Part shown: positions 1 to 47,028 of the stretch, one piece after another | Layout: each line of letters begins with the position of its first letter | How positions within the stretch are numbered: the first letter of the stretch is position 1 | Assembly: GCA_006218065.1 (NCBI GenBank) | Contig: VBWE01000025.1 | Span: 1 to 47,028 of the forward strand | Reading direction: 5' to 3' | Length of the DNA: 47,028 nt | From: Bacteroidota bacterium | Lineage (GTDB): Bacteria > Bacteroidota > Bacteroidia > Palsa-965 | Made by a program: the position numbers and the translations under genes | Notes under the pieces: generated by a model | What the model was told of the DNA's origin: nothing | Seen by the model: the letters and a program-made list of their open reading frames with translations, nothing else | Databases searched by the model: none

Positions 1-3000
1 GACAGATGCCACGCACCCGCCGTTCGTGATCGTCCAGGCGAGGTTAACGGTATCGCCCGCATTTAATCCCGACAATATTGTGTTTGCCACGTTCACGTTA
101 CCGAGGTTGGCAACAGTGATCGACGGGTTACTGGTGTATATGATCGACCAGGTTCCGATTCCGACCGTGGGAGCGGTTGCAGCCAATGTCGCTGTGCTGA
201 TGCAGACCTGCTGATCAGGACCCGCATTCGATGTGCTCGGCATTTGTGTAACCGTTACAGTGAATGTTTGTACGGTCGTGTTGTTGTTTGATCCGCCGTC
301 ATTTACCGTTACGGTGATTATAGAAGTTCCGTATTGTCCGGCTACCGGTGTGTATGAAAGCGAACCGGTTGCATTCGGACTTATATAAGACACGGTCGGG
401 TTCGGGATCAGCGTCGGGTTGCTCGAAGATGCAGTTACCGACAAAGTCTGTACTTCGTTTCCGGCGCCTGTTCCTACTCCGCTGAAATTCACCGTTTGCA
501 AACCGGAGTTCTGGCAGATTGCCGACGGGTTAGCGATAGCGCTGAGCGTAGGCGGTGTATTGAGCGTAGAAGTAACCGTTGTGGCCGAAGTGAGCAGGTA
601 GTTGTTCGTACATGCCGAGCCGTTCGAGTTGTACTCGTACACGGCAAAGTAATAATATGTGTTCGACAACAAGCCGGTAACGTTAACCGAGTTGCCGGTA
701 CCGTTGTAAACCACGTATGTATTTCCCCCGACATCAGAACCGCTGCCGAAAACAGAATTGGCTGCATAGCCTGTTCCGTCAAAAGGCGTGTTCACTACGG
801 ACAATCCCTGGCGGGCAACAACCAGGCGGTTGAACCCATTTCCTGCGGTGAAATTCAGCGTGAGTGACGTTTGTGTCTGCGCGGAAATGGAAAGTGCGGA
901 AGACGGCGTGGTGGGTTCGCCGGCCAGCGGATCCATATCGTTGGTCAGGATATTGTGCGTACTGCTAAGCGGCGTGGCTACGATATCCGCTTTGCCGTCC
1001 ATATTAAAATCTCCGGCGTTAACGTGATACGATGAAGTACCTGCTGTTGCAATATCCACACGTGCAGCGAAACCGAAATTGCCCGTTCCTTCGAAAATGG
1101 ATACGTTATTCGAAGATCCATACCCGACGATAACTTCAACGCGTGCGGGTGAACCGTCTCCGTCGAGATCGATACAGGTTACGCTGGTCGGACTGTTCGC
1201 CAGTGTATTCTGGAACAGCGAATACGAGAAACTGATTGTACCGACGGTGCAGTTATTGGCGTAGTAGCGAAGCGTGTTGTTGCTCAGCGCAACCACGATA
1301 TCCGGTTTCCCGTCGAGGTTGAAATCGCCGCAGCTGATCGAGTTTACATACGCGCTGGTGGTTGTCGAAACGATCACCGCCGCTGCAAATGTAATCGACC
1401 CGGAAGTACTTGTGCTGCGCATGATGCCGAATTGTGCCGTGCTTTGCTGACCGAAAATAATATCGGCTTTCCCGTCCAGGTCCAGGTCGCGAACCCAGAG
1501 CGCGGGAACAACCGTACCGATGGCGAAATCCTGCCGGGCGGCAAACGCGAGGTTACCTACGGAACCTGTATTGCGGAATACCGAAATGATCGTTCCAACC
1601 GAATTGTATGCTACGGCCAGGTCAAGTCTTCCATCTCCGTCGAAATCGCCCGACTTGATATTGGAAGGCTGGTAAGGCAGCGCGATATCGATACGGTCGG
1701 TTGAACTATACGTTGAACCTGTGTTCCGGTGCACAGTAAGCAGGTTGGCTCCCGTGCTGGTGAGCGCTATATCCGGCCGCTTGTCTCCGTCGAAATCGGC
1801 TACGCTGATATGATACGGATATTGTGCTGTCGAGTAGGTATATGCGCCGAACAGTGGAGGATTTGCACCGTTCAGCGAGAGGCCGGTCAAACCGTTGAAA
1901 GAAGAAACACCATTGACCGAGGATATGATATCGGTTTTGCCGTCGTTGTTGTAATCGCGTAAAGCGGTTTCATACGAAAGACCACTGGTCAGTGCAGTGC
2001 TTGCTGTAAAGGAACTGTTGTTGATCGTATTGGTGCACGACGACGTGACAATAAATTCGCGTGTGTATGTTCCTGTAAGACCGTTCACCGAAACAGAAAC
2101 CGGCGTATGGTTTGCCCCGTAAGGCACAAGTACCGTGAGGGAAGTGGCTGTAGCAGCGGTTACATTTCCTTTGGTTGCACCGAACAGTACAATGTTATCG
2201 GTAGTGGTTGTACTGAACCCGGTACCGGTAAGCGTAACAATCGTTCCAACCGGGCCGCTGGTGGGCGACATATTTGAAATGGCCGGAACAGTGCCTGCGG
2301 CTGTTTGCACTTCACCGCTCAGCAGCGATTGTGTGCGGTAATTGAAATACGGGATCGTATCATAATCAAATTCCGTTACAATGAAGTTGTAATATGTTCC
2401 CGGAGAAAGCCCGGTTACGGTTACGCTATTTCCCGTTGTACTGTTCATCACGGCATAGTAGGGTGTTCCGACCGCACCACCGTTCATGTATGTAGCGCTC
2501 GAGGAATACCAGCTGAAATCCACCGGTTGGTCTATGGGTGAATTGGAATTGACCCAGCCGCTGGTGGCTGTTGTGGCGCTTGCCGCAGTGGTGGTCATCG
2601 TCGTTAGTGTACCGTTCAGGTTTGCCGTAGTGAGTGAACTGTTTACGGCAGTTCCGGTTGTGACATAACCATCATCGAGTCTCCAGTAACCTGCCAGGCC
2701 GGTTTCATTTCCGCGGAGTGTTTTGTTCATTTCACTCTGGATCTGGCCCTGGTAACGAACCGTATTCCAGACGCGCACTTCATCCACCATACCATTCAGG
2801 TAATACCCGGTTGTTGTGGAACCTGTTCCGACATCAGCGCCGATAATAAATGCATTCGCGTAGGTGTACCCGACCGGGTAATTTGCACCGGCATCATTTA
2901 CTGCATAATATGCTCCGTCGATATAGCTGCGATGATAGCGTCCGTCATACGACATGGCAAAATGGTGCCAGCCTGCGGAAAGATGGTTTACCGGGATTGC

Positions 3001-4509
3001 AGAAGCTCCCCAGGTTCCGTTTCGGTAAGTATATGTGTACATATAAGTACCGGAATGAAGAATACAATATCCCCCGGTTTCCGCATTACCTGCAATGTAT
3101 TGTGTGGCAACTGAAGTCGCCCAGTTCGCCTTGTACACCCAGCATTCCAGTGTAACGGCCGCGGTAGGTTGTAATGCGCTGTTGTATGGTACAACAACAT
3201 GGTCACTGACTCCGTCGAATGCAAGCGCCGTTTGTCGTCGCCCGGGTTTTGCCTGGACAATTTTCGCCTGCCCTGTTCCGCCTGTCCAGTTTACCTGTAC
3301 TGAGGTCGGGTTAATATTCGAGAAGGTCATGTTCGAAGCGCCGGAACCGGGTTGCGTGGTATTGGTGAGGCAAAGCGAATAACCGCCGTACGTCATATAG
3401 TTCGTAGATGGATTGAAAGAACCTGCTCCTCCATTGTATTCAAAAACGCGAATCGTGTACGAGGTTTGCATATTGAGCCCGGTAACGCGAACTGCATTGC
3501 CGGAACCGCTATACACAACATAACTCGAACCGATCTGGCTTCCGAGGCCGTATGTTGAATTTGCCGTGTACAGGTTGGCATCAATGGGCACATCGTTGGC
3601 AGAATTATCATTGATCAGCACCAGCCGGTTTGTTCCGCCGCCGGATGTCGGGTTAAGCCAGCTTATGGTCATGGCATCATCCCACACATCTGTACATGCC
3701 GTGTAACTTACTGTACTGGTGGGTTCGTTGGCGAGTGTTGTAAAACCTACCGTATCATAACCGGAAGTCATGTAATTCTGAGCGCCGCTCCAGTAACCGT
3801 TGTAATCAAAACCGGCAGCTACGTAACTGGTAGACGGGCTAAGGTTTGTTACGTTCACCGTGGAAGACAAATAGGAATATATGGAATAGGAATACGGAGA
3901 AGAGCCTACTGTCGCGCCTGATCCGTACGAAGAACTGTATGAGTAATATGTTGCATCCGTCGGTATATTGTTATTTGTTGTTCCGCTCCGCAAAGTAACG
4001 AGCGTATAACCGCCGTTTCCACCGGTCCAGTTGACGGTTGCCGAAGTCGGCGCCAGGTTGGTGGTATTAAAACCCGATGCCTGCACAGTCGGTTGCGTAT
4101 CTATCGTGTAATGTGATAGCGACGGATAGCCTATAGTGTTGTAATTATAACCTGACGCATACTCGAATACGGTAACCGTGTATTGTGTGTATGTGGTCAG
4201 ATTAGATACAGTCACCGAACTCCCTGTTCCGCGGTAAACAATATAGTTGCTGCTGCCCAGGTTTGTTCCTGATCCCCAGGACGACGAATACGTATATGCA
4301 TTGCCGTCAACAGGCAATGCAACCGAGTTGGCAGAAGGTCTTACGACACAAATACGGCCCACACCGGATCCATTGGTCCAGCTCACGGTAAATGAGTTTG
4401 TACCGACGTTGGTGAACGTGATTCCTGAAGCGACTTGTGCTTTGATGCCGGTTATGGAGAGAAGTGAAAAAATGAGGCCGGCAATGATACGGGTAACTGA
4501 TGTTCGCAT
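1..4509 (-). CDS. Giant multi-domain secreted surface protein (partial, C-terminus beyond left edge)
   Basis: The frame is open from ATG at 4509 to base 1 (at least 1503 residues), so the C-terminus, probably with a T9SS sorting domain, is missing. Residues 1-24 form a signal peptide ending GIKA/QVAS. Three fibronectin-III-like units follow (about 25-420, motif 'SWTNGSG', 'NWTGGNG'). A LamG/concanavalin-like domain lies at about 428-620 (GWHHFAMSYDG, VDEVRVWN, GYWRLDDG). Another Fn3-like unit precedes an IPT/TIG domain at about 739-823 (SPTSGPVGTIVTLTGTGF). FG-GAP/VCBS propeller repeats occupy about 846-1183 (ADFDGDKRPDIAL, GDFNMDGKADIVA). A Fn3 unit and Ig/PKD-like modules (NAGPDQQVC) complete the visible part. 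This is a typical Bacteroidota cell-surface or secreted adhesin architecture; the ligand is unknown. Confidence 0.88.
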   Translation of the reverse strand, partial: MRTSVTRIIAGLIFSLLSITGIKAQVASGITFTNVGTNSFTVSWTNGSGVGRICVVRPSANSVALPVDGNAYTYSSSWGSGTNLGSSNYIVYRGTGSSVTVSNLTTYTQYTVTVFEYASGYNYNTIGYPSLSHYTIDTQPTVQASGFNTTNLAPTSATVNWTGGNGGYTLVTLRSGTTNNNIPTDATYYSYSSSYGSGATVGSSPYSYSIYSYLSSTVNVTNLSPSTSYVAAGFDYNGYWSGAQNYMTSGYDTVGFTTLANEPTSTVSYTACTDVWDDAMTISWLNPTSGGGTNRLVLINDNSANDVPIDANLYTANSTYGLGSQIGSSYVVYSGSGNAVRVTGLNMQTSYTIRVFEYNGGAGSFNPSTNYMTYGGYSLCLTNTTQPGSGASNMTFSNINPTSVQVNWTGGTGQAKIVQAKPGRRQTALAFDGVSDHVVVPYNSALQPTAAVTLECWVYKANWATSVATQYIAGNAETGGYCILHSGTYMYTYTYRNGTWGASAIPVNHLSAGWHHFAMSYDGRYHRSYIDGAYYAVNDAGANYPVGYTYANAFIIGADVGTGSTTTGYYLNGMVDEVRVWNTVRYQGQIQSEMNKTLRGNETGLAGYWRLDDGYVTTGTAVNSSLTTANLNGTLTTMTTTAASATTATSGWVNSNSPIDQPVDFSWYSSSATYMNGGAVGTPYYAVMNSTTGNSVTVTGLSPGTYYNFIVTEFDYDTIPYFNYRTQSLLSGEVQTAAGTVPAISNMSPTSGPVGTIVTLTGTGFSTTTTDNIVLFGATKGNVTAATATSLTVLVPYGANHTPVSVSVNGLTGTYTREFIVTSSCTNTINNSSFTASTALTSGLSYETALRDYNNDGKTDIISSVNGVSSFNGLTGLSLNGANPPLFGAYTYSTAQYPYHISVADFDGDKRPDIALTSTGANLLTVHRNTGSTYSSTDRIDIALPYQPSNIKSGDFDGDGRLDLAVAYNSVGTIISVFRNTGSVGNLAFAARQDFAIGTVVPALWVRDLDLDGKADIIFGQQSTAQFGIMRSTSTSGSITFAAAVIVSTTTSAYVNSISCGDFNLDGKPDIVVALSNNTLRYYANNCTVGTISFSYSLFQNTLANSPTSVTCIDLDGDGSPARVEVIVGYGSSNNVSIFEGTGNFGFAARVDIATAGTSSYHVNAGDFNMDGKADIVATPLSSTHNILTNDMDPLAGEPTTPSSALSISAQTQTSLTLNFTAGNGFNRLVVARQGLSVVNTPFDGTGYAANSVFGSGSDVGGNTYVVYNGTGNSVNVTGLLSNTYYYFAVYEYNSNGSACTNNYLLTSATTVTSTLNTPPTLSAIANPSAICQNSGLQTVNFSGVGTGAGNEVQTLSVTASSSNPTLIPNPTVSYISPNATGSLSYTPVAGQYGTSIITVTVNDGGSNNNTTVQTFTVTVTQMPSTSNAGPDQQVCISTATLAATAPTVGIGTWSIIYTSNPSITVANLGNVNVANTILSGLNAGDTVNLAWTITNGGCVASV

Positions 4510-4581
4510 GAATGATCTGGTTTGTGTGTGCGTTTAGACTAATGACGCCATTGTTACGATAAAGGAGGCCTAAAGTTACAT

Positions 4582-4612
4582 AAAAAAGCCCCCGGTACAT
4601 AAAATCGGGGGC
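4582..4612 (-). terminator. Terminator-like hairpin in the leader of the giant surface gene
   Basis: On the minus strand GCCCCCG (4612-4606) and CGGGGGC (4594-4588) form a 7-bp GC stem with an 11-nt loop, followed at once by TTTTTT (4587-4582). It sits between the divergent starts at 4509 and 4769, upstream of the minus-strand gene rather than behind one. A promoter-like TAAATTTT (4647-4640, minus) lies just upstream, so this could be an attenuator or the end of a short RNA. Confidence 0.55.
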
Positions 4613-4721
4613 GCCGGCCGAAAAATTAAAAACGGCTGAAAAATTTATCCGAAATCGTAACCTTTTTCAGGAATTCCGGCTTTTCGGGTCTTCCGATGGG
4701 ACCATCCTTCGGCTAAAGTTC

Positions 4722-4729
4722 TAAATTTG
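4722..4729 (+). promoter_or_regulatory. Bacteroidota-type -7 promoter element TAAATTTG
   Basis: An exact match to TAnnTTTG lies 39 bases before the ATG at 4769. It overlaps the alternative TTG codon at 4727, which would then lie upstream of the transcription start. No clear -33 TTG is visible. Confidence 0.6.
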
Positions 4730-4768
4730 CCCGGATGCGTGGCTTTTCATGCTAACATATTGCCGTTG

Positions 4769-7700
4769 ATGCGCCGTTTTTTTGTTCATATCTTTTTAAT
4801 TTTCTGCCTGGCACCGGCCATTCCCGCCCTTGCCCAGCAGTACAATATTAAACTGTACGGAACCCGGGACGGCCTTGTAAATTCTATCGTTAAAACCATA
4901 TTCCTGGACAGCCGCGGCTACCTCTGGTTCGGTACCCAGGGCGGTGTAAGCCGTTTCGACGGGAGACAATTCCGCAATTTCACTGAAAAAGACGGGCTTC
5001 CCGGCAACGATATCACCTGCATTACGGAAGACAGACAGGGTAATATCTGGATAGGTACTTACGGCTTCGGCATTTCAAAATACGACGGGCAGAAGTTTAC
5101 CAACTACGGCGAGAAAGAAGGCCTGGGTAATAATAAAGTGTACAGTATTGTCTGCGACGAACAGCAGAACATCTGGAGTACAACTTTCGGCGGCGGTATT
5201 TCGCGGTACGACGGAAAAAAATTCCAGTCCTATTCCACCAAAACCGGCCTGCTCACCGACCAGTTCCTGAAGTGCGCTGCCGCGCGGGCGGACAATATGT
5301 GGTTTTGCACCCGCGGAAAAGGCGTTTACCGTTACGACGGGAAAAATTTCATCAACTACGGACTCAACGACGGACTGAATTCGAGTTCCTACTACTCCGT
5401 TTTACCCGACAGCAAGGGGAATGTATGGCTCGGTTCCATCTCCAAAGGCATCGACATCATCGCGCCGGATTTTTCCATTAAGCACCTGGATTCCCCGGAA
5501 ATCGACGGGGACCTGATCTCCGCCATTATCGAAGACAAGCGCGGGAATTACTGGATCGCCGCGAAGAAAGGACTGCTGAAGTACAACAACCGGCAGCAGA
5601 TGCTTTTTACCGATAAGCACGGCCTGCCCTCCAATTCCATTTATTCCATCTGCGAAGATTACGAAGGCAATATCTGGGTTGGTACTGCCGCGGGCATCTG
5701 CATGTTCCGCAACGAAGCGATGGTGGCCTATACGGATAAAGAAGGCATCGCCAAGAAAAATGTAACCGCTTTTTTCAAAGACAGCCGTAACCACCAGTTC
5801 GTGGGCATGTACGGCGGCGGAGCCGGTATCCTGGAGAATAACGTGGTCACCCCGCTCGACCAGATCAAAGAACTGAACGGGCAGATCGTACTCGCTTTTC
5901 ATGAAGATCAGCAGAACCGCATCTGGGTAGGCTGCGATGTAAACGAAAACGGGCTCGTGATCCTGAAAAAAGAAAACGACCGCTGGATTACCGACCGGAC
6001 GCACCGGGAATTCGGTAAGCAGTTGCTCAAAACCGTTACCCGGATCATCAGTGACCGGAAAGGAAATACCTGGCTGGCGAGCTACGGCAGCGGGGTGTTC
6101 TGCATTCATCCCGATAACAGCTTTACGCTTTATAACGACAGCACCGGTTTTCCGACGAACGATATCCTGACCATTTATGAAGACCGCGCGGGAAATATCT
6201 GGGCGGGCAGCCTGCAGCACGGCCTGATCAAGATAGACACGAACGGAAAAATTTCGTTCATCACCGAAAAAGAAGGACTGGGTGACAATTCGGTTTGGGC
6301 CATTACCGAAGACAGCAAGGGAAGACTTTTCTTTGGAACGAACGACAACGGCCTGAGCTGCTACGACGGGAAAAAATTTCATACCATTTCCACCAGCAAC
6401 GGCCTGTCGTCCGATCTCGTTTATGCGCTGATCACCGATGCGCAGGACCGCCTATGGGTGGGAACCGACAAAGGCATGAACAGGCTTTCGCTCGGAAAAA
6501 ATCTCGAAGTCAATTCCCTGAAATTTTACGGCGAGAAAGAAGGACTTATCGGTACCGAGATCAACCAGCACAGTTTTTTCTTCGACCGCGAGGGGATTTT
6601 GTGGGTAGGCACAACCAACGGGCTGATGCGCTACGATGCCCGATACGATTATGTGAACGATAATCCGCCGCGCATACAGCTGAACAATATCCGGCTCTTT
6701 TACCAGGACGTGGATTGGTCGAAATATGCCGACTCGCTTGATCCGCGCACCAACCTGCCGATCAAGCCCGTGCTTTCGTACCGCGACAATAACCTGACTT
6801 TTGATTTCCAGGCGCTGACCACGGATAATGTGAGTTACCAGTTTATGCTCGAAGGCCTGGACAACGACTGGACGCCGCTCACCGCGAATATTTCCGCAGC
6901 TTACACCAACATTCCCAGCGGGCATACTTATACGTTTAAAGTAAAAGCGGTGAACAGCGACGGATTCTGGAGCAAAGAAATTACGTCATACACGTTCACG
7001 ATCCGCCCGCCTTTCTGGCAAACCTGGTGGTTTTACACGATCTGTATCGTGATCGCTATTCTTGGCGTGGTGAGTTTTATCCGCTGGCGCACAGGCCGGC
7101 TCGAGCATGAAAAACGCGTGCTGGAAGATAAAGTCAACGAACGTACGCAGGAACTGCAGGTAGCGAACCTGCATCTTTCGGCAGCCTATACCGATATCCG
7201 CGACAGCATCAATTACGCCAAACGCATCCAGCAGGCCATTCTTCCACCGGAAACGGAAGTGGGAAAAATGCTGCCGGAACATTTCATTTTCTTCCGCCCG
7301 CGCGACGTGGTGAGCGGCGACTTTTACTGGTTCTTCCAGAAAGGCGACCGCACCTACGCTGCCGCCATCGACTGTACGGGACATGGCGTTCCGGGCGCGT
7401 TCATGAGCATCATCGGCAATGCGCTGCTGAACGAAATCATGAATGAAACGAATCTTGTGCGGCCTGCGGATATCATGTCGCACCTGCGCGAACGGCTGAT
7501 CCACGCGCTCCGGCAAACCGGCCACGAAGGTGAAAGCAAAGACGGCATGGACATGGTACTGTGCTGCATCGACCGCTCGAACAATACGGTTTCATTTGCC
7601 GGCGCGAACAACCCGCTTTATCATTTCACCGGCGGACAGATGTACGAATACAAAGGCGACAAGTACCCGATCGGGATTCACGGCGATGAACTGAAACCGT

Positions 7701-7945
7701 TTACGCACCAGGAAATTCAAGTATCGTCAAACGACGTCATCTATATTTTCAGCGACGGTTATCCCGACCAGTTCGGCGGATTGCGCGGAAAAAAATTCCT
7801 TTATACGCAGTTCAAACAACTCCTGCAGCGTATTCACCCGGAACGCCTTTCCGATCAGAAAACCGAAGTGGAAAAAGCGTTCGATGAATGGAAAGGCGAA
7901 AATTTCCAGGTGGATGATGTGCTGGTGATCGGGATAAGGATTTGA
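4769..7945 (+). CDS. Reg_prop / Y_Y_Y periplasmic sensor with cytoplasmic SpoIIE (PP2C-type) phosphatase
   Basis: The protein has 1058 residues from ATG 4769. That start gives a clean signal peptide (MRRFFVHIFLIF...ALAQ, 1-23); a TTG at 4727 in frame overlaps the promoter. About a dozen two-component-regulator propeller repeats (motifs such as DSRGYLWFGTQGGVSRFDG and DRQGNIWIGT) fill about 30-620. A Y_Y_Y domain follows (YQFMLEGLDNDWTPL...FKVKAVN), then one membrane helix (about 751-770), a coiled coil (HEKRVLEDKVNERTQELQ) and a C-terminal SpoIIE/RsbU-like phosphatase (SGDFYWFF, CTGHGVPGAFMS, FSDGYPDQFGG). There is no histidine kinase or DNA-binding domain, so output is probably dephosphorylation of an anti-sigma antagonist or another phosphoprotein. 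The input ligand is unknown. Confidence 0.88.
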   Translation: MRRFFVHIFLIFCLAPAIPALAQQYNIKLYGTRDGLVNSIVKTIFLDSRGYLWFGTQGGVSRFDGRQFRNFTEKDGLPGNDITCITEDRQGNIWIGTYGFGISKYDGQKFTNYGEKEGLGNNKVYSIVCDEQQNIWSTTFGGGISRYDGKKFQSYSTKTGLLTDQFLKCAAARADNMWFCTRGKGVYRYDGKNFINYGLNDGLNSSSYYSVLPDSKGNVWLGSISKGIDIIAPDFSIKHLDSPEIDGDLISAIIEDKRGNYWIAAKKGLLKYNNRQQMLFTDKHGLPSNSIYSICEDYEGNIWVGTAAGICMFRNEAMVAYTDKEGIAKKNVTAFFKDSRNHQFVGMYGGGAGILENNVVTPLDQIKELNGQIVLAFHEDQQNRIWVGCDVNENGLVILKKENDRWITDRTHREFGKQLLKTVTRIISDRKGNTWLASYGSGVFCIHPDNSFTLYNDSTGFPTNDILTIYEDRAGNIWAGSLQHGLIKIDTNGKISFITEKEGLGDNSVWAITEDSKGRLFFGTNDNGLSCYDGKKFHTISTSNGLSSDLVYALITDAQDRLWVGTDKGMNRLSLGKNLEVNSLKFYGEKEGLIGTEINQHSFFFDREGILWVGTTNGLMRYDARYDYVNDNPPRIQLNNIRLFYQDVDWSKYADSLDPRTNLPIKPVLSYRDNNLTFDFQALTTDNVSYQFMLEGLDNDWTPLTANISAAYTNIPSGHTYTFKVKAVNSDGFWSKEITSYTFTIRPPFWQTWWFYTICIVIAILGVVSFIRWRTGRLEHEKRVLEDKVNERTQELQVANLHLSAAYTDIRDSINYAKRIQQAILPPETEVGKMLPEHFIFFRPRDVVSGDFYWFFQKGDRTYAAAIDCTGHGVPGAFMSIIGNALLNEIMNETNLVRPADIMSHLRERLIHALRQTGHEGESKDGMDMVLCCIDRSNNTVSFAGANNPLYHFTGGQMYEYKGDKYPIGIHGDELKPFTHQEIQVSSNDVIYIFSDGYPDQFGGLRGKKFLYTQFKQLLQRIHPERLSDQKTEVEKAFDEWKGENFQVDDVLVIGIRI

Positions 7946-7955
7946 TGGTGGTTCG

Positions 7956-7988
7956 GCCTCACCCCAACCCCTCTCCGGCAGAGAGGGG
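7956..7988 (+). repeat. Intergenic CCCCTCTC...GAGAGGGG repeat
   Basis: GCCTCACCCCAACCCCTCTC is followed by a 5-nt loop and GAGAGGGG, giving an 8-bp stem (7968-7975 with 7981-7988) 10 bases after the stop codon. Its wording resembles widely dispersed intergenic repeats of Bacteroidota and other phyla; that is recollection and needs a genome search. Confidence 0.5.
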
Positions 7989-8000
7989 AATTGGTTCGGG

Positions 8001-8075
8001 AAGCCTGGCGGCTTCGTATTTTGTTTTATGACCCAACTTGATTGCCAAGCCTTTTCGGCTTCGTATTTATTTTCC
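8001..8075 (+). terminator. Two tandem similar hairpins with T-rich tails
   Basis: AAGCC-tggc-GGCTT (8001-8014) is followed by CGTATTTTGTTTT. AAGCC-ttttc-GGCTT (8047-8061) is followed by CGTATTTATTTT. The two units share stem and tail and probably act as a double weak terminator for the phosphatase gene, or for the minus-strand remnant that ends nearby. Confidence 0.4.
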
Positions 8076-8085
8076 ACCCGCTTGC

Positions 8086-8254
8086 TTACGGAATTGTAAA
8101 ATTGATTTGCGTGGAGGCTGATGCTGCTGACGCAGCATTTAATGTAAAACTTGTGTTTGCTGTACTGATCCAGTCTCCGCTGTTGGCCATCAATGTTGCC
8201 GTCGGAATCGTAAAAGACGTACACGTAATACGTGCCGGGATGAAAAAGGAATTT
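8086..8254 (-). pseudogene. Frameshifted C-terminal remnant of a secreted protein
   Basis: Directly after the stop codon of the T9SS gene (8255) the same frame reads KFLFHPGTYYVYVFYDSDGN. A different minus frame continues ANSGDWISTANTSFTLNAAS and then TQINFTIP before a TAA at 8086. Joined by a single-base shift near 8195 these read as one sensible beta-rich C-terminus (YYVYVFYDSDGN / ANSGDWISTANTSFTL). There is no start codon, so this is most likely the tail of a deleted gene. Confidence 0.45.
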
Positions 8255-10522
8255 TTACTTCCCGTCAATTAACTCCAGGAACCCGGTTTCGTTAATTATT
8301 TCGCCACCGAAGTCAAGCAGTTCTGCAACATAATAATACGTACCGTCGCTGGCCATGTTCCCGCTTTTGGTTTTTCCGTTCCAGCCGCCCATGGTATCGT
8401 CCCAGTCATAAACCATTTGCCCCCAGCGGTTGAAGATCGTACAGCGTACGCGTTTCATGCCGCGGTTGGTAATGGTCCACACATCGTTCGTGCCGTCGCC
8501 GTTCGGAGTAAACACGTTGGGAATACTGTATTGCGATTCGATGGCGAGAATACACTGCTCGGTCGTATCGAAACAGTTTTGCGCAGTAGCCACAAGCAAT
8601 TCGATGCAATACAAACCGGTATCCGCAATGGTGAAGCAGGGATTCTGTAAAATGGAATTCGGCGTACCGTTAAGCGACCAGGCATAAATCGTTGCACCGG
8701 TGCTCAGGTCCGAAACGCATATCTGCTGCGGGCCGCCGGTGAAATCCATATTCATCACGCCATTTACCGCAGGTGTGCTGAATGAGGCTGTCGGAACCGG
8801 GTTCACCGTATACGTTACTGTTGTCGTATTTGTGCATCCGTTGGCATCGGTTACAGTGACCGTATACGTCGTCGTCTGCGACGGATTCACGTTCTGTGTT
8901 GCGCCGTTCGGCAGGCTGTTGCTCCAGGTATAAGTAAACGGAGCTACACCTCCGCTCGCTGCCGCGCTCACCGTTCCGCCTGTTCCCATACATCCGAAAC
9001 TGCCGGTTGACAGCAGTGCAAGCGGCTGCGGCTGCGTAAGGTTGAATGTTTGCGTGGTTGTGCAGCCGCCCGCATCGGTTACGGTACAGGTGTATGTTCC
9101 TGCGCCGAGACCGGAGGCCGAAGAAGCCGTACCGCCCGAAGGACTCCACAGGTATGTATAACTTGGCGAACCGCCGCTCACCGTTACAGATGCCGTTCCG
9201 GTGCTTCCGCTGTTGCAAAGCACGTTCGTTTGTCCTGCAGTAACCGACATTCCCGGAGGTTGTGTAAGCAGGAATGTTTGCGTGAGCGAACATCCGTTCA
9301 GGTCGGTAATCGTGCAGGTATATGACCCTGCAGGAAGGCCGGTCGCGTTCGCCCCGTTTCCTCCGCTCGGTGTCCAGGCATACGAATAACCGGGTGTTCC
9401 GCCGGAGACCGTTACCCCGGCCGATCCGGTCGATCCGAAACATACCGGGTCGGCCTGCGTATTCGTGGTACTCAGCACAGCCGGTTGCGCAATAGTGACA
9501 GTTGCCGTATCCGGGCAACCGTTTCCATCTGTCACAATTACGGAATAGGTTCCCGCGGATAAATTGTTTGCAGTGGAACCCGTGCCGCCGGATGGCTGCC
9601 AATTATAAGTGTATGAACCGGTTCCGCCGGAAGCAGTAACGCTTCCCGTACCATTCGATCCGCCGTTGCAGCTTACGTCAGTCGATGTTGCGATAAGTGA
9701 AACCGGGCTGGGCGGGGCAATGGTAACGGAATCCGTAACGGTCTGGCTGTTCGCATCAGTAATGACAACAGCATAAACACCGGGACATAAGCCGGTGATC
9801 GTATCGTTTGTAGAACCTCCGGGAGACCAGCTGTATGTAAAAGGCGCCGTTCCGGAAGTAGGCGTAGCCCATGCCGATCCGTCGCAGCTTCCGCTGCAGC
9901 TGGGATTCTGCGAAGCAACGTTCGCACTGGCGGGAACAACGCAGGAAATATTATCCATCATGCAATTGATATAATCAAAACCGGTAGAGCCGCAGGCATT
10001 GATGAAATACGGGCTGAAAGAAAGATAACACCAGTTTCCTGTCGGCGTAAACGTGATCGTGTATTGCGTCCATGCCGGGTTGGTGATCATGCCCGAAAGC
10101 CAGAGCGTTTCGGTTTGCGCGCAGGAAGTGGCTCCCGCATAAACGGCCAGTGAACTGTAGCAGCCGTTGGGATCGGCGGTAGTATAAATGGGCGAATGCG
10201 CGAGATCGACCGTAAAGGTGTAGGTCTGCCCGGCAACCAGGCAGGGAGAAAGCAACTGCGTCATGCCTTCGTTGTACGCATTGTTTGCCCAGCCCGAGTG
10301 CAGGAAGCTCACATATGTGGCTCCGTTGGAAGCGGGCTGCGTAATTCCCCATTGACCGGGCTGCGTATCCGGCGAACCGTAGCAGGCTACCCAGGGCGCA
10401 GGCACCACGTGCGGCTGCGAGGTTCCCTCGAGTGATGGATTCTGGTAACAGGCTTGTGCAGATAACCACGAAGGAATAACTGCCAATGCTGCAAAAAGAA
10501 GGGTGCGTGTAATTTTTTTCAT
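8255..10522 (-). CDS. SprB-repeat surface protein with T9SS type B (gliding motility-associated) C-terminal domain
   Basis: The protein has 755 residues with a signal peptide MKKITRTLLFAALAVIPSWLSAQ. Residues about 24-190 form a beta-rich N-terminal domain (carbohydrate-binding-like, not identified further). About 200-500 holds four SprB-type repeats, each with a cysteine near the start, a Y-x-W strand and a GTYSV-type turn (CNGGSNGTGSVTASGG, YTYNWQPSGGTG, AGTYSVIVTDGNGC). A PKD-like segment follows. The last ~90 residues match the gliding-motility C-terminal (CHU_C) domain: IPNVFTPNGDGTNDVW, IFNRWGQMVYD, DGTYYYVAELLDFGG. It is therefore a T9SS cargo protein, probably an adhesin. A promoter-like TATCTTTT lies about 60 bases upstream of the start. 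Confidence 0.9.
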   Translation of the reverse strand: MKKITRTLLFAALAVIPSWLSAQACYQNPSLEGTSQPHVVPAPWVACYGSPDTQPGQWGITQPASNGATYVSFLHSGWANNAYNEGMTQLLSPCLVAGQTYTFTVDLAHSPIYTTADPNGCYSSLAVYAGATSCAQTETLWLSGMITNPAWTQYTITFTPTGNWCYLSFSPYFINACGSTGFDYINCMMDNISCVVPASANVASQNPSCSGSCDGSAWATPTSGTAPFTYSWSPGGSTNDTITGLCPGVYAVVITDANSQTVTDSVTIAPPSPVSLIATSTDVSCNGGSNGTGSVTASGGTGSYTYNWQPSGGTGSTANNLSAGTYSVIVTDGNGCPDTATVTIAQPAVLSTTNTQADPVCFGSTGSAGVTVSGGTPGYSYAWTPSGGNGANATGLPAGSYTCTITDLNGCSLTQTFLLTQPPGMSVTAGQTNVLCNSGSTGTASVTVSGGSPSYTYLWSPSGGTASSASGLGAGTYTCTVTDAGGCTTTQTFNLTQPQPLALLSTGSFGCMGTGGTVSAAASGGVAPFTYTWSNSLPNGATQNVNPSQTTTYTVTVTDANGCTNTTTVTYTVNPVPTASFSTPAVNGVMNMDFTGGPQQICVSDLSTGATIYAWSLNGTPNSILQNPCFTIADTGLYCIELLVATAQNCFDTTEQCILAIESQYSIPNVFTPNGDGTNDVWTITNRGMKRVRCTIFNRWGQMVYDWDDTMGGWNGKTKSGNMASDGTYYYVAELLDFGGEIINETGFLELIDGK

Positions 10523-10623
10523 GGGCTCACATGTTTCCGGGAAGTAACTTTCACAAACTCCCGCCCGGATTTTAACGCGAAAAGATACGATTAGGCGCGC
10601 AGTCCACCAAATCGGGGAGGATT

Positions 10624-11895
10624 TTATTCCGCAGGATTTACCCGGCTGAAGTGCATATGGAAAACTGTTCCGCTGCCTTCGTTTTTTTCAAAGCCGTATT
10701 CCGCGTCGATCTGCTCGGCCAGCGATGAAATGATGGTGGTACCGAGCGAAGAACTTTGTTCCGGGTCGAAATCTTCGGGCAGACCGTTTCCGTCGTCGCT
10801 TACCCGGAGCAGGTAATCGTTTCCTTCCTGCCGGAAAAGTATCCGGATATTTCCTTTGGGGCGACCGGTAAAGGCATGCTTGTAGCAATTGCTGAGCAGT
10901 TCGTTCAGGATCAGCCCGCAGGGAATGGCCGTGGTTAGCTCCAGCCCGGTCGGGTCGCCCTGCAGATCGATGGTGACGTTACGTGTTAACGCATCCGGGT
11001 AGGTTTGCCGGATTTCTGAAACGAGGTCGGTGATGTAGTTGGTGAAGTTCAGTTCCGCAAACGAATTGTTCCCGTAAAGTTTCTGGTGAATGAGCGCCAT
11101 GGAAGCCACCCGGTTGCGGCTTTCGATCAGCACATCGCGGGTATAATCGTTATTCACCAGGTTGCTCTGCAGGTTGAGCAGGCTGCTGACGACGGACAGG
11201 TTGTTTTTTACCCGGTGATGCACTTCAGCGAGCAGGGTTTCTTTTTCACGGAGTGCGAGTTTTATTTTCTCTTCCGATTCCCTCCGCTCTTTCATCCGCT
11301 GATTGAAGCCGGCGAGCTGGTTGTGGTTGATCGTCATGATGATATACGTGAAATAAAAAACGAAGAGCATGCTGTTGAACAGGTTGAAATTCCACATCCG
11401 TTCAATCTGCCAGCCGGTGAGCGTGCCGGTGAAAAACAATTTATGCCCGGTATAAATCGACACGAGCAGGAAAGCGCCGGTTACCGCCAGGAAAACCAGC
11501 AGGTGACGTACCTGCGTAAAATCGAACAGGAAAGCGATGACGAGTGTAATGGGGAAATAATAGAAATACACGCCGCCATCGGGACCACAATACCCGTTGA
11601 AATAAAAAATGGCGATGTTGATGATGAAGAGCATATAATAAACGCCGATCCTGTGCATACCGAAGAAGCTGAACAGCAGCGTTGCGGCAAAAACAACCAT
11701 GAAACCAAAAATCGCCGTCGCCAGGAAATAATCCTGTACATAAAACGTATGCAGGGAACCCAGGAACAAACCCAAAATCCCAACCACCGAAATGCGGTTG
11801 GTAATCTGCAATGTGCGCACATGCTGCGGATCCATCCCGGGCTTCACGCCGATGGACGATATGGTATTCCAATGCCTGCTGAAAAACTGTTTCAT
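10624..11895 (-). CDS. Membrane sensor histidine kinase, HisKA_2 type
   Basis: The protein has 423 residues. Residues about 35-190 contain six hydrophobic segments and no large extracytoplasmic domain, so the signal is probably sensed in the membrane. A short coiled linker (QRMKERRESEEKIKLALREK) leads to the HisKA_2 phosphoacceptor box EVHHRVKNN (224-232, His226/227). The HATPase domain shows the N box LNELLSNCYKHAF and the G box DDGNGLP. It lies divergent to mtgA with 151 bases between them. No response regulator is adjacent in the window, so it is an orphan kinase here. Kinases of this subclass often feed response regulators without a classical receiver-DNA pair; the partner cannot be inferred. 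Confidence 0.88.
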   Translation of the reverse strand: MKQFFSRHWNTISSIGVKPGMDPQHVRTLQITNRISVVGILGLFLGSLHTFYVQDYFLATAIFGFMVVFAATLLFSFFGMHRIGVYYMLFIINIAIFYFNGYCGPDGGVYFYYFPITLVIAFLFDFTQVRHLLVFLAVTGAFLLVSIYTGHKLFFTGTLTGWQIERMWNFNLFNSMLFVFYFTYIIMTINHNQLAGFNQRMKERRESEEKIKLALREKETLLAEVHHRVKNNLSVVSSLLNLQSNLVNNDYTRDVLIESRNRVASMALIHQKLYGNNSFAELNFTNYITDLVSEIRQTYPDALTRNVTIDLQGDPTGLELTTAIPCGLILNELLSNCYKHAFTGRPKGNIRILFRQEGNDYLLRVSDDGNGLPEDFDPEQSSSLGTTIISSLAEQIDAEYGFEKNEGSGTVFHMHFSRVNPAE

Positions 11896-11971
11896 TGTGT
11901 GCTTTGCAATTTTAAGTTTTTTAATGCAACGATATCTCTTTAACGTTTAAAATTCCTCATCGGCAGAAGTT

Positions 11972-12010
11972 CGATAGTTATCCGAAGCGGCCCGCCTCGG
12001 ATAACTATCG
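11972..12010. repeat. 14-bp perfect inverted repeat between divergent genes
   Basis: CGATAGTTATCCGA (11972-11985) and TCGGATAACTATCG (11997-12010) are exact reverse complements around an 11-nt loop. The right arm ends 24 bases before the TATTTTTG element of mtgA. There is no T-run and no gene end here, so it is either a dispersed palindrome or an operator. It shares GATAG/CTATC with the 26291 and 45130 palindromes. Confidence 0.6.
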
Positions 12011-12034
12011 CCCTGTACTGCCAAAGGAATATTC

Positions 12035-12042
12035 TATTTTTG
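12035..12042 (+). promoter_or_regulatory. -7 element TATTTTTG four bases before the mtgA GTG
   Basis: An exact TAnnTTTG match is followed by CCCC and the GTG start at 12047. With the usual spacing the transcript would begin at or next to the start codon, leaving no room for a Shine-Dalgarno site. Confidence 0.6.
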
Positions 12043-12046
12043 CCCC

Positions 12047-12796
12047 GTGAAGGAAAAACTGAAAAAGGTCGGCGGCTGGTGCTGGCGTTTTTTTAAGAAG
12101 GCAACGCTCTGGTTTCTCGGCCTGAGCATCGGCTCGGTTATACTTTTCCGCTGGGTTCCCATCCCGGCCACGCCGCTTATGTTTCTCCGCTGCATCGAGC
12201 AGAAATTCGACGGGAAAGAAATGCACCTGGAAAAAGACTGGGTTCCGTTCGAAGAAATTTCACCGAACCTGCAGCTGGCTGTTGTATGTACGGAAGATCA
12301 GCATTTTCCCACGCACAACGGTTTTGATTTTGAAGCGATACAGACCGCACTGGATGATTGCGAGGAAGGCGGGAGATGCCGGGGTGCAAGCACGATCAGC
12401 CAGCAAACCGCCAAGAACGTTTTCCTCTGGCCGGGCGGCAGCTGGTTCAGGAAAGGATTCGAAGTGTATTTCACTTTTCTCATCGAACTTTTCTGGAGCA
12501 AAGAGCGGATCATGGAAGTTTACCTGAACGTGATCGAATTCGGCGACGGCGTTTACGGGGCGGAAGCTGCCGCACAGAAATATTTTCACAAAAGCGCCAA
12601 AGACCTCTCCCGCGAAGAAGCCGCACTGATGGCCGTAGTGCTGCCCAACCCGCTGAAAAGATCCATCGGCCGCCCGACTAAATACCTCATCGGCAGGCGG
12701 GACTGGTGCCTGCAGCAAATGAGGCTCTGGGGATGGACGCTGAATTACCATCCCGAAGAAAAGAAAGAGAAGAAAACCAAAAAGCGGTCGAAATGA
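12047..12796 (+). CDS. mtgA: Monofunctional peptidoglycan glycosyltransferase (GT51)
   Basis: The protein has 249 residues from GTG 12047, close to the usual MtgA length. One N-terminal membrane anchor lies at about 18-37. The GT51 motifs are visible: CTEDQHFPTHNGFD around residues 81-94, with Glu83 as the expected catalytic acid, and RGASTISQQTAKN at 112-124. A later motif reads ERIMEVYLNVIEFG. There is no transpeptidase domain. It polymerises lipid II into glycan strands at the outer face of the inner membrane. The tail is lysine-rich. Its stop overlaps the start of the next gene by ATGA, so the two are probably translated together. GTG is preferred because it is the first start after a promoter-like element. 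Confidence 0.92.
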   Translation: MKEKLKKVGGWCWRFFKKATLWFLGLSIGSVILFRWVPIPATPLMFLRCIEQKFDGKEMHLEKDWVPFEEISPNLQLAVVCTEDQHFPTHNGFDFEAIQTALDDCEEGGRCRGASTISQQTAKNVFLWPGGSWFRKGFEVYFTFLIELFWSKERIMEVYLNVIEFGDGVYGAEAAAQKYFHKSAKDLSREEAALMAVVLPNPLKRSIGRPTKYLIGRRDWCLQQMRLWGWTLNYHPEEKKEKKTKKRSK

Positions 12797-13290
12797 TGAC
12801 CATCACGGCGGACGATATCACCGATTTTTCCGATCCGACGACGCGTAAAATCGTCGCGTTCATCCGCAGCATCGGCATCGAAGTACTTGCCCGGCCGGTG
12901 GAAGGAAAAACATTCGTACCCGGTATTTCTATCGTGGGCGGGACGCTGCATGCAGATGAAAGCCGGATGAAATGGCCGGGCGATCTTCTGCACGAAGCCG
13001 GCCATCTTGCCGTAGCCGAGCCGGAAAAACGAAACGATATCCTCGTCGATATCGGGAATAATCCCGGCGAAGAAATAGCGGCCATCGCCTGGTCGTACGC
13101 GGCAAGCGTGTACCTGGAAATTGATCCCGCCGTTGTTTTTCACCCGGAAGGTTACAAAGGCGATTCGGAATGGCTGATCGAAACTTTCAGCAAGGGTGAA
13201 ACATTCGGTGTTCCGCTGCTGCAGTATTACGGGCTTTGCCGGGAAAAAGGAGAAAGCGAGTACCCGGCGATGCAGAAGTGGATGCGGTAG
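12793..13290 (+). CDS. Small putative zinc-binding protein with HEXXH motif
   Basis: The protein has 165 residues starting at the ATG that overlaps the mtgA stop (ATGATG; 12796 is also possible). The key feature is HEAGH at 67-71 within WPGDLLHEAGHLA, a classical HEXXH zinc site. Glu93/Glu94 in GEEIAAIAWSYA could supply a third ligand. There is no signal peptide or membrane segment, so it is probably cytoplasmic. I do not recognise the family. The fold could be a minimal gluzincin-like peptidase, or a non-catalytic relative. Overlap with mtgA suggests a link to cell-wall metabolism, but this is only positional. Confidence 0.8.
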   Translation: MMTITADDITDFSDPTTRKIVAFIRSIGIEVLARPVEGKTFVPGISIVGGTLHADESRMKWPGDLLHEAGHLAVAEPEKRNDILVDIGNNPGEEIAAIAWSYAASVYLEIDPAVVFHPEGYKGDSEWLIETFSKGETFGVPLLQYYGLCREKGESEYPAMQKWMR

Positions 13291-13421
13291 GCCTCTCCTC
13301 TTTCCTCCCCGAAGGGGAGGATGCTGGAATACCTAAGTGACGTTCCTTTTGTTAAAAACAAAAGGAACGTCACTTAATTTGTAATGCCATCCTCCCCTTC
13401 GGGGAGGAAAGAGGAGAGGCC
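13290..13421. repeat. 132-bp nested perfect palindrome between convergent genes
   Basis: Outer arms 13290-13323 and 13388-13421 are 34-bp exact reverse complements (GGCCTCTCCTCTTTCC... and ...GGAAAGAGGAGAGGCC). Each arm also folds on itself through CCTCCCC-GAAGGGGAGG. Inside lies a second exact hairpin, TAAGTGACGTTCCTTTTGTT (13334-13353) and its reverse complement (13357-13376), with a 3-nt loop. The left arm includes the last base of the preceding stop codon. It could serve both convergent genes as a terminator, but is far longer than that needs. Confidence 0.85.
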
Positions 13422-13428
13422 GGACCAA

Positions 13429-14070
13429 TTACTTTTTCCGGATCACCATCAAGCCATCGCGGATGGGGAAAAGGACGGTTTCCACGCGGCTGTCGTTTGC
13501 CACGTGCTCGTTGAAAGCGCAGATTGCGCGGGTATCTTCATCTTTATTCGTCAGCGGGTCGAGCACTTTGCCGCTCCACAGCACGTTATCCGCAATGATG
13601 AAACCGCCGGGCCGGAGCATGGGCATCACCATCTCGTAATAACGCGCGTAATTCACTTTATCCGCATCGATGAAAACCAGGTCGAACGACTGGTTCAGGC
13701 CGGGAATAATCTCCAGCGCATTGCCCACGCGGTAATCGATCCGCGCGTCTTTTCCCGATTCGCTGAAATAACGGCGGACCATCGGCTCGAGTTCTTCGTT
13801 GATGTCGATCGTGATCAACTTGCCGTCATCCTGCAAACCTTCGCACAGGCACAAAGCCGAATACCCGGTAAACGTCCCGATCTCCAGGATGTTTTTCGGG
13901 CGGATCATGTAGCTGAACATGCGCAAAACCTGTCCCTGCAGATGGCCCGACAACATGCGCGGTTTCAACACCTTGGCATGCGTTTCCCGGTTCAGTTTCT
14001 GCAACAGGTCGCTTTCGGGCCGGGTATGGCCGGTCACGTACTTTTCAAGTTCGGTCGGAAGGAATTCCAT
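13429..14070 (-). CDS. SAM-dependent O-methyltransferase (COMT/YrrM-like)
   Basis: The protein has 213 residues from ATG 14070 (MEFLPTELEKY), the usual start for this family; a longer in-frame extension to 14226 would include the promoter element and reads poorly. The SAM-binding motif is ILEIGTFTGYSALCL (61-75), with acidic ITIDINEE after the second strand and FIDADKVNYARYY (133-145), where Asp135/Asp137 are likely metal ligands. IADNVLWSGKV (159-169) supplies another metal-site Asp-Asn. This is the cation-dependent O-methyltransferase class acting on catechol-like or related hydroxyls; the substrate is unknown. It converges with the HEXXH gene across the long palindrome. Confidence 0.9.
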   Translation of the reverse strand: MEFLPTELEKYVTGHTRPESDLLQKLNRETHAKVLKPRMLSGHLQGQVLRMFSYMIRPKNILEIGTFTGYSALCLCEGLQDDGKLITIDINEELEPMVRRYFSESGKDARIDYRVGNALEIIPGLNQSFDLVFIDADKVNYARYYEMVMPMLRPGGFIIADNVLWSGKVLDPLTNKDEDTRAICAFNEHVANDSRVETVLFPIRDGLMVIRKK

Positions 14071-14095
14071 GAATCGGGAGATTTTAAATGATGGA

Positions 14096-14103
14096 CAAAA
14101 ATA
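14096..14103 (-). promoter_or_regulatory. -7 element TATTTTTG upstream of the O-methyltransferase gene
   Basis: An exact TAnnTTTG on the minus strand lies 25 bases before the ATG at 14070, which supports that start over the longer reading frame. Confidence 0.55.
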
Positions 14104-14191
14104 AGCCATGACACGCGTTTGCCCGTAGGACGAAAAACCGCAAGTATGGTAAAGAACAAACGGCTTTCGTGTTACAACACAGGTTGCGCGG

Positions 14192-14971
14192 TTACTCGGT
14201 TTCCTTGGCTTTGTTCCAGTAAACATCCATTTCGGCCAGGCTCATTTTGTCGAGTTGTTTCCCGTCTTTTTTCGCGTGCTCTTCGAGGAACTGGAAACGG
14301 CGGATGAATTTTTTGTTCGTGCGTTCCAGCGCATCTTCCGCATTGACGCCGAGAAAGCGCGCGTAGTTGACAAGCGCGAACATGACATCGCCGAATTCGC
14401 TTTCTATTTTTTCTTTGGTTGCGCCCTGCTCCACTTCTGCTTTCAGCTCGTGGATTTCTTCCAGCACTTTATTCCATACCTCTTCTTTTTCTTCCCAGTC
14501 GAAACCTACGGCGCGGGCTTTTTCCTGGATGCGCGAGGCTTTCACAACGGAAGGCAGTGTTTTCGGAACGCCGGCCAGCACGGACTTGTGACCTTCCTTC
14601 ATTTTTATTTTTTCCCAGTTCTGTTTTACTTCTTCTTCATCGGCCACTTTCACGTCGCCGTAAATATGCGGATGCCGCAGGATGAGCTTCTCGCACAAAG
14701 CATGCATCACGTCGGCAATATCGAAGTCATTGGTTTCCGAAGCGATGCGCGCGTAAAACACGATATGCAGCAGCAGGTCACCGAGTTCTTTTTTGATATT
14801 CGGCAAATCCTTGTCGAGGATCGCGTCGGCCAGTTCGTAGGTTTCTTCGATCGTGAGATGCCGCAGGCTTTCCATGGTCTGCTTTTTGTCCCAGGGACAT
14901 TGCTCGCGCAGTTCATCCATCACAACGATCAGGCGCTCGAAAGCTGCTTTTTTGGCGTTCATATCATTCAT
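14192..14971 (-). CDS. mazG: Nucleoside triphosphate pyrophosphohydrolase MazG
   Basis: The protein has 259 residues, matching two-domain MazG. Each half carries the metal-binding helices: CPWDKKQTMESLRHLTIEETYELADAI with KKELGDLLLHIVFYARI in the first half, and EEIHELKAE with ESEFGDVMFALVNYARF in the second. The linker shows the family's LRHPHIYGDV motif. It hydrolyses aberrant or excess NTPs to NMP and pyrophosphate in the cytoplasm. There is a second in-frame ATG three codons later. TAAATTCG lies five bases before the first ATG, so the transcript may be nearly leaderless. The gene is divergent from the T9SS plug gene. Confidence 0.95.
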   Translation of the reverse strand: MNDMNAKKAAFERLIVVMDELREQCPWDKKQTMESLRHLTIEETYELADAILDKDLPNIKKELGDLLLHIVFYARIASETNDFDIADVMHALCEKLILRHPHIYGDVKVADEEEVKQNWEKIKMKEGHKSVLAGVPKTLPSVVKASRIQEKARAVGFDWEEKEEVWNKVLEEIHELKAEVEQGATKEKIESEFGDVMFALVNYARFLGVNAEDALERTNKKFIRRFQFLEEHAKKDGKQLDKMSLAEMDVYWNKAKETE

Positions 14972-15175
14972 GAGAGCGAATTTATGGGAAATACCTGCCT
15001 GTGCAGAAGCGCGTTTTTACAAAGTTATTAAACCGGCTTCGCGCAGACAGGCGAATCATACGAATTCTGCCGGCAACGAATTTCATTTTTTTACGCCTAT
15101 CCTGCAGGACAGGAGTTTCCTGTTCCGCCGTTCGTAAGGTTTCGCATGACTTCGTATTGATTCGTAATTCGTTGT

Positions 15176-15183
15176 TACCTTTA
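15176..15183 (+). promoter_or_regulatory. -7-like element TACCTTTA four bases before a start codon
   Basis: TACCTTTA differs from TAnnTTTG in the last base. It is followed by AGGC and ATG 15188. A TTG at 15157-15159 is at a plausible -33 spacing. No Shine-Dalgarno purine tract lies between element and start. Confidence 0.5.
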
Positions 15184-15187
15184 AGGC

Positions 15188-16507
15188 ATGAAGTTTGGTG
15201 ATAATCCCGTTGTGAAATCCGTTTGCTCTTTTTGCCTGTCCCTGCTGGTCGCTACATCGGCATTCGCTCAGACTCCTCCCGATACCACCGATTATTTTTC
15301 GGATAAAAGCCTGCGTTACGAGGATCATGTTTACGAGAAGAACATCCGCACCGCGCAACTGTTCTCCGCGACCTTCAACCTCGGCGATCCGCTGATCAAA
15401 CTCGGGAGCGGAGAACAGCTCCGGCTCAGTTTCGATGACCTCGACGGCGGGTACAAAGCGTATTACTATACCGTCGTGCATTGTTCGGCCAACTGGGAAC
15501 CGTCGAATATCATGCTCTCGGAATACCTCGACGGTTTCCCGGATCAGTCCGTTACGGAATACAAATACTCGCGCAACACGATCCAGAAGTACACGCATTA
15601 TTTCGCCATCTTCCCGCACGAGAACATGAAAATTCTCCGCTCAGGAAATTACCTGCTGAAAGTGTACACGGACAACGACCAGGAAAAACTAGTCTTTACC
15701 CGCCGGTTCATGGTGTACGAAGACCTCGTGAGCATACAGGCGCGCGCGCACCAGGCCACCATCATCGAATCGCGGAATTTTAAGCAGGAAGTGGATTTCA
15801 CGATCAACACCACCGGCTACGATCTGCCGAACCCGTTCGGGGAACTGAATGTCATCCTGCGCCAGAACAACCGCTGGGACAATGCCGTTACCGGGCTCAA
15901 GCCGCAATTCGTCAGGGACAAGGAACTGATTTACGATTACGACGAAGAGAATGTTTTCAAAGGCGGCAGCGAATTCCGCTGGTGCGATACGCGCAGTCTC
16001 CGTTACCAGAATACGCGCATGGCCAAATTCACGTTCGAGAATAACGAGAACCATGCCTACATGATCAACGATGAAAAACGGACGTTTAAACGTTACCTCT
16101 CCTCCGAAGACCTGAACGGACGTTACATCATCCACATGGACGATTACGATGCCAGTTACGAAGGCGACTATGCCTGGGTACATTTTTTCCTCGCCTATGA
16201 TCCGCCCACGACGGAAGGAAATCTTTACGTTTTCGGCGGACTGAGCAACTGGCAATGCCAGCCGGAATTCAAGCTGACTTATAATAAAGAGCGGAAAGGA
16301 TACGAAGGAAAAGTGTTCCTCAAGCAGGGCTATTATGATTACGAATATGTCCTGATGCGCGACAACGAAAAGGCGGCCGATGACTTTTTCATTGAAGGCA
16401 TGCACTGGGAAACGACCAATGAATACCAGGTTTACGTTTACCGCCGGGCCCCGGGCAACCTTTACGACCAGTTAATCGGCGTGAAAAAGGTGAATTCGAA
16501 TCAATAA
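15188..16507 (+). CDS. Type IX secretion system plug protein (DUF5103 family)
   Basis: The protein has 439 residues with a signal peptide of about 28 (MKFGDNPVV...ATSAFAQ). The N-terminal beta-sandwich is the DUF5103 family now named after the Plug protein that seals the SprA translocon of T9SS: SLRYEDHVYEKNIRTAQLF, LRLSFDDLDGGYKAYYYTVVHC, NYLLKVYTDNDQEKLVFTRR. The C-terminal half resembles a beta-sandwich substrate-like domain (LYVFGGLSNWQCQPEFKL). It is exported to the periplasm. It fits the window's T9SS cargo proteins at 8255 and 21543. The assignment to DUF5103 is by recognised sequence pattern; the plug role comes from the family's structural work. Confidence 0.85.
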   Translation: MKFGDNPVVKSVCSFCLSLLVATSAFAQTPPDTTDYFSDKSLRYEDHVYEKNIRTAQLFSATFNLGDPLIKLGSGEQLRLSFDDLDGGYKAYYYTVVHCSANWEPSNIMLSEYLDGFPDQSVTEYKYSRNTIQKYTHYFAIFPHENMKILRSGNYLLKVYTDNDQEKLVFTRRFMVYEDLVSIQARAHQATIIESRNFKQEVDFTINTTGYDLPNPFGELNVILRQNNRWDNAVTGLKPQFVRDKELIYDYDEENVFKGGSEFRWCDTRSLRYQNTRMAKFTFENNENHAYMINDEKRTFKRYLSSEDLNGRYIIHMDDYDASYEGDYAWVHFFLAYDPPTTEGNLYVFGGLSNWQCQPEFKLTYNKERKGYEGKVFLKQGYYDYEYVLMRDNEKAADDFFIEGMHWETTNEYQVYVYRRAPGNLYDQLIGVKKVNSNQ

Positions 16508-16591
16508 CTTTCAATTGTTAAAAACATTCCGGGAGATTTATTGGCCCCGAATAGCGTTTTTTCTATCATTGCATAACCAACCTGTCGAACC

Positions 16592-16978
16592 ATGGTGTCA
16601 AAAACCACCCTTGGAATTCGAATAAGCGTACAAACCCAGTACCAGGATCTTTATTCCCGTCCTGAGCAACGCCACTTCTTTTTCTCGTACCGGATCACGA
16701 TCGAAAACACGACGGACGTAACTGTTCAGCTCCTGCGCCGTCACTGGTTCATCTTCGATTCCTCCTTTGTACATACCGAAGTGGAAGGCGAAGGTGTTGT
16801 AGGCCAGCAGCCCGTGCTGGAGCCGGGTCAGTCCTATTCGTACGAATCGGCCTGCAATCTTACTTCGGATATGGGAACGATGAGCGGCAACTACACGATG
16901 AAACGTATGCCCGACGGGGAAGAATTCGATGTCCGCATCCCGGAATTCGTGCTGATGGCCAGCAACCGGATGAACTAA
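16592..16978 (+). CDS. apaG: ApaG domain protein
   Basis: The protein has 128 residues, the normal ApaG length. The DUF525 fold motifs are clear: FFFSYRITIENTTDVTVQLL, RRHWFIFDS, VEGEGVVGQQPVLEPGQSY, and SGNYTMKRMPDGEEFDV. It is a small Fn3-like cytoplasmic protein of unsettled biochemical role, linked in enterobacteria to metal resistance and diadenosine tetraphosphate metabolism. It follows the plug gene by 84 bases on the same strand and could share its transcript. The ATG is preceded by no strong Shine-Dalgarno site. Confidence 0.93.
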   Translation: MVSKTTLGIRISVQTQYQDLYSRPEQRHFFFSYRITIENTTDVTVQLLRRHWFIFDSSFVHTEVEGEGVVGQQPVLEPGQSYSYESACNLTSDMGTMSGNYTMKRMPDGEEFDVRIPEFVLMASNRMN

Positions 16979-16993
16979 AAGATCTCAAACCTT

Positions 16994-17118
16994 CCGGGAA
17001 TTCAATTCACAATTTTCAACGCATAACGCTCAATTTTCAAGGATGATTCGCCGACCCGCGAAGCATACTGGTATTTGATCATTGTTCATTGAACATTTGG
17101 CATTGAGTCATTTTTTTC
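16994..17118. repeat. AT-rich region of short inverted CAATG/CATTG words
   Basis: The 3' region between apaG and the next gene holds CAACGCATAACGCTCAATTTTC and, later, CATTGTTCATTGAACATTTGGCATTGAG. These words recur in the longer elements at 26270 and 45231 (TTTGGCATTGAGCG). It looks like a decayed member of the same intergenic family. No gene is visible in this 226-base gap. Confidence 0.35.
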
Positions 17119-17143
17119 GCTGCCAGGATATCAAAAACGGGGC

Positions 17144-17179
17144 ACAAAAAATGAACCCCAGCCTTACGGGGCTGGGGTT
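17144..17179 (-). terminator. Rho-independent terminator of the 64-aa protein gene
   Basis: AACCCCAGCC (17154-17163) pairs exactly with GGCTGGGGTT (17170-17179) around a 6-nt loop. On the minus strand a TTTTTT run (17150-17145) follows. It lies 25 bases beyond the stop at 17205. Confidence 0.8.
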
Positions 17180-17204
17180 TCGTCTGTTTTCTCCGCACAC
17201 AATC

Positions 17205-17399
17205 TTAGTTCAGCACAGACTCAAAATGTTGCATGTTCTTCGAAGGTTTTACTTCAAGCGCCTTCGAGTAGTTCAGGATGTTCCTGATCGTGCTTTCGGC
17301 GGGTTCGAAGGGATAATCTTCTTCAGCAAAGTGTAAAAGATCATCGTTGCTCACCTTCAAATCGTCATTTTCAAAATTCAGCGTAGTAGTTTGATCCAT
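17205..17399 (-). CDS. Small acidic hypothetical protein
   Basis: The protein has 64 residues from ATG 17399 (MDQTTTLNFENDD). A longer in-frame extension to 17465 has no support. It is acidic and lacks a signal peptide or membrane segment. The composition (NFENDDLKVSNDDLLHFAEEDYPFEP) suggests a small helical cytoplasmic protein. It follows the sigma-factor gene on the same strand but lies beyond that gene's terminator, and has its own terminator. I do not recognise the family; a role alongside the sigma factor is only possible from position. Confidence 0.65.
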   Translation of the reverse strand: MDQTTTLNFENDDLKVSNDDLLHFAEEDYPFEPAESTIRNILNYSKALEVKPSKNMQHFESVLN

Positions 17400-17502
17400 G
17401 GGAGATTGTATTGGTTTACTGCTTGTTTGATGTAAAACGGGGGCATTTAACCGGATATTGCGCAAATTTCATCCGCCAATCACAAGTAATTGAAAATGAA
17501 CA

Positions 17503-17538
17503 AAATAAAAGAGGCCGCCAAGATTTGGCAGCCTCTTT
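17503..17538 (-). terminator. Terminator of the sigma-factor gene
   Basis: AAAGAGGC-C-GCCAA (17508-17521) pairs with TTGGC-A-GCCTCTTT (17525-17538) with one internal mismatch. The minus-strand read-out ends in TTTTATTTTG. It begins 18 bases after the stop at 17557. Confidence 0.75.
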
Positions 17539-17556
17539 CGGTCAAAACCAATATTC

Positions 17557-18147
17557 TTAATATGAACTCAGGAGCGATATTTTGTTCTCTTCCGCCATTT
17601 TGCGCATGTTGATCAGGGCATAGCGCATACGACCCAGCGCAGTATTGATGCTCACACCCGTAGAATCTGCGATTTCCTTGAAACTCATGTCCAGGAAGTG
17701 GCGCATGACGAGTACTTCACGCTGTTCACGGGGGAGCAACTCGATCATCTTGCGCAGATCGCCGCGGATCTGGGCTTTGACCAGGCGGTCTTCCACGTTA
17801 CCCTGGCGAAGACGGAGCACGCTGAAGATGTCGAAATCTTCTCCCCCGTCAACTACCGGCATACGTTTCAGGCGGCGGTAATGATCGATGATCAGGTTAT
17901 GCGAGATGCGCAGCACCCAGGGCAGGAATTTGCCTTCATCGTTATACGTGCCACGTTTAAGTGTTGAAATCACTTTGATAAACGTGTCCTGGAAAATGTC
18001 CTCAGCCAGATGCCGGTCGCGGACCACCATCATGATGTAGGAAAAAATACGCTTTTTGTGTCGTTGGATTAGTACCTCGATACAGGATTCATCCCCGGCG
18101 GCGTACAGGTTGACCAAATCGTGGTCATTGAGCTGGTGCTTCTGCAT
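17557..18147 (-). CDS. RNA polymerase sigma factor, ECF/sigma-70 family
   Basis: The protein has 196 residues. Region 2 reads DRHLAEDIFQDTFIKVI and FLPWVLRISHNLIIDHYRR. Region 4 reads LLPREQREVLVMRHFLDMSFKEIADSTGVSINTALGRMRYAL, a helix-turn-helix for the -35-type element. There is no region 1 or 3, as in ECF factors. A good Shine-Dalgarno (AAGGAGG, minus strand 18160-18154) lies just before the ATG, unlike most genes here. No anti-sigma factor gene is adjacent, so control is likely transcriptional or by an unlinked factor. The downstream 64-aa protein is separated by a terminator. Confidence 0.92.
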   Translation of the reverse strand: MQKHQLNDHDLVNLYAAGDESCIEVLIQRHKKRIFSYIMMVVRDRHLAEDIFQDTFIKVISTLKRGTYNDEGKFLPWVLRISHNLIIDHYRRLKRMPVVDGGEDFDIFSVLRLRQGNVEDRLVKAQIRGDLRKMIELLPREQREVLVMRHFLDMSFKEIADSTGVSINTALGRMRYALINMRKMAEENKISLLSSY

Positions 18148-18516
18148 GGCAAACCTCCTTCTTTTAGTTTCTGAACCAGATTAGAAAGAGTAATTTTTTT
18201 GCCTATGCTTTACCTGTTTTTCGTGGCCGAAAATATTTCAGCCGGGTTATACTAAGATTGTTTGTTCTGGGTTAAACGAGGGTTTTCAGATTTTGTTGCA
18301 AAATGGCCTTGTTTTTTTGGCCGGACTGATCTTGAACCGCTGTTGGTAATTGCCCAGAAAGAACAAAGTTAACCAACGAAATGAGAAAAGCAAATATTCT
18401 GCCAAAAAAGAGGCAACGATTTGCATTTTTTCCGACCGGCCTTCATAAATAGCTTAACCCATCTGTAGGTCTGCCGCCCGAAAGACCGTAAATTTGCGCC
18501 CTGATTTATAAAGACT
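18148..18516. other. Intergenic region between sigma factor and uvrA
   Basis: This 369-base AT-rich divergent gap has no credible reading frame. It holds the sigma-factor ribosome-binding site (18154-18160), a GGCC-8 nt-GGCC hairpin near 18305-18322 and the uvrA -7 element at 18489. Its length leaves room for regulatory sites on both sides; I can define none further. Confidence 0.6.
18489..18496 (+). promoter_or_regulatory. -7 element TAAATTTG upstream of uvrA
   Basis: An exact TAnnTTTG match lies 20 bases before the TTG start at 18517. It implies a short leader of roughly 15 bases. Confidence 0.6.
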
Positions 18517-21381
18517 TTGAGCGAGATAGCTGATATATACGACCCGAAAACGCACATCATTATAAAAGGTGCGCGGATGCATAACCTGAAAAACATCGAC
18601 CTGGCGATTCCTCGGAATCGTTTCGTCGTGATTACCGGCCTTTCCGGATCAGGGAAATCGTCGCTGGCATTCGATACGCTTTATGCCGAAGGACAAAGGC
18701 GCTACGTGGAAAGTCTCTCCGCCTATGCGCGCCAGTTCCTCGGTAAAATCGAAAAGCCGGCCGTCGATTATATCAAAGGTATTTCACCGGCAGTCGCCAT
18801 CGAACAGAAAGTGAACTCGCGCAACCCGCGCTCCACGGTCGGCACAACCACCGAAATTTACGATTACCTGAAACTGCTTTTTGCCCGCATCGGGAAAACA
18901 TATTCGCCCGTGAGCGGCAAACCGGTGAAGCGCCATTCCGTTACCGATGTCGTGGATGCAATACTCGCCCTGCCCGACGGATCACGCGTATTGCTGCTGG
19001 CCCCGCTCAAAACCAAAAAAGACAAGACGCTGAAAGAATTGCTCGGTCTCCTGCTCCAGCAGGGCTTCACGCGCATTCTCTATAAAGGCGAGATCCTGAA
19101 GCTGAACGAAATCAACGTCTCTTCCCTTTCCGCCAAAGAACAGATTTACATCGTGATCGATCGCATCGCGGTGAACAAAAACGAAGAAGATGCCGGCGCA
19201 CGCATCGCCGACTCGGTTCAAACGGCTTTCTTCGAAGGAGAAGGCGACCTCGTTGTCGAAATTCCCGTCGAAGAAAACAGTAGCAACGGAACAACGAAAA
19301 AGATCGCTACGAAAAACAAAGTCAATACGACCAACGCCCGGCTTTCGTTTTCCAACCGCTTCGAAGCGGACGATATGTTATTCGAAGAGCCGAGCGTACA
19401 TTTTTTCAGCTTCAACAATCCCGTAGGCGCCTGCAAAGCCTGCGAAGGTTTCGGCAGCGTGATCGGTATCGATGAAGACCTCGTTATTCCGAACAAGAGT
19501 CTTTCCATTTACGAAGACGCCGTAGCCTGCTGGAAAGGTGAAAAAATGAGCGAGTGGAAAGAGAAACTGGTGATGCATGCTTACAAGTTCAACTTCCCGG
19601 TGCACAAACCGTATCATGAACTTTCCGCAGAACAGAAAGAACTGCTCTGGAGCGGGAATAAATATTTCGGCGGACTGAACGAGTTTTTCAAATACCTCGA
19701 AGAACAGAGTTATAAAATACAATACCGCGTGATGCTTTCGCGCTACCGGGGAAAAACCACCTGCCCCGACTGCAAAGGCACACGCCTGCGCAAGGACGCG
19801 AATTATGTAAAAGTAAGCGGGCGTTCCATCAGCGATATCGTACTGATGCAGGTGAAAGATGCACTTGTTTTTTTCAAGAGTATAAAACTCGATGCGCACG
19901 ACCTGGAAGTTTCGAAACGCATCCTGAAAGAAATCACCAGCCGGCTCCAGTTCCTCGACGATGTCGGGCTCGGCTACCTCACGCTCAACCGGCTTTCCTC
20001 TTCCCTTTCCGGCGGCGAGTCGCAGCGTATCAACCTGGCTACTTCACTCGGCAGCAGCCTCGTCGGTTCGATGTACATTCTCGATGAACCGAGTATCGGG
20101 CTGCATCCGAAAGATACCGTACGCCTGATCCAGATCCTGCTCGCCCTGCGCGATATCGGCAACAGCGTGGTCGTTGTGGAACACGATGAAGAAATCATGC
20201 GCTCCAGCGACCTGCTCGTGGACATGGGACCGATGGCGGGAAGTCTCGGCGGTGAAGTGGTTTTCCGCGGAGATCACGAAGCGCTGCTGAAAGAAGAACA
20301 CAGTCTCACGGCGCGTTACCTCACCGGCAAAGAAGTGATTCCCGTTCCGAAGAAACGCCGCAAATGGAAAAATTATGTCGAGGTTACCGGGGCGCGGGAA
20401 AACAACCTGAAAAACATCAGCGTTAAATTTCCGCTCGGTGTGATGACGGTTATAACCGGTGTGAGCGGCTCCGGCAAATCCACGCTGGTGAAACGTATCC
20501 TCTGTCCTGCCCTGAAAAAACTGTACGGCGGGTTCGGCGACCAGACCGGTCAGTATGATAAACTCGACGGCGATTTCAAATTCCTGGCTGGCGTGGAATT
20601 CATCGACCAGAACCCGATCGGGAAATCGTCGCGCTCGAACCCGGTTACGTATGTAAAAGCATACGATGAAATCCGTGCGCTTTATGCCGATCAGCAGATC
20701 TCGAAACTGCGCGGGTACAAGCCTTCGCATTTTTCATTCAACGTGGAAGGCGGACGCTGCGACGTGTGCGAAGGCGAAGGCGAAGTGGTGGTGGAAATGC
20801 AGTTCATGGCCGACGTGCACCTGACCTGTGAATCGTGCCACGGCAAACGCTTCAAGGAAGAAGTACTCGAAGTGCAGTACCGCGACAAAAACATTGCGGA
20901 TATTCTCGAAATGACCGTTGACGATGCGTTTGCTTTTTTCTCCGAAGGCATATCGAACGCGGAGAAAAAAGTGGCGGCCAAGTTGAAACCGCTGCAGGAT
21001 ACCGGTCTCGGCTATGTGCATCTCGGCCAGAGCAGCAGCACGCTCAGCGGCGGTGAAGCGCAACGCATCAAGCTGGCATCCTTTCTCGGGCTGGGCAGCA
21101 ACCAGCCGCCCACGCTTTTTATTTTTGATGAGCCGACGACCGGTTTGCATTTCCACGATATTCAAAAACTGCTGGACGCCTTCAACGCGCTGATCGGGCA
21201 GGGACATTCGCTCATCATCATCGAACATAACCTGGAAGTGGTGAAATGCGCCGACTGGATCATCGACCTCGGACCCGAGGGTGGGGACGCGGGGGGCGAG
21301 CTGGTTTTCGAAGGTACGCCCGAGGACCTGGTGAAGAATAAAAAATCGTTTACCGGGAAGTATTTGAAAGGAAAGATTTAA
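18517..21381 (+). CDS. uvrA: Excinuclease ABC subunit A
   Basis: The protein has 954 residues, a normal UvrA length. The TTG start at 18517 is chosen because the reading frame from it begins ...[17 protein letters not shown], as in other UvrA proteins. First ABC domain: Walker [10 protein letters not shown] (41-49), signature [12 protein letters not shown], Walker [13 protein letters not shown]. Second: [32 protein letters not shown]. Zinc modules are present: [17 protein letters not shown], and CDVCEGEG with CESCHGKRF. It loads UvrB at damaged DNA in nucleotide excision repair. A Thr/Asn-rich stretch near residue 255 ([10 protein letters not shown]) is a variable linker. No other uvr gene is nearby. 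Confidence 0.97.
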
Positions 21382-21542
21382 AACACCACCGCAAGCCCGT
21401 TTTTGTTTTTATAAATGCAGAGGGCGCAGTATGTTTTCCAAAAAAATATTTTCGCCGGAGGGCGCAGCGAGTCTTGCGGCGGCGTTGGGTTTTGTTTTTT
21501 GAGAGCGATTGATTTATCTTTCATCAAATAATAATCCCGCAC
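21382..21542. other. Intergenic gap with repeated AGGGCGCAG words
   Basis: The gap contains two copies of GAGGGCGCAG (about 21420 and 21458) and distant inverted CCGCAAG/CTTGCGG (21390 and 21474). A promoter-like TATCTTTC (21515-21522) lies 20 bases before the next ATG. No gene is seen. Confidence 0.4.
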
Positions 21543-23102
21543 ATGAGAATATTTTTTACCCTGCTTCTTATTTTCGCCGGGAATATACTTTCCGCGCAGC
21601 CTGCAACCTGGAAGATTGACTATTCTATACCGGGCAGTTATTATAATGCCAATGCGCATTGCCCGCTTTTTGACGGAGGATTCGCTCATTTTTCCTCTTT
21701 TTCACCACCTCCTTATACTACAACTGAAACCCAGTTGCTGAAAACAGATGCTGCCGGGCAAGCAGACTGGACTACGAGCTGGAGTATTCCTGTTGCAGGT
21801 TATGTATTCGGCACCAAAGTTCTTCAGTTACCGGACAGCGGTTTTGTTTTTGCTGAAACGGTGTATCAACCTACCGCTGCTACGTACACACGCGAAATTA
21901 CCCGGGTGAATGCGGCAGGTACCCCGCTATGGAGCAAAGGATTCGAATCGGGTATCAATACGATCAATATAACAGTAGCATATGCAACCGATATTACCGC
22001 TTCAGCCGACGGAGGTTTTGTCATATCGGGAGATGCCATAGATACGACTACGTTCATGCACTATTATCATTTGCTTAAAGTGGATGCCGCCGGAAACTTA
22101 CTCTGGTCTGAATTGTACAATTACTCCATGGGCAAAAGCTATCACAGAAGCCTGGACAAATGTCTCAATGAAGATATCCTTATCACGGGTGAATGGCTCG
22201 ACACTATCCAGAGTACAGGATATTACCCCGTACTGACCCGGGTCGATCAGAACGGCAATTTTTTATGGTCGAAACGTTTTTTCAATCCTGCTGAAACTAT
22301 ACAAACAAGCCAGGGCATTGTTACCACCGACGGAGGATTTCTTATTACCGGGACGAGATACGATCCGCAAACACTCCTGGGCGAACCATTCCTGGTGAAA
22401 ACCGATTCCATGGGACTCATCAGCTGGATAAAAACATACCGGGTTCCGGGCCAGCATGCCGTGGGGGCAAAAGTCCGCCAAAACAGCGACGGCGGATACC
22501 TGCTGAGCGGGGATACGGATACGCTCGCATTCCTGATGCGGCTGGATGCGACAGGCCAGCATCTGTGGACAAAATGCTATCCGGGAATCCACTTCGCAGA
22601 TTTGCAATTGCTGAACGACGGTTATTCCCTCGCGGGCAGTAATATTATGACACAAGACCTGGTGCACATAAAAACCGACACGAATGGCGTAACGCTTTGC
22701 GGTGAAAGCATGTTAGCGATTGTGCCCGGCAGTTTTACCCTTGTTTCTTTTACGGCTTCTCCTTACGGCCCGCTCCCGCTGATTAACCAAAACACAGGCG
22801 CCCCTGTAAAGAATACCGACCCGCCGGTCAATATTATCTGCTCCACAGTCGGGCAGCAGGAGATAGAGATACGGGAGACTATAAATATTTATCCTGTTCC
22901 TGCCGGTGATTACCTCGTTATTGAGTCTGCTGAAACCATAAACAATATCGGTTTATATAACCTCGCCGGGCAACTGCTTTTGAAAGATAATTCCGGGGAC
23001 AAAAAAATTATTTTACCGCTTTCCAACCTTCCGCCGGGCATGTATGTTATCCGTTTACAAACAGGTTCCGGTAGTTTCTGCCGGAAAGTTGCCGTAAACT
23101 GA
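21543..23102 (+). CDS. T9SS cargo protein with type A sorting domain and beta-propeller-like repeats
   Basis: The protein has 519 residues with signal peptide MRIFFTLLLIFAGNILSAQ. Residues about 25-400 hold repeated units of the type DAAGNLLWSELYN / DQNGNFLWSKRF / DSMGLISWIKTY, each with GGFVISGD- or GGYLLSGD-like turns, as in secreted propeller proteins of this phylum. The last ~75 residues form the type A T9SS signal: NIYPVPAGDYLVIE, GLYNLAGQLL, LPPGMYVIRLQTG ending in KVAVN. It is predicted to cross the outer membrane by T9SS and be anchored or released. No enzymatic domain is visible; function unknown. Confidence 0.88.
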   Translation: MRIFFTLLLIFAGNILSAQPATWKIDYSIPGSYYNANAHCPLFDGGFAHFSSFSPPPYTTTETQLLKTDAAGQADWTTSWSIPVAGYVFGTKVLQLPDSGFVFAETVYQPTAATYTREITRVNAAGTPLWSKGFESGINTINITVAYATDITASADGGFVISGDAIDTTTFMHYYHLLKVDAAGNLLWSELYNYSMGKSYHRSLDKCLNEDILITGEWLDTIQSTGYYPVLTRVDQNGNFLWSKRFFNPAETIQTSQGIVTTDGGFLITGTRYDPQTLLGEPFLVKTDSMGLISWIKTYRVPGQHAVGAKVRQNSDGGYLLSGDTDTLAFLMRLDATGQHLWTKCYPGIHFADLQLLNDGYSLAGSNIMTQDLVHIKTDTNGVTLCGESMLAIVPGSFTLVSFTASPYGPLPLINQNTGAPVKNTDPPVNIICSTVGQQEIEIRETINIYPVPAGDYLVIESAETINNIGLYNLAGQLLLKDNSGDKKIILPLSNLPPGMYVIRLQTGSGSFCRKVAVN

Positions 23103-23181
23103 TTAAACCTCCGCTCATGACGCCCGGCAACCATGCCCGCCAAAGGAAGCGATGAAAGGCGGAAAAGCGTTTATTACCTGT

Positions 23182-23799
23182 TCAGAATTTCAGCGTCAGT
23201 CCGCCGTTTGCGATCGCCACACCGTAACCCACTTCGAGGAAAGCGCCGAACGTGCCGAGGAAATAATAGCTGGCCCCGGCATGCACCGACCAGGCGAATG
23301 TTTTTTTGTACGGATCGAGCGGGTTGCTCGGACCGAAAGGAGCAACGCTGGTGAAACTCGCCCCTGCAAAAGCGACTCCGTAAAAATCAAGTTTGTCCAC
23401 TTTCACGGGCTGGTGCCAGGCAAAACGCGCGCCGGCGATATAATACGTGTACTTGAATCCGTTTACATTATCGGGATCGGTATTGTCGGTAATCGTAACG
23501 GTTGAAAACGCGACACCCATCAAAGCGCCGATACCGATATTATCCGTTACGCCGTATTCGTAGCGCGCCTGGATGGGCGGAAAAATTTTGCGTTCCACGG
23601 CGCCGAAAATCTGCAGCGTATCGGTTTCGGGTTTGATGAGCGAAGGAAAACCGATACCGAGCTGAACATCGGACTGCCCCTGGTTGAACGCGGCCTTGCG
23701 CCTTTTCTTCGGGTAAAAACCGGCAGCCGCTTCGCAGAAAATTCCCTGCACCAGCAGTGCAAGCAATACCAGTCCGGCCGTTTTTTTCAGGAAGGACAT
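23182..23799 (-). CDS. Outer-membrane beta-barrel protein
   Basis: The protein has 205 residues with a signal peptide (MSFLKKTAGLVLLALLVQGIFCEAAAG). The mature part alternates polar and hydrophobic residues in short strands (RYEYGVTDNIGIGALMG, AGARFAWHQPVKVDKLDFYGVAFAGASF, ASYYFLGTFGAFLEVGYGVA), and it ends in the C-terminal Phe (LTLKF) typical of outer-membrane barrels. It follows the Omp28-like gene by four bases, so the two are co-transcribed. Cargo is unknown. Confidence 0.85.
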   Translation of the reverse strand: MSFLKKTAGLVLLALLVQGIFCEAAAGFYPKKRRKAAFNQGQSDVQLGIGFPSLIKPETDTLQIFGAVERKIFPPIQARYEYGVTDNIGIGALMGVAFSTVTITDNTDPDNVNGFKYTYYIAGARFAWHQPVKVDKLDFYGVAFAGASFTSVAPFGPSNPLDPYKKTFAWSVHAGASYYFLGTFGAFLEVGYGVAIANGGLTLKF

Positions 23800-23803
23800 C
23801 CGT

Positions 23804-24583
23804 TCAGTTCCTGTTCACGTTGAGGATCTCGAGCGGCTTGGGATCGCTGCCCATCTTATAAATCACCGCGATCACGTGCAGGTTGTTCGCCACGTAGCCC
23901 GACGGAATATTATAAGTAAACGTCTTGTCGAAGGTTTTTCCTTTGCTCACGGCGCCGCTGCTCAGCAGTATTCCTGCTCCGTCGGCGTCGGTCACGCATT
24001 CGCGGAAAACGCTGTTATGCGTGCTGTCGTCGCTGCAGTTCTGCGTGTAAACCAGCCCATCTTCCACAACATAAACGCCCAGGTTGAAATTGCCGGACGT
24101 CTCTCCGAAAAAAACCGTTTTGGTTTTGATCGTCATCGTTGAACCGCTGATGGTTTTCGCGATACCGATTCCGCATACCGGCGGGTTCTGCGCCGTTGTA
24201 GTGTGAATGATCTCATGGAAATGAGTCGTATCGAGATGCAGGTCGGGCATCACGTACCCCCAGAGCACTTTCTGGTTATCGCAAACGTACGAGGGAATTC
24301 CCTGCACGTCGTAAATATTCGCCCAGTGCCAGTAAGCGTCCTGGTTGTAGAAAGGATCGTTGCTTGCGTGCAGCGCGAACGTAATTACTTTGTTCGGGTA
24401 CTTGTGCAGCACGTCGTGGTATATGCCCAGCGAACTGCCGCAGGGACAGCACCAGGTTGCCGTAAAGTCAATCAGCAGTGACTTGCGTTCGGTGGAAACG
24501 TTCGTGATTTCCGGCGCTTCGTCTTTTTTGCACGAATTGAATGCAAAGGCTGCGGTGGCGATAAAAAGAATAGCTTTTTTCAT
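23804..24583 (-). CDS. Omp28-like lipoprotein with thioredoxin fold
   Basis: The protein has 259 residues. It has a lipoprotein signal (MKKAILFIATAAFAFNSCKK) with the lipobox cysteine at residue 18. A thioredoxin-like domain follows: LLIDFTATWCCPCGSS, with a CCPC in place of the usual CxxC, YPNKVITFALHASNDPFYN, and the cis-proline loop VQGIPSYVCDN. The C-terminal half is a beta-sandwich (NFNLGVYVVEDGLV) as in Omp28/DUF-type outer-membrane proteins. It is probably an outer-membrane-anchored redox or structural lipoprotein. It heads an operon with the beta-barrel gene. Confidence 0.85.
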   Translation of the reverse strand: MKKAILFIATAAFAFNSCKKDEAPEITNVSTERKSLLIDFTATWCCPCGSSLGIYHDVLHKYPNKVITFALHASNDPFYNQDAYWHWANIYDVQGIPSYVCDNQKVLWGYVMPDLHLDTTHFHEIIHTTTAQNPPVCGIGIAKTISGSTMTIKTKTVFFGETSGNFNLGVYVVEDGLVYTQNCSDDSTHNSVFRECVTDADGAGILLSSGAVSKGKTFDKTFTYNIPSGYVANNLHVIAVIYKMGSDPKPLEILNVNRN

Positions 24584-24913
24584 GGTGTACTGTTTTCGGA
24601 ATGAAATAAATCAAACACACCTGTTGTCCCGGCGAAGGAAGAGAGATGCTGCCGGAAATCATTTGAATCAATCTAAAATAGCAAAAAAAATCTTCGGAGC
24701 TGCACAACATCGCCATAAAGTATGAGTTCATATAAACTTAACACAGCGCCGGCTGACAGCTTTTCGGCAGATTGAAAAGCAATCATCAATGAGCCGGTTA
24801 AACGGATTTTGATTTACATGCAGGAAAAACAACGTTAATCTTCCCTTTAAAATTCATACCTTCTCCCCTCAGAGTCCATTTATTGAAATGGAAGAATAAC
24901 CGATAAAGAAAGC
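24584..24913. other. Intergenic region
   Basis: This 330-base AT-rich divergent gap has no convincing gene. Both flanking starts face outward. A possible promoter word TACCTTCT lies near 24858 upstream of the DUF6985-like gene. Nothing else is recognised. Confidence 0.5.
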
Positions 24914-25468
24914 ATGCCAAACAAAATTTATTCGAAAGTCATTGGAGAACTGGAGCAGAACCCGGAATTTGCCGACTGGTGGATGGGTAAAATCATTACC
25001 GTTCCCCTGTTCGATAACAAAAAGCTCCCCGTAACATTTGTCGACCTGGAACCCGGTGTCGATCAGCAATTTCTTGACGAAGCGGATACGGCCCTGCGTA
25101 ATTTCCTGGATAAAACCAGCGCCTGCCGGATGGAAATTTCTTCCCTGGTTTACCGCAATTGCATGAATGTTCTTGATGATGCCGGCGACGATGAAGCGGA
25201 CAAAGCCCTGCGGGATATCAAAAACGATAACGAGATCTGGAACTTTGTTTACCCGGAGGAAATTTACGTGCAGCGGCGCTCCTCGATGGACAAGGATATT
25301 TATATCCAGATTGCCTGCAACTGCGCATGGGAACAGGAACACGGCCTCCAGCTGGTATTCCGGCAGGGAAAAAAACTGACCCGCGTGAGCGACCAGGACG
25401 GTCATTTAACGGAAGCCGATGCATTTGATAAGCCGGACGAAGAAGATGAACTGTTGTCGAAATTTTAA
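24914..25468 (+). CDS. DUF6985-like hypothetical protein
   Basis: The protein has 184 residues, acidic, with no signal peptide. The C-terminal half (KDIYIQIACNCAWEQEHGLQLVF, then GKKLTRVSDQDGHLTEADAF) is a pattern I associate with DUF6985, a cytoplasmic domain often met near immunity-like genes. The N-terminal part (GELEQNPEFADWW, YRNCMNVLDDAGDDEADKAL) fits the same domain. No toxin or polymorphic secretion gene is adjacent, so an immunity role has no local support. It could be transcribed with the DUF1003 gene 76 bases downstream, although that gene has its own promoter-like word. Confidence 0.8.
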   Translation: MPNKIYSKVIGELEQNPEFADWWMGKIITVPLFDNKKLPVTFVDLEPGVDQQFLDEADTALRNFLDKTSACRMEISSLVYRNCMNVLDDAGDDEADKALRDIKNDNEIWNFVYPEEIYVQRRSSMDKDIYIQIACNCAWEQEHGLQLVFRQGKKLTRVSDQDGHLTEADAFDKPDEEDELLSKF

Positions 25469-25544
25469 CAGGGCCGGGTTCTCCATTTAAACACTACTGC
25501 TTTTCGTCAGTTTTTTTCCCGGCAAGCTGCTCTAAATTGGCGGC

Positions 25545-26246
25545 ATGAAAACTTTCGTCAGCGATATTTCCCGGAAAGAATTTCCTGAAGCGGAACGGGT
25601 ATCGGGCCATTCCATCCGCATGCCGTTGCTGGAGCTCATCCGGAAAAATTTCCCGGACTTTGATCACGATAAATGTATTTCACTTACCGAGCTCAATTAT
25701 TATCGTGAAAAATACATCTCCGATTTCCTCCTGAGTGAGATCAGGGAGCTAACCGAACTGGAAAAAAATGTAGTCAGTTCACTCAAAGACCAGGAAACGA
25801 TTTCATCGCGGCTGGAGGGCGAAGATCGTGTTCCCCTGACAACCGGGCAGCGGATTGCGGATAAAGTAGCCATGTTCGGCGGAAGCTGGAAATTCATCAT
25901 TTCTTTCGGCGTATTCCTGCTGGCCTGGATCTGCCTGAATGTTTTCTGGTTTTCCAATGCCGGTTTCGATCCTTTCCCGTTCATCCTGCTCAACCTGATT
26001 CTTTCCTGCATCGCCGCACTCCAGGCACCGGTGATCATGATGAGCCAGAACCGGCAGGAAGAAAAAGACCGCGAACGGGCGAAAAAAGATTTTATGATCA
26101 ACCTGAAATCGGAACTGGAAATCCGGATGCTCCACGAAAAAATCGATCACCTCATCATGCACCAGCAGCAGCAACTGATCGAAATCCAGAAACAGCAGGT
26201 GGAAATGATGCATGATATCCTGAACCAGTTGAAGCCGAAGCCATAA
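25545..26246 (+). CDS. DUF1003 membrane protein
   Basis: The protein has 233 residues. The DUF1003 core is at about 105-195: RIADKVAMFGGSWKFIISFGVFLLAWICLNVFW, FDPFPFILLNLILSCIAALQAPVIMMSQNRQ. Two membrane helices are followed by a charged segment and a coiled coil rich in glutamine (HQQQQLIEIQKQQVEMMHDIL). The N-terminal ~100 residues are soluble. The family's role is unknown. TAAATTGG lies exactly four bases before the ATG with no Shine-Dalgarno site between. Confidence 0.88.
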   Translation: MKTFVSDISRKEFPEAERVSGHSIRMPLLELIRKNFPDFDHDKCISLTELNYYREKYISDFLLSEIRELTELEKNVVSSLKDQETISSRLEGEDRVPLTTGQRIADKVAMFGGSWKFIISFGVFLLAWICLNVFWFSNAGFDPFPFILLNLILSCIAALQAPVIMMSQNRQEEKDRERAKKDFMINLKSELEIRMLHEKIDHLIMHQQQQLIEIQKQQVEMMHDILNQLKPKP

Positions 26247-26269
26247 AATCCCGTCGGAACAGAGAAATG

Positions 26270-26408
26270 AAACGCACAATGTCAAACGCACTCCCGATAG
26301 CTATCGGGAGATCAATTATCAAGAAACTCCTCCGATGAAAGTTGTTAATTGAGCGTTTGGCATTGATCATTAAATGAGCGTTAAAATGTCCCAAGGAGAT
26401 ACATACCT
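26270..26408. repeat. Intergenic repeat element, copy 1 (AAACGC...GATACATACCT)
   Basis: The element begins AAACGCACAATGTCAAACGC and ends GTCCCAAGGAGATACATACCT. Inside are inverted words (GCGTTTGGCATTGATCATTAAA) and a 20-bp palindrome. A related element at 45231-45343 has the same ends and the same order of words, but a different centre. Both lie directly at the 3' side of a minus-strand gene. No reading frame or transposase is present. Confidence 0.65.
26291..26310. repeat. 20-bp perfect palindrome CTCCCGATAGCTATCGGGAG
   Basis: An exact palindrome without loop sits inside the 26270 repeat. The central 16 bases recur exactly at 45131-45146. I recall this word as common in Bacteroidota genomes; a count in the genome is needed. 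Confidence 0.75.
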
Positions 26409-26438
26409 AAAAAAAACCGCTCCCGGGTTCAGGAGCGG
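26409..26438 (-). terminator. Rho-independent terminator
   Basis: CCGCTCC (26417-26423) pairs with GGAGCGG (26432-26438). On the minus strand eight T's follow. It serves the secreted 145-aa protein gene, whose stop is 32 bases upstream. Confidence 0.85.
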
Positions 26439-26469
26439 CTTTCCGATTCTATAAACCACAGGAAAGAAT

Positions 26470-26907
26470 TCAACGTGCGGCGCCGTGCATCAGCCCGGCT
26501 GAAATACTGAAATTGTCGTTGCCGAGTACCTTCCAGACCGTCACATTATAAACACCCTGGCAGGCCGCTGCATTTCCTTTTACAGTAAGCGATTCATTGG
26601 TAAAGCTCATCACATCGCAGCTTCCGCTTGTAACGCGGAAAGCTTCCGTTCCGCTCACCACGCGGAAACCGTAAGGCGGTGTAATGTTGAATGTATGTTT
26701 TGCCCCGGGAGTGATCGCAATATTGTCGCTGTAAAGCGAAATACGCATCCCGGCTTCGTTTTCAATAATCAGGGAGAGCGTTACGTTATACTCCACTTTG
26801 AGCACGCCGGCATCGGGCGAAAGATTCATAACCGTGTACTCGCGCTTCTGCGCAAAAACGGAAACCGTCATTACGAGCGCAAAAAGAATCGTCAGTAGCT
26901 TTTTCAT
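26470..26907 (-). CDS. Secreted hypothetical protein
   Basis: The protein has 145 residues with signal peptide MKKLLTILFALVMTVSVFAQ. The mature part is a small beta-rich domain (TVMNLSPDAGVLKVEYNVTLSLIIENEAGMRI is its longest strand series) with two cysteines near the C-terminal side (SGSCDVM, AACQGVY) that could form a disulphide. It is periplasmic or secreted; no T9SS domain. I do not recognise the family. Its 3' end carries a strong terminator and then a dispersed repeat. Confidence 0.75.
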   Translation of the reverse strand: MKKLLTILFALVMTVSVFAQKREYTVMNLSPDAGVLKVEYNVTLSLIIENEAGMRISLYSDNIAITPGAKHTFNITPPYGFRVVSGTEAFRVTSGSCDVMSFTNESLTVKGNAAACQGVYNVTVWKVLGNDNFSISAGLMHGAAR

Positions 26908-27295
26908 AGTGACCTAAAGATTTTAGCAGTTTTTCCAGAATTATACAGGCAAAATTAGGGAGACTCCCCCGGCGCTCTTTTACGGGCAAAGGTCACTTGC
27001 TAACCGGTTTTTGTTAATTACTCATTTAAAATAATGATTCCCAGGTAATTAATATGAACAATCCGGGGCTTTTTAATACCTGCAAAGGTGATTTTTGGAA
27101 CAAAATCAACATTCCCGGCAGTTCCAGCGGGAGGCATCCGTATGATTTTTGGCTCAAATCCGGCTGGTGACGGTTCAGCCGGGAAGCAAGCCGGAGTCTT
27201 TTTGACAGCTAAACTTTTTCCGTTTCGCAGTCGTCATTTTACCGTTTCGCTGCAAAGGGCATTTTCTCCTATCTTCGAAAGCAATACTTTGAAGC
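26908..27295. other. Intergenic region before the DUF2304 operon
   Basis: The 388-base divergent gap contains only short frames without coding character. TTTG (27288-27291) lies four bases before the next ATG, preceded by TAC, an imperfect -7 element. Nothing else is recognised. Confidence 0.5.
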
Positions 27296-27649
27296 ATGGA
27301 TAACGTACAGATACTCGCCATTGCCGGAAGTGTCATTTTTCTCGGCATCATCGCCTGGCTCATCCTGCGCGGAAAGCTGCGCGAAGAATACGCCATCATC
27401 TGGATCATTTGCTCTGCGGTACTCATCGTGCTTTCCTTCTGGCGGAAAGGTCTCGATTATTTTGCCAAACTGCTCGGCATTTACGATCCGCCCAACCTGC
27501 TTTTCATCGGCGCCGTTTTTGCCATACTGATCTACCTGCTTCACCTGTCCATCGTGGTTTCGAAACTGCAGGAACAGAATAAAATTCTTGCGCAGCAGAT
27601 CGCCCTGCTTCGTGCGGAGGAAAGCAGGAAAGCGAAAGAAAACAAATGA
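27296..27649 (+). CDS. DUF2304 membrane protein
   Basis: The protein has 117 residues. Three hydrophobic helices are visible: ILAIAGSVIFLGIIAWLIL, YAIIWIICSAVLIVLSFW and LLFIGAVFAILIYLLHLSIV. A C-terminal coiled coil follows (SKLQEQNKILAQQIALLRAEE). This matches DUF2304, small membrane proteins often encoded with glycosyltransferases. Its stop overlaps the next start by ATGA, so it heads a four-gene operon to 30523. A glycolipid or surface-polymer role is suggested only by family habit. Confidence 0.85.
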   Translation: MDNVQILAIAGSVIFLGIIAWLILRGKLREEYAIIWIICSAVLIVLSFWRKGLDYFAKLLGIYDPPNLLFIGAVFAILIYLLHLSIVVSKLQEQNKILAQQIALLRAEESRKAKENK

Positions 27650-28038
27650 GTTCTTCCCCGTTTGAAAAAGAAGCCGCGGTTTTCGGACGCTACCTGTTGC
27701 GCGACGAACCAAACGCACAGTCGGTACAGCTTTATGTTTCGGCCATGCAGATCCGCCCGGTCAATTGTACTATGCGCGATGAAAAAATAATCCGTTTTGC
27801 GCTCCAAAATTCCGGATGCCTGGCGATGATCGACGGCGCGCTGGCATTTTCAAAAAGACCTTCCGCGCTTCGCGAAAAAATGCTCGTGATGACCGCTATC
27901 CTGGAAACACAACCGGCTTACGCGAATTTATTTTTGCCGCAGCAGCGGGCTGCCGGTTACCGGATTCTCATGGGTTTCCGGCTTTGCGGGGCCGCTTTTC
28001 GCCTGCTCGCAGGAAAAATGCTCTTAGTTTTTATCTGA
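27646..28038 (+). CDS. Hypothetical protein preceding the GMC oxidoreductase
   Basis: The protein has 130 residues, with start and stop both overlapping its neighbours (ATGA and TGATG). It is mostly helical with a hydrophobic C-terminus (GFRLCGAAFRLLAGKMLLVFI) and no signal peptide. I do not recognise it. Some GMC oxidoreductases need a small partner subunit, and the tight coupling would fit that, but no twin-arginine signal typical of gluconate-dehydrogenase subunit 3 is seen. Confidence 0.75.
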   Translation: MSSSPFEKEAAVFGRYLLRDEPNAQSVQLYVSAMQIRPVNCTMRDEKIIRFALQNSGCLAMIDGALAFSKRPSALREKMLVMTAILETQPAYANLFLPQQRAAGYRILMGFRLCGAAFRLLAGKMLLVFI

Positions 28039-29648
28039 TGGAATTGCACGACTTCATCGTTGTCGGATCCGGTTGCACGGGCGCCATGGCGGCACAAACG
28101 CTGGTGGAAAGCGGCGCGCGCGTGCTGATGCTCGACGGCGGAAAACGCGGCGGCGTGTATCAATCCATCACACCTTCCAAAAATTTTCCTGCGATCCGTC
28201 GCGAAGAACAGGACCAGCACCGCTACCTGCTCGGCGACAAGTTCGAAAGTATTCCCGCCGGTAAAGTCAGCACGGGCGAACAGCTTACTCCTGCGCGGCG
28301 GTTTATGATCGAAGCGGCGGACCATTTCCTGCGTCACCGTTCCGATACGTTTTTCCCGATGGAAAGTCTCGGCTACGGCGGGCTGGGCGCAGGCTGGGGA
28401 TTGGGCTGCTGTGTTTTTTCGGAAAACGAATTGAAAAAGGCCGGGCTTCCCGTTGCTGAAATGCAGTCGGCATACCAGCTTGTTTCCGACCGCATCGGCA
28501 TATCGGGCAGCAGCGACGACGCGCAGGCGTTTACATTCGCTCACCTGGAAGGTATTCAGCCCGCGCCGCGCCTGCATCCCACGGCGGAAAAAATTTACAG
28601 CCGTTACGCCGCCAAAAAAACAGCGCTGAAAAAAAACGGTTTCCATCTCGGCCGCCCCGCGCTTGCCCTGCTCACACAGGAAAAAGATCACCGCAAGCCG
28701 CTCGATTACCGCGACATGGAATTTTACGATGACAAAGGTTTGTCGGCATGGCGCGCCTGGATTACGGTGGATGAATTACAGAAAAAAAATAATTTCATGT
28801 ACCGCGGCAGTACACTGGTCACTGCTTTCCACGAAGAAAACGGCAGCGTGCGCGTAGAATCGCTCAACCTCGATACGCAGGAAAAAGAAACTTTTCATTG
28901 CCGGAAACTGGTCCTCTCGCCCGGCGTACTCAGCACGGCGCGTATCGTTTTACGGTCGATGGACGAAAACAATCATCGGCTTCCGCTCCTCTGCAACCCG
29001 TACAATTACACGCCCTGCCTCGTGCTTTCCGAAACCGGGAAATCGCTGCCGGACGCGCTGACGGGCATGGCGCAGCTTTCGCTTTTCCACGATGCCGACG
29101 GAACACAAACCGATGTGGCCATGGCTTCGCTTTACAATTACCGTTCGCTGCTTATGTTCCGCCTGCTGAAAGAAGTACCGCTCGGTTTCCGCGATGCGCG
29201 GATGCTGATGAATTATCTTTTGCCGGGAATCGTCATCATGGGTATTCATCACCCGGAATCCGCGGGCGGGGAAAAATTTCTTCACCTGGAAGCGGATTCC
29301 TCCTCTCCTACCGGCGATCTTTTGCGTACGGTTTATAAACTGAACGAAACCGAATCGGCAAAAATCACCGCGCGCGAAAAACTGTACGCCAAAGCCATGC
29401 GCAAACTTGGCGCCTGGGCGCTGAAACGCGTCTCGCCCGGGCACGGCTCCAGCATTCATTATGCGGGCACACTGCCTTTCGACGATAACGGGAAACCGTT
29501 TTCCATTCATCCTTCGGGAAGACTGAACGGAACGGAAAATGTTTTTATCGCCGACGGATCGGGATTTCGTTTTCTTCCCGCCAAAGGCTTGACACTTTCG
29601 CTGATGGCCAACGCGCATCTTGTTGCAGAAAAACTGCTAAAAAAATGA
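28038..29648 (+). CDS. GMC-family FAD-dependent oxidoreductase
   Basis: The protein has 536 residues from ATG 28038; an in-frame extension to 27816 would run through the upstream gene and is rejected. The dinucleotide-binding motif is FIVVGSGCTGAMAAQTL (6-22) with LMLDGG after the second strand. The middle region reads ESLGYGGLGAGWGLGCC, as in the FAD loop. The C-terminal block is GSSIHYAGTLPFDD with SGRLNGTENVFIADGSGF and LPAKGLTLSLMANAH, the GMC C-terminal pattern with the catalytic His region. It oxidises an alcohol, probably a sugar or polyol derivative; substrate unknown. It is cytoplasmic. Confidence 0.88.
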   Translation: MELHDFIVVGSGCTGAMAAQTLVESGARVLMLDGGKRGGVYQSITPSKNFPAIRREEQDQHRYLLGDKFESIPAGKVSTGEQLTPARRFMIEAADHFLRHRSDTFFPMESLGYGGLGAGWGLGCCVFSENELKKAGLPVAEMQSAYQLVSDRIGISGSSDDAQAFTFAHLEGIQPAPRLHPTAEKIYSRYAAKKTALKKNGFHLGRPALALLTQEKDHRKPLDYRDMEFYDDKGLSAWRAWITVDELQKKNNFMYRGSTLVTAFHEENGSVRVESLNLDTQEKETFHCRKLVLSPGVLSTARIVLRSMDENNHRLPLLCNPYNYTPCLVLSETGKSLPDALTGMAQLSLFHDADGTQTDVAMASLYNYRSLLMFRLLKEVPLGFRDARMLMNYLLPGIVIMGIHHPESAGGEKFLHLEADSSSPTGDLLRTVYKLNETESAKITAREKLYAKAMRKLGAWALKRVSPGHGSSIHYAGTLPFDDNGKPFSIHPSGRLNGTENVFIADGSGFRFLPAKGLTLSLMANAHLVAEKLLKK

Positions 29649-30523
29649 GCGTGAACAAAACCATGCTGATCACGGGAGCGACCGGATTCATCGGGCAGGC
29701 TTTGCTGCATCATTTTCTCGGGCAGGGCTGGAAGATCGTCGCACTGGTGCGGAAAGACCCGGCGGAAAAAATACCCGGTGTTATTTACCAGCATTTCGAC
29801 CTGCATTCCCCACGGCTCGACAGCGACACGTTCAAAGGCATCGATGTATTCATTCACGCAGCATACGTTAAGGCGGAAAAAGGCGTCGATGCTTTCACGA
29901 TTAATACGAAGGCGGCGCGGCAGCTTCACGAATCGGCCCTGCGGCAGCAGGTCGCGCAGACTGTTTTTATTTCGAGCCTCGCGGCGAAAAAAGAAGCGGT
30001 TTCCGAATACGGCAAACAGAAATTCGCCGTCGAAGAAATTTTTTCAGGCGCGCAGGACGTGGTTGTGCGACCGGGACTCGTGCTCGGCCCCGGCGGGCTT
30101 TTCGGAAAAATGCGCGCGCATATTGAAAAACGCGGCCGCATCCCGCTGATCGGCGGAGGAAAACAGCCGCTGCAAACCGTACACATCGACGATCTCGTAG
30201 CCGCGATAGAAAAAATCATCGAAACAAAAGCGAAAGGCGTTTTCACGATCGCTGAACCGGAACCTGTTCCTTACCGGGAATTCTACGAAGAACTCTGCCG
30301 CGTACTGAACGGTAAACCGCAGTTCAAATACATTCCGTACTGGTTCATGAGTTTTGTTTTGCGGACTGCCGGTATTTTCGGCATGGAACTCCCGGTGAAC
30401 AGCGATAACCTGCGCGGGCTGAAAACCATGCAGGCCGTGGATTCGAAGGCAAGTCTTACGAAACTGGGAATACGGGTTAAGGATTACAAAGAAAGTTTGC
30501 AGGCTATTGCCTCGGCGCGGTGA
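29645..30523 (+). CDS. NAD(P)-dependent epimerase/dehydratase (extended SDR)
   Basis: The protein has 292 residues. The Rossmann motif is GATGFIG (11-17). The active-site pattern SEYGKQK gives Tyr122 and Lys126 (YxxxK) with Ser110/111 upstream (FISSLA). VVRPGLVLGPGG and VHIDDLV are typical of sugar-nucleotide or related extended SDRs. It overlaps the GMC gene by ATGA and closes the operon. The pair could oxidise and then epimerise or reduce the same intermediate, possibly a sugar head group. The 3' end meets the convergent pseudouridine synthase gene one base away. Confidence 0.87.
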   Translation: MSVNKTMLITGATGFIGQALLHHFLGQGWKIVALVRKDPAEKIPGVIYQHFDLHSPRLDSDTFKGIDVFIHAAYVKAEKGVDAFTINTKAARQLHESALRQQVAQTVFISSLAAKKEAVSEYGKQKFAVEEIFSGAQDVVVRPGLVLGPGGLFGKMRAHIEKRGRIPLIGGGKQPLQTVHIDDLVAAIEKIIETKAKGVFTIAEPEPVPYREFYEELCRVLNGKPQFKYIPYWFMSFVLRTAGIFGMELPVNSDNLRGLKTMQAVDSKASLTKLGIRVKDYKESLQAIASAR

Positions 30524-30524
30524 A

Positions 30525-31232
30525 CTACTTGATCATCCGCAGCAACACGTCCCGTTCTTCTTCTGCAAGTTCCTTCCACTCTCCGGGATGAAGCCCGGCG
30601 GTTGTTATATGTGCAATACGCAGCCGCGTAAGCCGGACGACATTGTACCCGAGTTTGTAACACATCCGCCTGATCTGCCTGTTCAGTCCCTGCGTGAGTA
30701 TGATGCGAAACGTATCGGGCGATTCGTTTTCACGCGCGATGATCACCGGCCGCGTTTTTTTTCCCATGATGGTCACGCCGGCAGACATCTGTTTTAAAAA
30801 ATCGTCGTCAAAAGAACGATCAACTGTAACAACATATTCCTTTTCCCGGTGCGTCCTGCTGTCCGACACTGCGCGCGCAATCCGGCCGTCGTCGGTGAGC
30901 AGCATCAGTCCTTCGGATTCTTTATCGAGTCTTCCTGCCGGTTGCCAGGGCGCGGGATGGCTGACCACCGAACGGAGATTTCCGGCGATATGCTGTCCTG
31001 TCGTACTTTCAATTCCTGCCGGTTTGTAATATTTGATGTATGTAAAGTTCACGCCCGGGCGGATAATTTTCCCGTCGCAACTTACTTCATCCCAGTATTC
31101 CAGTTTTTCAGACGGCGGAACTTTCCGCCCATTGACGAGTACACGTCCTGCGCCGATAATTTTTTCGGCCTCGGCATTCGGAATTTTGAAATACCGGGCG
31201 ACAATGGTGTACAAACGCGACATGCCGGGCAT
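30525..31232 (-). CDS. rRNA pseudouridine synthase, RsuA/RluB/E/F family
   Basis: The protein has 235 residues from ATG 31232; ATG 31223 (MSRLYT) is equally possible. An N-terminal S4 RNA-binding domain (RYFKIPNAEAEKIIGAGRVLVNGRKV) precedes the catalytic domain. The active-site block is PAGRLDKESEGLMLLTDDG, with the Asp of RLD as the nucleophile. NRQIRRMCYKLGYNVVRLTRLRI is the conserved C-terminal motif. It isomerises one uridine in ribosomal RNA; the exact position cannot be told. It is convergent with the epimerase gene. Confidence 0.92.
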   Translation of the reverse strand: MPGMSRLYTIVARYFKIPNAEAEKIIGAGRVLVNGRKVPPSEKLEYWDEVSCDGKIIRPGVNFTYIKYYKPAGIESTTGQHIAGNLRSVVSHPAPWQPAGRLDKESEGLMLLTDDGRIARAVSDSRTHREKEYVVTVDRSFDDDFLKQMSAGVTIMGKKTRPVIIARENESPDTFRIILTQGLNRQIRRMCYKLGYNVVRLTRLRIAHITTAGLHPGEWKELAEEERDVLLRMIK

Positions 31233-31296
31233 AACAGGATAGTTTAAATAATAGTCTTTACTCCTATTTGCGATTGTCGATTGAGGATTTAAACTT

Positions 31297-31363
31297 TAGC
31301 GTCTTTACGCCTTAGCGGTGAAGATTGTAATCCGGACTTTACCGCGAAGACGTAAAGACGCTA
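31297..31363. repeat. Inverted repeat of an ACCGCGAAG/CTTAGCGGT word
   Basis: TAGCGTCTTTACGCCTTAGC (start 31297) and GACGTAAAGACGCTA (ending 31363) are arms of a 26-bp imperfect inverted repeat (about four mismatches) with a 15-nt loop. Outer sequences (GGATTT / AAATCC words, 31267-31399) also pair loosely. A single arm recurs at 36084-36108. It lies in the 175-base gap between the lipid operon's end and the pseudouridine synthase gene. Confidence 0.65.
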
Positions 31364-31407
31364 ACGGGTACTCAAATCGGAAATCCGCAATCGGAAATCC
31401 AATTGGT

Positions 31408-32640
31408 TCACCAGTTCGGATTATTCGGGCGCGAGTACAGCAATTGCATCACGTTGATATTCCGCATGCTGAACGCCGCTTCGCAGTAACATAGATAATA
31501 GTTCCATTTGCGCAGGAAACGTTCGTCGAATCCCAGTTTGGAAATTTCCGCCGATTGCCCGTTGAAATTCGTCCGCCAGGCAGCCAGCGTGCGCGCATAA
31601 TCACGGCCCATATCTTTCAGGTCGATCAGCGAGAGATCACCGGCGCGATTGACCGCTTCGTTGATGCGGCCCACCGAAGGCAGCAATGACCCGGGAAAAA
31701 TATGTTTCTGAATCCAGTCCACGCCTTTGCGCAAACTGTCGTACCGCGAATCGGGTGAAGTGATCACCTGCAGGGCGAGGAAACCGTCACGCCTGAGCAG
31801 GTCGGTGCATTTCTGGAAATAGATGTCGAGAAATTCATCGCCGACGGCTTCGAGCATTTCCACGGATACGACCCGGTCGAATTGTCCTTTTATTTTCCGG
31901 TAATCTTCGAGCATGATTTTCACCTGTCCTTCCAGCCCTGCGGCTCTCACACGTTCCGTCGCCAGTTTGCACTGCTCTTCCGAAATGGTAATGCTCGTGA
32001 CATTACATCCGAATTCCGAAGCCATGTACATCGCGTTGGCGCCCCAGCCGCTGCCGATTTCGAGTACTTCGAGACCGGGACGCAGGTGCATCTGTTTGCA
32101 CAGACGCCGGTATTTCGCCCGCTGCGCTTCTTCGAGCGTCATCGTGTCCTGCTCGAAATACGCGCTGGAATAGGTCATCGACGGATCGAGCCAGAGCGAA
32201 AAAAAATCATTGTTAAGATCGTAATGGTCACTGATATTTTTCCGGGAGCCGTCCAGGTTATTCGCTCTTCCCCAGTGCTGCAGGCGGTTGAAAAATTTAA
32301 GCAGGTTGAGCGTGGCCTGCGTCGCACCGCCCGAAACGGGAGCGTTGTCGATATTCAGCAGGAACCATTTGATCACGTCCGTGATGCTGCCGGTGTCCCA
32401 GTCGCCGTCCACGTACGCTTCCCCGAAACCGATATCGCCGTAAAGCACGCAGCGTTTAAAAAAACCGGGCGAATTGATTTTAATATCCGCTTCCACATTT
32501 CCTGCGCCGTCGCCCAGCGTAACCGATTCACCGGTGTGCAGCGTAACATGCAAACGTCCCTTGTCCATTTTCGACAACAATCCGAAAACGGCATTTTCAT
32601 AAAAACTCAGTGAGCGTGAAATTGCGAGCGTTGCAGCCAT
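31408..32640 (-). CDS. CFA-synthase-like SAM methyltransferase (lipid acyl chain)
   Basis: The protein has 410 residues, close to cyclopropane fatty acid synthase. Family blocks: DHYDLNNDFFSLWLDPSMTYS (from 138), SAM motif VLEIGSGWGANAMYMA (192-207), VSVEMLEAVG (258-267), VDWIQKHIFPGSLLPS (307-322), and RNINVMQLLYSRPN near the end. Compared with E. coli CFA, the position of Cys139 is Ser159 and that of His266 is Gln291 (LALQVITS), while the catalytic-site Glu (Glu264) is kept. Two bicarbonate-site residues are thus changed, as in the methyltransferases that put a methyl branch on an unsaturated chain. It is the last gene of the lipid operon, four bases after the lipoprotein gene. Product probably a methyl-branched or modified acyl chain rather than a classical cyclopropane. 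Confidence 0.87.
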   Translation of the reverse strand: MAATLAISRSLSFYENAVFGLLSKMDKGRLHVTLHTGESVTLGDGAGNVEADIKINSPGFFKRCVLYGDIGFGEAYVDGDWDTGSITDVIKWFLLNIDNAPVSGGATQATLNLLKFFNRLQHWGRANNLDGSRKNISDHYDLNNDFFSLWLDPSMTYSSAYFEQDTMTLEEAQRAKYRRLCKQMHLRPGLEVLEIGSGWGANAMYMASEFGCNVTSITISEEQCKLATERVRAAGLEGQVKIMLEDYRKIKGQFDRVVSVEMLEAVGDEFLDIYFQKCTDLLRRDGFLALQVITSPDSRYDSLRKGVDWIQKHIFPGSLLPSVGRINEAVNRAGDLSLIDLKDMGRDYARTLAAWRTNFNGQSAEISKLGFDERFLRKWNYYLCYCEAAFSMRNINVMQLLYSRPNNPNW

Positions 32641-32644
32641 TGTT

Positions 32645-33964
32645 TTACAGTTGGTGACTCCATAACAGTTTACCCGTTTTCATATCGATGCAGGCCATCC
32701 GTAACTGGGAAATAAACACGAGTTTATTGTCGAGGCACCTGAACCATTGATAATCGAACTCCGGGTTGCCGTCGGAAAAAACAGTTTCGAACGCACCGGC
32801 ATTATCCGCTTTGGAAGGGTCGTAATAAAACTCATCGAGCTTGATCTGCCAGGCCTGTGCGAAAGACGAATCGGGATTCAGTTTCATTTTCGAAACCAGG
32901 GCGCGGCAGGTATCGCCCACGCTGCTTGCACTCCAAACGAGCAAACTGTTCTTCTCGTCCGCAAGCAGGTACGAGCGGTGGTAATCGCCGTCTTTCTCCC
33001 AGCGCTGCAACTGGTACTTCTCGTTACCGATCGAACGGTTGATCTCCTCCCACTCGCGTTTCATTTCGCGGAGTTTATCGGGCAACTGGAAATAATGCAG
33101 CCGTTCATCCGCGATCTGAGGATCGGCCGCAGCGAGTTCTTTCATTCTTTTATCCAGCGAATCGATCCGCCGGGCAAGACTGTCGTACAGCGGTTTTATT
33201 TCTGCAGATCCGCGGAACGGGTTTTCATCCAGCACCAGTTTTGCAAAAAGAAACGAATGCGGCTGGCTCCTTTTGGAGTTTTCATATTCCAGCGTTTTAC
33301 GCGGATCGCCTTTCATGCTTACGTTTTTTTCGTAGCCGAGATCGCCGTTGTTGCTCGTTACTGATCTGCTCCAATTATGATCTTTGATTTCCGCTTCCGT
33401 TTTTTCCACGGCGAACGTATTCGGATCCAGGTAGTATTTGAAACCCTGCTGATCGGTGAACATGATACGCCCGCTGACCGGGTCAAAACCGTAAAAACTG
33501 CTGATCCGGGTCCATTCGGGTTTGGAAAGTGCGAGTCCTTTCATCCCGGGCTTTTCCATCAATTGTTTCTGCGTGGCCAGCACGTCGAGCGTGCCGGGAT
33601 TGCGGTAATGCAGGCCGAGCTCTTCGGAAAAACTAAACATCCAGAGCTTGCCTTCTGTCGTTCCGAGAATCGCCGTTTCGTTTTTATCGCGGCCCTCGCC
33701 CAGTTCCACGCGGGCCATCACGTTCCCGTTTTCAATATTATACGATGTCAGGCGATATTCCGCATACCCGCTGATCGATGTAAAACCGCCGCCGGATTTC
33801 TTGGATGTCGCCTGGAAAATTTCTTCGAATGTGATGGCTATTTTTCCTTCTTTGCCGGAATAAACGGTCGCATATTTTACGTCGTCAGCCACATCGTTCA
33901 TCACGTCCTTGTGAAAACAGGAACTGAGCGTGGCGAGCAGAAGCAATGGTAACAGTCGTTTCAT
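32645..33964 (-). CDS. Lipoprotein of the lipid operon, function unknown
   Basis: The protein has 439 residues from ATG 33964. The signal is MKRLLPLLLLATLSSC with the lipobox Cys16; a longer in-frame start at 34018 would bury it. The mature part is beta-rich with propeller-like strands (ILGTTEGKLWMFSF, GFDPVSGRIMFTDQQGFKYYL, RMACIDMKTGKLLWSHQL) and a helical insert of about 60 residues (LARRIDSLDKRMKELAAADP, KLREMKREWEEINRSI). No enzyme motif is seen. Its place between DUF1365 and the methyltransferase suggests that it works with membrane lipids, perhaps in assembly or sensing, but this is inference. Confidence 0.8.
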   Translation of the reverse strand: MKRLLPLLLLATLSSCFHKDVMNDVADDVKYATVYSGKEGKIAITFEEIFQATSKKSGGGFTSISGYAEYRLTSYNIENGNVMARVELGEGRDKNETAILGTTEGKLWMFSFSEELGLHYRNPGTLDVLATQKQLMEKPGMKGLALSKPEWTRISSFYGFDPVSGRIMFTDQQGFKYYLDPNTFAVEKTEAEIKDHNWSRSVTSNNGDLGYEKNVSMKGDPRKTLEYENSKRSQPHSFLFAKLVLDENPFRGSAEIKPLYDSLARRIDSLDKRMKELAAADPQIADERLHYFQLPDKLREMKREWEEINRSIGNEKYQLQRWEKDGDYHRSYLLADEKNSLLVWSASSVGDTCRALVSKMKLNPDSSFAQAWQIKLDEFYYDPSKADNAGAFETVFSDGNPEFDYQWFRCLDNKLVFISQLRMACIDMKTGKLLWSHQL

Positions 33965-33998
33965 GCTATGAAGATAAAACAATATACGAACCTGCGAT

Positions 33999-34814
33999 TC
34001 AACCGGTTTTATCATCATACGGTTTCAGCACGTCACGTTGCAGGTCTTTATGATCTCCTTTCCGGTAAAACGGAATTTTCTTGAACCAGAGCAGCATCGC
34101 ATTCCAGTGAATGAGCGCGATGATCTTGATCGTGATCAACGGAAAACGCAGCGCGCAGAGCAGCACATTGCCGTTGGTCAGCGCCTTCCGTTTCCCGGTA
34201 AGCGTACTGATAAAAAAGCGGCGATCGTGCTGGTAATCGTCGATGCGGATATCCAGTTTTTCACCGGGAACATCCAGCTGGAAATCAAATTCGGCATCGT
34301 GCGCGATAAACGGTGAAACGTAAAAGTATTTGGGAATCCGCAGGCGGAATGTCGTTCCGTCAAAACGATCGGGACCGAGGTAATACAGTTTCATTTCGCG
34401 GAACGTATTGCCGACTTCGGCCACGGCGCAGATCACTTTCCGCTGTTCATCGAAACAGAAATAAAATGAAACGGGATTGAACTGGTACCCCCAGGTGCGG
34501 AGATTGGTGAGCAGCATGATGGATGCCGGTTTTGCCTTATGCCCGTTTTGTTCCAGGAAATCTTCGAGATGCTGCCGCGTGCTTTTTTTCGTATCCGGAT
34601 TTTTCGCGGGGAACTGTACATGATCTTTATCTCTCCAGCTGAATACGTTGAACCGGTTGATGCCCACCAGCGCAATTTTCCGGCCCACCTTTTCCAGTTC
34701 ATCCAGGTCGAGCCAGAACATGAATACGTTATAATGAAAGCGATGCTTCTTCGGCTCGAGCCGGTTGTGCATTACTAATGCCCTGTAAAGCGCGCTGTTC
34801 ATCGCAGGTTCCAT
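33999..34814 (-). CDS. DUF1365 family protein
   Basis: The protein has 271 residues. DUF1365 landmarks are present: ALVMHNRLEPKKHRFHYNVFMFWLDLDELE at the N-terminus, ILLTNLRTWGYQFNPVSFYFCFD, VAEVGNTFREMKLYYL, KYFYVSPFI, and a hydrophobic C-terminal part (ITIKIIALIHWNAMLLWFKKIPFY). The family is nearly always beside an FAD oxidoreductase and a CFA-like methyltransferase, as here. Its reaction is not established. Neighbour spacing is nine bases upstream and 34 downstream, so it is in the operon. Confidence 0.9.
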   Translation of the reverse strand: MEPAMNSALYRALVMHNRLEPKKHRFHYNVFMFWLDLDELEKVGRKIALVGINRFNVFSWRDKDHVQFPAKNPDTKKSTRQHLEDFLEQNGHKAKPASIMLLTNLRTWGYQFNPVSFYFCFDEQRKVICAVAEVGNTFREMKLYYLGPDRFDGTTFRLRIPKYFYVSPFIAHDAEFDFQLDVPGEKLDIRIDDYQHDRRFFISTLTGKRKALTNGNVLLCALRFPLITIKIIALIHWNAMLLWFKKIPFYRKGDHKDLQRDVLKPYDDKTG

Positions 34815-34823
34815 GCGGAGAAG

Positions 34824-36083
34824 TTACAGAACTTTTCGTTTGAGCAGGTGTTCACAGAGATTCACCGCGGAAAGCAGCGCATCTTCATGGAACCCGTACC
34901 GGAAATAACTTCCGCAATAATGTACCGGCCCGTTTTCGTTGAGCGCAGGCAGTTCGCGTTGCGCAAGCATGGCCGGGACATCGAAAAGCGGGTGTTCGTA
35001 CATGCGCTGCCAGATGATTTTTTTCGGATCGATGCGACCGGTATCGTTGATGGTAACGAAATAATTTTTCTTCTTCGATACCTGCTGCAGGCTGTTCATC
35101 CAGTAAATGGTAGCGGGCTGCATGTTCCCGTTTTTTTCTTCAATCCGGTAATTCCACGAGGACCACACGCTTTTGAGCCGCGGCATGGCGCTTTCATCGG
35201 TATGCAGGATCGCGGAATTTTCCTGGTATTTGAATTTCGAAAGCAAACGTTCTTCACCGGCGGTTTTTTCCTGCATAATTTTGTATGCTTCATCGCCATG
35301 CCCGGCCATGATCACTTTGTCGAATTCCGCTTCCTGGCCGTCGGCAGATTTTACACGTACTTTTTCCCCGGCACGCGTAACGGCAAGCACACCGCAGTTC
35401 ACGCGGATACGGTCACGGAAAGGTGCGATGATCTTTTCCCGGTACATCCTGCTGCCTCCGCGAAGCGTGTACCACTGGTGCTGCGTGTTGAGGCCGAGGA
35501 AACCGTGGTTGTAAAAAAAACGGACCAGCGTTTGTGCCGGGAAACGAAGCATGAGATCCATCGGTGTGCTCCAAACGGCGGAACTCATCGGGATGAGATA
35601 CTTGTACAGGAAATCATTTCCCAGTTCATGCTCTTTGCAGAAATCTTCGACGGTCTGATTTTCGTATTCTTTTTTACCGAGGATGCGGATACTTTCTTTA
35701 TTGAACCGGCTGATCTGCATGAGCATGCGGATAAAACGCGGGCTGAATATATTTTTCCGCTGTGCGAACAAACCGTTCAATCCTGAACCGCAATACTCCA
35801 GCCCGGCAGGCACATGCTGCACGCTGAAGGACATGCTGGTGGGCATGGTGGGCGCATCGAGTTCTGCAAAAAGTTTGGTGAGCAGCGGATACGTAACCTG
35901 GTTATAAACCATAAAACCCGAATCCGCCGCTACTTCGGTTCCGTCTTCATCAGCCGTGATCGTATTCGTATGCCCGCCGATATAATCGTTCTGTTCGTAA
36001 ACAGTCAGATCATATTCTTTCCGCAGGAAATACCCGCAGGCCATTCCGGCGATCCCGGTTCCTATGATGGCGAGTTTTTGCAT
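34824..36083 (-). CDS. FAD-dependent amine-oxidase-type oxidoreductase of the lipid operon
   Basis: The protein has 419 residues from ATG 36083; a longer frame to 36137 would run into a dispersed repeat and the previous gene. The N-terminal FAD motif is LAIIGTGIAGMACGYFL (4-20), with the Glu of VYEQNDYIGGHTNT after the second strand. Later blocks are SGFMVYNQVTYPLLTKLF, MSSAVWSTP, YTLRGGSRMY, and the C-terminal VHYCGSYFRYGFHEDALLSAV that closes on the flavin. It belongs to the group encoded beside DUF1365 and CFA-like methyltransferases, which in mycobacteria and alphaproteobacteria take part in making methylated or furan fatty acids. It probably oxidises or reduces the methylated chain. Confidence 0.9.
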   Translation of the reverse strand: MQKLAIIGTGIAGMACGYFLRKEYDLTVYEQNDYIGGHTNTITADEDGTEVAADSGFMVYNQVTYPLLTKLFAELDAPTMPTSMSFSVQHVPAGLEYCGSGLNGLFAQRKNIFSPRFIRMLMQISRFNKESIRILGKKEYENQTVEDFCKEHELGNDFLYKYLIPMSSAVWSTPMDLMLRFPAQTLVRFFYNHGFLGLNTQHQWYTLRGGSRMYREKIIAPFRDRIRVNCGVLAVTRAGEKVRVKSADGQEAEFDKVIMAGHGDEAYKIMQEKTAGEERLLSKFKYQENSAILHTDESAMPRLKSVWSSWNYRIEEKNGNMQPATIYWMNSLQQVSKKKNYFVTINDTGRIDPKKIIWQRMYEHPLFDVPAMLAQRELPALNENGPVHYCGSYFRYGFHEDALLSAVNLCEHLLKRKVL

Positions 36084-36108
36084 TTTTTTCACCGCGAAGG
36101 CGCTAAAA
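36084..36108. repeat. Dispersed repeat arm inside the lipid operon
   Basis: TTTTTTCACCGCGAAGGCGC followed by TAAAA sits in the 40-base gap between the CNMT-like and FAD oxidoreductase genes. It is closely related to the arms of the repeat at 31297-31363. Confidence 0.55.
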
Positions 36109-36123
36109 TTCGCTGGCCTGTAT

Positions 36124-37146
36124 TTATTTCTTTTCAAGTAAATAATGACTCACAAACCACTCTTCTCCTTTTTTGTATCCCCACAGTTCCGCGCAGGCCA
36201 TGTAGAATACGCGCCAGTAGTTCCACCATTTCCGGGCCTGTGATTTGCCGTAGGTATTTTCGAACAGCGGTATGATTTCTTTTTTATGCGCATCCATATT
36301 CTGCAGCCAGGCTTCGGCGGTTTTCGCGTAATGCACGCCGTTTACCGGCCAATGCGACTTTACCTGCAGGTGTTTATTCCAGGCATAGAGGTAACGATCG
36401 CCGGGCATCATGCCGCCGGTAAAAAAGTAGCGCGACATCCAGTCGCTTTCATCCTTCGCTTCAAAAAGGTACGTGTACGTTTTGTGTACGAAAATATGCA
36501 CGAACAGTTTCCCGTCCTCCTTCAGCCAGCCCGCGATACGTTCGAGCAACAGGCCGTGATTGCGCATATGTTCGAACATTTCGACACTCACGGCGCGGTC
36601 GAATTTTTTCTCCGTATCAAAAACGTTTATATCCGACGTGATCACTTCCAGGTTTTTGATTCCGCGGCTCACGGCCTGCGCATCGATATATTCTTTCTGC
36701 GTCCGCGAATTGGAAACGACAGTGAACCTGCTGCCGGGAAATTTCGCCGACATGAACAGCGAGAGCGAACCCCAGCCGCAGCCGAGTTCGAGCACGTCCT
36801 GCCCGTTGTCCAGCTGCGCGCGTTCGCAAACCATACCGAGCATATCGCGCTCCGCTTCATCCAGCCTATGCACACCGGGTTTCCAGAAACAGCCGCTGTA
36901 CTTCAGGTGCGTACCGAGGCAGTATTTATAAAACTCCGTCGGGACTTCGTAGTGCTGTTCATTGGCTTCGGCTGTGTTCACGGCCAGCGGACTTTTCCCG
37001 AAGGCGCCGAACAGTTTTTCCTCATACCCGGGCCGGGCGTAATTTTTCGCTTCTTCGCGCAACCGCTGCCGCAGCAACCTCCGTATCCCGGCGCGTATAA
37101 GAAAATCGGGCAGGCGGCCCTTCTCGAGTAAGGAATCGATGTTCAC
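36124..37146 (-). CDS. Coclaurine N-methyltransferase-like SAM methyltransferase (CFA superfamily)
   Basis: The protein has 340 residues. Blocks: NEQHYEVPTEFYKYCLGTHLKYS (from 62), SAM motif VLELGCGWGSLSLF (118-131), VVSNSRTQKEYI, VEMFEHM (188-194) with Glu192-His193, VHIFVHKTYTYLFEA, and the C-terminal WLQNMDAHKKEI, WWNYWRVFYMACAELWGYKK, GEEWFVSHYLL. The order and wording follow plant coclaurine N-methyltransferases and their bacterial relatives rather than E. coli Cfa (no YSCAYW). The substrate is most likely a lipid or amine, not a plant alkaloid. It lies between the DUF1295 gene (9 bases) and the FAD oxidoreductase. Confidence 0.88.
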   Translation of the reverse strand: MNIDSLLEKGRLPDFLIRAGIRRLLRQRLREEAKNYARPGYEEKLFGAFGKSPLAVNTAEANEQHYEVPTEFYKYCLGTHLKYSGCFWKPGVHRLDEAERDMLGMVCERAQLDNGQDVLELGCGWGSLSLFMSAKFPGSRFTVVSNSRTQKEYIDAQAVSRGIKNLEVITSDINVFDTEKKFDRAVSVEMFEHMRNHGLLLERIAGWLKEDGKLFVHIFVHKTYTYLFEAKDESDWMSRYFFTGGMMPGDRYLYAWNKHLQVKSHWPVNGVHYAKTAEAWLQNMDAHKKEIIPLFENTYGKSQARKWWNYWRVFYMACAELWGYKKGEEWFVSHYLLEKK

Positions 37147-37155
37147 AGGCAGCGG

Positions 37156-37950
37156 TTATTTTTTCCTGGACCAGGGAACGAATGCGCTGGTGGTGCGCTG
37201 GTATTCGCGGTAGGCATCGCCTTTGGAACGAACGGCCTGTTCTTCGGTCATGGGAATGCCGGTTACTTTAAAGATGAGGTAACCGATGGTGAGCGGACAG
37301 ATCACGGCAATCCATCCGTAAGGACTCGACAGGGAAAAGATGAGCACGGAAATCCAGATCATCAGCTGGAAAAAATAATTCGGGTGCCGCGAATAATTCC
37401 AAAGACCGTACTGACATACTTTTCCTTTGTTCTCTGGTTTACTTTTGAAATACTTCAGTTGCCAGTCGGATACTCCTTCGCCGAGTATGGAGATGAACCA
37501 CATGCCTGCGCCGATGTATTCCAGTATCGTCATCTGCGGCGCTTTATTCATGGCAACGAGAAAAAAAGGCGCCGCGAGGAAAACACAGGAAAGCGCCTGG
37601 GCCTGGAAGAAAATGAAAAACTTAAAGTCAGGATTCGGAACCCATTCGCGGCGGAGCTGTTTGTAACGGCCTTCTTCTTCTTTGAGGTGCGACCCGACGC
37701 GGATGAGCAGGTAAATGCCGAGGCGCATGCTCCACAAACCGGCCAGCAGGCAAACCACCGTTTTGCGCGGTTCGTAGCCGTCGGCCAGCCAGTACACCAG
37801 GCCTGCGACCAGGGCAAAATTAAAGGCCCAGAAAATATCGACCACGCCGGCGTTTTTAATTTTCCACGCCCAGAGCCATACGAGCATCATCACCGCGGAG
37901 CAGGCGGCAGTACAGATTAAAATGATCTTCAGCAGTAAACCGGTATCCAT
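37156..37950 (-). CDS. DUF1295 steroid-5-alpha-reductase-like membrane protein
   Basis: The protein has 264 residues with about seven membrane helices. The family signature is at the C-terminal side: GLWNYSRHPNYFFQLMIWISV, GIPMTEEQAVRSKGDAYREYQRTTSAFVPW. SRHPNY is the nucleotide- or substrate-site motif also found in 5-alpha reductases and isoprenylcysteine methyltransferases. In the operon context it is a candidate reductase of an unsaturated acyl chain intermediate using NADPH; that is inference. It follows the desaturase by seven bases. Confidence 0.9.
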   Translation of the reverse strand: MDTGLLLKIILICTAACSAVMMLVWLWAWKIKNAGVVDIFWAFNFALVAGLVYWLADGYEPRKTVVCLLAGLWSMRLGIYLLIRVGSHLKEEEGRYKQLRREWVPNPDFKFFIFFQAQALSCVFLAAPFFLVAMNKAPQMTILEYIGAGMWFISILGEGVSDWQLKYFKSKPENKGKVCQYGLWNYSRHPNYFFQLMIWISVLIFSLSSPYGWIAVICPLTIGYLIFKVTGIPMTEEQAVRSKGDAYREYQRTTSAFVPWSRKK

Positions 37951-37957
37951 AAATGAA

Positions 37958-38686
37958 TTATGTTTTTCTGAGCTTTATAATATGCAGGGCATGCATCAGC
38001 CGGATTAGCGGCCAGGTAGGATCGAGTTCGAACCACCGTTTGGCAAAATTCGCGTTGTTGGGACTTTTGTGATGATTGTTCTGCATCAGTTCACCCATCA
38101 GCAGCATGTCCAGCGGAAGCGAATTTTTGGAATGATCATCGTTATCGAAATTGGAATACCCGTATTTATGCCCGCACCAGTTTACGATAGCGCCCTGTAT
38201 CGGCCCGATCAGGAAATGAACCGGCAGGAGTAAAAACTGCCACCACGCCGTCGCAAAATACCAGTAGAAGAGAAAATAAAGTACGCCGAACGCAATCCGC
38301 ACCGTCCACATATCGCTGACCCGGTCGACCCATTTCCAGGTCGGGTAATGGCCGCGGAATTCCGGTTCGGGCTGCGTCTTATAACGGACAAAATCCTGGT
38401 AAATGCGTTTGGTTTTCATCATCAGTCCCCAGACATCCTTGATGAAATGCGGGGAATGCGGGTCCTTTTCCGTATCGCTGTAAGCATGGTGCATGCGGTG
38501 CATGATGGCATAGCCGCGGGGATTCAGGAAAGAAGAGCCCTGGAAAAAGAAAGTGAGGAAGTAGAAAAAATGCTCCCAGCCCTTGCTCATCGTAAACATC
38601 TTATGCGAAGCATAGCGATGGAGAAAAAAAGTCTGGCAGAACAAAGACAGGAACCAATGCGACAGGAAAAAAACGAGTATGGCCAT
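37958..38686 (-). CDS. Acyl-lipid or acyl-CoA fatty acid desaturase
   Basis: The protein has 242 residues with several membrane helices. Histidine boxes: HRYASH (23-28), HRMHH (63-67), an accessory GHKYGYSNF near 172, and the third box in GELMQNNHHKSPNN (198-211), where the usual first His is Gln202. This variant third box occurs in a bacterial delta-9-like subgroup. It would place a double bond in a membrane acyl chain and so supply the substrate for the methyltransferases downstream. It is the first gene of the operon. The 116-base gap upstream has no clear TAnnTTTG. Confidence 0.88.
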   Translation of the reverse strand: MAILVFFLSHWFLSLFCQTFFLHRYASHKMFTMSKGWEHFFYFLTFFFQGSSFLNPRGYAIMHRMHHAYSDTEKDPHSPHFIKDVWGLMMKTKRIYQDFVRYKTQPEPEFRGHYPTWKWVDRVSDMWTVRIAFGVLYFLFYWYFATAWWQFLLLPVHFLIGPIQGAIVNWCGHKYGYSNFDNDDHSKNSLPLDMLLMGELMQNNHHKSPNNANFAKRWFELDPTWPLIRLMHALHIIKLRKT

Positions 38687-38802
38687 AAAATCCCCCTGGA
38701 TTCACTATTACTTACGAAAGTAAAGATGAAACAGTTTTACGGAATTGTAAAACCGGGGGGGATTTTTTTCGGGGGATTATGAACCGCGGGGACTTAAACT
38801 GC

Positions 38803-39036
38803 TTATTTCATATAAATGTCAATAGCATCTACCTGCTCGGAGGGATATACATCAACCAGCTGCTGGTCGGGATTTGAAAGGTAAGCACCGACCTGGTCAT
38901 GCGCAAGCAGGTGCACGCCGTTATCAAAGCTGTCCGGATTTTCCGTATCGTTGAGCAGGATACCCATACGCTGTTCCCCGTTCTTTAAAAATACGCGGGC
39001 CAGTTCTCCGCCTCCTGTTGTTATTCCTGTGATCAT
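38803..39036 (-). CDS. Small hypothetical protein upstream of the lipid operon
   Basis: The protein has 77 residues with no signal peptide or membrane helix. It is acidic, with a glycine-rich start (MITGITTGGGELARVFLKNGEQ) and VDAIDIYMK at the C-terminus. The balanced composition and the ATG preceded by AAAAATTG-CAAT support a real gene. I do not recognise the family. It is 116 bases before the desaturase on the same strand and could be the first gene of that transcript. Confidence 0.6.
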   Translation of the reverse strand: MITGITTGGGELARVFLKNGEQRMGILLNDTENPDSFDNGVHLLAHDQVGAYLSNPDQQLVDVYPSEQVDAIDIYMK

Positions 39037-39100
39037 ATTGCAATTTTTGGTTTTACAAGATTACGGAGAGCGTATTACCCGGATGTTACGCCCGGATGAA

Positions 39101-39136
39101 CAAAAAGAAAGACCGCGAAATACGGTCTCTCTTTTT
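39101..39136 (-). terminator. Terminator after the TonB-dependent receptor gene
   Basis: AGACCG (39110-39115) pairs with CGGTCT (39123-39128) around a 7-nt loop, flanked by A-rich (CAAAAAGAA) and T-rich (CTCTTTTTG) runs. It can therefore act on both strands. It lies 20 bases beyond the stop at 39156. Confidence 0.75.
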
Positions 39137-39155
39137 GTTTTCGAAGATCAAACGA

Positions 39156-41570
39156 TCAGAATTTCGTACGCAGGCTTACCACCAGATTGCGGCCGGGAGA
39201 ACTTACGCCCGAAGCAAAATGACGGTAATGCAGGTCGGTGATATTCTCGAGCGCTACGCTGAGACGCACAAATTTACCGAACTGGTATGCCGCGCGTGCA
39301 TTCAGCGTGTACCAGGCGGGCGTGCCGGCAACCGTTGCATATTGCTGGTTGTCTTCCCCGCTCGGACTGTAATCTTTCAATCGCTTCCAGCCGTTGTACA
39401 GCGTATAGCCTTCCATTTCGAAGTTCTTCGTTTTGTACACCAGGCCGGTGCGGCCGAACATCGGCGGAATATGATCCATCGGAACGATCGTATCGTTGTC
39501 CAAATCTTCGTAGCGGCCGTACGTCCAGTTCACCGTGCTGCGCATGGAGAAATGTTCGTTAAAGTCGGCAGTGAATGCACCGGCGATGCCTTGTATCCAG
39601 GCCGTGTTTACATTCTGCGCAGCCTGCACCCGGCTCATCGAACCGTCGTACAGGACGGAATCCGATCCATTGAATGTAAAATCCTTTATCACGATGGCAT
39701 TGGTGAGCACCGTGTAGAAGTACGACACTTCCATGCGCGCCATTTCGTTGATCGTTTTCGTAACACCGATTTCGCCGTTCCAGGCATATTCGGGTTTCAG
39801 GCCGGGATTGGGCACGACTACATTGCCCGGGCTCGAGTCGAAGAATTTACCCATGTCGTCCACGTTGGGCGCGCGGAAACCTGTAGAGGCGAGCAGGTTG
39901 AAACGCCAGCCTTTGCAGGGCATCAGTACCAGCGCGACATTTCCACTGACGGCGCCGTTGTTCATTTTGGCCGAAGTGAACGGGAACGGGAAGAATGCCG
40001 TGTCAACCCAGTTCGATTCGAGTGTTACCAGGCTGTAGCGCAAACCTTCCGACAGGATGACCTTGTCGCTGAACTTGATTTGATGAGCGACATAGACTGC
40101 GCCGGAATTCATTTTACTTCCGCCGTCGGGATAACGTTCGGCCGCATCGGTGACCGTTCCGGTAGTAATATCCGTAGTCATCGCTTTCGACTGTACATCG
40201 TTGGTTACTGCTTCCAGGCCATAGTTCAGCTGTTGTTTCTCCCCGATTTTTTTAAGGAAATCGGCGTTTACCGAAATGACGGAAACTTCTTCGAACTGGC
40301 TGGTGCGGTTATTGTTTTTGAAACGGCGCGTGATGCGTTCCTCATCGATATCCTGCCAGGCCAGGATCACGGTTCCATGGCTGAAAGCCTTGCCTTCTGG
40401 GGTATTCAGGCTGAGCGTATAGGAACCGAAGAGGCGTTTCTGCGGACCATAATTCCATTCTGCGAAACGCAGGTTTCCGCCGCTCATATCGGTAAGACGA
40501 TCGTAACGGGGAACGTTCGATGAGTTGGAATACTGCAGGTTGAGCAGGTGAATGATTTTATCGCCCTGGCGAAAAAGAATTTTTTCATTCAGATCCATCT
40601 GCGAATACCCGGTGTACTTCTGCACGTTCCAGTCTTCGTTGCGCATCATCGTATCCACGCCGTTCACCTGCGTAACATAGAAATAGCGTTTACCGAAAGC
40701 CGTATCGTACGGATTACGCAGGTTTCCTGCACGGAGATCGCCGAAATCGCTGAAAGTAACGCTGGTCAGGAAAGCCAGTTTTTTCAGGCCGATATTGAAA
40801 TCGACGTGGCCTGTTTTTTCGTTGCTGGCATGACTGGTGCGCACAAAAGCATTGCCGGAAACTTCCGTTTTCTCGTCGCTGCGGACAACAGGCTTGCGTG
40901 TGTAGAAATGCATCACACCGCCGAGCGCATCGCTTCCGTAGATCACCGAAGACGGACCGAAAATAACTTCCGTCCGGTCAAGCATATTCGGATCGAGCGT
41001 GATCACGTTCTGCAGGTGGCCGGCACGGTAAATCGCATTGTTCATGCGCACGCCATCCACCACGATCAGCACTTTGTTCGCTTCGAAACCGCGCAGCACC
41101 GGGCTTGATCCGCCCATCTGGCTTTTCTGAACGAAGACGTTACCGGTATTCATCAGCATATCGCCCGAGGTTTGCGGGTTCAATGCTTCCACCTGGCGCT
41201 TGGAAATTATTTCCGCACTGTAAGCTACGTCTTCCTTGGCATGCTCGGACTTATCGGCAGCTACGATCACTTCACCGATCATCACGTAACGGTACGCGAT
41301 CAGCAGTTTATAATCCTTGCTTTTTATTTCCTCCATGGCATACACATGCAAACCGTATGCAGGATGTTTGATATACAGGCTGTCGGCCGACGACATCGAC
41401 GATATATCGGCCACGCCTTTCGTATTCGTGAGTACCGGCGATCCGCCCTTGCTGTAAACAGCAGCATTTCCGACCGGTTCCCGCGATGATTTATCCAGGA
41501 TGGTCAGCTGCTGCGCATGTACTGACACAACAGCACATACCATCATGGAAATGGTTATGATTTTTTTCAT
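39156..41570 (-). CDS. TonB-dependent receptor, haem/hemoglobin type
   Basis: The protein has 804 residues from ATG 41570, chosen because the signal peptide MKKIITISMMVCAVVSVHAQ starts there. A CarboxypepD_reg-like domain comes first (LTILDKSSREPVGNAAVYS), then the plug: VEALNPQTSGDMLMNTGNVFVQKSQMGGSSPVLRG is its core, with VVDGVRMNNAIYRAGHLQNV and TEVIFGPSSVIYGSDALGGV. The 22-strand barrel follows and ends in the C-terminal Phe (NLVVSLRTKF). The plug wording (QKSQMGGSSPVLRGFEANKVL, GHLQNVITLD) is that of the hemoglobin/transferrin/lactoferrin receptor family, so haem or a related iron complex is the likely substrate. It is probably co-transcribed with the upstream 172-aa gene. Confidence 0.9.
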   Translation of the reverse strand: MKKIITISMMVCAVVSVHAQQLTILDKSSREPVGNAAVYSKGGSPVLTNTKGVADISSMSSADSLYIKHPAYGLHVYAMEEIKSKDYKLLIAYRYVMIGEVIVAADKSEHAKEDVAYSAEIISKRQVEALNPQTSGDMLMNTGNVFVQKSQMGGSSPVLRGFEANKVLIVVDGVRMNNAIYRAGHLQNVITLDPNMLDRTEVIFGPSSVIYGSDALGGVMHFYTRKPVVRSDEKTEVSGNAFVRTSHASNEKTGHVDFNIGLKKLAFLTSVTFSDFGDLRAGNLRNPYDTAFGKRYFYVTQVNGVDTMMRNEDWNVQKYTGYSQMDLNEKILFRQGDKIIHLLNLQYSNSSNVPRYDRLTDMSGGNLRFAEWNYGPQKRLFGSYTLSLNTPEGKAFSHGTVILAWQDIDEERITRRFKNNNRTSQFEEVSVISVNADFLKKIGEKQQLNYGLEAVTNDVQSKAMTTDITTGTVTDAAERYPDGGSKMNSGAVYVAHQIKFSDKVILSEGLRYSLVTLESNWVDTAFFPFPFTSAKMNNGAVSGNVALVLMPCKGWRFNLLASTGFRAPNVDDMGKFFDSSPGNVVVPNPGLKPEYAWNGEIGVTKTINEMARMEVSYFYTVLTNAIVIKDFTFNGSDSVLYDGSMSRVQAAQNVNTAWIQGIAGAFTADFNEHFSMRSTVNWTYGRYEDLDNDTIVPMDHIPPMFGRTGLVYKTKNFEMEGYTLYNGWKRLKDYSPSGEDNQQYATVAGTPAWYTLNARAAYQFGKFVRLSVALENITDLHYRHFASGVSSPGRNLVVSLRTKF

Positions 41571-41656
41571 TTCGTTTAAGCTCATTAATAAATGGAAAGT
41601 ACCGCGAACGGCGGAACACACCGCTCCCGGAAATCATTTGCAGGAAATCTTTGGAC

Positions 41657-42175
41657 TTAAACGAGCTCCGGCGGCGGAGCGGTCACCGGTAAAACCGATG
41701 ACAGGGTATTGAAACGGGATGTTGAGTAAACGAGGGTAAACGATTCTTCACCAAATGTGTTTTCAGCGAAAATATCCTGTGCGAAATAATCTTCCAGTAG
41801 CTTGGTAATGGTTCGTTTTCCTTTCATCGGGTTTTTGCCGCTGCCGGATTCGTGCCGGTCGAGCATGGCATATACCGCGTCTTCCTTATCGTCGCGATGG
41901 CCGCTGAAATACACCGATTCGCCGACTTTATTTTCGGAAACTATATCGTAGCGGTGACCTTTGTAAAGGATCTCGTGCTTTTTCAGCCGGACAAAAAGAC
42001 CTTTTCCCGGCGCCATTTCCGCCAGGCCGACGCGTAAAACAACCGGTGCGTGGAAACCCATGCGCAGGGTCATTTCCTGCCGGGCCTGCTGCAAACTGAA
42101 GAAAAACCAGCCGTAAACCCCAACAGCGTTGAAGATAAACAGGCCGAGCAGAAAGAAAACAAGTATCCGTTTCAT
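41657..42175 (-). CDS. Membrane-anchored hypothetical protein upstream of the TonB receptor
   Basis: The protein has 172 residues. One N-terminal helix (ILVFFLLGLFIFNAVGVYGWFFF) anchors it to the membrane or acts as an uncleaved signal. The rest is soluble (FVRLKKHEILYKGHRYDIVSE, VGESVYFSGHRDDKEDAVYAML) and ends in TAPPPELV. It is 86 bases before the receptor on the same strand. Proteins of this build often precede TonB receptors in this phylum, which fits an accessory role in metal or haem uptake. I do not recognise a named family. Confidence 0.78.
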   Translation of the reverse strand: MKRILVFFLLGLFIFNAVGVYGWFFFSLQQARQEMTLRMGFHAPVVLRVGLAEMAPGKGLFVRLKKHEILYKGHRYDIVSENKVGESVYFSGHRDDKEDAVYAMLDRHESGSGKNPMKGKRTITKLLEDYFAQDIFAENTFGEESFTLVYSTSRFNTLSSVLPVTAPPPELV

Positions 42176-42253
42176 CAGTCAGTACAAAGATAACGAAAAC
42201 CTGCCTTTTCGTCAGCTTTTTCCCATCGGCACGAAGCTTGACAAGGAAGAGGC

Positions 42254-43015
42254 ATGCTCAATGGCTGGAAAAAACATCTTGTGCTTTTTCGTGAATTCCT
42301 GCCGTTCACGTTCATCGTGCTCACCTGGCTCATTCATGTGGCGCAGGGTTTTCTGCAGAAAAGTTTTATTCCTTACGGATTGCTTCCGAAAACACAATCG
42401 GGGCTGATCGGCATTATCACCACGCCGTTCATTCATGCCGACTGGAGCCATCTTATTTCGAATACGCTTCCTTTACTTGTGCTCGGCTACCTGCTTTATA
42501 AATTTTACCGCGAGATCACGTTCCGTGTTTTTGTTTTCCTGCACCTGGTCGCCGGGATGCTCATGTGGGCTTTTATCGACGGCAATGCCTATCATATCGG
42601 CGCCAGCGGGATTGTTTACGGACTTGCATCTTTTCTTTTTCTCAGCGGAATAATCCGCAGGCATCCGCCGCTGATGGTGGTTTCCTTCATCGTGGTTTTT
42701 CTTTACGGCAGCATGGTCTGGTATATGTTCCCGCTTGAAAAAGGCGTTTCCTGGGAAGGTCACCTGTTCGGGGCGCTCACCGGCCTGATGCTCGCTGTTG
42801 TTTATCGCCGGCGCGGTCCGCAGCGTGTGCGCTATGCCTGGGAAAATGAAGACGAAGAGGAACAACAGCCGCTCGATCTGCAGGTCATTTACGAGTACCG
42901 GAAAAAACGGGATGAAGAGCGGGAGATGGAAAAAAATCATGGCCCGGCGGAAAACCCGGAAACACCGACTTCCCCGGGACCGGGGATCTGCTACCATTAC
43001 CGGGAAGATAAATAG
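42254..43015 (+). CDS. Rhomboid family intramembrane serine protease
   Basis: The protein has 253 residues with six predicted membrane helices. The catalytic pair is Ser118 in GASGIVYG and His170 in EGHLFGALTG; HxxxN (His66, Asn70 in HADWSHLISN) forms the oxyanion side. The C-terminal ~65 residues form a charged cytoplasmic tail (ENEDEEEQQPLDLQ, KKRDEEREMEKN). It cleaves transmembrane segments; the substrate is unknown. Divergent from the 172-aa gene with 78 bases between. The ATG has a purine-rich AAGGAAGAGG just upstream, a good ribosome-binding site. Confidence 0.92.
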   Translation: MLNGWKKHLVLFREFLPFTFIVLTWLIHVAQGFLQKSFIPYGLLPKTQSGLIGIITTPFIHADWSHLISNTLPLLVLGYLLYKFYREITFRVFVFLHLVAGMLMWAFIDGNAYHIGASGIVYGLASFLFLSGIIRRHPPLMVVSFIVVFLYGSMVWYMFPLEKGVSWEGHLFGALTGLMLAVVYRRRGPQRVRYAWENEDEEEQQPLDLQVIYEYRKKRDEEREMEKNHGPAENPETPTSPGPGICYHYREDK

Positions 43016-43038
43016 TCCGTATAAGATTGCGGAAAACA

Positions 43039-43046
43039 TACCTTTG
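43039..43046 (+). promoter_or_regulatory. -7 element TACCTTTG four bases before the ABC-F GTG
   Basis: An exact TAnnTTTG match is followed by CGCC and GTG 43051. The spacing is identical to that at mtgA. It sets the start codon at 43051 rather than the in-frame TTG at 43027, which is upstream of the element. Confidence 0.6.
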
Positions 43047-43050
43047 CGCC

Positions 43051-44958
43051 GTGAATTACCTATCAGTAGAAACAGTAAGCAAGTCATACGGCGCCCGCGT
43101 TTTGTTCAGCGATCTTTCTTTCGGCCTTTCGAAAGGCGACAAAACGGCGCTGGTGGCGAAAAACGGCGCGGGCAAAACTTCGCTGCTCAACATCATCTGC
43201 GGAAAAGACAAACCGGACAGCGGCATCGTAACGCTGCGAAAGGACATCACGGTTGCCGTACTCATGCAGGATCCTGTTTTTGATGACACGAAAACCGTGA
43301 TCGAAATCGCCGTTTCGGGCGATACGCCTTTACTGAAAACCGTGCGGGAATATGAAGAACTGATTGCGCTTTCGGAAAGCGATCACTCGGACGAAACGCA
43401 GCTGCGCCTGCAAAATGCCGGCGAGCGGATGGACGAACTGAAAGCCTGGGACACGGAATCGAAAGTGCGGCAGATGCTCGGAAAACTCGGGCTGCACCAG
43501 CCTGCGCAGGAAGTAAATACGCTTTCGGGCGGACAGAAAAAACGGCTTGCGCTGGCGCAGGTACTTTTATCCGAGCCCGATTTCCTGATCCTGGATGAGC
43601 CGACGAACCATCTTGATGTGGACATGATCGAGTGGCTGGAAAATTACCTCGCCTCGAAAGACCTGACCCTGCTGCTGGTCACGCACGACCGGTATTTCCT
43701 GGACCGCGTCTGCACGTCGATCATCGAACTGGAAGACGGGAAATTATATCACTACGACGGAAATTTCACCTACTATATCGAGCGCAAAGCCGAACGCGAG
43801 ATCGCGCAGGAAGCCTCACTTGAAAAAGCGAAGAACCTGTACCGGCGCGAGCTGGAATGGGTGCGCAAGATGCCGCGCGCGCGCGGAACAAAAGCCAAAT
43901 CGCGCGTGGATGCGTTCAAGGACGTGGAAAAAGAAGCGAAAGGAAAACGCAAAGAGGAAGAACTCCAGCTCCAGGTAAAAATGACGCGGCTCGGCGGAAA
44001 AATTCTCGAACTGATCCGCATCCGGAAAAAGTACGGCGATAAAATCATCCTCGACGGTTTTGATTATACGTTCAAGCGCGGCGAAAAAATCGGCATCGTA
44101 GGTCCGAACGGAATCGGAAAAAGCACGCTGCTGAACATCGTCCTCGGCAACGAACCGTACGACAGCGGAAAAATTCAGACCGGCGAAACGGTTGTTTTCG
44201 GGTACTACGCGCAGCAGGGCATGCAGTTGAAGGAAGACAAGCGCGTGATCGAAGTGATCAAAGACATCGCCGACGTGTTTCCGCTGGCCGACGGGAAAAA
44301 TCTTTCCGCATCACAGATGCTGCAGCGTTTTCTTTTCGCACCGCATACGCATTACAGTTATGTTTCCACGCTGAGCGGCGGCGAGCGGCGGCGGCTTTTC
44401 CTGCTGACCGTGCTGATGAAGAATCCGAATTTCCTCATCCTGGATGAACCGACGAACGATCTCGATATTCTTACGCTCGGCGTCCTGGAAGATTTCCTTA
44501 CCGATTTCCCGGGCTGCGTGCTGATCGTTTCGCACGACCGTTATTTCATGGATAAGCTGGTGGATCATCTTTTCATTTTCGAAGGCGACGGCATCATCAA
44601 GGACTTCCCGGGCAATTATACGCAGTGGCGCGAACATCAGCCGGAAAAAGAAAAACGAATCCCGGCCGTGAACACATCCCCAAAACCTATCGAAGCCGAA
44701 ATTAAAACAACCCCGGTAAACGATGCCGCACCGGCAAAACGGAAACTGAGCTTCAGGGAAAAAAGCGAACACGAGCAACTGGAAAAAGAAATCGCGCAGC
44801 TCGAAAAAGAGAAAACGGAAATCACTGCATTATTATCCGCCGAAAGTGATCACGAAAAACTGCAGAAAGCCGCCGCACGTTTCGGCGAAATTGACAAACT
44901 GCTCGAGACGAAGATGCTGCGCTGGATGGAGCTGGATGAGTTGTATAGTTTGTCGTAA
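43051..44958 (+). CDS. ABC-F family ATPase, Uup-like
   Basis: The protein has 635 residues from GTG 43051 (VNYLSVETVSKSYG). Two ABC domains and no membrane segment: Walker A KNGAGKTSLL and GPNGIGKSTLL, signatures LSGGQKKRLALAQ and LSGGERRRLFLL, Walker B FLILDEPTNHLD and FLILDEPTNDLD. A linker rich in charged residues (RKMPRARGTKAKSRVDAF) joins them, and the C-terminal ~80 residues form a coiled coil (HEQLEKEIAQLEKEKTEI), the Uup/ABC_tran_CTD extension. Uup-like proteins act on ribosomes or on DNA transposition intermediates in the cytoplasm. Confidence 0.93.
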   Translation: MNYLSVETVSKSYGARVLFSDLSFGLSKGDKTALVAKNGAGKTSLLNIICGKDKPDSGIVTLRKDITVAVLMQDPVFDDTKTVIEIAVSGDTPLLKTVREYEELIALSESDHSDETQLRLQNAGERMDELKAWDTESKVRQMLGKLGLHQPAQEVNTLSGGQKKRLALAQVLLSEPDFLILDEPTNHLDVDMIEWLENYLASKDLTLLLVTHDRYFLDRVCTSIIELEDGKLYHYDGNFTYYIERKAEREIAQEASLEKAKNLYRRELEWVRKMPRARGTKAKSRVDAFKDVEKEAKGKRKEEELQLQVKMTRLGGKILELIRIRKKYGDKIILDGFDYTFKRGEKIGIVGPNGIGKSTLLNIVLGNEPYDSGKIQTGETVVFGYYAQQGMQLKEDKRVIEVIKDIADVFPLADGKNLSASQMLQRFLFAPHTHYSYVSTLSGGERRRLFLLTVLMKNPNFLILDEPTNDLDILTLGVLEDFLTDFPGCVLIVSHDRYFMDKLVDHLFIFEGDGIIKDFPGNYTQWREHQPEKEKRIPAVNTSPKPIEAEIKTTPVNDAAPAKRKLSFREKSEHEQLEKEIAQLEKEKTEITALLSAESDHEKLQKAAARFGEIDKLLETKMLRWMELDELYSLS

Positions 44959-44971
44959 GTTGTCCGGGCCT

Positions 44972-45100
44972 CGACTGCCGCTCGGCCTGACAAGATCAAG
45001 GAATTAACTATTATCGACTGCCGCTCGGCCTGACAAGATCAAGGAATTAATATTATCGGCTGCCGCTCGGCCTGACTTATCGGCTGCCGCTCGGCCTGAC
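44972..45100. repeat. Four direct repeats of CTGCCGCTCGGCCTGAC
   Basis: Units start at 44972, 45015, 45057 and 45081 (intervals 43, 42 and 24). All share CTGCCGCTCGGCCTGAC, preceded by CGA or CGG. Units 1 and 2 are followed by the identical AAGATCAAGGAATTAA and separated by TTATCGA-type spacers. The unit contains the short inverted pair GCCG/CGGC. The spacers are not unique sequences of constant length, so this is not a CRISPR array. Confidence 0.85.
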
Positions 45101-45129
45101 AAGCAAAACAATGTCGCATACACTTCGGC

Positions 45130-45147
45130 TCCCGATAGCTATCGGGA
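45130..45147. repeat. 18-bp perfect palindrome TCCCGATAGCTATCGGGA
   Basis: Same 16-bp core as the palindrome at 26291-26310. It lies alone in the repeat-packed gap, not next to a gene end. Confidence 0.75.
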
Positions 45148-45230
45148 CGCCATTCGAAATTTAAGTCGGGCGACTATCCCGAAGGGAATAAAATTTACTT
45201 TGGTGTCTATCCCATCAGAACAGTGAAAAG

Positions 45231-45343
45231 AAACGCTCAATGCCAAATGTCCAATTACCAATGTTCATCGGACCAATTCATTGATAATTGTGCGTTGTGC
45301 GTTTGACATTGGGCATTAAAGTGTCCTGAGGGGATACATACCT
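45231..45343. repeat. Intergenic repeat element, copy 2 (AAACGC...GATACATACCT)
   Basis: Begins AAACGCTCAATGCCAAATG and ends GTCCTGAGGGGATACATACC followed by T, matching the ends of the element at 26270-26408; the middle differs (ATGTTCATCGGACCAATTCA). The right end touches the stop codon of the glycosyltransferase gene. Confidence 0.65.
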
Positions 45344-46060
45344 TTACTTTTTCCCCCGCAGCCTGATCCACGTAAACAGCACGCCGAGCGTCACCTTCCA
45401 CATATAATACACCGCGCCCAGCGAATTGATCGACGATACTCCGCCTTGTCTTTCGCGCATTTCCACCTGCAATTCGCCGATGCGGAAACCGTAGCGCGCG
45501 TAAATCACGATGGCTTCCGGCTCCGGGTATTCGTCGGGATAATATTCGCTCACTACGGAAAGCACGTTTTTCTTCAGTAAGCGCAAACCGGAAGTACTGT
45601 CATAAACCGTTACACCGGTCAGTAATTTATTCAGTCGCCTGAACCAGTTTATCCCCGCGCGGCGCATCGCCGTGGACTGGAAACCTTTGTTGTCGATAAA
45701 ACGGGAGCCGATCACCACGTCGCATTTTTTTTCCTCCGCATGCTGCAGAAGCAGGGGAATGGATTCCGCCGGATGCTGCCCGTCGCCATCCACCTGCACG
45801 GCGTAATCGAAATCATTTTCGAAAGCATAGCGGAAACCCGATTGCACCGCGCCGCCGATCCCGAGATTCACGGGCAGGTGAAGCGCGACACAATCCAGCG
45901 CGTCGATTATTTCTCCCGTCCGGTCCTTCGAGCAATCGTTCACCACCACCGGGATAATTTCTATCCCGCTGTTCCGCGCAACCAGCAAAATTTCATTCAC
46001 CACGGCGGTGATGGAATCCTGTTCGTTGTAGGCCGGAATAATCGCTGCGATCCGCGTCAT
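45344..46060 (-). CDS. Family 2 glycosyltransferase (polyprenyl-phosphate mannosyltransferase/DPM1-like)
   Basis: The protein has 238 residues from ATG 46060; an in-frame ATG at 46099 would lie in the terminator of the upstream gene. The GT-A motifs are IAAIIPAYNEQDSI at the N-terminus, VVNDCSKDRTGEI, NLGIGGAVQSGFRYA, and the metal-binding VQVDGDGQHP (Asp91, Asp93). One C-terminal hydrophobic segment (LGAVYYMWKVTLGVLFTWI) anchors it to the inner membrane. It transfers a sugar from a nucleotide donor to a lipid carrier or similar acceptor. It is downstream of the tail-fibre-like gene but behind a terminator. Confidence 0.92.
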   Translation of the reverse strand: MTRIAAIIPAYNEQDSITAVVNEILLVARNSGIEIIPVVVNDCSKDRTGEIIDALDCVALHLPVNLGIGGAVQSGFRYAFENDFDYAVQVDGDGQHPAESIPLLLQHAEEKKCDVVIGSRFIDNKGFQSTAMRRAGINWFRRLNKLLTGVTVYDSTSGLRLLKKNVLSVVSEYYPDEYPEPEAIVIYARYGFRIGELQVEMRERQGGVSSINSLGAVYYMWKVTLGVLFTWIRLRGKK

Positions 46061-46096
46061 AAAGAAGAAAGGGAATGTCTGTTTCACATTCCCTTT
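46061..46096 (-). terminator. Terminator between the tail-fibre-like gene and the glycosyltransferase
   Basis: AAAGGGAATGT (46068-46078) and ACATTCCCTTT (46086-46096) form an 11-bp exact stem with a 7-nt loop. On the minus strand it is followed by CTTCTTT. It ends one base before the ATG at 46060, so this hairpin also covers the glycosyltransferase leader. Confidence 0.7.
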
Positions 46097-46117
46097 CAAA
46101 AATAGGATTAATACTGC

Positions 46118-47028
46118 TTACTGCATGACCACGATATGCCAGTTCATCGCCGGGGGATCAACCGGTGCAAGTGCGGCGTTATAGAATTTCACTTCCACGG
46201 TATTGGCAGCGGAAACACGCGAATACGCGATGATGATCCCGTTAGCCAGCGCCTGGTCGGGCGAAATGTGCACACATCCCCCGACAACTGCATTCGCTAC
46301 GGTGAACGTCTGGACAAGCACTCCGCCGGTGGCAGCAATAGAAGGCAGGTCGACGTTCTGCGTGTTGCGGATGATGGTATTTACGATCGTACCGTTTACA
46401 CCGACTTTGATCGGGCCGGCTACATCCAGTTTGGCAGAAGCGTTCGGCGTGCTGGTTCCGATACCGACGGCGCCGGTCGTGCTGTTTGCATAAATCAGGT
46501 TCGAGAACGTGGAACCGACGTTTACGAAGAAATCGTTCGACGGGTTGAAACCGACATAACCACGCAGCGTACCGGTTCGCATGAAGCCGATTCCCGAGTT
46601 GGCCGTTCCGTTCAGCGCGTTGATGTACAGTGATGCGTTTCCGCTGTTGTTACTTTCCCCGTACATCGCCACACCATTTCCAAGCGCGTCGGAAACCGTG
46701 AAGTTGGAGAATGCAAACGGCGTGATCGATCCGATCACCACGCGTCCGTTCGCATCGATACGCATGCGTTCGTTGCCCGAAGTTCCGAACCAGAGCGGCT
46801 GCGCTTCGTTCTGCAGGAAGAAGGCATCGCCCGGTATTCCGCTGATGCCCAGAAAAGCGCCGTCGAGCAAAGTTGTGCCTGTTCCGCTATGTGTAAACTG
46901 GATGCGTTTGTTGACTGCCGTTGAACCGCCGATATGAAAATCAACGTTGGGAACGGCCTGGTTGAGGCCGAGGAAGGTGCCCGTATTGATCAGGTTGCTG
47001 GTAGCTACCAGGTTATTCGTTGCGCTGA
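46118..47028 (-). CDS. Tail-fibre-like surface protein (partial, N-terminus beyond right edge)
   Basis: The frame is open from the right edge to a stop at 46118 (over 300 residues shown). TTG 46870 is only an internal codon; the reading frame continues upstream (NNLVATSNLINTGTFLGLNQ and TAVNKRIQFTHSGTGTTLL). The visible part carries the beta-helical repeats typical of Bacteroidota tail-fibre-like proteins: AFFLQNEAQPLWFGTSGNERM, RIDANGRVVIGS, GAVGIGTSTPNASAKLDVAG. The C-terminal ~90 residues form a beta-sandwich ending VKFYNAALAPVDPPAMNWHIVVMQ. No T9SS domain is seen at this end. Likely an extracellular structural protein; no prophage genes lie next to it. Confidence 0.85.
   Translation of the reverse strand, partial: SATNNLVATSNLINTGTFLGLNQAVPNVDFHIGGSTAVNKRIQFTHSGTGTTLLDGAFLGISGIPGDAFFLQNEAQPLWFGTSGNERMRIDANGRVVIGSITPFAFSNFTVSDALGNGVAMYGESNNSGNASLYINALNGTANSGIGFMRTGTLRGYVGFNPSNDFFVNVGSTFSNLIYANSTTGAVGIGTSTPNASAKLDVAGPIKVGVNGTIVNTIIRNTQNVDLPSIAATGGVLVQTFTVANAVVGGCVHISPDQALANGIIIAYSRVSAANTVEVKFYNAALAPVDPPAMNWHIVVMQ

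Follow-up and report, generated by a model that had tools for sequence, protein, structure and literature searches.

A seven-gene operon in Bacteroidota predicted to direct synthesis of methylated furan fatty acids, with DUF1295 as a regular partner of the FufM-type methyltransferase

The window, a stretch of 47,028 nucleotides from a Bacteroidota bacterium (contig VBWE01000025.1), carries seven open reading frames on the minus strand, running from 38686 to 31408. Domains were assigned with Pfam and NCBIfam profiles. In the order of transcription the genes are:

37958..38686, minus strand, fatty acid desaturase of the acyl-lipid/acyl-CoA type, DesA-like, 242 aa (PF00487, E 6e-14)
37156..37950, minus strand, DUF1295 integral membrane protein with the steroid-5-alpha-reductase fold (PF06966, 223 bits)
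36124..37146, minus strand, FufM-type SAM methyltransferase, coclaurine-NMT-like (CMAS PF02353, 127 bits)
34824..36083, minus strand, UfaD-type FAD enzyme of the amine-oxidase family (Amino_oxidase PF01593/NAD_binding_8 PF13450)
33999..34814, minus strand, UfaO-type DUF1365 protein (PF07103, 252 bits, cut-off 25)
32645..33964, minus strand, PA2928-family lipoprotein (NF041516, 78 bits, cut-off 70; signal peptide and lipobox MKRLLPLLLLATLSSC)
31408..32640, minus strand, UfaM-type SAM methyltransferase, CFA-like (CMAS PF02353, 298 bits)

When ATG 36083 is taken as the likely start of the FAD gene and ATG 33964 as that of the lipoprotein gene, in place of the earliest start codon in frame, the six intergenic gaps measure 7, 9, 40, 9, 34 and 4 bases, confirming the sequence-only reading of seven same-strand genes with gaps of 4-40 bases. 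No conserved promoter motif was seen upstream of the desaturase gene.

Furan fatty acids (FuFA) are potent natural antioxidants, and their bacterial biosynthesis was shown in two Alphaproteobacteria, Rhodobacter sphaeroides and Rhodopseudomonas palustris, in which the steps of UfaM, UfaD, UfaO and FufM were proven genetically and in vitro (PMC7380195). Based on sequence, the best reading of the operon is that the CFA-like gene represents UfaM, the FAD gene UfaD, DUF1365 UfaO and the 'coclaurine' methyltransferase FufM. The probable orthology of these four enzymes to the known set is based on family, gene order, clade and regulator context, and in the sequence comparison the RSP and RPA proteins were represented by ChrR-linked relatives from Proteobacteria. 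The gene order UfaD-UfaO-UfaM agrees with that of R. palustris RPA2571-2570-2569 (ufaD-ufaO-ufaM; Lemke et al. 2020, PMC7380195), in support of the alphaproteobacterial link suggested earlier. In R. palustris, however, fufM (RPA0924) is unlinked, while here all four genes lie in one operon of a Bacteroidota member together with the desaturase, DUF1295 and the lipoprotein. R. sphaeroides RSP1091-1087 (ufaD, ufaO) shares the UfaD and UfaO families, but its ufaM (RSP2144) is unlinked and its characterised pathway, without FufM, gives the mono-methyl product only.

The last gene is annotated as CFA synthase by homology, and the operon might serve plain cyclopropane fatty acid synthesis, its other genes having no connection with this task. 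In the phylogenetic tree, however, the UfaM-type clade of 72 UfaO-linked proteins (support 0.996) is apart from the cyclopropane synthases. In all 72 proteins, H266 (E. coli numbering), the bicarbonate-site histidine of cyclopropane synthases, is replaced by Q, H240 by A and G236 by E, and C139 is mostly lost. For comparison, three solved and 11 other, unselected CFAs were aligned: C139 and H266 are kept in 14/14, H240 and G236 are likewise unchanged there, and the whole bicarbonate site is intact in all 11 unselected proteins. In the CFA-like protein of the operon, the site residues C139, E239, H266, I268 and Y317 read S, E, Q, I and Y, at variance with the bicarbonate site of cyclopropane synthases. 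Since the FAD-CFA fusion proteins of plants make cyclopropane fatty acids, the residue changes by themselves leave room for ring formation; on the altered site and the separate clade taken together we reject a cyclopropane synthase identity for this gene. The conserved neighbours are moreover FuFA enzymes, and we give plain cyclopropane synthesis only a very slight probability.

The FAD protein is 37-40% identical to FAD proteins adjoining RpoE-ChrR in Proteobacteria. It matches PF01593 and PF13450, and FAD_binding_4 is absent among the matches listed. BfaA/TmsA is of the FAD_binding_4 type. The sequence-only reading drew a parallel to BfaA/BfaB. By a tuberculostearate-like route of this kind the CFA-like and FAD enzymes would make a 10-methyl-type mid-chain branched fatty acid, with DUF1295 as a second reductase. 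The neighbouring FAD oxidoreductase and CFA-like methyltransferase are indeed present, together with a reductase-fold protein. The weakness of the parallel is that it gives no account of DUF1365 (UfaO) or FufM, both belonging to the conserved core; the amine-oxidase type of the FAD protein may also tell against it. We regard this route as very unlikely.

UfaO is a DUF1365 protein and the ring-forming oxygenase of the known pathway (PMC7380195), an identity that had been missed for this gene. PDB held no sequence relatives of the operon's UfaO. A structure search with its AF2 model (pLDDT 94.8; AF2 models were built without plasmid-derived rows), made for a fold that would reveal the cofactor, gave just weak beta-barrel matches (best Z 6.6), including nitrobindin, fatty-acid-binding proteins and OlmO, with no Foldseek E <0.001. 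As these matches are below the frequent chance level, they lead to no conclusion on the cofactor.

The second methyltransferase had been classified as a coclaurine N-methyltransferase type. The family placement is correct, but the role of FufM as the second methylase was overlooked. The FufM profile matched coclaurine NMT 6gkv at full length with 367 bits, against 143 bits for E. coli CFA, and in the tree the FufM clade (support 0.97) joined the plant coclaurine-type NMTs with support 1.0. The FufM of the operon is 24-27% identical to the UfaM-clade proteins, while RPA0924 is 26% identical to UfaM (PMC7380195); FufM and Arabidopsis FUFM1/LIME1 share 37.9% identity (PMC10940516). The closest solved relatives being N-methyltransferases, and the superfamily of DUF1295 including the methyltransferases ICMT and PEMT, one may suppose that only the mono-methyl furan is formed and that the FufM-type protein is an aminolipid N-methyltransferase working with DUF1295. 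This is improbable in view of two observations. In R. palustris, FufM was sufficient on its own for furan methylation in vitro (PMC7380195), indicating also that a partner is not strictly required for this step. Among the Pseudomonadota genomes, FufM and UfaO occur together in 18/19 FufM-positive genomes (UfaO is found in 74/280 FufM-negative ones), as expected if FufM requires a furan substrate. UfaM, UfaD and UfaO were all present at 33 of the 43 FufM loci with enough flanking sequence.

With DUF1365 belonging to the UfaO family and the 'coclaurine' methyltransferase being of the FufM type, the set agrees with the complete pathway for dimethyl-furan synthesis, and dimethyl-FuFA is the predicted product, as in R. 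palustris, to which the operon is likened by the same four enzyme families and the locus order. We estimate at roughly 0.77 the probability that the operon makes methylated FuFA on pre-existing membrane phospholipids by the UfaM-UfaD-UfaO-FufM route. The earlier prediction of a lipid-modifying operon with a methylated acyl chain is thus in agreement with the FuFA enzyme families, order and clades, but on the best reading the chain would be of a known kind, since the set matches the known dimethyl-furan pathway. The enzymatic steps in this organism are inferred, like the chain length, and would be as follows. The desaturase would supply a cis monounsaturated acyl chain as the substrate; UfaM would add a methyl group from SAM to this chain, leaving a shifted trans double bond and no cyclopropane; UfaD would desaturate this product further, yielding a conjugated diene that bears the methyl group; UfaO would build an oxygen atom from O2 into the diene and so form the furan ring; and FufM would put the second methyl on the mono-methyl furan ring to give dimethyl-FuFA. 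The furan lipid may then act as a sacrificial antioxidant that scavenges singlet oxygen and peroxyl radicals.

The desaturase contains the histidine boxes HRYASH and HRMHH, the third box being read as QNNHH, and its score against the DesA_fam_desat model, 118 bits, is far under the model cut-off of 400. Its orthologs in other Bacteroidota operons are 59-83% identical, while in other phyla the same slot is taken by a longer desaturase of merely about 25-30% identity.

DUF1295 is a regular partner of FufM across many bacterial phyla, an association newly identified here. It lies immediately upstream of FufM in 61/75 loci, and was found in 17 of 19 FufM-positive Pseudomonadota genomes versus 9 of 280 FufM-negative ones; the copy in the operon is the sole DUF1295 in its genome. 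A strict rule of DUF1295 occurring only with FufM is weakened by five UfaO-positive, FufM-negative genomes carrying DUF1295, three of which hold it on the UfaD/UfaO contig. A few Alphaproteobacteria-like genomes carry DUF1295 beside UfaD/UfaO with FufM absent. Our literature search for DUF1295 in the FuFA context found no such role.

The AF2 model of DUF1295 (pLDDT 96.6) matched SRD5A/sterol reductases with Z 15.2-13.9, the best being PbSRD5A (Z 15.2 across 207 residues), and ICMT with Z 12.8-11.8, the first unrelated match being at 7.1. The motif R188 H189 P190 N191 Y192 (RHPNY) and D162 are invariant in 49/49 sequences. Both the fold and the RHPNY motif place the protein in the steroid 5-alpha-reductase/ICMT superfamily. 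By fold alone both the reductase and the methyltransferase branches match; the reductase reading is favoured because PF02544 (Steroid_dh, 34.7 bits) alone passes its cut-off, the ICMT and PEMT models staying below theirs. DUF1295 may be a reductase-like membrane protein that works alongside FufM, its substrate being either the same lipid or a product of that lipid's oxidation. Trapping of peroxyl radicals turns furan fatty acids into enediones, or dioxoenes (PMC2914009), and singlet oxygen is expected to convert them to enediones as well. A more specific proposal, on balance rather unlikely, is that DUF1295 is an NADPH-dependent ene-reductase working on the oxidised furan lipid. The conjugated C=C would be reduced, by chemistry of the 5-alpha-reductase superfamily, to a saturated, less electrophilic 1,4-diketone, which could regain the furan by Paal-Knorr dehydration. 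If so, the operon would encode both synthesis of a membrane antioxidant and its detoxification or recycling, a system common to several bacterial phyla and possibly green algae. In Chlamydomonas, the genes for CFA1, CFA2/CPLD27 (coclaurine-NMT-like), DUF1365 and DUF1295 are induced by singlet oxygen via SAK1 (PMC4067076).

The order desaturase-DUF1295-FufM-FAD-DUF1365-CFA was found again in other Bacteroidota, and the gene set was seen in several Bacteroidota families as well as in other phyla. Cultured carriers include Mucilaginibacter frigoritolerans and Pedobacter zeae. This recurrence indicates that the grouping is not accidental; the possibility of an accidental grouping, for which the sequence-only reading had set a neighbourhood survey as the test, was rejected. 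The suggestion, made in that reading, of a guard against singlet oxygen or other stress also gained in likelihood from the regulators and photolyase found beside relatives' operons. The singlet-oxygen regulators RpoE-ChrR can stand next to the set in Proteobacteria, and RpoE-ChrR adjoins related loci L039, L040, L182, L183, L185 and L190. In Shinella, Rhizobium, L182 and L190, UfaD and DUF1295 lie beside RpoE-ChrR, and so does FufM except for L182. MerR/B12-binding regulators of the CarH/LitR type flank the operon in L027, L028 and L080. R. sphaeroides ufaD/ufaO are located with RpoE-ChrR in the singlet-oxygen regulon, but no ChrR was found in the window and no RpoE-ChrR (ECF11) pair neighbours the present operon; the window contains one ECF-like match, at 17587-18093, which is distant (23% identity). 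Near this operon there is no MerR-B12 gene, and a single distant MerR-B12 relative was located in another part of the genome. The operon may be under the control of light or singlet oxygen.

The Vibrio/Klebsiella-type cluster (L041), composed of MerR, NTF2-like, SDR, FAD, DUF1365, CFA, DUF2878 and DUF3833 genes, shares with this operon the FAD-DUF1365-CFA core in the same order, but lacks FufM, DUF1295 and the desaturase and has different accessory genes. Blue light induces V. cholerae VC1122, which has a CFA synthase annotation (PMC5241685). On plasmid pYH12207-1 of Acinetobacter piscicola (L037) all six core functions (desaturase, FAD, DUF1365, CFA, DUF1295 and FufM) are found in another order, with a photolyase and a lipocalin adjoining and the PA2928 lipoprotein absent; the plasmid's desaturase is longer and only distantly related to that of this operon.

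Our literature search for furan acids in Bacteroidota gave no relevant report. If the FuFA reading is correct, the complete dimethyl pathway exists as a single operon in Bacteroidota, Verrucomicrobiota, Acidobacteriota and others. The carriers are mostly not known phototrophs, and furan lipids would then be far commoner than measurements suggest, with wider bacterial sources for the furan acids in food webs, and the orphan but widespread DUF1295 family would gain a concrete pathway.

The lipoprotein, earlier counted as a member of the set, is present in the operon but lineage-specific: within such operons the PA2928 lipoprotein was found just in the own-family loci L030 and L031 (37-39% identity). 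Judged by this distribution, it is probably a lineage-specific accessory gene.

The seven-gene operon in the window is predicted, with a probability of roughly three in four (0.77), to direct the synthesis of a methylated furan fatty acid (FuFA).

38686 to 31408, minus strand: seven-gene operon (ORF and family calls), in the order desaturase, DUF1295, CMAS/coclaurine-type methyltransferase (FufM-type), FAD enzyme, DUF1365, lipoprotein (PA2928 family), CFA-like methyltransferase

After the starts of two genes were trimmed (FAD gene to 36083, lipoprotein to 33964), the intergenic distances are 7, 9, 40, 9, 34 and 4 bases, in agreement with the sequence-only reading of seven genes on one strand with gaps of 4-40 bases. 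The window is part of a 114,866-base contig of a Bacteroidota genome (5.26 Mb, 99.98% complete) carrying a single copy each of DUF1365 and DUF1295. An inverted repeat, CGGTTTTACAATTCCGTAAAACTG, lies at 38732-38755, about 45 bases ahead of the desaturase start, and is a possible operator; no repeat of this type was seen upstream of the operon in relatives. Conservation extends to the downstream flank, since the block 27816-31232 (RluF-type pseudouridine synthase, SDR/epimerase and GMC-like oxidoreductase) keeps its synteny in the own-family locus L030, at 50-55% identity. The intergenic stretch 31265-31400, which separates the operon from the RluF gene, contains inverted pieces (GCGTCTTTACG ... 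CGTAAAGACGC) and resembles a small repeat or a terminator.

In R. sphaeroides and R. palustris, three enzymes acting in turn build the mono-methyl 9M5-FuFA on phospholipids: cis-vaccenate is methylated by UfaM, desaturation by UfaD then yields a conjugated methyl-diene, and UfaO adds an oxygen taken from O2; a second methylation by FufM gives the dimethyl 9D5-FuFA (Lemke et al., PMC7380195). Because UfaO is a DUF1365 protein (PMC7380195) and Arabidopsis FUFM1/LIME1 is related to FufM (37.9% identity, PMC10940516), all four families can be recognized in the window, where the order ufaD-ufaO-ufaM is that of RPA2571-2570-2569. Assigned by family, order, clade and regulator context, the genes are a predicted complete dimethyl-FuFA set in one conserved Bacteroidota operon. 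The furan pathway itself is already known; as far as the literature was searched, what appears to be new is its packing into a compact operon, its spread to phyla outside Proteobacteria and the pairing with DUF1295.

The profile of the window FufM and its relatives matched coclaurine N-methyltransferase (6gkv) over its full length at 367 bits, far above E. coli CFA (143 bits), which accounts for the earlier label of this second methyltransferase as coclaurine N-methyltransferase-type. That the CFA-like protein (predicted UfaM) is a cyclopropane synthase is unlikely. Residues C139, E239, H266, I268 and Y317 of E. coli Cfa, which hold the catalytic bicarbonate in the solved structure, are all kept in three solved CFAs and 11 unselected Pseudomonadota CFA proteins. 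The window protein belongs to a 72-member clade (support 0.996), of which all 72 members carry H266 to Q, H240 to A and G236 to E, and C139 is mostly S; in FufM, I268 is replaced by F in 96 of 96 proteins. This altered site favours a methylase without cyclopropane closure, though not absolutely: cyclopropane formation is reported for plant FAD-CFA fusion enzymes.

Few Bacteroidota carry DUF1365 (7 of 198 genomes sampled), but within the window's family it was found in 9 of 12. Several Bacteroidota families share the order desaturase-DUF1295-FufM-FAD-DUF1365-CFA, with proteins 44-83% identical, the PA2928 lipoprotein being restricted, among the loci compared, to own-family loci L030 and L031. 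Among the best 80 of at least 587 FufM loci in named genomes were those of Mucilaginibacter, Pedobacter, Verrucomicrobiota, Acidobacteriota, Gammaproteobacteria, 'Deltaproteobacteria', Leptospiraceae, Vampirovibrio and others; 33 of the 43 with enough flank had UfaM, UfaD and UfaO together. Outside Bacteroidota, a longer desaturase of only 25-30% identity occupies the same position, pointing to repeated recruitment of a desaturase, most simply for double-bond supply. Also found with the operon were the small membrane protein DUF1475 (28 loci, e.g. L086:7260-7592 and L026:5794-6123), a BD-FAE-type alpha/beta hydrolase (20 loci) and a DUF2062 protein (16 loci).

Of the 75 loci with enough sequence, 61 have DUF1295 immediately upstream of FufM and on its strand. 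Among 299 Pseudomonadota genomes, strong DUF1295 matches occurred in 17 of 19 FufM-positive versus 9 of 280 FufM-negative ones (Fisher p 2e-19, ignoring kinship of the genomes), and in only 5 of 74 that were UfaO-positive and FufM-negative. Against the AF2 model of DUF1295 (pLDDT 96.6), steroid 5-alpha-reductase and sterol reductase scored Z 15.2-13.9 and ICMT Z 12.8-11.8, far above the 7.1 of unrelated structures. Among the fold matches was also chain G of PDB 8xku (Z 11.5 over 215 residues), part of the chloroplast Ycf2-FtsHi motor complex of Arabidopsis. DUF1295 may help FufM, or may reduce the enedione left once the furan has trapped an oxidant; peroxyl radicals turn F-acids into dioxoenes (PMC2914009).

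A photolyase gene adjoins the core FuFA genes on an Acinetobacter plasmid (L037). RpoE-ChrR, the singlet-oxygen sigma/anti-sigma pair, adjoins UfaD and DUF1295 (and FufM, except in L182) on Shinella and Rhizobium plasmids and at loci L182 and L190. MerR regulators with B12-binding domains, similar to the CarH/LitR light sensors, adjoin the operon at three Bacteroidota/Ignavibacteria loci:

L027:4585-5532, MerR-B12 regulator
L028:4362-5348, MerR-B12 regulator
L080:1052-2002, MerR-B12 regulator

In Chlamydomonas, singlet oxygen induces CFA1, the coclaurine-NMT-like CFA2/CPLD27 and a gene each for DUF1365 and DUF1295, and this induction depends on SAK1 (PMC4067076). By association, these neighbours and the Chlamydomonas genes support a photo-oxidative role of the FuFA genes. 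Neither RpoE-ChrR nor a MerR-B12-type regulator was found near the window's operon; a 25% identical MerR-B12 relative is on another contig of the same genome (C1:82025-82852).

The FuFA trait is potentially mobile, since FuFA-type clusters or parts are carried by large plasmids of Klebsiella pneumoniae (L041), Rhizobium (L040, conjugative) and Acinetobacter (L037).
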